From the NCBI RefSeq assembly GCF_000787575.1, contig NW_012236532.1:870612-934611 (forward strand): DNA of 64,000 nucleotides, given 5' to 3'. This document shows, in pieces, positions 1-64,000 of this stretch. The position numbers and the translations under genes are program-made. The notes beneath the pieces were generated by a model. It saw only the letters and a program-made list of their open reading frames with translations, did not search any database and was not told where the DNA came from. Numbering within the stretch: the first letter of the stretch is position 1; the number at the start of each line of letters is the position of its first letter. The DNA comes from Acytostelium subglobosum LB1. Taxonomy: Eukaryota; Evosea; Eumycetozoa; Acytosteliales; Acytosteliaceae.

Positions 1-1184
1 TACTCCTGGAAGTAGTCCCAGATGAAGGCGTAGCCACGAGCATAGGAGATATCACCAATGTGCAGGATCGACCATGATGGTGGGGTGTTGAGACCGTTGG
101 TTGGCTTCTTGCCCAACTTCTGGGCCAGTGGCGAGTTGGAGAATGGCGCCGTTATGGTCTGGTAGATGTTGGCCACGGTCTTTGGTGCGGGTGTCTGCAT
201 GTCGGACGTGGCGGCAATGAATGGTGTGTTGACACCGAGGTCGCCAAAGGCAATGAAGTAAGCCTCACTTCCTACGTATGGCGAAGAGATGAAGCTGTAG
301 ACCTGTGAGTTGCCGTCCTTCTCGCTGCCCACATAGTAGAAGTACTCGGTGTTCTCCTCAAGATGCTCGAGCTTGACATCGTGGAAGTAGCCGGGGTCCT
401 TGAAGTACTTGGGGTCGTTGGCTGGGGCGTCACACATGTCACCGATGGAGTAGGTGAACGAGTCGCCAGTGAACTTGGTGGTGATGTTGCTGGGCGAGTT
501 GCCGACGTAGACGTAGGGAGTGTCGTCGGAGCCACTGATCCATACGACACGCATCTCGCTGGTGTAGTTGCAGTGCGCCAGGTATACCTTGCCCGGTGCA
601 TTTGGGTTCTCAAAGTTGACGCCATTCGATGTGGCGGCCAACTCCAAAGTCTTTCCGGCCACCTTCATGGTGGGGGCTTTAGTGCCTGGCACCCAGACTC
701 TAAAGTTGTACTCTGCTCTAGTGTTTACCAATGGTACAGTGACTGATCCGAATCCCTTTGCCCATGCTAATATACATTGTGTATGTGAGTGTGAGTTGAT
801 GTGTGAATTGTGATCAAGCACACTCGTTTACATACTTGATGAAGTGGTCATCTTGACGTAGCCGATTGGAGATGTGATGTCAGAGTCTACTGGGTAGTAT
901 ATGGCGATGACATCGTCCTCTGATGGTGTAGTGACGTCCTTCCAAGTGATGGTAACATCATCACCAGAAGTCTTTAGTACAGCTTATAAGTGTGTGTTTG
1001 TTGGGTTGGATTGGGTGATTGGTTGATTGATTGATTGAAGTGATGGACTAGTTAGGGATAATGTGTACACTCGTTTCCATCACTATCGATCAAACATACA
1101 TGGTGATGCTGTTAATGTAGTTGAATGGGCTATGGCAATAAAGGCCATCAGTGCCACCAACACAATCTGTAGTTTTGATAACAT
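1..1184 (-). CDS. Purple acid phosphatase, N-terminal part, cut by window edge
   Basis: Secreted or lysosomal metallophosphoesterase that would hydrolyse phosphomonoesters. Three exons are visible: 1100-1184, 836-982 and 1-766, and the gene runs off the left edge. It starts with a signal peptide (MLSKLQIVLVALMAFIAIAH), followed by the fibronectin-III-like N-terminal domain of plant-type purple acid phosphatases, with Y-L-A-H-C-N-Y and S-E-M-R-V-V-W blocks. It then enters the metallophosphatase domain with FGDLG and HIGDISYARGY, which supply two of the metal-binding motifs. The remaining metal ligands lie outside the window, so activity cannot be judged. Donors are GTATGT in both introns, and the exon phases join cleanly into one frame. 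Confidence 0.88.
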
Positions 1185-2254
1185 AGTTTATATATTAATA
1201 TGTATTTGTTTAGTTATCTATAATATAAAGTGAGAGAAAGAGCTATGTAGGTATGTGAGGGAGATCAAACAGGTATGAGTCTCTTCCTTACATTCGGCTA
1301 TATTAACAAATAATCGTTATAATGTCGTTCAAAGGATGAGGACAACTCTTTAGAGAAAGAGAAGAAGGGAGAGAAAGAGGTATGAAGAACCACCTCTTTG
1401 GTCAACAACACCCGAATCGACTAAGTGTCACCCTTTACGGGACCTTCTTTGCACCCAACAAGATGAGGTCCTTGCCCCCAAGATGACGAAAGGGGTATCC
1501 CTAGTACAAGGGAACCAAAAAGAACAAAAATATCTTTTTCAAAAGTCATCCTTTCAATCTTATCATCTGATCACCAGCACGAGGCCCAATCATTGAGCAA
1601 TATCTCTTTGTTTGGTTTGGTTAGATTAACCTTGGAAGTGATGGATGCGCCACTGGTTGACAACCTGGGCTGGTTCAAGATGGTCAACTTGTTCCCAGAC
1701 CCAGTATATTTATATTCGTAAATGAAATTTCATCAGACGACCAGACTATCAGTAGGTAGACTGTACAGATTTGTGACACCCTCTAACAGTGTCTGTTGGT
1801 CTATGCTTTAAGAATGGATATCCGGTGTTCAATCCAATTAGATGAATAACTTAATTATTCAATGATTGAGGTAATGGTAATTACTTCCATTTTGTTAATT
1901 CTGGGTGATGAAGTTCAACTAGTTGTAAACAATTGTATTTTAACTAATTGTGTCATAGATAATATTGAATTATATAATATATGTATTTGGAAATTAATAC
2001 TTACATCTACTCATAATTCTATCTCTACCTCTACGCTCTATCTGTGCCTCTATCTCTATCTCTATTATCTAAGTGTGTGTTCACAATAATTGAACTTTGT
2101 GTGGTTCACTCTTTACTTCACTTCACACTTCTGTCACCCATTCATTTATTATTTAATTAATAAAGATACAGTTAACTTCATATACATAATCAAACATATA
2201 TATATATATATTTGTATATAAATACATTGATATTGATTTGGATAGATAAATAGG
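1185..2254. other. Spacer between divergent genes, with a possible coding scrap
   Basis: This stretch holds the upstream regions of the acid phosphatase (left) and the ALIX gene (right). The part from 1840 to 2250 is AT-rich with TA runs, as expected of dictyostelid promoters. The part from about 1380 to 1720 is more GC-rich. On the minus strand near 1590-1720 it reads as a short open stretch containing Y-T-G-S-G-N-K-L-T-I-L, reminiscent of immunoglobulin-like repeats. I cannot link it to a gene. No tRNA was recognised. Confidence 0.35.
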
Positions 2255-4995
2255 ATGTTGGCAGTCGATAGAAAGAAATCTGATAAGGTCGACCTTGCTA
2301 AACCTCTGGTCAAGTACATTCAAGATCACTTTGGCAGACAAGAGTCCGACGATCATGAACAACCATTGAACAACTTACAGCAACTGCGTGAGGACGTTCG
2401 TAACATACAGGACAAGACTGATACGTCCAAAGAGCTACTCTGGAAGTACTACTCTCTTTTGCAATCACTTGAGCTTCGCTTCCCCATCTCAGAGAACAAT
2501 GTATGTTGTCTAGACAACATCATCATCTTGTATGAGGAGACCGAACTAACAGCTATCACAACATAAAGGTTAGGATATCATTCTCATGGACAGACGCCTA
2601 CAAAGCAAAGAAGTACTCTTTGTTCTCAATCTACTACGAGAGAAGTGCCATCTTGTTCAACTATGCCTCGTTGTTATCACAGCTTGGCGCCAGTGCCAGT
2701 AGAAGCACGGTGGATGGAATTAAGAAGGCCTGTCAGAACTTCCAGGCGGCCGCAGGAGCATTCAACTCTTTGCGCGAATATATATCATTGCATAGCGAGT
2801 GCTCAGTATCGCCCGATCTCAGCTCCGACTCACTTACAATGCTCTCAACTCTAATGATTGCCCAGGCGCAGGAGTGTGTCTATGAGAAGGCAGTGATGGA
2901 CAACCTGTCCGACTCGATCCAATCCAAGTTGGCCATCCAAACGGCCGACTTCTACGACTCGGTCCACCAGCTCAGCAACTCCAATGCTCTCAAGAATGTT
3001 GTTGACAGGGTATGTTTAAACACAAGAATGTTCATGATGATCCAGACTAACTAACACCACAACAATCATTAGTATTGGTCGATGGCATGCCTCATCAAGT
3101 CTTTGATATACAAGGCAATTGCAAACTACAAGGTTGCCATTGGGCTGGAGATGTCTCAACAGTTTGGCGAACAAGTTGCCAGACTAAAGGCTGCAGTGGA
3201 CTACCTGGCGACTGCCCAACAGAACATACCAAGGACTGCCACCAATGATCTAAAGGAGCTACTTGATAGAACTAATAGTGTATGTGTTGTGAACTAGCGA
3301 CATGCATCCATTGTGAACATACTCGGACTAATCAATCAATCAATCAACCAATCAATCATCATCCTCGTACAGACTATTACAAAGTTGTTGGAGTCTGCAA
3401 AGAAGGACAATGAGACTATCTATCATGACACTGTCCCACCCAAAGAGAAGTTGTCGGATATTGAGAGGAAGGCAATCGCAAAGCCATCACCATTGCCAGA
3501 ACAAATCAGTCATGACCCATTCACACTGTTGATACCCTACGCCATCAAGGAGGACTCTGCCATTTACAACGATCAGAAGGAGATCCTACTCAAGAAGGAG
3601 TTGGACAACATCAAGTTCCAAGATGAATCGGCAAGAGCGTAAGTGACGAATGAGTGCGAGTCAATGTCACTGTGCTCGTCCAACTGACACAATCTACCTA
3701 TCACCAGTACTCTCCTATCAATGAACCTTCCTGCTGCCATTGAAGCCCTGGAGGTCGGTATACCCAAGGCTTTGCAAGAGAAGATGGACATGGTCAGGTC
3801 AGAGCGTGGAGTGGAGATGATAATAGACCTTTTGCGATCATTACAACAACTCCATGATGAGGATGCATCGATTGCCAACGCTGCCAAGAATGTGCTCAAC
3901 AAGGAGGAGGAAGACGACACCAGGATGGCACAGCAGTATGGCCCGTCATGGAATCGCACGCCATCACACACACTGACGTCCAACCTGCGCCAAGACCTGG
4001 CCAAGTACCAAAGCAACCTTCAGCACTCGGCCAAGTCGGACGCTCACATCAGGAAGAAGTTTGATGATGCTAGACCCCTCATCTCGGCGCTGGAGAATCA
4101 GAACGAAGTGATCAGCTCACTTCCATCCAATGTCATCCCATTGAACCAGGTGCACGAGGTTGCCAACCTCAAGACACTCATTAAGAGTCTGGACTCGCTA
4201 AGTGTGTCGCGAGAGTCTGTCGCAGAGAGGTTCAAACAACTTGTTAGAAGTGTAAGTCAATAATGGATTGTGATCAATCAATCACATTAACTAACCCGTC
4301 TTTGATCGATTTAGGATGACATCACAACAAAATTGATCAATCCAAGCAAGGATAAGACTCAAGTGTACAAAGAAGAGATATCAAAGTATGAACCATTCCA
4401 ACAACAGTTGAATGATAGTTACTTGAAACAGGAGTCACTGCTTGAATCAATCAGTGTGGAGAATGAGAATTTTGCCAGGACTCATTCCAAACAGGGTAGC
4501 CAACGCGAGGAGACTCTTCAGAGATTCGCCAATGCATACAAGACTTACAACGAGCTCAAGTCCAACCTGAGCGAGGGCATCCAGTTCTACACCAACTTCC
4601 AGGAGATCTTGGCCAAGTTTAGAGCAAGATGTGAGGACTTTGCCAACGAACGAGAGAGGGAGAAGAATGATCTGCTGCGACAGATCCAGTCGGCGCCGTC
4701 TATCCAGTCGCCACCACATCGCCAGGTCTACACCGGCAACAACATGCCTCCACCACCAGTCTACAATCCAAACAACTACCAACAACAAATGCCCTATGCT
4801 CCTTCTGCACCACCCGCTTCATATGGTGCGCCGCCACCATCATTCGCAGCGCCTCCACCCTCCTTTGGCGCACCTCCCCCACCCTACCAGACCTATGGTG
4901 CTCCTCAGCCACCACCAACTTACAAACCAGCTGGCCAGTATCATACTCCTCCTCCCCCTCAACAACAAAACAACAATAATAATAGGTACTACTAA
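2255..4995 (+). CDS. alxA: ALIX/BRO1-domain ESCRT-associated protein (AlxA)
   Basis: Adaptor linking ESCRT-III to endosomal membranes, with roles in multivesicular-body sorting and membrane repair. Six exons (2255-2500, 2569-3009, 3073-3279, 3373-3638, 3708-4251, 4315-4995) give 794 residues. The BRO1 domain fills roughly residues 1-370, with F-S-W-T-D-A-Y and S-I-Y-Y-E-R-S-A-I-L-F-N-Y blocks. The V-shaped coiled-coil domain follows to about residue 690. The end is a proline-rich tail of repeated GAPPPSF units with PPPPY and PPPTY, the usual docking region for partners such as ALG-2-type proteins. All introns use GTATGT or GTAAGT donors. The start was chosen because MLAVDRKKSDKVDLAKPL matches the beginning of the BRO1 fold and no exon is needed upstream. 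Confidence 0.95.
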
Positions 4996-5586
4996 GGTCT
5001 GGACTGGCTCAAAGATGCGAGACTTGCAATGGCAAGCCATGTATGTAGACTGGCTCAACTCCAATCATGTAATTAAAAAGTGATCACGCTTCATTCAATC
5101 AATCAAAGTCCAAAGTTTACATGATGGTAAGCAGACCATCGGATGGATGGATGTTTAGGAGTTTTCAGACGGACAACCTGATTAGTAACTGGGTTGTGAT
5201 CGCACTCACCCATCACCCTTCCCACCCTGATCGAATGTGTATCGTTGTTGTCTTCCCAAGATTCCCCCTCAATCAGATTTTTTTCCCATTGATCCCATGC
5301 TCTTCATTCCAATTCAACAACACAACAATGCACTCACCTTGGTTCACAAGATTAATTGCATTCTTCACTCATTTCACATTATCCAAATAATAATAATAAT
5401 AACTAATTATCTATCTCTATCTCTTGTAAATATATATATACTTTGTATATAGTTTGTAATATAATCAATCATATAAATAACATTCATTCATACATTCATA
5501 CATTCTATCAATCATTACAATCTCTATCTCCATCATCTGGATTGCTGTCTGAACAAACCAAACAAACAAACGAAACAACAATAGAC
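4996..5586. other. Spacer between alxA and the HMG-box gene
   Basis: Contains the 3' flank of alxA (AATTAAAAAG near 5070) and an AT-rich leader with CATT/CAAT repeats before the HMG-box gene. No convincing open frame is present. Confidence 0.5.
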
Positions 5587-6644
5587 ATGACCAAGACATC
5601 AACAAAGACAAACCTTACAAAGAATATTGTGAATGCCGCTGCACCTGTAGAAGCCAACAGTTCAAAAGGTGGAAAGAAGAAAGGAGCCGCTGGAAAGAAG
5701 GCTACTGGACCATCTATTCAACCTCAGACACCACCAACACCAACTATCAATGGAGACAATGAAGAGCAGGTGGACGAGTTGCAAAAGGAGATCCAACAAT
5801 TTAAGTTAAAGTCAAAGATACAGCGCGAGGAGCACGAGAAGGAGATTAGAAAGAAGAAGGAGCAAAATCAGCATGAGGATGATGCGCACAACAGCCATCC
5901 CCACAGCCATGGCGGTCTGCAGATTCACGCCAATGCTCAGGTGATCGTGTCGGGTGTCAAGCGATCAAAGCCACAGACGCCAATATCTGCGTACCAATTC
6001 TTTAAGGATGCCAATGCATCAAAGTCAAAGGGTTGGTGTCAGGAGACCTGGAGAGAGCTGGCGGACCATGAGCGCAAAGCTTTCTACGAGAAGGCCGACG
6101 AAGACAAGAGGCGCTACCAGACTCAGATGGCCGAGTATGAGCGCATTCACGCTCAGGTCACACATCAAAAGGTTCAAAAGAAGGACAAGAAGAAGAAGGG
6201 TCAACAGAATGATGGCGACAGCGATACTGTGGCCAGCAGCGGTGATGATGAGCACAGTGGAGCAAAGCCAATTGCTGGTAGAAAGTCAAAGAAGTCAAAG
6301 AGTGTTCTGTCTCAGTCGCCAGCATGGTCCAACTCAACTACATCACAACCAAAGTCAGGAAAGAATGATACTGCAGCATCGTCAAAGAAGATTCATCCAA
6401 AGAATGAAGAGGNATGAGGAAGAGGATGAGGATGACGATGAGGATGAGGACGATGAGGAAGAGGATGAGGATGAGGATGAGGAGAGCAGCGAAGAAGGCG
6501 ATGATGATGAAGAGGAGCGAGCACTGTATGACGACCAAAGGATTCGACGATGAAGAGGACGAGGGATACGCAGAGATGAAAAGAGGATTTAAGTCTCGTG
6601 GCGCAGCACCAAAGGCCAAGTTTGGCAGAAGATGGAACAAGTAA
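5587..6644 (+). CDS. HMG-box chromatin protein with acidic tail (frame broken at an ambiguous base)
   Basis: DNA-bending chromatin protein. Residues about 1-60 are lysine and alanine rich, and a charged coiled coil follows. The single HMG box begins at S-K-P-Q-T-P-I-S-A-Y-Q-F-F, with conserved W residues (G-W-C-Q-E-T-W) and E-K-A-D-E-D-K-R-R-Y. The C-terminus is a long Asp/Glu run followed by a basic end (K-F-G-R-R-W-N-K). The reading frame changes twice. The first change is at the ambiguous base n (6413), at the start of the GAG/GAT repeat. The second lies near 6520-6545, after the acidic run. Both sit in or beside low-complexity sequence, so assembly error is more likely than a true break. 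An in-frame ATG-like codon lies further upstream, but 5587 has an AT-rich leader and begins the conserved-looking part. Confidence 0.82.
6414..6511 (+). repeat. GAG/GAT trinucleotide-type repeat coding for acidic run
   Basis: Imperfect GAGGAT/GAC repeats inside the HMG-box gene encode a Glu/Asp tract. The tract begins directly after the ambiguous base, so its length in this assembly is not reliable. Confidence 0.75.
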
Positions 6645-8673
6645 CGACCTGACTGTTGTTGCTTGCTTGCTTGCTATCTATTGCCAAGTCGTTGACCCTA
6701 CACGCCCATACATCTACTATTGTGATGCCAACATGTATATTACTATTACTATCACCAACATAGATTAGATAGAGGTTGCAATTAATAAGAATAAACATGG
6801 CTTGCGTCATGTGTCAATGTCAAGTGATACTACCCAATTCCTATGCATGTATATGGTCCATAACATTGGCGACGAAATATCGTTCGTCATTGCATTGTTG
6901 CTAATGCAGCAATGGTCATCAAACATCCGATGGCGGGGCTTGCTTGCAACCCCCATGCGAGGTGACTCGTTGGTGTTATCCCATCATCCCTCCGCAGTGG
7001 TCCAGTCATTAGTCCCATGTCCGCAAACGAGTAAATCACTGTGAATTGAACGATGGATTGATCACTCATTGATGTAGATACATAGATAGATATTTCCATG
7101 GATGGATGCATGTCACTAGTGACCGCCCCAATCACACCACCAGGCAACATCGAATATTAGGAGGGTGTGTTGGGTGCCGTGGCCGGCTTTGTCTTTAGAA
7201 TCTACACTCACTCCTCTAGTCATGCCTGTCTGCCTACATGTATTGCATTATGATAACTCTGACACGGCGACACCATCCATCAATCAGCTCAAACACACAC
7301 ACACACAGACAGATTATTTCGACGCCGCGTGTTGTCGTGTCAAATGTCAAACACTTTACTTGACACCAACTCGATCATGGTTGACACGAGGTCGTTTTAA
7401 TAAATAATACAAATTGTAATTATTTGACAATACCAATGTATCCATACTCAGCGCAAAGCAGGTGGTTGGCAGCGCACTGTACACCACCGCTCTACCTGGC
7501 TTTTGATGTCGCTTGTACGTCTCTGTGTCCACCCTCTCTCTGACCTGACCTCTTCTTCTTCATCTTCCCAGAGAGTGATTGTGAGTGAATGTTGCGAGAG
7601 TTGACAGTCACTTGCTTGCTTACTTTCACTTGAACAACTCGCTGTCAACACACACAACAACAAGTCTCGTCCATCCCCTCAACTTCTCAAGTACTCAATG
7701 TACTTGTACTTCTATTCCTACTTGTTATAGTTATATTTCCTTACTTGTAGTAGTAGTAGTTCATATCACATATACATATTTATTTATTACACCTTACATT
7801 CATTCATTCAATCATTCATTCAATCATTATACATGTAAGTTGAACAAAGACAACAACACCAACACCGTCAAATACACCTATCTCTCCTTTGTTCGCCTAT
7901 CAGTTCCCAAAGGACTCTGTTCAGATCTTGACATGTCTTTTAAAGATTGACATGACTTGACACTTCCAACATCCAAATGTGCACAGACACAACATCAACA
8001 CATATACACAAACACACAAACACACAACTCGTATTATTATAGGTCAGTGTACCCATAGATGGACGTATGTCAAGCCATGTCACATATTCATTATCGATAA
8101 GATCGGACATGACTTGGTCCTCTGGACGGACCTGCACAACCAACAACAACAGTTATCAACAAAAATCACACACAATGGGCCACCAAACTTAAGTTTTTAT
8201 CTATTTTTCTCGTGAATGAAGACGACCGTTGTTGTAGGCTCGTTGGGTGGGCCTCATTGTTTCACACCAAACACACTCAAAAAAACACCCGCGACCGTTA
8301 GATCACCAACTTCGATGGGGGCTCTGACCGAGGGGTCTAAAAGTTGAACATTGACCTTCAGTGTTTTCATTCATTCATTCATTTGTTTCAAACAAATAAT
8401 AACAACCAATACCAATCTATTAGCCCCCCTTTATCACTGTTGTTGTTTGTTGTTGCTATTGTAGCTTGCTCATCTTAACAATTCGCGCATCACCATTCGC
8501 ACTCACCACCACACGAACACGTGATCAACTTCAGTTCAATTCAACTCATACTCAATTCTAATTATAACTTATAACTTATAACTTTCATATATTAATATAT
8601 ACATTATATAGATAGATAGAGATATAAGATAGAGATATAGAGACAGATATACATACATATATATACACAAAAC
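6645..8673. other. Two-kilobase spacer upstream of the Ca2+-ATPase gene
   Basis: No gene could be supported. The sequence alternates between moderately GC-rich patches (6880-7040, 7320-7500, 8220-8340) and AT-rich simple sequence. It includes a short CA run near 7292 and CATT repeats near 7800 and 8370. The patches lack a sustained coding frame. The length is unusual for a compact dictyostelid genome, so a large regulatory region or an untranslated leader of the ATPase gene is possible. Confidence 0.4.
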
Positions 8674-11600
8674 ATGACAAATTTGGAAAGCATCGGATTG
8701 GACCCAATGTCCGATGAGTTCAAGTTCGATCTAAAGACACTTGGCTCATTGGTGGACGTTCCAAAGAATCCGGATTTGTTGAAAGAGATTGGAGGCCCAC
8801 AAGGATTGGCCGACGGTCTGAAATCCTCATTGAAGGACGGTCTGCCCAACGAGCAGAACTCTACCGAGACAAACAGAGTCCATATGTATGTTATGCACAA
8901 CATTGATTGGATTGATTGATCACAAGCATATTCTAACCATTCATTCAATCAAACATACTACATATAGTTACGGAAAGAACATTCTACCACCTCCACCACA
9001 TACTCCATTGTGGCGTATTGTACTTGATGCCTTGTCCGATCATATTCTTATCCTTTTGATTGTTGCTGCCGTTGTGTCTATCATTCTGGGAGCAGTGCCA
9101 GCCACGTCGGAAGACCCAAAGATTGCTTGGGTCGATGGTGTTGCCATTCTGGTGGCTGTCGTCATCGTCGTCACGGTGACCTCTGTCAACGACTTTAAGA
9201 ACCAGGCGCGTTTCCGTGACCTGAACGAGAAGACCAGCGACAAGCAAATCAAGGCCATTCGCTCGGGCGAGCAATGCCAAGTGTCAATCTTTGACGTGCG
9301 CGTCGGAGACATTATCACGTTGGACACGGGTGACATTTTGTGCGCTGACGGTGTCTTTGTCGACGGCCACTCACTGACCTGCGACGAATCATCCATCACC
9401 GGAGAGTCAGACCCCATCAAGAAGGGCCACATGGAGCAGGGCTTCGACCCGTTCTTCATCTCGGGCAGTCAAGTGCTCGAGGGCTTTGGCAAGATGATGG
9501 TCACCGCCGTCGGTGTCAACTCATTCAACGGCAAGACCATGATGTCGCTGCGTGTCGAGACTGAGGACACCCCACTGCAAGAGAAGCTGGGCAAGCTGGC
9601 CGACAACATCGGCAAGTTTGGTCTGGCCGCCGCCGTGCTGCTGCTGCTCATCGTCATCCCCAAGTACTTCATCGAGAAGAAGGTTCGCCATGAGGACCTG
9701 CCCAAGTCGACCGCCTCAGACATCACCAAGATGATCATTGGTTCGATCACAATCGTCGTCGTTGCCGTGCCCGAGGGTCTGCCACTGGCCGTCACAATGG
9801 CTCTGGCCTACGGTATGATGAAGATGTACAAGGAGAACAATCTCGTGCGTCACTTGGCCTCGTGTGAGACCATGGGTTCCGCCACCAACATCTGCTCCGA
9901 CAAGACCGGCACACTCACCCAGAACGTCATGACTGTCGTCACTGGCTGCATTGGCCAGCGCTTCGATGACTGCCCCGCCTACGCCGATTACGCCAAGACC
10001 AACCTCAAGGAGATGTCCACCATCCTGGTCGAGGGTCTGGCCGTCAACTCCAACGCCTACGAAGGCATGTCCACCAAGGGCAAGATGGAGTTCATCGGCT
10101 CCAAGACCGAGTGCGCCATGCTCAACTTCACCAAGCTCTTTGACTGCGACTACCTCGAGGTCAGAAAGCGTCTCGAGGTCATCGAGCTCTACCCCTTCTC
10201 ATCGGCCCGCAAGCGTATGGGTGTCTTGGTTCGTCAGAACGAGCAGACACTGCGTTTCTACCAAAAGGGTGCCTCAGAGATCATCTTGGCTCAGTGCGAC
10301 CGCTACATCGACCCCAACGGACAGACACAGGCACTCACCCCCGAGATCAAGGCCATGTATGAGGAGACTATCGTGACATTCGCCACTGATGCCCTGCGTA
10401 CCATTGGTTTGGCCTATCGCGACTTCTCAAACGACTGTGGCATTGACTTCAAGGGCCAAGCCCCCGAGACCAACCTCATCTTCATCGGTGTGATTGGAAT
10501 CAAGGACCCACTGAGACCCGAGGTGCCAGGCGCCGTTGCCCAATGCAAGCGTGCCGGTATCACCGTCAGAATGGTCACTGGAGACAACATCATCACCGCC
10601 ACCAACATTGCCAAGAACTGTGGTATCCTCACCGAGGGAGGCATCTGCATGGAGGGTCCAGTCTTCCGTAACCTGCCCCAGGATGAGATGGACGCCATCA
10701 TTCCACGCCTTCAAGTGCTTGCTCGTTCATCGCCAACCGACAAGCAGCTGCTCGTCGGCCGTCTAAAGGATCTGGGTGAGGTCGTCGCCGTCACTGGTGA
10801 TGGAACCAACGATGGTCCCGCACTCAAGTTGGCCAACGTCGGTTTCTCCATGGGTATCGCCGGTACTGAGGTCGCCATTGCCGCCTCTGATGTCGTGTTG
10901 CTCGACGACAACTTTGCCTCTATTGTCCGTGCCGTCATCTGGGGTCGTAACATCTACGACGCTATCTGCAAGTTCCTTCAATTCCAGCTCACTGTCAACG
11001 TTGTGGCCGTCACTGTCGCCTTTGTCGGTACAATCACCAGTGGCTCTCACTCACCTCTCACCGCCGTCCAGCTGCTCTGGGTCAACCTTATCATGGACAC
11101 CCTCGCTGCCCTTGCCCTGGCCACCGAGCCACCCACTCCAGAGCTGCTCGACCGACCACCCACTGGAAAGAACGCACCACTCATCACTCGTGGCATGTGG
11201 AAGAACATCATTGGACATTCTGTGCTGCAGCTCATCATCCTATTCGTTCTGCTCTACAAGGGAGACAAGATCTACGAGAACTTTGTCGACTTCCCAATCG
11301 TGTACTCAGAGCGTCACCACTACACAATCGTCTTCAACACATTCGTCTTCTTGCAGCTCTTCAACGAGATCAACAGTCGTGTGCTGGGCAACCGTCTCAA
11401 CCCATTCACCAACTTCTTCAACAACCCAATCTTTGTCATTGTGTTGGTTGCCACATTCATCATTCAGGTGCTCTTTGTCACATTTGGAGACGACGCTACA
11501 TCTACCGCCAGACTCAACATCACAGAGTGGGTGGCATGTATCATCACAGGCGCCTTTGAGCTTGTCTGGGGTCTCATCCTTCGTATGATCCCCATCAAGG

Positions 11601-12148
11601 AGCCACCCGTCCAGAAGGTCATCCCAGAGAAGTCCGAGACCGTCTACACTCCACCCGTCGACACCGCCAAGCCACACGACGTCACACTTACCACCACCAC
11701 GGCCGCTGTTGCTGCCTCAGAGATCGAGCCCATCCTCGAGTCATCCAAGATCACTCTGGACAAGAACACCGACGGATACATCCCACTGCCCGTGGGCGTG
11801 CCCATTGACGGCGAGGACAATCAAACCACCACAACCACAACCACCACGACCACCTCGACCGAGCCAAGCGAGGGTGGCGCCAACCAGAAGAAGGGATGGG
11901 ATCTCATTCGCGAGACTCCACAAAAGATCCGCGTGGTCAACGCCTTCAAGTCATACCGTCGTCCAGAGCGCGAGGTGGAGGATCCAATCGAGGTTGGACG
12001 TGGCTGGAAGCTCGTCAGACAGACACACCAAAAGATCAGAGTACTCAATGCCTTCCAGAGCTACGAGAAGCCAAACGAATCTTCACTCATTGACGTTGTT
12101 CGTCATCCAACCAGACAGTCGATATACCTTCCATCATCATCCCATTAG
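8674..12148 (+). CDS. patA: Plasma-membrane-type Ca2+-transporting P-type ATPase (PatA-like)
   Basis: P2B-type calcium pump that expels Ca2+ from the cytosol or loads the contractile vacuole. Two exons (8674-8885 and 8968-12148) encode 1130 residues. Visible motifs are the actuator loop TGES, the VAVPEGLPLAVT segment of TM4, the phosphorylation site ICSDKTGTLTQN with D at about residue 382, the hinge VTGDGTNDGPALK and LLWVNLIMDTLAALALATEPP. The C-terminal tail holds a poly-Thr stretch and then two near-identical 25-residue segments, about 36 residues apart. Each contains QKIRV(V/L)NAF(K/Q)SY, which strongly resembles the calmodulin-binding helix of animal PMCA pumps. Regulation by calmodulin is therefore likely. 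The start fits an AT-rich leader, and the single intron has a GTATGT donor. Confidence 0.95.
11894..12076 (+). repeat. Tandem pair of calmodulin-binding-like segments in the Ca2+-ATPase tail
   Basis: Two 25-codon copies lie at about 11894-11968 and 12002-12076. The shared protein pattern is GW-x-L-(I/V)-R-x-T-x-QKIRV-x-NAF-x-SY. The nucleotide copies have diverged, so the duplication is not recent. Confidence 0.8.
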
Positions 12149-12302
12149 ACCTGCAGCCCTTTGCATCTCTAATATTATATTATATATACTATACCAAATA
12201 AATAAACATCCGTGTACAACCAAACAACTTACTTACTTACGTATTCACTTTAATTCCGCGGATAACTAAAATGACATCATTGTCTTGAGGGGTCTCAAAC
12301 TT

Positions 12303-12319
12303 CGATCGATCGATCGATC
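12303..12319. repeat. CGAT microsatellite
   Basis: Four tandem CGAT units lie in the spacer between the Ca2+-ATPase and the C2-WW gene. No function can be assigned. Confidence 0.7.
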
Positions 12320-12444
12320 AAATTAAAAAAAAGAGGGAACACGAGGACTCAGGAAGGCCCAACACAGGTGATCACTTTGAGCAATGATTATCCAATCAAT
12401 TGCACAACAAACACATAACCAACTCAACAAATAAATAATCAAAG

Positions 12445-13941
12445 ATGTCGGACAACTATGTTGACAAGTTCAATGTGATTGTCAGAGAACTTAGTGTCAA
12501 TCATACACTTAGATCCAAGAAGTTGTATGTTTCCGTGGACTTTGACCAGTTTAAGCAGTGCAAGACAGAGGTGTTGCAGTCGACACATGACGGCAAGGCA
12601 CAATGGCCAAACACCTTTCACTTCCAATACGAGACAAAGTTCATTGATAAGCTCAATCGCAAGTTGTGCAAGCTGACACTTTACAGGAAGAAGAAGATTG
12701 GTTCGGATTCGATGGTTGGCCAGGTCCAGATCGACTTGCATACACTGGGTACCGGACCCGTCCAGCACGATGTATTGCTCACCAAGGGCACGGTTGGCGT
12801 TGGACGCACGACCTTTAAGCTCGAGATGCAGCACATCACACAACTACGCATTGACATTGCTCAGATTGCAGTCACCAACATGGACTCTAGTCTCTTCTCC
12901 AGCGCAAGCGACTCAACCAACTTTATTGAGTACTCACTAAAGTAAGTTCAAAGAGTTGACACCAAGAGAGACTTGTCACTGACCCACCTCGCATCGCACA
13001 TCTTGTATAGCAAGAACAATATAATCACAACTCAAAAGGTCACTGGATCATCATGTCCAACCTGGAACAAGTTGGCACCAATCACTCAGGTCATTTCCCT
13101 CAAGGATCTGGTCGACAGCCATGTACATATAGAACTCAAGGCTTCCCATGCACTCAAGAGCTCATCTCTTGCTCAACTAAAGGTATGTTTGTCCAGGTCC
13201 AAGGAATCTCAAGTACAACCCATCCTGACCATCACATCACATCCATGCCATCCATGTATCCAGATACCAATCAACAAAATATTCTCATTCATTGAAGGCG
13301 ACAACAAGGTGATCAATAGTGTGCTGCTAGACATGCATAACAAGAGGATGGCGGACATTCATATCAAGTTGCAATTCAATGATATCCCTCAGTTGGCACA
13401 GATGAAGGATGGCATTCATACAGAGACTGGCGTGCTCAATGGCCAGCCCTTCTTCTCTGGCGTGCCCCTGCCAAACATCCTTGGCGACATGTCCAAGCAG
13501 CAGTTGCAGCAACCAGAGCAGCATCTCCAGCTGCCACCAGGCTGGGAGGCCAAGGTGGACCGAATGGGAAGGACATATTACATCGATCACAACTCGCGAA
13601 CAACCTCATGGCACAGTCCAGTCGCAGTCAAACAGCCGATCGAGAATCGTTTGATCCAGTCCCAGCTGCGTCCTCTGAGCAGCAGCAGCGCTGAGAAGGA
13701 GAGACGTGAGAGGGCTGCCAAAATCATCCAGCGCACCTTTAGGAAACATAGAAAGGACCAGTATGAGCAGAGCCTCAGACGGCCATCCTACAGCCAGCAG
13801 CAGCAGGGCTACACGAGGTCGCCTCTGCCGCCAGGCTGGGAATGCAGGGTGGACGGCCGCGGCCGCACCTACTACCTGGATCATAACAACCGTGTGTCCA
13901 CATGGACGCCGCCCCAGCTACAGATGGCAAAGTCTAGATGA
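12445..13941 (+). CDS. C2-C2-WW-IQ-WW multidomain protein
   Basis: Uncharacterised scaffold-type protein of 448 residues from three exons (12445-12941, 13011-13182, 13264-13941). The N-terminal half looks like two C2-type beta sandwiches, at about residues 1-140 and 140-300. I do not see the full set of calcium-binding aspartates. Then come a first WW domain (LPPGWEAKVDRMGRTYYIDH, closing with T-S-W-H-S-P), an IQ motif (R-A-A-K-I-I-Q-R-T-F-R-K-H-R-K) and a second WW domain (LPPGWECRVDGRGRTYYLDH, closing with S-T-W-T-P-P). C2 plus WW is the NEDD4 arrangement, but there is no HECT ligase. The protein probably binds membranes, PPxY-type ligands and calmodulin. Confidence 0.85.
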
Positions 13942-14181
13942 AGAGCAGGGAGGAAGACTTCCAGCTTGATTTATGGATATACATGTTCCAGCTCGATTAT
14001 AACATGTTGCCGCGTAACATATATGATGTTGTTAATGAAAGTATATGAACCAAGTAAATTACAAGTATTGTATCGACTTTCTCTTTCCAATGATTGATTG
14101 GTTGATCGTAATGATGAGTGCCATCCAGTTTGTGGTAGTCAATGTGAGCCAACCAGTGAGCATGTTGTGGATTAGATTGGA

Positions 14182-15522
14182 TTAGAGCTCTTCGTCCAAG
14201 CTTGGAACTGTCAATGGATTATAACCATCATCACTGGCACCAACACCACGACCACTGTATACCGACATTGAACCACATGCTCGCTGTGAATGGGAAAAGG
14301 TTGAGATGTCAGTGTTTGTTTGATCGATGACACGATTGATAGATTATAACATACGCTGACCATTGAACCAAAGCGACACCATGAATCATAGTTTGGAAGT
14401 GCCGTCAATCCACATTTCTTGCCTCTCATTGTAATGTTAACCAGAAGTCCTCCAACGATGTATGCTGTGACGACTGAGAGAAGTCTACATCCCCGACACA
14501 AGCAGATGTTAGTCTTGTGAGTGAGAACGAGTGATTGCGTATACTTACATGATAATGAATATCCAACCTCCTCCAATTGAATGATGTTGTTGAGGATACC
14601 TGTCGATGCAATGTTGGGGATAGTTCACATTTGATGGATATCTATCGCCAGAGGGCATTGGTGTAGCCAACTGTGTGAAGGTGATCTGTGCGCGGTCTTG
14701 CACCAACGTCATGTTCCAATATTGATTGGTGTGATAATAGTAGAACACTCCATTGAAGAGTTTGGATGCATCTTGTATCAGCTGCACGGCAGTCTTGTTG
14801 GGCATGAACGTGACCTTCTCAAAGAATGTCATCAGCAGGTCCCATGTCGCCTCTTCCTGAGGGTCATCGATGAGAACCGCCTTTGTAGTCGCAAACAATG
14901 AGACGCGACCACGCATAGGTGTATCCACACCCGCGGTGATGTTTGCGGTCATCTGTGCGCCAAGGTTGTAAAGAGTGCGGAATGAAGCCCATGTGAAGTC
15001 ATCGCTGATTGAGCTGTCCAAGGAGGCGGTGTTGGTTGACGAGTCGACCACCTGGTAGGGGTTGTAGTATGGGTTGGTGTCGTTGTAGTAGCCCGTCCAG
15101 CAGAGGTAACGCTCGAGTGTGTAGCCATCGATCGTCATGACGTGCAGCTGCGCAGCCGACCAGTATGACGTGTTGAATTGTTGTGTAGTCTGTACGATGC
15201 CCTTGGCATTCCAGATGATGTCCTGCGTGTTGACGATGACCAAGGGGAAGAGTGCGGTCATGAGTGAAGGGCTTGACACATACTCCACAGTATAATCTTC
15301 ATTTGAATGGACTGTATGGAAATGTAGACCAGAGTGTAATACAACTACATCATTCAATAGTAGACCATATTGTTGTGTATTTGTTAATGGTGCTCTGACA
15401 TGATACACCTCTACACGCTCATCCATTGAGTAAGCATTGACATAGGCATTATTTTGTTGTCCAATGATATAGAGTACACATATCAACAACAACAACGATA
15501 TTGAACACTTATTGGTCATCAT
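14182..15522 (-). CDS. CLN5-like lysosomal protein with M6P-receptor-like membrane anchor
   Basis: Type I membrane protein of 401 residues from exons 14549-15522, 14355-14484 and 14182-14283. After a signal peptide, the lumenal part aligns with human CLN5, the Batten-disease protein reported to be a lysosomal BMP synthase and depalmitoylase. Matches are RVEVYHVRAP against DIEVFRLQAP, VVLHSGLHF against KIMHDAIGF, and DYTVEY against NYTMEW. The His and Glu of the reported catalytic triad are kept (His63, Glu80). The cysteine position (DCSKF in human) reads S-D-D-F, so Ser173 replaces Cys. The C-terminus (GGGWIFIIM then L-L-S-V-V-T-A-Y-I-V-G-G-L-L-V) and the tail (PNYDSW, YSGRGVGASDDGY, ending DEEL) resemble the mannose-6-phosphate receptor, not CLN5. 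Identification as CLN5-like rests on motif alignment by eye. Confidence 0.8.
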
Positions 15523-15694
15523 TATGTTATTACTATTCTTATTATTTGTATTGTAATGTATAATTTAATAACAAATGAATGTCTCGAATTGTCAAGAAAG
15601 ATCAACTCAGTTGAGAAAACCTGAATCAAGAACGACATTCTCTGATGAGGGAACTTCCCTCAACGATAAAAGACATGGTCGATGTTTGATTGAA

Positions 15695-16633
15695 CTACTG
15701 GAGATAAACTCTTGAAAGATTGATTCGAAAGCCATTGACTGCTCCAACACAATGTATGATGATGTTGGGATCATTGGCTGTATTGTGGACTAATTCGAAT
15801 GGTACTTGTAAGGTCGAAACATTGGGGAATGCTTCAGTGAGGGTCTCGTGATCCGGTGTATATTGATGTGTTATGGATACTATAGGAACGAGGTTCTGGA
15901 AATACACTTGTTGCCACTGATGTTGTTGGAGATTTTGTCTTTCTTTGTTTGTCATTTGAATATATCTTTGAGCTACATATTCGTTGAAAGTAGAAAGATC
16001 CAGTTGTTCAAAATGTTGAATGTTTTGTTCTAACTGATTGATCTCATTGTCAACAATGGCAGCCTGGGAGACAACTAACTGTTCAAGGTTAAGTTGTTGT
16101 TGACCTAATGAAGTAAGTAAGTCAGTTCGGGAGAATAGATAGATATTTCTATATTTTGGGTCAAATAGTATTGCTGATTGAAGACCAGAAGTTATCAATC
16201 TACACATCTTGAGTTGTAACCAGAGTAATTCACTGCAAGCTCCTAATGCTTCTGAACGGCTTTCTATCCAGAAGTCTGGAGGATTATTGTTAAAGTGTAG
16301 CATCTTCATCTCTTCTGGGATCTGGTTCCAATTGACCTCAGAACTGAACGCAGTATCAGGCATCCTTAATTGATTTGTTTGATCTTGGGACTTGAGGAGG
16401 AACCTTGCAGAAGAATCGAATACTTTTCCATTGATGTTGTTCTCCCTGTTCCAACTGAAGAGTTGAGTTCCCAAATCCAATGCCCTAGAACTTTGTATCC
16501 CAGACATGCACTTTACACTCAAGATATTATGTCCTTCGGTTTCGATGTGAAGATCCCAGTTGTCCTTAACAAGTTTGATTATCTGTTGAGGACTAATTAG
16601 TTTGGATAAAGGGAAGAATGGAGATACATCCAT
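15695..16633 (-). CDS. Uma2/DUF820-type restriction-endonuclease-fold protein
   Basis: Intronless gene for 312 residues. The core follows the bacterial, especially cyanobacterial, Uma2 pattern: GKVFDSSARFLL, then MPDTAFSSEVNW, then PPDFWIESRSEAL, L-Q-L-K-M and I-L-F-D-P-K-Y-R-N-I-Y-L-F. This fold belongs to the PD-(D/E)xK nucleases, and Asp120, Glu124 and Lys142 fall at the expected places. The last third (about residues 175-250) is a glutamine-rich coiled coil followed by an unrecognised end. Uma2 genes are abundant in cyanobacteria and other bacteria and rare in eukaryotes, so acquisition from a bacterium is likely. The lack of introns fits this, although neighbouring host genes can also be intronless. 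Cellular role unknown. Confidence 0.8.
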   Translation of the reverse strand: MDVSPFFPLSKLISPQQIIKLVKDNWDLHIETEGHNILSVKCMSGIQSSRALDLGTQLFSWNRENNINGKVFDSSARFLLKSQDQTNQLRMPDTAFSSEVNWNQIPEEMKMLHFNNNPPDFWIESRSEALGACSELLWLQLKMCRLITSGLQSAILFDPKYRNIYLFSRTDLLTSLGQQQLNLEQLVVSQAAIVDNEINQLEQNIQHFEQLDLSTFNEYVAQRYIQMTNKERQNLQQHQWQQVYFQNLVPIVSITHQYTPDHETLTEAFPNVSTLQVPFELVHNTANDPNIIIHCVGAVNGFRINLSRVYLQ

Positions 16634-17232
16634 TGGACAAGAGACTGGAATTGTAATCAGTTGTGTATAAAGGGGATCAAAGTTTGGGAAAGTATATGTA
16701 TTATTGATTGTAATAAACTTGTTATATGTTGATTGATTTTACTTCCATTCTAATGGTAAACTTAGTGTAATATACTCAAGTTTATCTCCATGATGAGATG
16801 ATTCCATAATAAATAATTTAAAAAGAAGTATAATATATATATGATGGAGAGAACTATCAGCACTTGGATTATATATAACATGTAATGTAACTGAAGTGAC
16901 AATCATTCATTCATCCCCTTTCTTTACACACACGTCACAATTATTATTATTATTATTATTACTGTATTATTAGTGTCATTTGAGTTCGAACTCAATGCCT
17001 AATTTGGTAAAAGTATTCACGAATGTGATGAACTTTGATTAATTTATTTGAATGGAGTAGTCTTTACCACACACACCAACATGAACCAAAATATCTCTGC
17101 CCTTTGCAAATGTTGACCATCCCATCATCCGCCGAAAGGTAGGATGTGGAGTCAGTCTATTCGTATACTTGCAAACATATATAATCGATTATCTCTATCA
17201 TCAAAGCAGTCTTGATCAATCAATCTAATAGA
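16634..17232. other. Spacer between divergent Uma2-like and RhoGAP genes
   Basis: Upstream regions of both genes. It is AT-rich with TA runs near 16830 and a TTA/ATT trinucleotide microsatellite at about 16939-16962. No open frame is supported. Confidence 0.5.
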
Positions 17233-19168
17233 ATGGATAATACAACTCAAACACCACAACAACAAGATGGTGGTGGAGCAGTTGTTGTTAATAATAAGGC
17301 AAGGGCTGTATCAAAGGCTTTAAAGATGATTATAAATCCAAGAGAGAAGAGACAGGAAAAGAAGAAATTGGTACTAGTCAGTGCACTACGTATATTGATC
17401 AATCACATCACAACCAACTTTATCGATCTGGAAGGAATATGTCGTATCTCTGGTAACATTACAAAGGTCAAGGATTTGAAACGATCACTTGAGAATGGTA
17501 TGTATCATTCGTCTATCAATCAATCAATCATACTCACTATCACTACTAACTCATTCACTCAAACAATCAATATGATCACTTAGAGGAGGATATCGACTTG
17601 TCCAAGATCCAGGACAAGCATACTATAAGTGGAGCGTTGAAGATGTTCTTGAGAGAGATGGATGAGCCAATACTCACTTTTGAACTTTACAAGAACTTCC
17701 TTGGTGCATACGATATCAAGGATCGCAATGCCAGAGTTGCCTTTATCAAGTCACTCTTGCCAGCACTGCCCAAAGAGAATGCCGAGATACTCCACATGGT
17801 CCTGAAGTTCTTCCATGAGCTCCAGGTATGTTAGGTTTGAAATTGATGGACTGATTGGAATGATTCCATACTGATTACCCCACAACCCCACCCGACACCC
17901 GACACCTGACACATGACAGCTACACTCTGAGAAGAATAAGATGACCACGGTTAATATTGCCATTGTATTCGCGCCAATCATGTTGAGACCAAAGGAGGAG
18001 TCGTTCGAGACGATGATGAACGCATCAAACTACACGATGGAGATTGTTAAGAGTTTGGTGGAGGACTACCTCGTACTTTATGAGGTCAACACATCGCCAA
18101 TCATGTATTCAATATCATCCAGTGCTTCGCCAGACAGCACCCTCAGGTCACATGGTGAAGCGGCATCATCCCCTTCCACATCTTATGCTCCGGAAACTGC
18201 TGCCAGCAACAAGTCTGTCGAGGAACAGCTTGATGAGGCCAAGGCTTTGATTGAAAAGTTGTTGAAGCAGGCCGCTGAGGACGCCAAGGAGAGGTCGATA
18301 TTGGAGACTTATGCACATCAGGTGCATAGTAAGTTCAAGGAGGAGTTGTACAAGGTTGGCGCTTTACAAGACACTGTGTTGGAGTTGGAAAACAAGGTGC
18401 AGCAGACAGAGGATGACGCGGCGACACTCTGGAAGAAGAAGGTTGATGATGCCGAGGCCAAGAACAAGAAGTTGGAGAGTCAGCTGCATGACAACACAGT
18501 CAAGATCAAACAGTTGGAGGATGATCTCAAGAAGAAGAATAAGCAGGCCAACAACAACAACAACAACAATGCCAAGAGGACAGAGTCAAGTGAACAGCTA
18601 CTCAAACGAGACAGCAGTCAAGACAAGCTCAAAGATCAACTCAAGACCGAACTGGTCAAGAACATCAGTGAGCAGGCAGTCAAGAAGAGTCTGAGTTCTA
18701 ACAACATTGTCGAGGCGGCAGATGGCAACAGCAACAGCAACAGCAACATCAGTAACAGTGGCAGCAGCAGTAGTGGATCAAACAACAAACAATGACTCGG
18801 CAACAAGAAGGAAACAGACAAACGCCACAACTGCACCAGTAACAACAACAAAGAAGTCCAACAACAACAATAACAATAATAACAACGGTCAGCAGCCACA
18901 GGTACAAGACGAGGATGATGTCAAGTCAGTCAAGGAGTTTGCATTCTACTGGATGATATTGTCCTTAAAGTCCGACGCAATGGCGCATGGCAAGAGTTGT
19001 AATATAGCATCGAGTGACGTGTTGGATGAATTATTATCCAAGCGAATCAAAGTGATTGAATGGAATGAGTACGTCTCCAACAAACTCAAGGAGTTGGATG
19101 CGTCCTCCTCATCCTCATCCTCATCATCACAAGTTCGAACAACAACATACCAAACATATCAATCATAA
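17233..19168 (+). CDS. RhoGAP-domain protein with coiled coil
   Basis: GTPase-activating protein for Rho/Rac proteins, acting on the actin cytoskeleton. Exons are 17233-17497, 17584-17825 and from 17920. The GAP domain (about residues 35-240) has the arginine finger in E-G-I-C-R-I-S-G-N, the block ISGALKMFLREMDEPILTFE and K-M-T-T-V-N-I-A-I-V-F-A-P. A coiled coil (about 270-390) and Asn/Ser-rich stretches follow. The frame stops at 18795, but a convincing continuation in another frame (VKEFAFYWMILSLKSDAMAH) runs to 19168. The switch falls near 18740-18790, in an AAC/AGC microsatellite, and fits a one-base slip or a repeat-length error. A protein ending at 18795 (460 residues) is the conservative reading. 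The first ATG is at 17233. Confidence 0.85.
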
Positions 19169-19460
19169 ATAATGAACATTGTATTGTATATCCATATCTC
19201 AATCAATCAATCAACCAACAGGCAAGCATCCATCAATGATTATTGAGTTCATTTATGGGTTTGAGTAATAAGATGGAAGTTCGAAAGTGAGTTGGTATTT
19301 TATTTTATTTTAATTAATTTATGAAAAATTGGTGTTGAGTGGGGATGTTTGGTTTTCGTTGTCTGCTCTGTCTATCCCGTCTCGCGAGCAAGCCTAAAGG
19401 TGACTACAAGATTACAGCGCGCACACTCTCACCTCACTCTGTCTTACATACATAGCCAAA

Positions 19461-20501
19461 ATGACGAAGCCAGCCTACGCCACCGAGCCAACCAACCCAG
19501 AGAAGTGTATGTCATCGATGACATCAATCATCGCGACGAACAGCGCTACAGGATCGATCAATATCAAGATGATGGATACACCGCGATACTAACATCAACT
19601 CAATCAATCTCATCAATCCACACAACTCCAGCCAGCAAGTCACGTGGTTCCAACTTGAGAGTCCATTTCAAGGTATGTAGATATACAGATGAAGAGAATG
19701 AACGAATGAATGATAGGTTTGATATTGACTCCATCGACTCTCAATCAATCAATCACAAACAATATAGAACACCCGTGAGACTGCCAACGCTATCAAGGGA
19801 ATGTACCTCAAGAGAGCCCAGACTTACTTGTGGAACGTCCTCAAGCACAGAGAGGCCATCCCATTCCGTAGATTCAAATACGGATGTGGTCGTACCGCTC
19901 AGGCCAAGAACCTCGAGGGTGTAAGTATCCTTTCTCGCTCAGTTGTTCAATTGGTCGATGTCTAGACAGCGACATACAGTGGTGTCAAAGATGGATCGAT
20001 CAACAGGTGCATGCATGCGACAGACAAATGCAATATAATGCAATGAACGAATGAACGATCGATCGAACGAATCAATGAATGTGAATGAGCGAATGATGGA
20101 CAGGAGTCGCGAATAACAAACTGCTTCATTGTTGATACGCCTGTGCGATTCGTTAAAGACAACCGACCTCTTGTCCCAACTCGACTCATGACGCTAACAT
20201 TTATCTTCAATGTATTATGTAGGCCCACTCTGCCAGATGGCCAAAGAAGTCGGTTGAGCACGTTCTCAGCCTTTTGAAGAACGCCGCTGCCAACGCTGAG
20301 GCCAAGCAACTCGATGCCGACAAGCTGATCGTCTCACACGTCCAAGTCCAGCGCGCCCAGAAGACCAGACGTAGAACCTACAGAGCCCACGGTAGAATCA
20401 ACCCATACCTGTGCAGCCCATCCACCGTCGAGCTCATCCTCACCGAGGCTGAGACCAGAGTCCCAAAGCCATCCGACTCCAAGATCGTCAAGGCCAACTA
20501 A
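19461..20501 (+). CDS. rpl17: 60S ribosomal protein uL22 (RPL17)
   Basis: Large-subunit protein lining the exit tunnel. Four exons (19461-19506, 19632-19672, 19768-19920, 20223-20501) give 172 residues. Conserved blocks are [36 protein letters not shown] and [14 protein letters not shown], followed by an H-I/V-E-L-I-L-T-E-type strand. The first exon codes only [15 protein letters not shown]. The last intron is about 300 bases, long for this genome. The start ATG follows an AT/CA-rich leader. Confidence 0.95.
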
Positions 20502-20596
20502 ACCTAGTATCAGTTTAGCTCTCCAGTCTAGTAGCCGCATGCTGGTGTACGACGATGACCAACATTAAATAATCATTATTGGCAATATGTGGGGCA

Positions 20597-20630
20597 ATTC
20601 ATTCATTCATTCATTCATTCATTCGTTCAT
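20597..20630. repeat. ATTC tetranucleotide microsatellite
   Basis: About eight tandem ATTC units downstream of the uL22 gene. This is one example of the ATTC/TCAA tetranucleotides scattered through spacers and introns here. Confidence 0.7.
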
Positions 20631-20779
20631 TCTATCTTTGAGTTGTCGTAGGGGAAGTAAGGTGTGTTGCCTGTAGCCACGACTTGTCCACGCATGAGTG
20701 GATATTGGTAGTCCACTTATTCATTCACTCAATCAATCAATCAATCACTCAATCAATCATAACATTTCCAACTTGTCTG

Positions 20780-21120
20780 ATTCAACTCAAAGGTGGGTCG
20801 ATGGAGATAGATAGGAAGACTTCCAACAACAACAATCAAACAAGTATCGGCCTTCGCCAGCACGCCATATTGTGGATCGCAATTACCCAAGAAGTGGGCA
20901 ACGCTGGCCTGATGGACTAGGCTCGCATTGGGAGGAGGAAATTTCGTTTGGCTATGTGTTTCCGCAGGTCTTGGGTCCACACCACGAGGCACAAGTTTCC
21001 TCGGAACATTCCATCCTTCTATGTCAGGAGGCTCCTTCAATGTTCCTGACCATGTTTTTGATTTCTTTCTCATAGATCCCAACGCAAAAACATTGGAGGT
21101 CCTATTAAGAGGGGCCTGAT
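20780..21120. other. Unidentified GC-richer segment, possible old element remnant
   Basis: A patch of about 330 bases, more GC-rich than the spacers around it, lies between uL22 and the receptor-like gene. It is open for 60-100 codons on more than one frame, but no frame gives a recognisable protein, start context or splice pattern. It could be a decayed mobile-element or gene fragment. The family cannot be named from sequence alone. Confidence 0.25.
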
Positions 21121-21303
21121 TCGTGTGTTTTGTTTGTTTGTTTGTTTGATTTTGACATTGTGTGTGTGCCTGTGATTGATGGATTGAGGCCTCACTCCAT
21201 CAATCACACCAAAGATTCATTCAACCATTCATTCCCGTTCGTTCTACAAACATTTGTTATCTATCTAACTAACTATCTATCTATCTCTATTATTATTATT
21301 ACA

Positions 21304-22428
21304 ATGAATAAAGTACTGTTATGTATCAGCTTTGTGCTGGCAATGGTTGCTGCCGCTAACGCAGATTGCATCTTCACCGACTCCAGCAACAACAAATACG
21401 ACTTCTCTAGCATGACCAAGTAAGCAAAAGAAAGAAAAAAAAATAGGGCAAACATTGTTGCAAAGGCCTACTTAAATGCAAATGGCAATGCAACTGTGTC
21501 CTGGTCACATGGACATCCATCCATGTTCAATCAATCAATCAATAACTTTATACTTACATTTGACTCGATCAATCAATCAATCAATCTAGCTCAACTCAAT
21601 ACTCATGGGGAACCAACTTGGGTGGTGCCAAGGTAAGTCATCATTGTCATTGACATTTATGGAATCATGTCCACTCAATCTAACATCTCATCAATCAATC
21701 AATCACACACGCACACACAAATAGTACTACTGGAACATCTGTAAGAACTCCTTTATTTGCTCTCAGTCATCCACTGGTTTGCAGGCAACCACTGCTGCCT
21801 GCCAGCTCAGCTCATCAATCTACAACAGTCTTGGTCTTCTTTCCTCTGGTGTGTTTGGCTCGTTGCCCTCTGGAGCTAAGGGTGCCACCCTCACCTACAC
21901 CGACTCTGTCCTGACCTGTGCCAGCAAGACCAAGGCTCGCAAGGCCCTCATCGACCTCCAGTGCGTCCCAGGTGCCTCCACCCAGACCGTCAGCGTTGCT
22001 GAGAACCCACCAGGATCATGCATCTACCAAATCGTCATGACCAGTGGTCAGGCCTGTCCAGGCGCTGGTGGTTCATCCTCCTCCTCCTCATCTGGTGGTA
22101 ACAATGGTGGTAACCACGGTATTGGCGGTGGCTGGATCTTCATCATCATGTTAGTATCTATATTTGTGCTCTGATCTGGAACATGTTGATTAACCTCATC
22201 AAACAATCCAATCAATCCAAACATAATAGCTTGGTTTGCACTGCTACTGTCTACATTGCTGCCGGTATGATCATCAACTTCAAGGTCCGTGGACTCCAAG
22301 GAAAGGAGATGTTCCCCAACTATGGCTTCTGGAGCGATCTCCCGGGCCTCATGAAGGACGGTGTCTTCTTTGTCAAGGGCAAGATCACCGGCACCAGCGG
22401 AGGCACGAGTGGATACCAACAAGTCTAA
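21304..22428 (+). CDS. Mannose-6-phosphate-receptor-like (MRH fold) membrane protein
   Basis: Type I membrane protein of 260 residues in four exons (21304-21419, 21590-21632, 21725-22149, 22230-22428). Signal peptide MNKVLLCISFVLAMVAAANA. The lumenal domain keeps the disulphide pattern of the cation-dependent M6P receptor and Atg27: A-R-K-A-L-I-D-L-Q-C-V-P aligns with human R-R-A-V-V-M-I-S-C-N-R. The final strand reads C-I-Y-Q-I-V-M where the receptor has C-F-Y-L-F-E-M, so the Glu used in mannose binding is apparently Val. Then come a Ser/Gly linker, GIGGGWIFIIM, the membrane span and a tail with FPNYGFWSDLPGLMKDGVFF. That tail closely matches the human [20 protein letters not shown]. Expected role: Golgi-endosome cargo sorting. 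True M6P binding is doubtful. Confidence 0.85.
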
Positions 22429-22556
22429 AGCGAAGCATTGTAACAATCCATCATTCATCCAAACTAGCCACAACTAATAATAATAACAACACAATAACTC
22501 CTTATAATCTAATCTTATATTTGATTGATTCTTTGATTGATTGATTGAGTCACTAT

Positions 22557-24275
22557 CTATCTCTTTGATCCTTTTTGTCCCTGGTACTTCTTGAACTCTT
22601 CCTCGGTCATGGTAGTGAGACAGTCTTGGGTGCCAGTGGCGGCGGCGAACATCTGGAGGTATTTGGCCACCATGGGATTGGTGGTCATCATCTTGCCATC
22701 TTTGACATAACAGGAGTCGTTAATGTTACCAGCACCAAACTCATCATCATCATCTTCGTCATCATAATCATCCTCATAAACATTATCATGGTCGTAGCCA
22801 TACTCGTCATAATAGTCGTATACATCATCATCATCTTCATCCTCGTAGTCATAGTAATCATCTCCATCGTCGGAATCACTTTCGCTCTCTTCGTCATCGC
22901 CAATGTCACCACAGTGGCGCATACAGTCCTTCTCACGCGGCTTGATGTACGTTTGCCACGTGGTCTTGTTGTTGATGGAGGGATGACTACGGATGATCTC
23001 GCACAGACGCAGGTACGGCAGCAGACTGGACGTGGGACTGATGTCCATCTCAAAGTCGATGTAGATGTACTGCAGCGTCTTGTTCTGTTGTAGCGCCTCG
23101 AAGAACAGGCGGATCATGTCACCATGGTCCTCCTCAAACAGGTGCAGCTTGAATGAGAGCGTCTCCACGCCGGTGCAGTGGCGCAGGATGGTTGTGGCGA
23201 TGGCCACGTCCGTGTCGAGCAGCGCGATGGACTTGATGTTGTTGATCGACTCGATGATCAACTTGGTGTTGGGGTCGTTCGGCTGGACGTAGAGGCCGCG
23301 GGGGTCCAGATGCTGGATCTTGCGCTTGACGGGCACCAGCCAGCCCATGTTTGCTCGGATGTCATTGATCGTGCACTTGGTCGACTGCAACAAGTACTTT
23401 GTGATTCGTGCGTTGGTAGGGAAGTTGATGTCCAGCGTGTTCAGAGTGCGCTGTGTCTTGAGGTACGCAAGGAACTTGCTGTTGAAGTCCTCAGAGTTTG
23501 CGACCATCTTCTCCAAGCCGAGGTGTAGCTTCAGACTGTTGAGTTGTCTCATCTCGAGGAGACCGCCAAAGAAGCGCTCGGTGATGGTAGCGTGCTCGAC
23601 CAGACACAATGTAAGATTGATCGTTGAGCACTCCACAATGGACAATGATGTGAGTGATCGCGGTAGTTCTGATGCAATGTAATTGACTAGAAGCATAAAG
23701 TCCTTGACTTCTACGATGCTAGAGACATGCGACTTGTTGATGACCATGAGCTCGAGATGTCGAAGTGTGTTGGCGACACATTGGACGTTGGCGCAGAGTA
23801 ATGGGTGCTTGTCCGGGCTGTAGGACGTGATGAGACGCGTGAGTCGCATGTGTCCGCCCTGGACCAGCTTCCAAAGGGTGGGCTGCTCGTAGCACTTGAG
23901 TGATGTGACGGTCTGACCCATGTATCCGATGATCTCTCTGCTGAGCTTGGCCGGTGGCACGACGGAGCATTCCTCGTCGCCAGGTTCTCCTCCCGCCTTG
24001 TCGGCGGCACACTGACGACAGCTCAACTCGATGCTCTTGAGCGGACCGCTCACAGACACAAGCTTTGTAAAGATACTATGTTCACTGTGATGCTTCAACA
24101 GTGTATGATCGTCGCCTACGAATGATGTATTGAGTGATGCCACTATTCTCAAGTATGTATGAGATACCAAGCCCAATGACAACAGCCATCTTAACTCTCT
24201 CTCACACAGATTGATCCATAACAACTCAATAATCTTCTTATGTAATGATATTGGTAGTTTACTACTTATTGCCAT
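22557..24275 (-). CDS. F-box/LRR-like dictyostelid protein with acidic C-terminus
   Basis: Intronless gene for 572 residues. The N-terminus (ISLHKKIIELLWINLCEREL, then a V-S-H-T-Y-L-R-I-V segment) resembles the F-box-like start of the large dictyostelid families of ubiquitin-ligase adaptors. The middle has irregular leucine-rich segments such as L-N-S-L-K-L-H-L and L-N-T-L-D-I-N-F. Around residues 470-530 is a run of Asp, Glu and Tyr, followed by a more ordered end with M-T-E-E-E-F-K-K-Y. The family function is inferred from architecture only. The gene is convergent with the receptor-like gene, with about 130 bases between them. Confidence 0.65.
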   Translation of the reverse strand: MAISSKLPISLHKKIIELLWINLCERELRWLLSLGLVSHTYLRIVASLNTSFVGDDHTLLKHHSEHSIFTKLVSVSGPLKSIELSCRQCAADKAGGEPGDEECSVVPPAKLSREIIGYMGQTVTSLKCYEQPTLWKLVQGGHMRLTRLITSYSPDKHPLLCANVQCVANTLRHLELMVINKSHVSSIVEVKDFMLLVNYIASELPRSLTSLSIVECSTINLTLCLVEHATITERFFGGLLEMRQLNSLKLHLGLEKMVANSEDFNSKFLAYLKTQRTLNTLDINFPTNARITKYLLQSTKCTINDIRANMGWLVPVKRKIQHLDPRGLYVQPNDPNTKLIIESINNIKSIALLDTDVAIATTILRHCTGVETLSFKLHLFEEDHGDMIRLFFEALQQNKTLQYIYIDFEMDISPTSSLLPYLRLCEIIRSHPSINNKTTWQTYIKPREKDCMRHCGDIGDDEESESDSDDGDDYYDYEDEDDDDVYDYYDEYGYDHDNVYEDDYDDEDDDDEFGAGNINDSCYVKDGKMMTTNPMVAKYLQMFAAATGTQDCLTTMTEEEFKKYQGQKGSKR

Positions 24276-25087
24276 CTATCTCTATCTCTTTCTCTTTGTT
24301 GGTTGTATGGATGAATGCATGAATGACTAAAGTTGAAGTTGAAGTTGATGATGAAGTTAACATGATTGATTTCTTTGAATGATGAAGTTTATTTGTTTGG
24401 ACATATCCAATGAACTACTTGTCTGGATCACAACTTCATTCATTCATTCATTCATTCATTAGATGTAGTTGGACAAACAATAACATTGAAAAAGTCTGCG
24501 AGGGTATGTCTGCGAGGGTATGTCTGCGAGGGTATCTGTGAGGGTTTGTTGACACAAACTTGTTGTGTGATACACTCTGAGAGATTGGTTTTCAACCAAC
24601 ACTCACACTCATCATGTGGATGTGAGCATGACCACAAGGCAGAGAGAGCATGCTCTTGTGTGTTGGATGCCAAGTCTAAAGGCTCAGGCCCCAATGCATA
24701 TGACATACAAGTACCCCTTCAATGATCCAATCTACACACATGTATATATTACACACACACAACACACATTAACAATAACAACAATAACAACAATTACACC
24801 ATTACAAGTAGTATAGAGTGACGATGCATAATAGTACTTGTCATCATACCAACCCAACACTACAACATTGATCGATCAACTTTAAACTCTAAAGTTACAT
24901 TCAATCAATCAACAAACAATATCACCCTTAAAGGTATTAAACCAAAAGGTGTTTGTTGCATTGGCATTATTCAATCACATTGACATCCATCACATCCATT
25001 CATTCCAATCAATCAACTATATACATATACTTATATACTTATATATAGATATATAATACATATAATAATACAACATTGCCATTGACG
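24276..25087. other. Spacer holding a 14-base tandem repeat
   Basis: This is the region between divergent genes. It contains a three-copy 14-base repeat (listed separately), a patch at 24540-24720 that is open on both strands without recognisable protein, CA runs, and an AT-rich leader before the HTTM gene. No gene is supported. Confidence 0.4.
24494..24546. repeat. 14-base tandem repeat, GTCTGCGAGGGTAT unit
   Basis: Three exact copies are followed by a decayed fourth (CTGTGAGGGTTT). The same unit recurs as a partial pair near 47813-47834, so it belongs to a dispersed repeat. Confidence 0.75.
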
Positions 25088-27439
25088 ATGGCATTGACTA
25101 CAAAAAAGGTCTGGACTACGGTCCAGTCAAAGATACGCACTATATTCGGTGTGGACAGACGTTCCTTGGCCTTGATGAGAGTGATGCTCGGTGTAATCGG
25201 TATCTTTGATCTCATTGACAGGTTCCCTGATATCAAAGCACATTACTCTGGTATGTCCATCCATCCATCCATTCAATCATTCAATCAATCATTCAATCAA
25301 TCAAACATATACTTACATACTCACATGACATTAGACGAGGGATTCTTACCAAGAGCAACTGCCGCCGAACATTTCTGGCATCCAAACTGGTTCTCTTACC
25401 ATATGTGGAGTGGCAATGTTATCCACATTCAATTGTTGTTCCTACTCAATGCGTTGGTTTGCTTCTCCGTCCTCGTTGGCTATCGTTCCAGAACCAGCAT
25501 GTTCTTGATGTGGACGTTCATCCTGTCCATCCAATCCAGAAACAACATTGTTGGACATGGAGGTGATCTCTATCTCAGATGCATGGCCTTCTTTGCCATG
25601 TTCCTACCCATCGGAGATGTCTGGTCCCTTGACAGCGCATTCAAACGTCCAGTCATCCGACGTGAGTTCAAGAAGTACAATGTCCTCAGCATTGGTAAGT
25701 GATTGATTGTTGGGTGCGAGCACAACAACGCGCTAACCATGTACGTATACACAGTGACGGTCGCAGTACTACTTCAAGTATCATTCCTCTACGTGTTCTC
25801 ATTCATTCACAAGACTGGCGATGAATGGAGAAAGGACTACACTGCAACATTCTTGGCACTCAAGCTGGATTACTTCAAGACTGCACCAACTGAATACATC
25901 GTGCCATACTTTGAGGTGCTCAAGGTGCTCACATTCCTCGTGCTCTACTATGAGGGCTACGGAATCTTGCTCTGCCTCTCACCCGTCTACACCAGCCAGC
26001 TCAAGACCCTTGGCGCCCTGGCATTCTTTGGCCTCCACGTTGGCTTTGGTCTGTTCATGCGTCTTGGCATCTTCAGTCCGGTGTGCGCAGCCGGCTCCGT
26101 GCTGCTATTCCCCGCCTGGATGTGGGACAAGCTGCTGGGCAGTCTCAAGAGCAAAGAGAGAAGCAACTTCAAGCTCTACTACAGTGCCAAGACTGGCTAC
26201 ACTATTGCCGGCATTGCTTCGACCTTCTTCCTGTTGCCCGAGGTCGAGGTGGCCAGGATCCCACAAAACTTCAAGGATGTCTTGAGCGGAGGAGATGGTG
26301 CCTACAGCAGGGACGACTCATTGTTCAGCAATGCCAACAACCAGCCACAGCAGATCGCCGCTGTTGCACCATGGATCATCACCAAGGATAGCAAGGGCAC
26401 CTTCCACACTGGATACAATGCATTCACATCCATCTTGCGCGCCTCCCCAATCCTTTGGCCTTTCGCCAGACTGTCGCAGACCAGCATTGTCCGTGCTGGA
26501 TCACGCAAGGTCTTCAAGATGTGGGTGGCCAACGACAATGAGTTCAACAAGCAGTCAAAGACCGCCGCCAATATCTCAACCGAGGTTGGCCAGCGTCTTG
26601 ACTCGTCGGACGGCGCCAACGATGAGGATCACCACGTGTTCAAGAAGCCCAAGGGAATCAGACCATTCAAGCTAGCACGCAAGGCCGTTGTCAACGGATT
26701 CATCGGATTCTGCATCGTCCTGATCTTCATGTGGAACTGCCAGTCGGCCAACACTGGCCTCGACATCACCTTCCCACACAAGTACCAGGACTTTATGTTC
26801 GCTCTCAGACTGGACCAGATGTGGTCTATGTTCTCACCACGCCCGCCCGCAGTGCTCTGGTGGTACTCGTTCGAGGCCGAGCTAGACAATGGTGCGAGCA
26901 CGGAGCTGTGGGCCAACGACGGCATGTTCACGATGAAGGGCAATCCCGCGCCATTCTCTGTCGGCAAGCCATGGCCATACGCGTCCTGCGTTGGCAACCA
27001 CAGATGGTTCAAGATGTACGAGATCTACAACGCCGGCACCAACTTTGAGATCGTGCGTCGCGGCTTTGGAAAGTGGTTGTGCAATGAGTGGAACTCGCAG
27101 CATGCCGGTGGCGAGCGTCTATACAAGTTCAACGTGGTCTACAGGAGTGAGCAGCAGCACTACAACTACACAACCTCTCCATTAGATCCAATGGTACTCT
27201 GGACTCAACAATGTTATGATAAGCCAGTTGTCCATGTTGCACCAACTCCTCAACCTGTATATATACCACCACCCCAGCAAGAGCAACAGCAGCAGCAACA
27301 AGATCAGCAACAACAGGCTCCACAGATATCACCTCCATCACAGGAATTACTGAAGCAACAAGAAGAGATGCAAAGGGAGTATGAAAGGCAACAGGCGTTG
27401 TTGCAGCAGCAACAGCAACCTGAGATTATAGTTCAGTAG
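25088..27439 (+). CDS. HTTM-domain multipass membrane protein
   Basis: Membrane protein of 735 residues from exons 25088-25250, 25335-25694 and 25755-27439. It shows the horizontally transferred transmembrane (HTTM) arrangement shared with vitamin K-dependent gamma-carboxylase: R-R-S-L-A-L-M-R-V-M-L-G near the N-terminus, repeated membrane helices, GHGGDLYLRCMAFFAMFLPI, and a later DQMWSMFSPRP block typical of bacterial HTTM proteins. The C-terminus is glutamine and proline rich, which is a dictyostelid addition. I cannot tell whether it has carboxylase activity, because the lumenal carboxylase domain is not recognisable. The first true ATG is at 25088. Introns have GTATGT and GTAAGT donors. 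Confidence 0.78.
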
Positions 27440-27656
27440 TGTAGTACAGCTAATTAATAAAGAGCGCGTCATGGTCCTAGTCCATACATTCCCATCACAT
27501 TCCTTGTTTCCAGTTTCCAACTTTGTTGTTTCGTTTGTTCTCCCCCCTTTTTAGTCGAGTTCAAGTTCAAAACGAACCTGAACACTCCATCTTGGTTCAA
27601 ACTACAATCAGATGAGCAGGTATTACTCGACACTGTTCAAACATATACATACAGCC

Positions 27657-28870
27657 ATGTCATCATCTCCACTCACTATCTGCACTCACTCTGGCTCGTT
27701 CCATGCAGACGAAGCACTAGCCTGTTTCATGTTGAAACAGACTAACAAGTATAAGGATGCACGTAAGTAATGAATGATTGAATGAATGAATAAGTGAGCA
27801 GTCATAACTAACATCTTTGTCACTCAAAGAGATCATTAGAAGTCGTGATGCGGCTGTTGTTGACAAGGCAGATGTAGCTGTCGATGTTGGAGCTGTTTAC
27901 GATCTCAACAGGAACAGATTCGATCATCATCAAGCTGGCTTCACAGAGACATTCGATGAGCAGCATGAGACAAAGCTGAGCAGTGCTGGTCTCGTATACA
28001 AGTATGATCATCATCTCACATTGGACGATGTAGACAAGGACAGGACATGAACTAACTTTTATGTGTACACACTGCAGACACTTTGGCAAAGAGATCATCA
28101 AGTCAAGATTGAGTCTGAACGACGAGTGCACATCGATCATCTTTAACAAGGTCTATAATGAGTTCATTGAGGAGTTGGACGGCGTTGACAATGGTATTGA
28201 GCGCTACCCAATCGATATTAAGCCAAAGTATAGAGTCACCTCCACTATTGGTCAGCGCGTATCAACACTCAATCCAAACTGGAATGAGCCACAGACTGAC
28301 GAGCTGTTGGGACAACGCTTTGAGAAGGCCATGCAGTTGATGGGCGAGACATTCTTGGACAAGGTGGACTACTTTGGCAACAGCTGGCTGCCTGCACGCT
28401 CAATTGTCGAGCGAGCTCTGCTGACACGTCGCGAGGTGCACCCATCGGGTCAGATCATTGTGTTGGATCAGGTCTGTCCATGGAAGGATCATCTGTACGA
28501 GTTGGAGGCTGTTCACGACGTCAAGGAGAAGCCAGTGCTGTTCTGTTTGTTCCAGGACAACCTTGGAAGCTGGCGCGTGCAGGCCGTCAATCTCGATGGC
28601 TCATTTGCTCTGCGCAAGGCACTCCCTGAGGCCTGGAGAGGTCGTCGTGACAAGGAGCTCAGTGAGCTCGTTGGAATCGAGGGTTGTATATTCACTCGTA
28701 AGTTAATCAATATCTTGTGGATTGATGATGGATGGAGTGGACGGATTGTGATGAATGTGAGGCTAACTTGGTTGTATTGTCCAACACACATAGATGCAAA
28801 TGGATTCATTGGAGGACATGCCAACAAAGATGGAGCATTGGTGATGGCCATCAAGGGACTTGAGTCATAA
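27657..28870 (+). CDS. myg1: MYG1 family 3'-5' RNA exonuclease
   Basis: Nuclease of the DHH-like MYG1 family, which processes RNA in the nucleolus and mitochondria of yeast and mammals. Four exons (27657-27762, 27830-28001, 28078-28697, 28794-28870) give 324 residues. Family motifs are CTHSGSFHADEALACFML, S-R-D-A-A-V-V-D-K-A-D, D-V-G-A-V-Y-D, the FDHHQ metal-binding motif, FGNSWLPAR, LPEAWRGRRDKEL and the terminal HANGFIGGHANKDGALVMA. I see no clear mitochondrial targeting sequence, as the N-terminus is short. Length is normal for the family. Confidence 0.93.
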
Positions 28871-29227
28871 TACTTGTCTACTCATTTGGAATAAATCCAA
28901 GGATTATGGATGAATGAATGAATGGCCAACACTGTGGCTATGACAGTGGAGATGGCTGTGGCTGTAGCTAATGCTTGTTGTTGCAGCTGTACTGCTTGGT
29001 GGACTTGTTTCCCATCACCAACACGTACTTGTTGTCCCTCTTTAATATTATCTGTTTAGTTCTGGAACTGGATAATTTATCACTTTGAGTTATTACCTCC
29101 TTTTTTTCAAATTGATCGTTGGAAGTGTGAACGGATGATCATCCATTTCAAATCTGATTGATTGATCAACAACTGAAGTAAAGACGACCAATCATCAATC
29201 AATCATTCAGTACTGACGACGTGAATA
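28871..29227. other. Spacer between myg1 and eaf6
   Basis: 3' flank of myg1 with AATAAATCC near 28891, then an AT-rich leader with TGATTGATT repeats. No open frame is supported. Confidence 0.5.
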
Positions 29228-29939
29228 ATGGACGACTCAAGGTCATCCGATATAGATACAGGTGAAGACGAGGTAGATGACAACACCTCTGGTGATGAAT
29301 CGTCATCCACGACGACAACAACAACGACAACCACAACTACGACATCATCGTCATCGTCCAACTCTTTACAGACGACCAAATCAATAATAGATGGATCTCC
29401 AAAGTTGAGAGACAAGGCAGAGATCGTTGCAGAGTTGGAGGCGCTGGTGGCTGAGAAGGAGTCGATCGAGTCAAAGTACGCAAGCATCGAGCGACAGATA
29501 TATGCGTTGGAGGGGCGCTACCTGGAGGACACGCACCACATTGGCAACGTGATCCGTGGCTGGGACGGCTACCTCTCGGGCAGTGGTGCCCTCAAGAAGC
29601 TGCGATGGCGAGAGGTCGACAGAGTATTTTCACAATCATCCATTACCTATCAAGACTCGGTATGTTGTTGATCATCATTCATTCATTCATTCATTCAATC
29701 ATTCATTGTCTAACTTCCAATCAATCAATCGACTTGTAGATAAGCGATAAGAGTGCTAATGATGTACCATTTAAAGAGGGTAAGTCCATGTTTGTTGTTG
29801 GTCAGTCGCTACCGAGGTTTGGTCAAGTTACCTGTTGACTAACAATGATCACTTCGTCTCCCCGCCACTAAATATAGAGGATGAGGTCATAAGAAGGAAG
29901 AAGACAACCGACAAGATTAAGAAGAGAAGTCAAGGATAG
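29228..29939 (+). CDS. eaf6: Eaf6/MEAF6 histone acetyltransferase subunit
   Basis: Subunit shared by NuA4- and MOZ/HBO1-type acetyltransferase complexes. Three exons (29228-29659, 29740-29779, 29878-29939) give 177 residues. The N-terminus is acidic with a poly-Thr/Ser run. The family core follows: L-E-A-L-V-A-E-K-E-S-I-E, then I-E-R-Q-I-Y-A-L-E-G-R-Y-L-E-D-T, then GNVIRGWDGYLSGSGALKKL and the F-S-Q-S-S-I-T-Y end box. A basic tail (RRKKTTDKIKKRSQG) closes the protein. The second exon is only 40 bases, but its phases join correctly. Confidence 0.92.
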
Positions 29940-30058
29940 GAGTTGGCCACAGATCGTTGTTGCCAAACAAACTACTTGGAACGATTTAAATATACTATTA
30001 TGTACATATATATATACAATGCACTGGTGAATGATCTAGGGATTGGACGATGGATCGA

Positions 30059-31252
30059 TCAGTGGATACCATAAGGGTCGATGGTAAACAGACATCTCTG
30101 ATTGGTTCTCTATATGTGAGGGACAAGTTAGTTATGATTCCATGGCCATTGCGTATGTCACTTGGTGAAACATACATATCTAGTGGACTTCTCCAACATG
30201 ATTGATCTTTCTATGTTCTCATCATCGTTGAACTCACAATCAAGCATGAGTTGATGGTTGGACACTGCTGCCCACGACTCACCAAGTCCTGGCTTGTGTC
30301 CAGACTTGTTCTGTCCATTCTGATCATCTGCGCCAACAGTGTTGTTTGTTACCTGTCAATGTGTTCGATACATGGGAATGAGTTAGTTATATACCAAGCT
30401 TGGTGTGCTATCGCGGTCTCCAACTTACTAACACTGCAATCTGATGATGATCGGCAATAGACTTTAGTAGTCTGGCTATTCTCATCATTACAAAGTGACC
30501 ATGTGTAGACTTGCCACCAAGTGTTGATGAGAGCAATGTTCCAACAGAGTCGACCACAATCAGTTTGAGTCTATCATAGAACTCGCTACTCTTTGACTCC
30601 AAAGCTATATGAGTGTTCTCCAGAATCTCTATCAACTTCATAGGGTCGTAACAGTTGTGCCACTTTATCCTATCCAAAATGGCCAAGATTGATTGATCAG
30701 TGTCCTACAGGGTTGGGTTGGTCAGTACATGTCTAGGATGTCTCGAGAAAGATGAACACATACAACTGGTTCAAAGCCTTCTTGACATTCGGCCACTAGT
30801 TGGTACTTGTGCATTTCGACAACTCTGTCGGCGGAGAAGGCAGAGGATGTGTCGATATAGAGTACACTGATACCATGATGTTTGGCCAATTGAAGTGATG
30901 TGAACATTGCCATTTGAGTCTTGCCACATGATGTTGGTCCAACAAGTTCAGTGAGTTCACCAGTGGCCAATCCTCCACCCAGCAGTAGGTCTAGACAACA
31001 ACGAGTAGGCAACAGTGGTGCTCGCAATTGTGATTGATAGTGATCGCTTGCCAATACGGGCGTGGCACAGAAGTACTTTTGAAGATCCCTCTGTATCCTT
31101 TGTATCAAGTCCACTGGCAACTTTGTCTTATCATGCAGTCTTGTCGCATCCTGATATAACAATGCATCAACAGTTGTAACATCAGCTTGTTCCAATGCCA
31201 AAATATTATCCTCACTTAATAACTTGCTATGGTATTCTCTTAACTCTGACAT
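30059..31252 (-). CDS. rad51d: RAD51D-like recombinase paralogue
   Basis: RecA-fold ATPase for homologous recombination repair. Four exons (30764-31252, 30429-30704, 30176-30352, 30059-30109) give 330 residues, close to the 328 of human RAD51D. It has the N-terminal helical region, the Walker A motif GPTSCGKTQM, the Walker B strand LKLIVVDSVGTLL and a terminal block G-L-G-E-S-W that aligns with human G-L-G-R-T-W. The last exon encodes 16 residues (RTNQRCLFTIDPYGIH). Without it, translation would read into the intron and stop after V-C-F-T-K. Splicing gives K-S-T-R-Y-R-T-N, which fits the family end better. The start is the ATG at 31252. Confidence 0.9.
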
Positions 31253-31811
31253 ATGTATGTGTACGTACAAATAATTAATGTATATATATGGTAATAAACA
31301 AATAATTGATACAAATAACTGAATTACATATTGTTTAGTCGACTTGGAGTTTCCGAACTTTTCATCTTCTTAGAAAATGACTTGTCTTCATTCATTTCAT
31401 TCCGCATATTCAAAGAGAGATAATAACATAATAACAAGGACAATGTCAAAGACTACTGCTACTACTACAACAACAATATAATGTTGATGTAACTTAGAGC
31501 ATGGTCGAAAGAGCAGAACATAACATTGTTCAGTCCTCTCTCCTCTATCCATACTCGAGTCTTCTTGACAATGGTTATCTTTGTTTTACAACCTTGATAA
31601 TCACATGTAGGTGGCCTAATGAATGTAATTAGTTAGTTTCAATATTGGACAATCACTAGTCCAGTCATACCGGTACCTAAAATCACAATCAAGGTCATCT
31701 CTCAAACATCGAAGTCAATGCCAAGAGGCAGAAACACTTTCACTCGGACTCTAATGATTATAATGAAAGAAAGCTCCAACGAGCTTCATTGATATTATAT
31801 TATATTACAGA
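31253..31811. other. Spacer between rad51d and the U-box gene
   Basis: Contains the upstream region of rad51d, and the 3' flank of the U-box gene near 31790 (TATATTATATTA). The middle is unremarkable, with no supported gene. Confidence 0.45.
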
Positions 31812-32982
31812 TTATGGTTGGAGTGCCCATCCCTTCTCAAGATCATTGCCATTCCAACAATCGGACACCTTCATGTTCTTCTTGATCACTTTGTACTGCT
31901 TGATCTTCTCAACCAGATTGGGCTTGCATTTGTACACGTCCTCCATGGTCATTGGCTGACGCGTCCTTGGATTGGTCTTGTTCATCTCCAGCCAGCCGTA
32001 GAGACAGTCGTAGCAGTAGTAGGTGGCAGTCTGACCGTCCATTGTGAAGTGGGGGTCGACCAGCCCGCCAAAGCATATGCAGCACCTGTAGCCATTCTGC
32101 TCGACGCTGCTCAGCGCGCACATGAACTGCTCCTTGAGCCCAATGTCATACTTGAACTTGGTCAGTCGCTCTTTGTACATGAATGACTGCTCGATGCTTT
32201 CTTCCAGGCCGTCATAGAGCATCTTGATGTCTCTTTGCTCCAGCGCCGACTCGACTAAATTGGTCGTGCCCGAGAAGATTGCGCCTATCGTTGTTGGTAC
32301 GGCGAATCTCACACTCGTTCCGCCAGTGAGCGAGGACAGTGCGAGGCCTCCAAGCATTGTGACGACGCCGCCCACTAACGACGCCGCACCAGAATGTTCC
32401 TGCTTCTTCATCTTGTCGACTTTGTCCGCCAGGTTGACTTTGGTGCGGTCGACTTCCAGTACCAAGTTGTTGACATGGCCACTGATATCGTCGTACAGTA
32501 GACACATGGTTGCTTGGATGGCTTCAAGCTCCCAGGCAAAGGCTACAATATCAATGTCGCCAACATCCCTGCAGTAGATATCCTTGAACTTTATATACTG
32601 TTGACAAAAGGATTTGGTACAGCACAGGACTCCACGCAATACCTTAATAGCTCCAACAGTATTATTATAGAACCTTGGTACAGAGATAAGTTTGATCAAC
32701 TTCTCCATGCGTTCAAACTCAAAAGTCAGCAACTCTTGAGCCACAACAAAGAAGTCTATCTGTTGATTGTGATATATGAACGAGCGAATGTGATTGATAG
32801 AGTTAGTGAGTAAGTGATTGTGATTGAGTGTTCTTTCATTCATTTATTACCTTGGGCTTATCTTGTTTGATTGTCTGATACTGTTCATTGAGTACTACTG
32901 CATCCCTTTGATCATCAGGTGACATACGACTCCAACTCCTAATAAAGGGTTGCTTCTTAGAATCGTTGAACTCTGTTGACAT
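31812..32982 (-). CDS. U-box/RING-like protein with hydrophobic Gly-rich segment
   Basis: Two exons (32851-32982 and 31812-32759) encode 359 residues. The middle has a glycine-rich hydrophobic stretch (S-L-V-G-G-V-V-T-M-L-G-G-L-A-L) that could insert in or lie against a membrane. The C-terminal domain begins YRCCICFGGLVDPHF and has Y-Y-C-Y-D-C-L-Y-G-W-L, P-R-T-R-Q-P-M and K-P-N-L-V-E-K-I. This layout matches U-box E2-binding domains, with some extra cysteines recalling a RING. It may therefore act as an E3 ubiquitin ligase. A long helical region precedes the hydrophobic stretch. No closer family was recognised. Confidence 0.68.
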
Positions 32983-33240
32983 GTTGTGATATCCTATGTT
33001 ATAACTATTTGATTGGTTGCTTGATCAATTGATTGACAAGTTAAATGATCACAATCAAACCAAAGTTCCCTCATTTGGAAATTCCGAATTCCAGGTCTTC
33101 TCGAGAAGACCATGTACGATTGAAAGACCGATCGTCCGATTGATTGATGAACACACAAAGGAATGGTTCCAGAAGTAATTAACTCACATATATGTGCTTT
33201 ATTGGTATCAATCAATGATGATGTTGATATCCAGGTCGTC

Positions 33241-35727
<2,487 letters not shown>

Positions 35728-36603
35728 TTATGGAGAGATGGTCGATGGAGTGTTGAGACGGTGGATGATTGGAGTTCTGATCAAATCCTCAGCGACGAAA
35801 TCAACAGTGGCATCAAAGTGGTTGGAATCAGCCCAGGTAGTGAAAGTGCATGTGAAGCCAGTGGTGGTGATGTTGCTGGCGTTGACCTGGATGCGAGTGG
35901 TGTAGCACTTGCCATGGGCCGAGTTGGCGTCGATGTGGCGCAGACCAAGGGCCACGGATGGAGCGCAGAGGAATGGCACTGGGAAGGTCACCTGGCGGGT
36001 GGCCGATCTCGAGCCCGAGGTCGATGGCTCGATTGAGCTGAGCTCACGGTTGCCAATGGCGACCGATCCAATCTGGGTGGTTGGGTAGGTGTTGAAGGGC
36101 AGGTGGTACAGCTCCCAGCGGAGACCCATGTTGGAGTTGAAGGTCACTGGGTGGAGGGCGATCGAACGGGCGTAAATGGGTGGGTCGAAGGCGTAGGCGA
36201 CAGGGGTGTCGACATCGGTGTTACCAAAGATCTTGGCTCCGCCAATCAGGTTGAACCAGTTCTTGTTGTCCTGGCTGAAGCGGATTGTGTATGCGGTGAT
36301 GAACTGGTCGGTTCCACTACGGCCCTGGGTGGCAATGCCGGTGAACATTCTGGGGGCGTCACAGCTGGCAACAATGTACTGCTTGTCATCGACGGCACCT
36401 GGTACCCAACCGGAGATTCCACCTGGACGTGGGCTGATAAAGTTGAGTCTGCAGTGGAAGATACTGTAGTCTGGGCTGTAGTCAGAGGACGAGCTAAGGT
36501 TCAACGATCCATTGTAGATTCCGGCAACTCCATTATCCAAAAGGGCATCAACGGTAGTTGGAACAACGGTTTGTGGGCATTCACAGTCAGTGGTAGTAAT
36601 CAT
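35728..36603 (-). CDS. Discoidin (F5/8 type C plus H-type lectin)
   Basis: Galactose/GalNAc-binding lectin, made in large amounts when dictyostelids starve and aggregate. A single exon encodes 291 residues. Residues about 10-160 form the discoidin (F5/8 type C) domain, with W-V-P-G-A-V-D-D-K-Q-Y-I-V-A-S-C and S-I-A-L-H-P-V-T-F. Residues about 175-270 are the H-type lectin domain, with R-I-Q-V-N-A-S-N-I-T-T-T-G-F-T-C. The segment that holds R-G-D in D. discoideum discoidin I (as I recall it, G-R-G-D-A-D-Q-W) reads G-R-S-G-T-D-Q-F, so the cell-attachment motif is absent. The C-terminus is about 20 residues longer than I expect for discoidin I. No signal peptide is seen, as usual for discoidins. 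Confidence 0.93.
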   Translation of the reverse strand: MITTTDCECPQTVVPTTVDALLDNGVAGIYNGSLNLSSSSDYSPDYSIFHCRLNFISPRPGGISGWVPGAVDDKQYIVASCDAPRMFTGIATQGRSGTDQFITAYTIRFSQDNKNWFNLIGGAKIFGNTDVDTPVAYAFDPPIYARSIALHPVTFNSNMGLRWELYHLPFNTYPTTQIGSVAIGNRELSSIEPSTSGSRSATRQVTFPVPFLCAPSVALGLRHIDANSAHGKCYTTRIQVNASNITTTGFTCTFTTWADSNHFDATVDFVAEDLIRTPIIHRLNTPSTISP

Positions 36604-37748
36604 TTTTGATTTAATAAGGGGATTATTATTAATTGATTGATTGGTATAAGTATTTGATTAATATTTGTTTGTTTGGATGATTAACTTATTGTCCAAGACA
36701 TGATTATTTATATTCTTTGGTATTTGGTCATTTTACAAACAAATAATATCAAAAATAATAATATTTATTAATTTAGATATTCTTCTAATGTTTGAAAATA
36801 TTCTCCCCAATATTAAGCCTTTGAGGTTATATATCCATGTTGATTGTGTATAACTTGAGGCCTTGGAATATGTCGTTTGGGGTTCAAATCATGGTCTGAT
36901 CAAGACATTGGTCCAAGTCCAAGGCTAACACTTTGGCAAGACATACAGTATCGGGGTGTGTCTATTCACGATCAGGTTTCGGTGTACCTGTTGTAAAAGG
37001 TCCACCCCAATCCAATCAAATCCAATCCAATCCTATTCAATCAGGATCCATCAAATGGTATTAGGTAATAGTTACAAACTAATATATTGATACACATGGC
37101 GAGTAATCACTTGGCGACACGTACTTTATGTCCAGGCCAAGGAAATCTAATTTTGACTCTCAAGTCTTGTTATTGGGCAAAATCAAGACATGTGATCACT
37201 CTCGGCCTGTGACTCCCCAAGCACACCAGCATGTCCTACTTTTCAAGATCACAAAACCGAGCAGACCTGTCACTCTGTCTGTCAAACAATCAATCAGTTG
37301 TTAATCCTGAAGAGACAGTTGGATGGATGGACGGGTGGATGGATGTATTCAAAACACCAATAACTCGAGTCGAACCAAGAGGACATGCTGGAAGGCAGGG
37401 TAATATTGGATGTTGGTTGGGTTCCATTCGCTACGCCTCCAGCACCACGAACAAGTGGACTGGCCCACTACTTACCTACTACAACTGGACACGCCAAACT
37501 GTAGTGCTAATAACAACAAATATACTGGCTTCTACTTTCCTGTTCAATGTACCACATGAATATGTGACTTGAAGTTATGTTATAATGGTGATGGTGATCC
37601 ATGACAAGTTGATTGCTTAATTGATTGATTGATTGATCGATTGATGTTGTTGTCGACAAGTACCCTCATAACTGTAATGTAGTAGTAGTAGTAGTAATTA
37701 ACAGTTTATTACAAATATTAAGATGACATCAATCGATCAATCGACCAA
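36604..37748. other. Gene-free region upstream of discoidin
   Basis: The first 200 bases are extremely AT-rich and would be the discoidin promoter. The rest is less AT-rich and contains tandem TCCAATCCAA-type repeats near 37010-37035, an open frame at 37231-37572 without recognisable protein, and a GTA microsatellite at about 37680-37697. Confidence 0.45.
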
Positions 37749-40700
37749 TTAATCATCCTCTGTGAGCGCGGTCAAGTGCGCGATTGTGCATTGTCTAAGA
37801 GCTGTGATGTTGTAGCCACCCTCCAGAACGGATATCAGACGGCCACGGCACCAGCGATCGGCAACCTGGCGTAGATGACGAGTGATCTCTACATAGTTCT
37901 CGTCGAGCAGACATAATGATGCGAGATGGTCGTCAATGTGCGCGTCAAAGCCACACGAGATCATGAGCAGCTCTGGTTGGTACTCGTTCAGACGGTCGAT
38001 GATGATGTTGAACGCCTTCAAAAAGGAGAGTGCCGATGACTTGGGGTCCAGTGGGATGTTGACAATGTTGCTGGCCGCCTGGCCCATGTTGGGGTCCTGC
38101 GCCGATTGCTCGGGCGGCACGCTGCCATCAGGCAACACCACGCCGTTCGCACCGTCGCCGCCACCGCTGCCAGGGTAGAAGCCCTCTTCAAACATGTGGA
38201 TCGAGAGGAAGAGGAAGCCAGGGTCGCCGGCCAGGATCTCCTCCGTGCCATTGCCATGGTGCACATCAAAGTCCACGATGGCTATCTTCTCGACTCCATA
38301 CTTGAGTTGGGCATACTTGGCACCGATGGCCACATTGTTGATCAAACAGAAGCCCTGCGATGTGGTGCCCGATGTCAGTCCCTCGCGTCCTGCATGATGT
38401 CCTGGTGGACGAGCCGCAACAAACGCTGAAGTCACTGCTCCCTGGACGACCTGGTCGACTGCATGGAGCGTGGCGCCGGCAGCGCGACGAGCAGCCCGCA
38501 GCGAGTGCTTGGAAATGAATGTATCGCCATCTTCGCCATCCGCAGACTGGATGCAACCGCCTCCACTTTGTGTCGCGCCATCCTTGGCATTGAGTGGTCG
38601 CACTTCATTGCCCTCCAATCGCTGGCTCATCTCATCGAGGTGTCGCAGGTATTCTGGCGAGTGCGCCGTCAGTATCCACTTGTCGGCCACCTCCTCTGGG
38701 TCGTTCTTGATGATCAGGCGGTCAGACTGCTTAGAGAACTCATTGATCGCGCGAATGACCGAGGCCAGACGCTTGGGCGACTCGGGATGGTCGTCAGGGA
38801 CGCCATGCTCAATGCACTGCGTGTGGTACACGGCCAGCACTTGGCGCTCGCGGCCCAAGCTCTGGAACCGGCGGCTTGGTGACGGCTGTCTGATCGTGTC
38901 GTACTTGTTCAGTAAGTCGTTCAGGCGTGGTGCGTAGGGGTTGGACGGGTCGATCCACTCAGTCTCAAAGTCGGGGTCACCACGACGTCGACTGCCTGCA
39001 CTCATTGATCGGAGCACGCTGTAGGCGAACGACATCTTGTCGGCATTGGTCAATGTCTGTTGGATAACGTCGACGATGTAGGCCTGCACCATGCGTTGAT
39101 GCTTCTCGATGATTGCCTTCCAACTCTGCATGTGAATGGAGTAAAGTAGCTCCAACATGTTCTGGAGCTTATGTGTGACGCCCAACTCGCGTTGAGTTGC
39201 GCGCAGTCTTGTCTCGATACTTGTGAGAGTGGACTCGAGAGGACCCATTGAGTCCAGCGTGCGCTCGGGGTCTGACGGGATGGGTGGTGACTCCCAGCCA
39301 TCATCCGACTCGCCGGCCAAGCTGGCCAACAGGCTCGGGTCGCTGAAGCTTCCCTCCAGGGCCTCGACACGGGACACAAGCATCTCACGGAACACTTGGA
39401 GGTCATTGAACACACCTTCGTAGGTGTCCAACAGGGGTTGGTACTTGTGAAGTTGGGCCACAATCACTTGGACCTCACGCTCATCAAAGCTGATCCTCGT
39501 CAGTGACACCAAAGTGTCGTCCATCATATTGTGATGATGTGCCATCAGTTGGTACAATGATTGATATGCCTTGGATATGTTGAACAAGGGACCATCGATG
39601 GTGGATAACAGACGTCTGGACAGGGGTGTCGTGTTGAAGCTCGACTCAGCACTCGGGGACGACAGTGCCGTCAGGTATTGTGCCAGGCGTTGACGATTGT
39701 CAGGTGTGAGCTCGCGCGAGAAGACTGAGATTGAGTGTAGCAGACGTTTGAAGCAATCGACCATTGAGAGTGATGGAATGAATTGGGCAAACTGTGCATT
39801 GTTGGCAAACTGTGATCCAGCACCAAATTGAGCGTTCGTGCCCAGAGTGAAGGACTCATTCTCGAACGAAGAGTCGGTGGCATATGTATCAATTATCTGT
39901 GATATCTTGGAACCATGGCTCGAGCGAGCCTGATTGAGTTGTTGATGTTGTTGGATAATATGTTGGTTATGGTTATTGTGTGATTGGCTGTGTCTGAGTG
40001 ATGATCCAAGGTTCTGCTGACTGATTGAGCTGGTGAGTGTGGATGGCAGATGGGCGTGGGAGGAGCTGCGACCTGATGATGTTGGTGTATTGTTATTACT
40101 GTTTGGACTATTATGATTGTTGTTGATGTTGTTGTTGTATGTGGCTGCGGCTGCCATTGATAGTTGATTCATTGATGGACGTGTTGGAAGTGGTGGCATG
40201 TTGTTCGATGATGCGGAGGATGAGGATACGACAACTGGCTTGGTTGGGCCAGGTCCGCCTCCCAGTGAACTGAGTGAACTACTTGTAGTCAATGGTGGAG
40301 GAGTGCCGCCAATACTTGATGATAGCAAATGGTTCATGTTTGGTGTGCTTGATGCCATGCGATTTGGTGTGCCCATCAATGGTCCACTATTTGGTGTTGA
40401 CACTCTTTGTTGATTATTGTTATTGATGATTCCAGAGTTGTTGGAAACACTCATGCGTAGGTTATTCGACGATGATTGATTGGACAAGTTCTGGATTGGT
40501 ACATAGTTATTCATACTGTTATGGCGAGAGTTGGGAACGGACATGCAGGGTGGAGATGGAGGCGATGAGATTGGTGAATCATTGGGCGATGATGAAAATA
40601 ATGATGGAAGGAATTGTGAGTTTGGTGAATTGCCTGGAACATCACCAATCTTTGACTTCTTAAATGGTCTCGCAGTCCTCGTTGCCAAGTCCAAACTAAT

Positions 40701-41084
40701 CTCCTCTGGACCCATTCCATATGCTATTGAACTAGTATCTGGTACCATTGATGATGGATGTGTTATCTCTTTGGACTAAATATTTTTTATAAATGTTAGA
40801 AATAATTATTATTTTGGAATAATTCCAATTCCAATTTATATTCTTACAGTCCATTTAGTACCACAAGCTTTACAACGCCAACGTTGGGCACCTTTGTTTG
40901 TCTTTCCTTTACGTTGTGAGTAGAGAACATCTTCAATGCGTGGACAATGACCATTGCAATGACCACGTGAGGATGCTGCACAACATGGTGGTTTCTCAGC
41001 ATGACCTCTAAGGCCATCTGAACCCATTGCCAATGTATGAATGGACGTCATAAAGTCAAAGAATGTTGAAGGTGAAGTTTCCAT
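37749..41084 (-). CDS. Class II histone deacetylase with N-terminal zinc ribbon
   Basis: Zinc-dependent lysine deacetylase acting on histones or other proteins. Two exons (40848-41084 and 37749-40775) encode 1087 residues. The C-terminal catalytic domain (about residues 660-1085) has A-R-P-P-G-H-H-A-G, D-F-D-V-H-H-G-N-G-T, the ISCGFDAHIDD metal site and LEGGYN with the transition-state tyrosine, so it looks active. The middle (about 90-400) is Asn/Ser/Gln-rich and then becomes helical. The first exon encodes a cysteine cluster that ends with HCPRIEDVLY and RWRCKACGTKWT. This pattern resembles the zinc ribbon of transposases and helix-turn-helix transcription factors. The intron joins in phase 0 with a GTAAGA donor. 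Confidence 0.88.
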
Positions 41085-43112
41085 ATTGGATTGGAAAAAA
41101 ATAATAAATAAATAATATTAATATTAATAATTAAAATGAATAATTATAAAGTAAAAATAATAAATATTGATTGATTGATAATAGTTGGATAATTAATAAT
41201 AATAATCTTTGGTGATGACCTTAAGTCAATCAATCATAAAGTTAAAAGGATGTTTGAGTGGAGGGATATTTTTTTTTGTTGGATTGATGAATAGGGAAAG
41301 GGATGTGATGAAGAGAGCTCTGATGCATGGAAATAACAGGTTCAATTACAACCATCACTGAGTGAATATGATATGATATGAGTGAATGAGTGAAGCAACA
41401 AGCAAGCAAGCAAGCTAGATTGAGTTGACGAGGTGCGCACCTGTTGGGAAGAGAGACGCGAAGGAGGGGGTGTAGATGCTCGGCGTGGTGGATCAAGTGT
41501 CGTGGTGGGACGGGACGCAATCATGCCACTCCATGCCATGCCATGCCATGCCGTAATGCGCTGCCACTATCCCTCCATCCCTTGCTTACTTCCTTCTTAC
41601 CAGCCACAGGCCATCATCAGTTTCCTGGCACTCGGCCAACCACTCTGAGGGTAGGTGGATGCAGTCATAGAGAGGGGGGTCGGAGAGGTACGATGTCTTC
41701 ACTAAACAGGTTAGAAACACGCCACTACCACCACCACTCTCAACAGCACCCTTGACCATATGTGTGTGAGTGTTTGTTTGGGAAGTTGAGATGCTTGTTG
41801 GTTGGTTGGTTGTTGTTGTTGTTGGCGTTGATGATGATGTAGATGGTAAGGGTATTTTTGGGTACGATTCGCATTGAGCTGTCCACTAGTCAACATCATC
41901 AACAAATTAATTCGCGCTCATTCTAACACCTGATCAGCATAAGGGCGATCCTTTAGTCAACACACAACATGCCACCTGATGATCAGTGTGAGTGCCACAG
42001 ATTGTGTATGTGTTGGTGCAAAGGTCGGGTCGTACGACTGTGAGTGAGACTGATTGAGTGGGTGAGTGAGTGGTCAGCGATGTTCTTCCATTGATGAATG
42101 AGAGGGTTAGGTGTGTGTCTGTGTGTGATGCTGATCTATCAAACACCCACTAACGTTGTGGCTACTGATCAATTTGTAATCCTGTTGCTGTTGATGTGTT
42201 GTTGATGAAGTGTTGTTGGCTTGGCTTGATGTCCTTGGCAACACCCACGGCGTTGAGCTTCCGCTCATCTGATTATATATTTACACTTCACTTATTAATA
42301 CATTAAACAATAGATTAGGTCAATCACTGTTTGATCAGCTGATCATTCCATTCAATCAACCGAGCCTCCAATATAACATTGCCACTACTACTACTACCAC
42401 TATCTATTAATGGGATGTTGTTGATGATGACAGGAGTGAGTGAGCCACACACCTGATCAACAGCTGTTGTACGACTACTTGAGATTATAAAATCTATTAA
42501 TCACATGATCATGATGTGACTTGGAACACACATAATGAGGGGTGTGACTTACAGACTGATTGCCTCGAGGGCATGTAAGATTGATGCATCCATCAACACT
42601 TCTCTTATTACCCATTTTGGTAATAAAGTTGGTTGACCGTGGATGGATTGAATTGATTGCTCTGTGTGGAAGAAGGGTGTGTGGGTGTTGACGGAGATGG
42701 ATGAATGGATGGATGGATGGAGTCCAGGTAGATCAACGCCATCCATCAACCAACCTTACCTTACCATGATCAGAGTTAACATCTAACCAATCAATCACAC
42801 ACCCACATATATTCCAACCAGTGTCTACTACCATATCCTGGCCAATCAATCAATGCCAAGAAATGTTACTTACGAACATGTTCACTGATTGATTGATTGA
42901 TTAATGGATGTGGGGAGGAGTGAGGCGGTGATCTACGTTACTACTACATGCGCATAAAGTATGTAGGATGATGATGTGATTGGGCGTGGCAACATGTTTA
43001 TATAAAGGTTACAGGTTCGTGGTACTCGCATTATGATATCCAACTTTAATGATACATGCTATCGATCTTGATTGATTGAGTGATTGATTGAGTGATTGAT
43101 CGCTTAGATCAA
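41085..43112. other. Two-kilobase gene-free region
   Basis: Lies between the HDAC start and the karyopherin stop, so it holds the HDAC promoter and the karyopherin 3' flank. It contains a five-base ATGCC repeat near 41530-41551, GTT runs near 41810, and many TGATTGATT and GGATGGATGG repeats (42700-42720). Open frames are short and their translations look like simple repeat. No tRNA or known RNA was recognised. Confidence 0.45.
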
Positions 43113-46100
43113 TCAAGACGACCACTTTGGACCTTTGCAGAGCATGGCAAAGGTTTGATTGGCAAACCTGTACTCCTCCTTGGACTCATTCACTCGTTGT
43201 AATTGAGTAAGGAAGACTTGCTTGTCGGCAGAGTCGACGATGCCGCTCAAGAAGTCAGTGTTGATCAGGAACTTCCTCAGCTCCTGTCTGAACGGTGTTG
43301 GAAACACTGTGCCGTATGCCTGGAACACGTCCGCTGCAAAGTTGATCATCGGGTAATTAAACAGAAAGGCCACGCCCACCAACAGGTTCCTCAGCAGCAC
43401 TCCACCTTGCGTGGCAATCACCTGGTTGACGGTCTCCTCGAAACGTTGTCGTACAATCTCGTTTGAAGACTTCTTTAGCATCAGTATCGACTCCATCAAG
43501 ATGAAGCAGTTCCTATTCGTCGACACATCATTCACATCCAATATGTTGTGCAACACATAAGTGAACACTGTGGCTACGATATTCACATCCACGCATTGTG
43601 GATAACTCTTGAGCATCTACATTGATTGATTGATTGTGGAGGTTGAGTAAGTGGAATAGCTCCATGATTGAGTGATTGAACGAGTTACTTACATGTATAA
43701 GCATGGTAAAGTATTCTTTGGAGAGGTCACTTCGAACTGAGAAGCTGAGTAGGTATTGTGGATCGGTGGGGTACTTCTTGAGAGGATGTGAGGCGGACAG
43801 GGGAAGGTTCACATTTTGAACAGTCTCACTCCTCAGCACTTGGAAAGTGGTTGTCGAGATCATTGATAATGCCTGTCTGATGGTATCGTCCACCTCTGGT
43901 GAGGTCATGTTGCCATTGACAGTGAAAAGCACCTGAAGGAGGTGGTGGCTGGGATTCCTGGTGAAGGCGGTCGTCGCCTGCTTGATGATGCTCACCACAA
44001 AGTCCTCAATCAATGGCTTGCAATACATGAGTGTCCATCTGTACATCTTTGATATCTCCTCCAGTACGTCTGAATCCGATCCAAACACATTGAGTACGGT
44101 CTCCATCTGTGGAACGATCACGCGATACAAGTGATAAAGTGGATGTTCCTTTGGTATTGACTTGTCGTCCAAGTCCACAAGATTGATCGTCTTCTCATAA
44201 ACTTTCAGCTGTATCTTTAACAATTGTAATGACTTTGATGTCGCGCCCTGTGTTCGTTCATTCATTGATTGATTGAGTTAGCTGAATGCCGCGCCATTCC
44301 TATCGCTGGGCCAACTACTTACTGCTTGAATGATTTGAGTGACATTCTCTATGACTGGTATGAGCAGCTTCTGGAAGGGCTCAGCCAACTGTGATGAGGG
44401 GACGACTCGGATGATGTAGAGCAGGGCCTCGTATACCCTGACAATGGATGGATGAGTCTGGTTCGATTTGAGATGTGGCGCACACAAGTTCAAGATAGCC
44501 GTGATATTGGTCATGAGATGTTGTGCGCACTGCCTGGTGACCGTGAGACAGTAGAATGAGTTGGCGGCCACCTCTAGCAAGTCGGGCGAGGAGAAGGCCG
44601 GGATCAGATCAGCCACCACCTTTTCCAGTGCGGCTACATCACCCTGCAGGTATCCAGACATCTTGCCAATCAGTACGATCGAGGTCTTGATCAAGGGCAG
44701 CGTCTTGACGGGGAGGGTTGGGATGAGCTGCAGCAACACGGCCATATACTTGGAGTCCTTGTTACTGGGCTCGGTCAACATCGAGATAAAAGCCAGCGTC
44801 ACCTCGTACTTTTGCCACTCCTGCACGTTGTTCTGAAGGTCGCTCTGCAGTTGCGCCACCAGGTGATTGATGAAAAAGTTGCTCTTGTCAAAGAGGGCAC
44901 GCTGTATGTTCAAAAGCATGTCCTTGACGGTCTTGCGGAATGTAGTGGTCTGCGAGGGGTCGTCCGTGCAGTAGACCGCCAAAGTGAGCAATCGATGTAG
45001 CATGCTCAGGAAGTAGTTGTCCAGGTACTCCTTGCCCAGCGACTCGTGTGTGTACTCTGTGCGTCCCTTGAGCTCCTGGAACAATGGCTGCATCAGCTCG
45101 CACATCTCGTGATTGCCCTGCTGGACAAAGTGCAGCAGGGTCTCGAGATATCGCTTGACCAGATCAGCCTTGAGCAGCTTGGATGAGTTGTGATACAGTA
45201 CCTGGACAAAGAGGTGGCAGATGGCCTTGGCCGTCTCGAAGCGGCCCTCTTGCATCGCGCGGGCAAAGTTGGGCGGCATCAAAGCCAGGAGGTTCTCGGC
45301 CACCAACACAAACATCTGCTCGACCTCGGGTGAGAGACGCGCCGACAGATGCACGAGCGACCGCTCGATCAGCGTGCACATCAGCTCAATCTGCGATGGG
45401 TCCTTGTCGACGGTTGCCAATGTGCTCTCGAAAATCGTGCGCAGTATCTCTGTCTTGATGGGCAGCATGTAGTGCAGCCAGGCAGACAGCGCGCGCAGTA
45501 TCTGCTTCTGCTCTGGACGGCCCTGTACCTGTGGAGGGATGGTCAGACAGGCCAGCAGGTACTGGTACACGACGTCAATGTCTGTGGTGATCTCGCGCTT
45601 GACGATCTTTGTCGAGTATGAGATGGCGCAGGTGATCAGCTCCTCGGGGAAGATCGTGAGGAAGTCGAGCACGAAGCGCAGACGATCCATGCGCATGTCG
45701 ACCAGTGGCTGGTCGAGGTTCGGACTGCACAAGTGCATCACGTCGTCCAGTGGGCGCTTCCACAGCGATGAGTATGTGTACATGGCCATTATACTGAGTG
45801 CCACGCATACCCTTGTCGAAACGACACTATTGGTCAACTTGATCGTGTGCTCTGTCAGGTTAACCATCACGTTGAATATCCTAATCCTAACATCCGTTTG
45901 CAATGATATCCATTCCTTTCTCAACTTTTGTTCCAAAGTAGATGCTCCAAAGAATTGTAACTCCATTACCTTGACATGATTGAAGTGATTGAATGATTGA
46001 GAGAGTAAGTATTGATTGATTGTTATGTTGAACATCAACATACATTGGTACCAAAGATCAACTTGGGACAGAATTCCCAGGCCTCTGGTAGGGTCTGAAT

Positions 46101-46394
46101 GTGCATCAACCATTTGTTGGCCATGTCTCTAACTGTAGCATCATTTGATTGATACAGTGCAACCAATGCCTGTGATATAGTCTCTACAGTAGGTGGTGCC
46201 AATACTCCATTATCTACAACATTAAGTGTTGGTTGTGTTGATGTTGTTGATGTTGATGTTGTTGTCGATGTAGATGATGTAGTTGGTGATGATATAGTTG
46301 GTGAAGTGATGCTATTACTAACACCATTATTCTTTATATTGCTACTAGTGCCGAACCCATTACTACTACTACTACTACTATTGTTGCCATTCAT
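43113..46394 (-). CDS. Transportin-3/importin-13 family nuclear transport receptor
   Basis: Importin-beta-type receptor that would carry SR-type and other cargo through nuclear pores. Four exons (46044-46394, 44323-45969, 43693-44247, 43113-43616) give 1018 residues. A species-specific Asn/Ser/Thr leader of about 70 residues precedes the conserved N-terminus (ALVALYQSNDATVRDMANKW, then W-E-F-C-P-K-L-I-F). Helical HEAT repeats fill the rest. The block FFGASTLEQKLRKEW corresponds to the importin-beta N-terminal domain. Between the sister families transportin-3 and importin-13, length and N-terminal pattern slightly favour transportin-3. All introns join in phase 0. Confidence 0.85.
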
Positions 46395-46701
46395 ACTTAT
46401 CTATATATATGTGTGTATGTGTGTATGTACAAAGAGATAGAGATAGAGATATAATAAATGAACTTGAGACAAAGTGGTTGGTTCAATTCAAATGCGCCCT
46501 TTTTCAAATTGACGCGTCTGTCTTGGTCTTGAGATGCGTGTGTGTCACTTCGAAAAATGAATGTGGACTTGTCGATGACAAAAACTGAGACAAAGGTGAA
46601 GACAATGAGAGAGACAAGAGGAGAGAGGGAGGCGGGTTGTGTTTCTAGTATCTTTTATTCCCTAATCACAGTTAAGTTGCTTATTACAAAAGGTAACAGG
46701 T
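46395..46701. other. Short spacer between uL15 and the karyopherin
   Basis: 3' flank of the uL15 gene and leader of the karyopherin gene. Contains GAGATA repeats near 46435. No gene is supported. Confidence 0.5.
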
Positions 46702-47593
46702 TTAAGCAACCAAAATGCAGGCGCCACCAACAGCCTTGATCTTCTTCTCAGCGACCTTGGAGAAATAACGGGCCTTGACGATGATTGGTTGGGATGGGAG
46801 GAGACCGTGACCCAAGACCTTGAAGAAACCCTGTTGTGATTGATTGATTGATTGATAGATCGAACAAACAATGAATTGATTGATTGATTGAGTATGATCG
46901 AATGATTGATTGATTGATTGAATGAATGAGGATGATTGAGATTAGTAAGTGTTGGCTTTGATGTGCACATGCTTGAGGACATTGAAACATACTCTCTGGG
47001 TAACATCGACAACTGGGGCAGTGCCGTCGTTCTTGGTGGCGAGCTCCTTGCGGACGGTATCTGGGACAAAGGTCCAGATCTTCTCGAGGGAGACGGTTGG
47101 GCAGTAGGATCTGTGTCTGACCAAATGGAAGGTTCTCATACCGAGCTTACCGAAGTATCCTGGGTGATACTTGACAAAGTTGATACGGTGGTGAGTCAGA
47201 CCACCAGCGTTTCCACGACCACCAGCATGCTTTCTGTGCTTGCCTATAGATTGGTGTATATGTATCCGTTAGCTAATCGATGTTCATTTGTCGTTCGTTC
47301 ATTCATCAATCTTGGCAATCTGGAGTCGTCGTGTTTGAATGTTGTTGTTGCTGCTGTTGATCGCTGATGATGATGATGTATCCACATACCGACACGACCG
47401 TAACCGGCGCAAACATCTCCTCTGGACTTTCTGTGCTTAGAGAAACGGGTAGGCTGTTGGGTATCGCGATGTTAGTATATGGTCATTCTTTCGAGAGATG
47501 GATGCTTGATGGATGATCATCGATGCTGATTGACATTGATGATTGATTGACCATCCATCATTAATCGTTGATATCATTGACATGACGTACCAT
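46702..47593 (-). CDS. rpl27a: 60S ribosomal protein uL15 (RPL27A)
   Basis: Large-subunit protein near the peptidyl-transferase centre. Four exons (47591-47593, 47390-47453, 47243-46993, 46830-46702) encode 148 residues, the same length as the human protein. The first exon codes only the initiator Met, and a GTACGT donor follows at once. Conserved blocks are [38 protein letters not shown] and the terminal [13 protein letters not shown]. The last intron carries long TGATT repeats (plus strand). Confidence 0.94.
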
Positions 47594-48049
47594 TCTGTGA
47601 TATAGGGGATTGTGATATAAATGCTGCTGCTGATATGTTTAGCTACAAACGAAGACAAACATCCTCCTCGTGCGGCTCACCCACGCTCAGCTCATGATCC
47701 TCGCGAGCACATCTCTCATCCTGCTTCAAAAAAATACATAAAATGAATTTAAAATAAAATCCGAGTTTCAAAACACTTCGAATCCTTTCATCTTGTAAAA
47801 TTAAATGCCCGGTGAGGGTATGTCTGTGAGGGTAAGATGACTTGGAAATTTTGGAATAAAGTCCAGGCACATCATTCATCCAAAGTGTATGGGTTGAGTG
47901 ATGATCCAACTTATAAGTCGGAAATATCATCGATCAGATATTGTGTGTACCACATATCCAGAGTCTTTATGATGTGCATCATCACAACTTGATCACTCAA
48001 TCACTCATTCAATCGATCAATCATTCACTCATTCAATCAAACAAAACAG
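47594..48049. other. Spacer with a second copy of the 14-base repeat
   Basis: Divergent promoter region between uL15 and the ankyrin gene. It holds GGTGAGGGTATGTCTGTGAG at about 47811-47830, related to the tandem repeat at 24494. A minus-strand open frame across it (47643-47930) gives no recognisable protein. Confidence 0.45.
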
Positions 48050-50206
48050 ATGGATAAAGATAGGACAACAACATTGTTATTCAAACAAATAATCAATGAT
48101 ATATGTTTGAGAAAGACGAATATATTTGGTTGGGTACATTGGATACATGGTGAACGATTTAAATGTCGTGTGATGTCATGGAGTGACTTGGTCAGTCGTT
48201 GGATAAGATTGGTGATCACATTAAGAAAGGATTACCAATTCGCTGGATATCAATTCATTCATTATCCATCACATCTATATGTTATCAAATATATTCAATC
48301 ACTTGGAAAATCACAATCGTCATCTGATGCAGTACCATTGTACAAACATATAACTGCCATTGACTTGATGTCCATGATTGGTCGATTGGACCTTGTACAA
48401 TACCTTCATGACCAAGGATGGCCCGCGACAAACATGGCTATGGACATGGCCGCATCACTCGACATTGTTCAGTTCTTGCATGAGCGTCGCGATGAAGGCT
48501 GCACGGTCAATGCAATGGACAGGGCCGCGTCAAGTGGCCGCTTCGATGTGATCAAATACCTTCAAACGCACAGGAGTGAAGGCTGCACGGTCAATGCGAT
48601 GGACTGGGCCGCAAGGATGGGCCACTTTGACATCGTTCAATACCTTCATACGAGCAGGACTGAAGGCTGCTCAAAGTATGCCATGCACGACGCTGCCGAT
48701 GGCTGTCGGGCAGACATTGTTCAGTTCCTGCATGAACATCGCACAGAGGGGTGCAAGAACGACACACTCCACGTTGCTGCCGAGCGCGGATGTCTTGATG
48801 TCGTCGCTTACCTCTGCGGAAATCGATCGGAAGTGTGGACGGCCGACCCATCGCCCATGTACGCGGCAGCCAAAGGTCGCCACTTGGAGGTGCTCGAGTA
48901 CCTCCATCGGACTGGGCGCTTCCAATACACAGAGGAAGAGATTGACATTGCCGCGGAGAATGGATGCTTGGAGATTGTAAAGTTCTTGAACAGTGATCAC
49001 AATCGCACAGAGGGTACAGACACCGCGATACAATTGGCCGCGATGAAGGGACACCTCGACGTCGTCAAGTTCCTGAACGAGAATGGGAAAATGGAGGGCA
49101 TCTCGGAGGCTCTGTCCGCCGCTGCAGAGTATGGACACCTGGAGATAGTTGAGTATATGCATCATAACAGCACGGAGGAATGTGTAGAGTCGTACGTGGA
49201 GGGGGCGGCCAGAAAAGGATATCTGCCCATCATTCAGTTCCTCCATAACAATCGAACGGAGCCTTGGTCACCCCAAACCCTGGACATGGCTGTTGAGGGC
49301 GGACACCTGGAAGTGGCGGCCTACCTTATGGAGCACTGTGGGGTCAAGGGCACGGAGGACACATTCTCTTTGGCTGCGTGGAGTGGTAACCTTGGGATAG
49401 TTCAACTGCTGAATGAGCGCAACTCAGAATACTTCTCATCAGAAATGGAGATGGATGGTGCCGCGAGAGAAGGACATCTGGACATCGTCGAGTATCTTCA
49501 CCGACGTGGTAAAGTATGCACTGGGGACACGATGGACAAGACCGCCAAGAATGGACATTTAGACGTCGTGCGCTTCCTCCATTACAACAGCACATTGGGC
49601 TGCACTACCAAGGCGATGGATAACGCCGCACTCAATGGAAGCCTCGAGATTGTCAAGTTCCTCCATTACAATCGAACAGAGGGTTGTACAACCAACGCAA
49701 TGGACAATGCTGCGCAGAATGGGTACCTGGAGATCGTCAAGTTCTTGCATTACAATCGAACAGAGGGCTGCACAGTCACCGCCATGGACGACGCGGCCAT
49801 GTATGGCTATGAATCAATCATTCACTTCTTGCACAATCGAACAGAGGGCTGCACGACCAAGGCGATGGACCGGGCCGCTGGCTTTGGTCAGCTGAGTATC
49901 GTCCACTTCCTGCACACTCATCGCACGGAGGGATGTACCAAGGATGCCATGGACAAGGCCATCGGCAATGGCTATCAATCAGTCATATCATATCTCCACG
50001 AGAACCGCACTGAGGGCTACTCTGTCCAGCTCAAAGAATCCAGTATTCATAGCACAGTCTACAAATACTTGAAGTCCAAACAAAGTCTGGCACAGTCATC
50101 TGGCATGAGTGACCTGGCCTCATCTTGGAACCATTCCAATCAATCACCACCCAATCAATCACTCATGGAGTCGTCGTCCAACACTCTTTCAATCAATCAA
50201 TCTTGA
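48050..50206 (+). CDS. Dictyostelid ankyrin-repeat protein
   Basis: Intronless gene for 718 residues. The N-terminal 100 residues (F-G-W-V-H-W-I-H and a W-S-D-L-V-S-R-W segment) look like the F-box-like start common in amoebal and giant-virus ankyrin proteins. About seventeen degenerate ankyrin repeats of 30-33 residues follow, with the consensus FLHxNRTEGCTxxAMDxAA, several almost identical in the second half. That similarity indicates recent internal expansion or gene conversion. The end is Ser/Asn/Gln-rich. It probably binds protein partners, possibly as a ubiquitin-ligase adaptor. Its stop codon overlaps the 3' end of the opposite-strand neighbour. Confidence 0.82.
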   Translation: MDKDRTTTLLFKQIINDICLRKTNIFGWVHWIHGERFKCRVMSWSDLVSRWIRLVITLRKDYQFAGYQFIHYPSHLYVIKYIQSLGKSQSSSDAVPLYKHITAIDLMSMIGRLDLVQYLHDQGWPATNMAMDMAASLDIVQFLHERRDEGCTVNAMDRAASSGRFDVIKYLQTHRSEGCTVNAMDWAARMGHFDIVQYLHTSRTEGCSKYAMHDAADGCRADIVQFLHEHRTEGCKNDTLHVAAERGCLDVVAYLCGNRSEVWTADPSPMYAAAKGRHLEVLEYLHRTGRFQYTEEEIDIAAENGCLEIVKFLNSDHNRTEGTDTAIQLAAMKGHLDVVKFLNENGKMEGISEALSAAAEYGHLEIVEYMHHNSTEECVESYVEGAARKGYLPIIQFLHNNRTEPWSPQTLDMAVEGGHLEVAAYLMEHCGVKGTEDTFSLAAWSGNLGIVQLLNERNSEYFSSEMEMDGAAREGHLDIVEYLHRRGKVCTGDTMDKTAKNGHLDVVRFLHYNSTLGCTTKAMDNAALNGSLEIVKFLHYNRTEGCTTNAMDNAAQNGYLEIVKFLHYNRTEGCTVTAMDDAAMYGYESIIHFLHNRTEGCTTKAMDRAAGFGQLSIVHFLHTHRTEGCTKDAMDKAIGNGYQSVISYLHENRTEGYSVQLKESSIHSTVYKYLKSKQSLAQSSGMSDLASSWNHSNQSPPNQSLMESSSNTLSINQS

Positions 50207-52002
50207 TTATTAAACTTTATTGCAGTTTTCCTGAATTGGGCTAGGCCGATGTGCTTGCTGACGATCTCTTTGGCTTCGTCCACTTGTTCGTATAGTTGGG
50301 CGTAGTGCTCAGTGGGCATCCAGTCGCCTGGCACAGCATCGCGGTTCCGCAGTATATCCACCGCTCGCTCCACAGTGATTGAACGCTTGCACATTGTCAT
50401 GTCCATAATGACTGGCCGCAGCCAAGCCCTGAGTGAGCGAATCAGCTCATGTATGGCCTCGGGATGTGGCATCACCTTTAACTTCTTGACCATTCTCGTG
50501 AAGGGTTTGATGGCAAACTCTGGAGGCAGTGTTGCTTGAGCCTCATTGGCCGACTCGCTATACATCCTCTTCTCCTCCCTGGCATTGGCGAGATCGGCCT
50601 TTAGAACCTCGCGTCTCATATCCGGGTAGTTACTGACATGTGCTTCGTTGTCCTCTAGTAATATCTGGCCGGGTTCCACATCGGGTGGGGCGGGATCGGG
50701 GCATTTTGATGCCAGCTCATCGACATTCAAGACGCCACCCATCATCTCTGTGACGTACATGCCAATCTCTATTGGTGACTTGTTCTCGAGCAATGCCATT
50801 GATATCCTTTGCCATAACTTGACGGGATTGTGTCGCGCCAATATTGGGAATCTTGACAAATTGGCATGTATGATTGTCTTCTCGCTCGAGTCGAATGACG
50901 CCAATGTTCTATACTGACTTGTAATCTCTGGTCGAGCAGTTGAGAACAGACGAGTGTTTGCTGGTCGTGATGACGATGACTTGGCGTCTTGTGTTGTGGT
51001 GGACGATGTAGTGGCGATCTTCCAGCCAAGATCAACTATGGGTATGCCACCAGGTGCCATGTTATGACGTGATTGTGGAGTCAATGGTTCAACGATGTTC
51101 TTGAATGTAAACATGATGCCAACTCCAGTATCCTCCTTTGTATAATTATCCGGATCATTTTGTATTTTCTCTTGTTGTCGTCGTCTTAGTCGTTCATAAT
51201 AATTGATTGATTCATCATCATCATCGTCGTCCTCTTCCTCCTTTGCTCCTATATTCTCTCCTTCATTGATGGGTACAATGGACAACTGATTGTTTACCCA
51301 ATTGTCTTCGCCATCTCCATCTCCTTCTTTATCGTCTCTCTTTCTTTTCTTGATGTTGTTGTTAATGTTGTTGTTGTTGTTGTTGTTGTTGTTGCTGCCA
51401 GTGCCAATGCCAATGCTGGCGCCAGTGCCATGTGCCTTGGGCAATGATGACGATGTTGAAGTTGACACGCTAACAGTCTTATCTGTGCGTAGTAGGTCTT
51501 CATTGTCATAAATATATGTTTGAAATGATTGAGCATCCATTACATTCCTCTTGAGTAATCGTTCATACAATGACACTCCATTTGATCTCCATGGTGCCTT
51601 CTCCTTTGGTTTTGTCTTTATCTCTGTCTCAGCCACTGACTCCATCTTTATCTTTATCTCTTCGTCATCGTCTATCTCTTCCTCCATCTTTGCATTGGTC
51701 TCTTCCTTTGTCTCTGCATTAGACTCGGCCTTGGCCTCGAGCTTGACAATTGTGACTTCATCTTCACCAGCATCATTTATGAAGTCTGTAACATCATCTT
51801 CTTCTTCCTCTGTTTGTTCATCATATCCACAATAGACTACACCAGATTCTAACTCCTTTACTAAGAATGGCATTGGCTTCTTCATTGGTTTACATTGACA
51901 GTATACCTCGTCATCGCTCAAGTCCACCTCATCACCATCATCACTCCTATCAGTATAATCATCATTATCATAATGAGTACTGAGATGATATTCTGGCTCC
52001 AT
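50197..52002 (-). CDS. Acidic nuclear-type protein with histone-fold-like C-terminus
   Basis: Unrecognised intronless gene for 601 residues. The first 290 residues are highly acidic with Lys/Glu repeats, an Asn run and a bipartite-like basic stretch (I-K-K-R-K-R-D-D-K). Residues about 495-555 read K-P-F-T-R-M-V-K-K-L, then E-A-I-H-E-L-I-R-S-L-R-A-W-L-R and R-S-I-T-V-E-R-A-V-D-I-L-R-N-R. The helix-loop-helix spacing and the C-K-R-S-I-T-V-E-R-A-V-D turn recall histone H4 (A-K-R-K-T-V-T-A-M-D-V-V). A chromatin or transcription-complex subunit is my inference. It ends 10 bases inside the 3' end of the ankyrin gene (convergent overlap). Confidence 0.68.
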   Translation of the reverse strand: MEPEYHLSTHYDNDDYTDRSDDGDEVDLSDDEVYCQCKPMKKPMPFLVKELESGVVYCGYDEQTEEEEDDVTDFINDAGEDEVTIVKLEAKAESNAETKEETNAKMEEEIDDDEEIKIKMESVAETEIKTKPKEKAPWRSNGVSLYERLLKRNVMDAQSFQTYIYDNEDLLRTDKTVSVSTSTSSSLPKAHGTGASIGIGTGSNNNNNNNNNINNNIKKRKRDDKEGDGDGEDNWVNNQLSIVPINEGENIGAKEEEDDDDDDESINYYERLRRRQQEKIQNDPDNYTKEDTGVGIMFTFKNIVEPLTPQSRHNMAPGGIPIVDLGWKIATTSSTTTQDAKSSSSRPANTRLFSTARPEITSQYRTLASFDSSEKTIIHANLSRFPILARHNPVKLWQRISMALLENKSPIEIGMYVTEMMGGVLNVDELASKCPDPAPPDVEPGQILLEDNEAHVSNYPDMRREVLKADLANAREEKRMYSESANEAQATLPPEFAIKPFTRMVKKLKVMPHPEAIHELIRSLRAWLRPVIMDMTMCKRSITVERAVDILRNRDAVPGDWMPTEHYAQLYEQVDEAKEIVSKHIGLAQFRKTAIKFNNQD

Positions 52003-52304
52003 ACTCCTATCCTATACTGTATATACACATAAACATATATTGATTAATTGATTGATTGAATGAATGGATGAGCAAGTCGAGAAGACGAATGAATGATTGG
52101 ATGAAAAGAAGGGAAGTTCGAAACGAAAGCGATGCTTGAATTGTTTGATTTTAAATTGATTTTTTTCAATTTTTGAATGGAAGCACTGAGGTTGGAGGAT
52201 GTCGTGTGGTCCATGAGAACGACTTGAGCGTTTCACTAAGATACCCTGACACTTAATCGACTGTATTGGTTCCCTTTGGTCATCATCATCATCTCCCTCC
52301 TACA

Positions 52305-53166
52305 ATGGTGTGTATATAATATACCTATCTAGCTCAATCCATCTATCAATCCATCGAATCAATCAATCAATCAATCCAATCAATCAATCTACGACAGCAA
52401 GCATTCTGATGAAGGCGATGGATGATGGATGGATGAATGGATACAGTCAGGAGGACAATGGACTAACAACAATGATCATAATATATATAGTCTGCCGCTA
52501 AGAAGAACGCAACCAAGGCTGCTGCTCCAGCTGCTGCCGCCCCAGCTGTCCCAGAGAAGAAGGACAAGAAGGACAACATCAACAGAAAGCTCAAGATCGA
52601 GAAGTTGATCCTCAACATCTGTGTTGGTGAGAGTGGTGATAGACTCGTCCGTGCCGCCAAGGTGCTCGAGCAACTCACTGGTCAGACCCCAGTCTACTCT
52701 AAGGGTATGCATCACATCAATCAATCAAACAGGACTCATTAGCGACGACAACTACAACAGTGATCTAACATCAATCAACAACTATATAGCCCGTTACACC
52801 GTCAGATCTTTCTCCATTCGTCGTAATGAGCAGATCGCTTGCCACGTCACTGTCCGTGGTGAGAAGGCCGCCGAGATCCTCGAGAAGGGTCTGAAGGTCA
52901 AGGAGTTCGAGCTCCGCAACAAGAACTTCTCCAACAACGGTTCGTTCGGTTTCGGTATCCAGGAGCACATCGATTTGGGCATCAAGTACGACCCAGCCAT
53001 CGGTATCTACGGTATGGACTTCTTCGTCGTGTTGGGTCGCCCAGGTTTCCGTGTTGCCCGCAGAAAGAGAACCTGCTCCCGCGTTGGTTTCCAGCACAGA
53101 ATCACCAAGATCGACACTGTCAACTGGTACAAGCAGACCTACGAGGGTATCGTCATTGGAAAGTAA
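52305..53166 (+). CDS. rpl11: 60S ribosomal protein uL5 (RPL11)
   Basis: Large-subunit protein contacting 5S rRNA. Three exons (52305-52307, 52491-52704, 52790-53166) encode 197 residues. The first exon codes only Met, followed by a GTGTGT donor. An Ala/Lys-rich leader ([18 protein letters not shown]) precedes the conserved body: [36 protein letters not shown] and [12 protein letters not shown]. The leader is longer than in most eukaryotes. Confidence 0.94.
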
Positions 53167-53510
53167 ATGATATTATAGGCCTTCCTCACCTAAGCAGTCA
53201 GTCATTCAGCAGCTTTGGTTTGGTGCACCAATAAACCAAACGTTAAAGAATCTCCCTTCTCTTCCTTCTTTGTCCTAATTCATTCATTCATCTTTACCCT
53301 TACCCTTGCCCTTACCCTCGCCCTCGCCCACACTTGTCTTCGCCAACACCAACCCCAACCACACAACAACAACCATGTCTTCGGGAAAACTTGAGAAGTG
53401 AACATCAGTGTTGTTACTTGTCAACTTGTAGTTTGACACAGATAATCAATCAATCAATCAATCAATCAAACAATCAATCCTAATAAATTATTCATATCAA
53501 ACAAAGAACA
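53167..53510. other. Spacer between uL5 and the SOSS-B gene
   Basis: Contains AATAAA after uL5 (53231), CCCTTACCCTCGCCC-type repeats near 53298-53330, an eight-codon upstream reading frame (M-S-S-G-K-L-E-K, near 53374) and a TCAA-repeat leader before the next gene. Confidence 0.5.
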
Positions 53511-54112
53511 ATGAACGACATTGAAGACAACAACAACAAACAAGTTGAGTTCACTCCACCTGTGTTACAAAAGGCAGTCTGTATGTGTCAATGAATGGTT
53601 GAATAAGTAGATTGAGTATTGTTATAATATGTATGATTGACTTACTGACTCTTACTTTGTATTGAATGAATTGATGAATTAGTCACCAAGGTAGAACATC
53701 TGAAGCCAATGACTACTGGACACAACTTGGTATTGAAGGTGTTGAGTACAAAGGTGGTCATTGAGAGGAATAGGGAGAAGAAAGAAGTGGTCTCAGAGGC
53801 AGTGGTAGGTGATGAGACTGGTACTGTCATACTCACAGCAAAGAATGGTATGTCATGTCATCATTGCTCCAAGTACATGAACTGGCTGGATGACTGAACC
53901 TTACTAACTTGTTCAACTCCATAGAACAAAATGATGTTGTACAACCTGGAAACACTATCATTCTTCGCAATGGCAATATCAAGGTATTCAATGGATTCAT
54001 GAGACTCTACGTCAACATGTGGGGAAACATCAAACTGGCGCCAGAACCTGCAGAGTTCACGATCAACACCGCCAACGACATATCAGCAGTGGAATACGAG
54101 TTACAGAAATAG
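53511..54112 (+). CDS. nabp: SOSS-B/NABP-type single-stranded DNA-binding protein
   Basis: OB-fold protein of 140 residues related to human SSB1/SOSS-B1, which binds ssDNA in double-strand-break signalling. Three exons: 53511-53580, 53683-53847 and 53925-54112. OB-fold strands are seen in L-V-L-K-V-L-S-T-K-V-V, E-A-V-V-G-D-E-T-G-T-V-I-L-T-A, Q-P-G-N-T-I-I-L-R-N-G and F-N-G-F-M-R-L-Y-V. The order matches human V-A-D-K-T-G-S-I-N-I-S-V and I-Q-P-G-D-I-I-R-L-T-K-G-Y. An acidic Asn-rich leader replaces the short human N-terminus. Confidence 0.87.
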
Positions 54113-54288
54113 TAGAGTAGGGTAGGGTAGACTGCCGCCAGCCATCCAACGACAATGGACAACTTCACACACCAGTCCCATTCATTCAATCATTGATTAA
54201 AGGGGAGACAACAACTTGTACATAATGATAATGATATTGCTGTAAAGATGGCTTCGCGACGTTTATTACTTTATCAGTTATTGCTGAT

Positions 54289-54744
54289 TTAGGCAGTGAT
54301 TCCGTGCTTGATGTTGTAGACCTGCTTGGCAATACGATCCAAATCACGACGGCCGGTGGAGGTGATTCTGCGGCCACCCTTGACGGCGTCGGTCTCGATG
54401 ACCTTCAAGGCGGTCAATTGCTTCAATGCGTAACGGATGAGACCTCCGTTGGCAATGTGGAAGTGGTTTGGACGGACACCATCACGTCTGTTGCCACCGA
54501 ACACCTTTCTGTAGCACTCGACACCGTCTCCGTGGCGGAGGTAGACCTTGCGGGCCAGGACGGCGATTCTGACGTAGAGCCAGTCTGGGTTGATGGGTGG
54601 GAGCTCCTTGTGAGTGGCGGTCTTGACAATGTCGACCCAACGTGGAACGTGGACACGGCCAGTTCTCTTCAAGAACTTGGCGTAGTGAGCGATGAAGTCC
54701 TGTGGAGCAACGTCCTTGACAGTTACACTTTGCTTGGTGGCCAT
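54289..54744 (-). CDS. rps19: 40S ribosomal protein eS19
   Basis: Small-subunit protein needed for 18S rRNA maturation. A single coding exon gives 151 residues. Conserved blocks are V-K-D-V-A-P-Q-D-F-I, W-V-D-I-V-K-T, D-W-L-Y-V-R-I-A-V-L-A-R-K-V-Y-L-R, R-R-D-G-V-R-P-N-H-F and RRITSTGRRDLDRIAKQV. The sequence CATATAG directly before the ATG looks like an intron acceptor, so a 5'-leader intron may end exactly at the start codon. The upstream gene on the same strand ends only 47 bases away. Confidence 0.94.
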   Translation of the reverse strand: MATKQSVTVKDVAPQDFIAHYAKFLKRTGRVHVPRWVDIVKTATHKELPPINPDWLYVRIAVLARKVYLRHGDGVECYRKVFGGNRRDGVRPNHFHIANGGLIRYALKQLTALKVIETDAVKGGRRITSTGRRDLDRIAKQVYNIKHGITA

Positions 54745-54791
54745 CTATATGATTGATTGATTGAGAGATGATAGAGTAAGTAACTAAACTA

Positions 54792-55444
54792 TCAATGTTG
54801 TTGGATCTGCTGCATCATCAAGTTGATGAATGAATATTCTCTCTCATTTCCTCTCGACACTGTTTGTTGTTGTTGTTGTAGTTGTTGTCTGTGATTGATT
54901 GATTCATTCATTGTCTCTGGCGTCGCGACATGTCCATGTACATCATCAAGTTCAACATGATTGATTGAGTCTATATTCTCGCGCATGATCATTGATAGAA
55001 TCTGCTCGCATTCTTGAATAATCTGAATGAATTGTCCCAAGCTGTCGCACCAGCACCAGTTGACGATCCACTCTTTATATCATAGTTCAATCACTCATTC
55101 ATCATCATACTCCATTCTATCAATCATTCATTCATTTTGTTCTGTACGTTCGCTTCACTTGTTGTTGATAATGTAGTTGTTGAGGTTGAGAGGAATGAGA
55201 GAGTTCTTCTGCTGCAGTATAATAATAATATAGTAGAGATAAATAGATAGACACACACCTTTATGAACTGTATTCTATAGCACTCGAGTGGAAAAAGGGA
55301 GAGTTTGAATGATGCAGGCGAGTCTTTGTCATCGACTCTGCCCTCCCTCCAGTCCTCAACACAATCCAAGTCGCGCATCTCCTCTCACACACACACAGCA
55401 ATTCATATTAAAAAAATTAAAAACAAATAACAGAACTTACTCAT
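54792..55444 (-). CDS. Uncharacterised multi-exon gene (model uncertain)
   Basis: Two stretches look coding. One (55259-55383) reads M-R-D-L-D-C-V-E-D-W-R-E-G-R and F-P-L-E-C-Y-R-I-Q-F-I-K. It could be joined to an ATG at 55444 across a GTAAGT intron, which would give M-K-E-M-R-D. The other (54792 to about 55072) reads W-I-V-N-W-C-W-C-D-S-L-G, then IQECEQILSMIMREN and a Gln-rich end. Between them, 55130-55235 may contain one more short Ser/Thr- or Gln-rich exon, but several splice choices are possible. No family is recognised. If it is one gene, it is about 150-170 residues and lies head-to-tail with eS19. Confidence 0.4.
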
Positions 55445-55513
55445 TATGTTTGTATTTCAATACATAATAATTACATTCTTATGTAAATTAGTGATTTTAT
55501 TTTATTTTTTCAA

Positions 55514-55824
55514 ATGAGTGAGCTGGTAGAGGACGACGAGGCAGGAGCAGAGTGTGTGCGGTCTCTGTCGCCAGTCCCAGCATTGTCTTTTGTGTGTTAT
55601 CATTTATGCGTTGAAGGTTTCACGTCACTCATTGTTCAAAGCAGACTCATCAGCAACCCACAGGTAGGTGATATTATAATATTATATTCATTCATTCGAT
55701 ATGACAGCATCAACACAACGCAACATCAACACAACACAACAGCAACAGCAACAGCAACAGCAACAACAGCAACAGTAACAATGTGCGACAGTATACATTG
55801 ATGCAACCAAAGACTTGGGCTTGA
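55514..55824 (+). CDS. Possible small two-exon gene
   Basis: The first exon (55514-55663) encodes M-S-E-L-V-E-D-D-E-A-G-A-E-C and F-V-C-Y-H-L-C-V-E-G-F-T-S-L. A GTAGGT donor follows, and an in-phase second exon (55708-55824) gives a His/Ser/Asn-rich tail ending R-Q-Y-T-L-M-Q-P-K-T-W-A, about 88 residues in all. The intron would be only 44 bases. There is no recognised homologue, and the second exon is largely an AACAGC microsatellite, so this is tentative. Confidence 0.3.
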
Positions 55825-56203
55825 TTGATCAATCATTATTCAATTCCAGACAACAACAACACAGAATCATATGATTGACGTGACAAGACTATGGTGACCT
55901 TGAGTGTTGGACTCAATCGGATGAACTTTGGATGATTAGGATGAGCAGTCAATCATGTATCATTTATCGACGAGTACAACAGCATGCGCCTACATCAACG
56001 TTATTTAGATCACTAGACATCGACATCACAAGGCCTACATCATCAATCATTCAATCATTCAACCATATCATCACAAACACACTGATACACATCACAAACA
56101 GAAAGAAAGAATAAGAAGTAGATTAACTCATACTCATTCATCAATCAATCAATCAATCAATTAAATAATCAATCGAATACAAACAAACAAACAGATATAA
56201 AAG
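55825..56203. other. Leader region of the eL21 gene
   Basis: AT-rich with long sense-strand TCAA repeats ending at the eL21 start. The bases AGATATAAAAG directly before the ATG could be an acceptor of a leader intron. No other gene is seen. Confidence 0.45.
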
Positions 56204-56695
56204 ATGACTCACTCATACGGTCAACGTGCAGGCACCAGACACAAGTTCGCCCGTGGCTTCAGAAACCATGGTATCCTCAAGACCACCACCTTCTTGAGAA
56301 CCTACCGTCTGGGAGACATTGTCGACGTCAAGACCACTGGTAACGTCCACAAGGGTATGCCACACAAGTACTACCACGGCCGTACCGGTCGCGTCTGGAA
56401 CGTCACCCCACGCTCTGTTGGAATCGTCCTCAACAAGCGTGTCGGTCCACGTTACATTGCCAAGAAGATCCACGTCCGCATTGAGCACGTCCGTCCATCC
56501 AACTCGATGGCCGCCACCAAGAAGGCTATCGCCGAGCGCAAGGCTGCCTTCCAGAAGGCCATCGCTGCCCGCAAGGCTGGCAAGACCGTCGTTCTCCCAA
56601 TTCTCCCAGTTCCACCCAAGACCGGTTTCTTTGTCAACCCAAGAGACTCTGAGCTCCAGACCATCACTCCACTCAGATACGAGTTGCTCCTCTAA
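56204..56695 (+). CDS. rpl21: 60S ribosomal protein eL21
   Basis: Large-subunit protein of 163 residues in one coding exon. Family blocks are M-T-H-S-Y-G-Q-R-A-G-T-R-H-K-F, Y-R-L-G-D-I-V-D-V-K, G-M-P-H-K-Y-Y-H-G-R-T-G-R-V-W-N-V, N-K-R-V-G-P-R-Y-I-A-K and the terminal T-P-L-R-Y-E-L-L. AATAAAAT lies about 35 bases after the stop. Length is normal. Confidence 0.95.
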   Translation: MTHSYGQRAGTRHKFARGFRNHGILKTTTFLRTYRLGDIVDVKTTGNVHKGMPHKYYHGRTGRVWNVTPRSVGIVLNKRVGPRYIAKKIHVRIEHVRPSNSMAATKKAIAERKAAFQKAIAARKAGKTVVLPILPVPPKTGFFVNPRDSELQTITPLRYELLL

Positions 56696-57058
56696 AGACG
56701 TCACTACTACTGGTTTCGCTTTGGTCCAATAAAATACAACATTAAAGTTAAACAACAAGTTTGGATTGATTGATTGGATTGGATTGGATTGATTGATTGA
56801 TTGAGTGGTAGATGACCAATTAGGTAACCATACCATATGGATACATTACCTTATTAAGTATTGTTATCCATTTAAAGTAAATATACCTAAACTTATCCAT
56901 CATTTATTGATTGATTAGTCATGTATGATTGATGACCTGTAAGTATTTATAAATACCATTGATATCCATTCTTTCCGTTCATCAAACAAACAAAGAACAA
57001 TAATTATTACTTTATCAAATACATACTATCAATCAATCAATTATTCAATCAACAAATC
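56696..57058. other. Spacer after eL21
   Basis: Contains the eL21 polyadenylation region and GGATTGATT repeats at 56762-56805. A sequence around 56815-56840 (GACCAATTAGGTAACCATACCATATGG) recurs in similar form at the very end of the window, about 63970-64000. Confidence 0.45.
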
Positions 57059-57433
57059 ATGACATTCATTGGTATGTACATATGATCTTTGGAATCCTCC
57101 CATCTAGCACTCCTAACTTTCATGCCATTATTAATTGACTTTAGCTAACTTGAAGAACCTGGTCCAACTTCTTGCTGCATTTCAACATGCTGAGTCCTTT
57201 GCTTCAAGGTGCCTCGTCCCTCCAGTCCAAACATGATATATGTTGTCAACACCAATCACTACAATAGTTAATAGTTGGGATGGTTCCAGAATCATGAAAT
57301 TGTTTTTTAAAGTTTAATTTATGATTGATTGAGAAACACTGGCAGTCTCCTTAATGGACATGATCATGACATTATTATTGAAGTTGGCAGAATTGGAGAT
57401 CAGCTAAGAATAGTAATTATAATAATATTTTAG
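57059..57433 (+). CDS. Possible small dictyostelid protein gene
   Basis: Exon one (57059-57071) codes M-T-F-I and is followed by GTATGT. Exon two starts at 57145 after TTTAG and reads A-N-L-K-N-L-V-Q-L-L-A-A-F-Q-H-A-E-S-F-A-S. Read straight on, it stops at 57236 (34 residues). If a weak GTGCCT donor at 57209 is used, a third exon (57346-57433) adds L-L-N-G-H-D-H-D-I-I-I-E-V-G-R-I-G-D-Q-L-R-I, giving 54 residues. A tiny first exon and a body of about 55 residues resemble small developmental genes of dictyostelids, but I cannot name it. Confidence 0.4.
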
Positions 57434-57467
57434 TTAGTAAATACATATTTGATTTCCATCTCTAATC

Positions 57468-59042
57468 CTACATACATTTGTGATAGGAAGTGTTTGGCAT
57501 CCAAGTGAAGAAGATATCTGTATCACTCGTGTAGAGCAAGGGAGCCATATCAAAGGGAACAGCTGGCTTGATATACTTGGTGTAGCCAAAAGTGCTCATC
57601 CAGTTGGAGATCACCAACGACCACAAGTAATCAGACCTAAAATTAAACATATTATTGAAGCCATCTTGTTCCTGTAGTTGTTGTTGGAAATGGTTAGTAA
57701 AATTAATAATATAAATGAATCAATAGAGGTACTTACAACACTCGTCACCTTGAACATGTCTGATCCGGTACCAGGTTGGAATTGGTAGTATCCACATGTG
57801 CCCCTGGTGAAATCACCCGCCGTCGCTGTGAAGTTGAAGTCTACGTCAAGGTAGATCTTGACCCATGGATAGGCCTTGTAGTTAAGGTTGTTGGTGCTGT
57901 CAATGTTGAACTTAAGCTCAATGCTGATACTTGGGATGTGGAGCTTAAATTGATTAAAACCAATTATATCAAAGGTGGATAATCTAAATGGATCAACATG
58001 GACAACTGCATCAATAGTATAGACCGATGGATATTCACCAAGCCACGACATTATACTTTGCATTCCCTGGCTTGCAGTGTTGAGCTTTAGTGAAAGGTAG
58101 GCCATGATTGAGGTTTCTGAAAGTGTATTGGGATTGAGGACGAGGTCGAGTTAGAATGAATTCATACTGGTATATTAACAAGATGATATTTACCAGTTAA
58201 GACTTTTCCATCCATCTTGTAGATTTCCTTGTTGAGTTCATACTCGATATCAAATCTGCTATAATAGCGATGGACGCTCTCCTCTAAGTAGTACGAGAAC
58301 AGATACTCTTGGACATGACTCTAAGTGATTGGAATAATTTTTTAGTCACTGAATGATCATGTGAATCAATGAATGAATCAATGAATGAATGAAAGATGTA
58401 CTTACTTTTATCTTTCCATTCAATTTGTTGATTGAGTTCTTGATTGACGTGTGATTGACGGACACCACTTGGGAGCCCAACAACGCCTTGGTCTCAGGTC
58501 TAGCGGTGAAGGCAATGCTGACATCCATTGTCTCAGAATTCATAGTTATAACATAGTTGATGGTGTTTGGGTTTGACTTGGAAGGTTGAGTGTCATTGAG
58601 TTTGGCGGACCCATCAACCAGCATGAACGGGACATACCTGGGTGGAATTGGAAATAATAATATTAATAAATATTAACTCTGCTCCTCAACTTTATAAATG
58701 AATATACTTACAGCGATACTTTGGTATTAACCTTATCAATGTAATCAATCTTAAGATTACTGGTGCGATTATTAAAGGTGAAGTAACCTTTATTGCGCGT
58801 TGCAAAGGTATTGGTCAAGCGATCAACAAACTATATATAATATTATTACAAGTGATTTATTAGATATGAAGAGGTCAGTACAATTAATCAATCAATCAAA
58901 TATAGAGAATATATATACTTACAAGTTGTTCAGTAATGTTCTCAAAGAGATCGTCCAAAAGATTGTTGCCAAGTGCATTGTTTGAACATAGTACCATTGG
59001 CACTACAGCCAATGCCAAAAGTACAACTAATATTACTTTCAT
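57468..59042 (-). CDS. Secreted or lumenal protein of unknown family
   Basis: Six exons (58923-59042, 58712-58830, 58406-58637, 58194-58320, 57737-58116, 57468-57671) join in consistent phases to 393 residues. Signal peptide MKVILVVLLALAVVPMVLCS. The rest has no further membrane span and several N-glycosylation sites (N-I-T, N-R-T, N-H-T, N-F-T). Alternating beta-strand patterns such as Y-F-T-F-N-N-R-T-S-N-L-K-I-D-Y and I-Y-L-D-V-D-F-N-F-T suggest a lipid-binding or beta-rich fold. An early amphipathic helix (L-L-D-D-L-F-E-N-I-T-E-Q-L) is reminiscent of BPI/LBP-like proteins, but this is only an impression. Confidence 0.72.
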
Positions 59043-59403
59043 TTTGTTTGAATATATTAATTGAGAGGAGTGAGATGAATGAATATTATAATGACAGAAT
59101 GGAGCTAACTTGCTAAAGTTGACATTTTTGAAGGTTGTCTAAAGTATCAATTGGAACTGTCGGTGATCGCGACTAGATTTCGCGAGATGAGGGACAAATA
59201 GATTTGTCGGGTGAAGGGTTCTTGCCATGGGCAATTTACAACTTCAATTGAGGCACGCGTGACGTATGTTTATATTAATATTGAAATGTGTCGTTTCTGA
59301 TTCCTGTCGACTTCAAACAATTCTGGATAGTTATGTATACTTTAGTAGTGGGACATCATCATTAATTATTATTATTATATCAAACATTACCATCATATAG
59401 AGA
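59043..59403. other. Divergent promoter region of two secreted-protein genes
   Basis: Separates the minus-strand secreted protein from the phospholipase C-type gene. AT-rich ends flank a less AT-rich middle with a CGCGA pair (59168-59182). No gene is seen. Confidence 0.45.
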
Positions 59404-61868
59404 ATGAAAGTACTACTTATATTCTTGATCTTCCTTGGTCTGGTGTGTATCAATCACCTCCATCACTCATTCAATGACTCAATCAATCAAAATAATATTC
59501 TTACTCGTCAGCCAATTCATTCATTCATCAAAATATAGACTCAGAAATGTTTGGCCGCTGGTTGTCTTTGCCTTGACCTCAACACTCATTGTGCCAATGA
59601 TTTTCCTGGATGTCCAGACATTGAACAGGGTTCAATTCTCTATCAGTGTGTCACTTTGCATCGTCCACCAGTACCTTTGAGCACATGTCCATTAAGTGGA
59701 CAGTGTTTGCCACCCACCGGTACCAACAAGAATGCCGTTTGCCAAACAGTTGACAGCCAGTGCAAGTGTCCATCCGCCGGTGACCATTGTGGCTCCCGCC
59801 CTCCATGATTTCGGTTGTCCATTACTTGACTCCAACTCTGTGTACAACTGTGAATCATCGACCGCCAAGCCATTGCTAAAGTGGGGTTGTCCAAATGGAT
59901 GTTTCGAGTATGCTGGCAAGAATGACTCGTGCAAGGCACCTCCTCAGCAGGGCCTTAACGCCATCAAGAGGATCATTGTGTTTATGCAAGAGAATCGAGC
60001 ATTCGATCATTACTTTGGCGCGCTCGCAGGAGTCCGTGGGTTCAATGATCCCAACGTTGGCACTGCTCCCGACAATGTGTTCTCACAACCATCGCTCAAC
60101 AATGCTGTCAACGGATATTCCATCCCCTACTATATCCAAGGAAACAAGGCTCTGTGCACTGGAGGTGGTGTCATCTCATGGGAGGAGACACACGATTGTT
60201 ACAACAACGGTTTGAACAATGGATGGACATCGGCACTCGGAAACACCACCGCCACAATGGGATACCTCACTGGAGCAGAGCTGTCTCTCTACTATGCCCT
60301 GGCACACTCCTACACGATCGGGGACAACTACCACGCCTCTCTTCTCTCTTCAACATTCCCGAATCGTATTATGCACCTCAGCGGGACCATCAATCCCCGC
60401 GGGTACGACAACCCACCAACCTGGAACAACAACATCACGCCACCACCAACATGGCTGACGATGCCAGAGTACCTTGCCCACCACCAGATCAACTGGCAGA
60501 CGTACCAAGACGGTCTGGACGCCTTCCAGTGCAATCCACTTTTGTGGTTTGAGCAGTACATGGATGGTAGCTTCCCAACCACTTTCTTCAACTTCCACTC
60601 TGGCACCTACAACTACACCGAGGTGGAGGTCCTCCTTGATCAACTCAATACCAACACTTTGCCAGAAGGAGTGTATTGGATTGTTGCCCCTCAACAAATG
60701 ATTGAACATCCCATTAATGGACCCAAGGCCGGCCAGAACTTCACACACACTATTTTGGAAGCTGTTGCCAACTCTGCCCTCCATAGCGACACTGTTGTCC
60801 TCTTCAATTACGATGAAAACGGTGGGCTATTTGACCACGTAGTGCCTCCCGTTGCTCCCAAGGGTACTATAGACGAGTGGATTGTCAATGACTATGGTGC
60901 TTCTCCAATTGGTCCGGGTTTCAGAGTTCCATTCCTGATCATCTCGCCCTGGACACGTGACCCCGCCAACCATGGAAATGTTTTTACTGAGACCGCCGAT
61001 CATACATCGATTCTGATGTTCATCGAGGAATGGTACGTCTTTAATCACATCATCAATCACCAATTACTCAATTTGGATTCATTCCAATCACTCAATCAAA
61101 AAAAAACTAACTAACTTTGATAAAATCACTTTATAATTTTCCAGGGCAAACCAAAGATCAAAGCCAATATACATGGAGAACATCTCATCCTACAGACGCA
61201 ACTTCATGAGTGACCTCACTTGGGCCTTTGACTTCACTACCGCCAATGCTCTGGCAACTCAACTTCCCAGCAATTTCCCCATCCACATGATCAACGGATC
61301 AAAGTTTTACACCAACGAAACTTTGGTCTGCGAGGACCAGCCTGGCCCATTCAACATTGACATGGTCGATAACGTCTTCATTGAGACGGGCTTTATGAAG
61401 GTGCGTGGCAACTCCCCGGGACTGGGCCACTACTATGTCTTTGAGTTCTTCTCCAGTGGATTGGCCTTCCAGGTCAACATCGACAACACCTTGGTGGCAA
61501 GTCCTGTCTCGCCAGGCATGGACAACATCCAGCAGATATTCATCATGCAGACGCCAACCGGTCCCGGGACCTCCAACAACATTGGCATCAACATCTTCAA
61601 CCAAGCGTCCAACTCGTTCGTTTGTTCCAACAGTAACAACGATGTGGTCTTGATGCCACCCAACAGCAATGGTCACTGCAACTGGCTGTTCACCACCAAT
61701 GGATCGTCCTACAGGATCCAGAACACTAACGGTCAATACCTGTCTGTCGCCGGCGCTGTCCCTGTCACCATCCAATCCACCAACCCATCCAACAACTACG
61801 ATTGGTACCTCTACTCCACCAACATTGATCAAACATCGAAATACATAAAGCTAACCAGCAGCGCATGA
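59404..61868 (+). CDS. Secreted phospholipase C/acid-phosphatase family phosphoesterase (one frame break)
   Basis: Bacterial-type phosphoesterase of the phospholipase C family, likely secreted or lysosomal. Exons are 59404-59442, 59539-61032 and 61145-61868. A signal peptide (MKVLLIFLIFLGL) leads into a cysteine-rich region. The catalytic domain starts near I-K-R-I-I-V-F-M-Q-E-N-R-A-F-D-H-Y-F-G and has the later DENGGLFDHV and E-T-A-D-H-T-S metal-site motifs. The C-terminal 130 residues (Y-R-I-Q-N-T-N-G-Q-Y-L-S-V) look like a beta-trefoil or similar carbohydrate-binding end. In the cysteine-rich part the frame changes near 59800, between C-P-S-A-G-D-H-C-G-S and D-F-G-C-P-L-L-D. Exon two is one base too long for its phases, so a single extra base, probably an assembly error, explains it. 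Corrected length is about 751 residues. Confidence 0.85.
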
Positions 61869-62633
61869 GTTATCCATTCATCATCAATTAATCGACAATC
61901 TACATTCAACCAATGATGATTGTGTTATCGTTCGTGCTGGCAACTGTGGAGGTTGGCTGATACAACTATGACGAAGCTGTGCAGTTGAGTTGGGTTGTAA
62001 TGGCTGTGGACATGGTCATGGACATCGTGGTGGACATTGACATAGTCTTGACAACTGATGGTGCCAAGATGACGTTGACGATGACTATGTCGATGTCCAT
62101 ATGACGATGTCCAGTGTCTATTGTTGTGGCTCGCTGTCAGCACTTCATCAATACGTAGTTGACATAATCACTGACTTGATTGATGACGCCAACAAACAGT
62201 GGTTGCCGTCGTCAAGGTCATGGTCATGGTCATTGTTGGGTTGATGTGACTGTCCATGAACTCGTTGATGTTGACCTTGAGCTGTTTGTTGCATTCATGT
62301 CTGAAGCTTGTTACTGCGAGTACTGATGTGTATTTGTTGAAGTTGGTTCATATGATTTGATGAGATAGATAGACGTTGTGACAGACAGGTTGACACATCT
62401 CTATTATTTGTAGATGTGGCAACCTTCGCGCAAATGAAATGAGTGAATGATTGAGGTTGGGCTACCCAAGGTGCCTCGGCGACTTCTCCACCAACATTTC
62501 ATTGTTGATCTCGGGAGCGAGAATGAATGAATGAATGAGGGAAGGTAAACAAGCATGCTCTCTTTAGTTAATACATGTCTTGGGACAAGCAATCAATCAG
62601 TATGTCCAATTGTAATAATCAATATCAAAGAAG
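61869..62633. other. Spacer between two secreted-protein genes
   Basis: Moderately GC-rich with many GACAT/GTTGA motifs and no long open frame that resembles protein. TGAATGAATGA repeats lie near 62520. Nothing else was recognised. Confidence 0.4.
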
Positions 62634-63882
62634 ATGAAGTTATCACTCATCATTCAACTGTGCATGATATTGTCATGCCTCGCTATCCTCTGTGATCCAG
62701 CTATTGCTGTAAGTACCTGTATAATGAGTGATAGATAGATTGATTGATTGATAGATTGATTGACTCTCTATTTATGATGTATAGGATGCGCCAAGTATAT
62801 TCAGTTACTTTGCCATTGAATGGGGATCGCCCAACACTTACTACTATGCCAGACACAACCTTACGAGTGGAGAGGACTTGTTGACACAACAGTTCCAGAG
62901 TTGGAATGAAATCAACCCATTGCATCCCAGTGTTGCCAACACAGACGTTGTCCAATACTTTAGCTCAACAAATGATGTATCCAACTTCCCCGTCGTCTGC
63001 TCCTATAATATCAAGGTACGTTTATGTAGTTGTCATTCATTCATTCATTGATGGTTGTTGGTTGCTAATTTCCTCCTCGTCATATTAATCAGAGCAACAG
63101 CGTCACGCAGGACCTCATTGGTACTGGCTTCAACTATGGATATGGCTATGAGCCTCTGTCTCAACTTCGCTTGGTTGGCACTGACAATGTGATGTATGGC
63201 ATGGGACAAGACCAGAACACCAACCTGGCCATGCTGAAATATGACTTCAAAGAGCAGACTCTGTAAGTTAGATGGACGGGACGTAGATGATGATGATGGC
63301 TACGTAGTGGATGATCCTGACCACCCGCCTCCATCCCAATGCAGCCAGTTTTATCCATTGCCCACCAAGATGATCAGCTATCTCTTTCAGTGTTACATGG
63401 ATGCACCAAGCAACATCTTTTATGTCCTGTTTGTAAAGGGCCAGACCTTCAACATCTGGCTCATGAATGGCATTGATGGTACAACGATCTCGTCACACGT
63501 CATCACGGTGGCCGAGCCACTCCAGACCTACGACGAGTCAGGTGTGGTATACCTCTCCGTCTACCAGAACAAGGCATACGTCGGCCTTGGCAACCTTGAC
63601 TACGTGGCGGCATCCCAACAGTACCTGTTCGAGGTTGACCTCACGGCCAATACTGCAAAGGTCATCTTTGTCCAGCCCAACTTCTTCGTGCAGTCGAGCG
63701 ATACAGGAGGCTTTCTGCTCGACCCTATCAATGGATACATGTTGGCCGTGCTCACCAACCAGCCCAATGTAAAGGACAGTGCATATTTCTGGATGATCAA
63801 TCTGCAGACAAAGGGCGCCGTGCAATACCCCAATCCATACCCAATGCCAGGCGAGACCCATTGTATATATTATCTTGAATAA
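62634..63882 (+). CDS. Secreted protein of unknown function, beta-propeller-like
   Basis: Four exons (62634-62708, 62785-63015, 63093-63262, 63345-63882) give 337 residues. The signal peptide MKLSLIIQLCMILSCLAILC is encoded by its own exon. The mature part is built of strands ending in small polar turns (V-Y-L-S-V-Y-Q-N-K-A-Y-V-G-L-G-N, Q-Y-L-F-E-V-D-L-T-A-N-T-A, F-L-L-D-P-I-N-G-Y-M-L-A-V-L), as in secreted six- or seven-bladed propeller proteins. No catalytic motif is seen. It may be related to other dictyostelid extracellular proteins, but no name can be given. Confidence 0.72.
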
Positions 63883-64000
63883 TAATAATAAACATCTAAT
63901 CCTATTACACACCTCCAAAGTTGATTGATTGAATGACTAAAGTAAATTTGAACTGGATTGAGTGATGGATGACAAATTAGGTAAACGATACCATATTTGG

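What the first reader, a model, noticed from the sequence alone, without database searches (positions are those of the whole stretch)
14182..15522. CLN5-like enzyme domain fused to a mannose-6-phosphate-receptor-type membrane anchor and tail
The lumenal part aligns with CLN5, while the membrane span and cytosolic tail align with the cation-dependent M6P receptor (human FPHLAFWQDL and A-Y-R-G-V-G-D-D against PNYDSW and YSGRGVGASDDGY here). Human CLN5 is a lysosomal lumen protein without such an anchor. A CLN5 domain on a receptor tail would shuttle between Golgi and endosomes by itself, bypassing sorting receptors.
Basis: partly seen in the sequence, partly recalled or inferred. Interest (0 to 1): 0.82.

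Follow-up and report, generated by a model that had tools for sequence, protein, structure and literature searches.

The report
Membrane-tethered CLN5 relative, active cysteine missing
A slime-mould gene joins a relative of the human Batten-disease protein CLN5 to the membrane anchor and tail of a Golgi-endosome receptor; the design is shared by several slime moulds, and this copy has a serine where the presumed active cysteine of CLN5 should be.

The parts
14549..15522 (-). Exon 1: N-terminal hydrophobic segment (signal-peptide-like), CLN5 domain, start of membrane span
14485..14548 (-). Intron 1 (GTAAGT...TAG, 64 nt), inside the anchor after GGGWIFII plus two bases, phase 2; same site as in Atg27-like genes of this genome
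14355..14484 (-). Exon 2: rest of membrane span and start of cytosolic tail (YIVGGLLVN...PNYDSW)
14284..14354 (-). Intron 2 (GTATGT...CAG, 71 nt)
14182..14283 (-). Exon 3: end of tail and stop codon
14665..15450 (-). CLN5 domain, residues 25-286
   Evidence: Pfam PF15014; fold match 6R99
15334..15336 (-). His63, aligned with human His166
15004..15006 (-). Ser173 (AGC), aligned with human Cys280
   Evidence: sequence
14430..14571 (-). Membrane span, residues 318-343, interrupted by intron 1
   Evidence: helix 318-343 in model; hydropathy 2.70 at 321-339
14212..14223 (-). YNPL, residues 389-392, YXXPhi-type tail motif

Best explanation
A type I membrane protein of a dictyostelid CLN5 subfamily that arose when a CLN5 domain acquired the 3' anchor (linker, membrane span, tail) of an Atg27/M6PR-like MRH receptor gene. 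Shown by computation: the architecture, its conservation, the grouping of anchored forms, the anchor's relation to Atg27-type genes, and Ser at the Cys280 site. Inferred: the topology; that the tail (YXXPhi, PN..W segment) carries the protein through TGN, endosomes and lysosomes via adaptor and retrieval machinery, so that the CLN5 domain is held at the lumenal face of those membranes. Cys-bearing sisters would be tethered lipid or acyl enzymes; this fast-evolving copy has most likely lost or changed catalysis and works as a binding or regulatory form.
For: Identical deposited model. CLN5 by Pfam, PDB sequence and fold. Same architecture in P0002-P0007 and in the C54 gene. Anchored rows on one side of a branch, 96/92 or 100/100. 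Best 19-residue hydropathy after residue 40 separates 7 anchored (2.21-2.80) from 10 soluble rows (0.73-1.49). Intron in the anchor at the same codon and phase in 2 of 3 anchored A. subglobosum genes and 4 of the 5 Atg27-like genes examined, splice sites read by eye. YXXPhi in 6 of 7 tails, shuffle p 0.014. Ser at the Cys280 site only here. Tajima rate excess in 4 of 5 tests, p 0.005-0.017.
Against: No localisation, expression or activity data. One Tajima test gives p 0.28. P0005 has FIPL, not YXXPhi, and the P0004 tail looks like a doubtful gene model. Serine can act as a nucleophile in other enzymes. At the human Glu183 site this copy keeps Glu, while the six deposited sisters have D or Q, so its site is not degraded everywhere. 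Departures at columns invariant in the whole family are not special to this row: 2 of 16 here, 2 of 16 in human, 5 of 19 in P0017. Only one assembly was seen; AGC is one base from TGC, two from the TGT that the C27 paralogue uses.
Confidence: 0.68

Rival explanations
1. Active enzyme with a serine nucleophile: the tethered CLN5 domain still performs acyl transfer or hydrolysis, with Ser173 in place of Cys.
For: His63 is kept, Glu is kept at the Glu183 site, and the fold is intact in the model; Cys to Ser is the mildest nucleophile swap.
Against: Cys in 18 of 19 lettered rows (together); faster evolution, with private departures at 15 of 64 anchored-invariant columns against 0 of 49 to 9 of 58 in the six others.
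Confidence: 0.2
2. Receptor or scaffold: the CLN5 domain on a receptor tail binds lumenal cargo or sorting partners, as human CLN5 is reported to bind sortilin and to affect Rab7 and retromer.
For: The other genes found with this anchor in this genome carry MRH-type lumenal parts; the human CLN5-sortilin-retromer link (PMC8195759 passages).
Against: No binding data; the anchored sisters keep the Cys, which suggests an enzyme.
Confidence: 0.3
3. Gene-model artefact: a soluble CLN5 gene run together with a separate anchor transcript.
For: The last two exons are short and carry their own profile match.
Against: Same fusion in five named species and a metagenome protein, and one open frame runs through CLN5 domain and span in C54.
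Confidence: 0.02
4. Decaying duplicate on the way to a pseudogene, or an assembly error at Ser173.
For: Longest end branch among the anchored rows (1.05), loss of the DG..F tail segment, rate excess.
Against: 401 codons open with canonical splice sites, His63 kept, YXXPhi kept.
Confidence: 0.12

Closest known systems
CLN5 (human, PDB 6R99; Pfam PF15014)
   Same: Same fold and domain; His166 site kept
   Different: Human CLN5 matures to a soluble lumenal protein from a type II membrane pro-form (PMC8195759 passages); here a C-terminal anchor; the Cys280 site is Ser
Dictyostelid soluble CLN5 (e.g. Dictyostelium cf. discoideum, P0015)
   Same: CLN5 domain
   Different: No span or tail found; keeps Cys; on the other side of the tree branch
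Atg27 (PF09451)
   Same: Membrane span, PN..W segment, terminal YXXPhi, intron site shared with Atg27-like genes of this genome
   Different: Lumenal domain is CLN5 instead of MRH
Cation-dependent mannose-6-phosphate receptor (PF02157)
   Same: Span and juxtamembrane tail profile match, residues 311-372
   Different: No MRH domain; distal tail not matched
Anchored CLN5 paralogues SAMD00019534_110930 (C27) and C54:454940-456123
   Same: Same architecture and genome
   Different: Both have Cys at the Cys280 site; C54 lacks the GGGWIFII segment and its intron

Membership tests
CLN5 family | CLN5 profile over the domain | tested here: met
   56.8 bits, cut-off 27
CLN5 family | CLN5 fold | tested here: met
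CLN5 family | Residue aligned with human Cys280 (recalled as catalytic) is Cys | tested here: not met
   Ser173
CLN5 family | Residue aligned with human His166 (recalled as catalytic) is His | tested here: met
   His63
CLN5 family | Soluble mature lumenal protein | tested here: inconclusive
   a hydrophobic span 318-343 and tail are predicted; topology and processing were not measured
CLN5 family | Acyl-transfer activity | not testable with these tools
   needs assay
ATG27 | Span and tail profile | tested here: met
   28.3 bits, cut-off 27; the six deposited sisters 34.4-53.6
ATG27 | MRH-type lumenal domain | tested here: not met
   CLN5 there instead; ATG27 match covers profile 186-242 of 261 only
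Mannose-6-phosphate receptor | M6P-binding MRH domain | tested here: not met
   match covers profile 158-218 of 254 only
Mannose-6-phosphate receptor | Distal tail sorting signals | tested here: not met
   profile match ends at residue 372; YRGVG-like stretch absent in sisters

The most novel reading that the evidence does not exclude
Dictyostelids hold a dedicated set of membrane-tethered CLN5 proteins, enzymes plus, in Acytostelium, a catalytically dead partner, whose receptor tail physically joins CLN5 chemistry to endosome-to-Golgi receptor recycling. As a fusion (Rosetta-stone) clue it would say that an old role of CLN5 is tied to the recycling of lysosomal sorting receptors, and could explain how a lumenal protein influences retromer cargo.
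Probability: 0.25. Interest if true: 0.8.

Novelty: new variant of a known kind. Interest (0 to 1): 0.58.

Why it matters
CLN5 is a Batten-disease protein reported as the synthase of the lysosomal lipid BMP (start of the abstract of PMC13015511) and linked to receptor recycling through sortilin, Rab7 and retromer (PMC8195759 passages). A natural fusion of CLN5 to a recycling-receptor anchor, with Cys and Ser paralogues in one amoeba, gives a way to separate a catalytic from a trafficking role. Ten paper searches (open-licence PMC papers only, capped lists of titles and abstract openings) listed no paper whose title or abstract opening describes a CLN5 fused to a receptor anchor; CLN5 with Atg27 returned 0 papers. 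This does not show that it is absent from print.

Tried and rejected
A first structure job with six sequences gave pLDDT 44 and was not used. Viral contigs: P0018 patterns matched nothing; three stretches matched the A5 pattern but none encoded a relative. Pfam gave no family at E up to 1 for the C54 read-through frame, though it is 42% identical to P0003 over 59-355, 251.8 bits; the Pfam CLN5 search of the genome did not list C54 either, so counts by profile alone were too low. An anchored CLN5 was not found in Dictyostelium; only soluble ones came up from D. purpureum and D. cf. discoideum. The search needs shared words, and one search scored only the 7998 candidates sharing most words, so this is not proof of absence. 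The idea that the tail mimics M6PR YRGVGDD was dropped. Other lumenal domains on the same anchor were looked for in the window's genome: besides the three CLN5 genes, seven genes turned up (C16 twice, C56 in the window, C48, C12, C53, C49). An MRH-type lumenal part is backed by profile matches reaching upstream of the anchor for both C16 genes and C56 and by a CIMR match for C53; for C48, C12 and C49 it rests on reading the frames by eye. The rate and private-departure script used 16 rows: P0008, P0016, P0018 and C54 were left out. The two trees used 19 rows each: without C54, without P0018.

Full report
Source and gene. The window is G000:C56:870612-934611, in a genome of 30.7 Mb in 56 contigs. 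Its protein is deposited as SAMD00019534_036900 of Acytostelium subglobosum LB1, 401 aa, 100% identical over 100% (the record is labelled partial). My own splicing of the minus strand gives the same 401 residues from exons 15522-14549, 14484-14355 and 14283-14182.

Anchor and tail. Residues 311-372 match Man-6-P_recep (29.3 bits, cut-off 25.4) and 312-367 match ATG27 (28.3, cut-off 27). In the six other deposited anchored proteins ATG27 scores 34.4-53.6 and passes in 6 of 6; Man-6-P_recep passes in 3 of 6 and scores lower than ATG27 in 6 of 6. The model has helices at 5-22 and 318-343; no dedicated signal-peptide or topology program was run. The window gene and C27 have an intron after GGGWIFII plus two bases of the next codon. 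By my reading of donor and acceptor the same codon and phase is used in 4 of the 5 GGGW-bearing Atg27-like genes examined; C16a has none there, and C54, the third anchored gene, has neither the GGGW segment nor the intron. This points to capture of an Atg27-type 3' end. The tail holds YNPL; 6 of 7 tails hold YXXPhi, shuffle p 0.014, though the P0004 tail looks like a doubtful gene model. For yeast Atg27 a tyrosine sorting motif and a retrieval sequence in the short tail are described (PMC8008255, abstract and passages).

Relatives. Three protein searches found anchored CLN5 in A. subglobosum (P0001, P0003), Cavenderia fasciculata (P0002), Heterostelium album (P0004), Tieghemostelium lacteum (P0005), Polysphondylium violaceum (P0007) and one metagenome protein (P0006). 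A genome search with P0003 added a third A. subglobosum gene at C54:454940-456123, which Pfam does not recognise. CLN5 genes without an anchor sit at C22 and C40. On the tree of CLN5 domains the anchored rows lie on one side of a branch, 96/92 (with P0018 on a long branch beside them) or 100/100 (without P0018; the program warns there that long branches meet). Order within the anchored group is weakly supported.

The nucleophile. The site of human His166 is His in 19 of 19 rows, and the first-exon frame of C54 reads FHSGLYF there. The site of Cys280 is Ser in the window protein, Cys in the other 18 lettered rows and a gap in one (P0016), over the 20 distinct rows. That Cys280 and His166 are the catalytic pair is recalled from Luebben et al. 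2022: the title was seen in reference lists and the paper is not held. The third position, human Glu183, is Glu here, D or Q in the six deposited sisters, and reads Glu in the C54 frame. The window copy departs at 15 of 64 columns otherwise invariant among anchored proteins, against 0 of 49 to 9 of 58 in the other six; at columns invariant in the whole family it departs at 2 of 16, no more than human (2 of 16) and fewer than P0017 (5 of 19). Tajima tests show excess change in 4 of 5 choices (p 0.005-0.017) and not in one (p 0.28).

Working. Shown by computation: architecture, conservation, grouping, anchor kinship, Ser173. Inferred: type I topology, cycling by tail signals, tethered CLN5 chemistry in the Cys sisters, altered or lost chemistry here. 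Human CLN5 is described as binding sortilin and affecting Rab7 and retromer recruitment (PMC8195759 passages) and as the BMP synthase (PMC13015511, abstract opening and one passage); older Dictyostelium work reports glycoside hydrolase activity for soluble Cln5 (PMC9686302 passages), so the chemistry of the family is itself not settled. That a receptor tail is fused to this domain fits those links but does not prove them.

Verdict. The M6PR label should be widened to Atg27-type, the YRGVGDD point dropped, and the word enzyme qualified for this copy.

Noticed in passing
window 21725-22428, + strand: 3' part of an Atg27-like gene with MRH-type lumenal part and the same anchor, ending in YQQV, about 6 kb from the CLN5 gene.
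   Followed up: partly
window 15695-16738, - strand: Open frame matching Uma2 (PF05685, putative restriction endonuclease family) at 36.5 bits, just upstream of the CLN5 gene; as I recall, a mainly bacterial family.
   Followed up: no
P0018, 384 aa metagenome protein: CLN5-like protein (hhalign 98.9% to the family) that keeps His and Cys and ends in a hydrophobic stretch unlike the Atg27 anchor, a possible second anchored CLN5 design.
   Followed up: partly
G000 C54:454940-456123, - strand: Third anchored CLN5 gene of this genome, with Cys, without the GGGWIFII segment and its intron; not listed by the Pfam CLN5 profile.
   Followed up: partly
G000 C53:1658388 and C49:1177452: Two further anchor matches preceded by M6PR-repeat-like lumenal frames; the C53 piece matches CIMR at 30 bits, the C49 one was read by eye only.
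   Followed up: partly
window 12439-13941, + strand: Frames with two WW-like stretches and an IQ-like stretch (motifs recalled, not run through Pfam).
   Followed up: no
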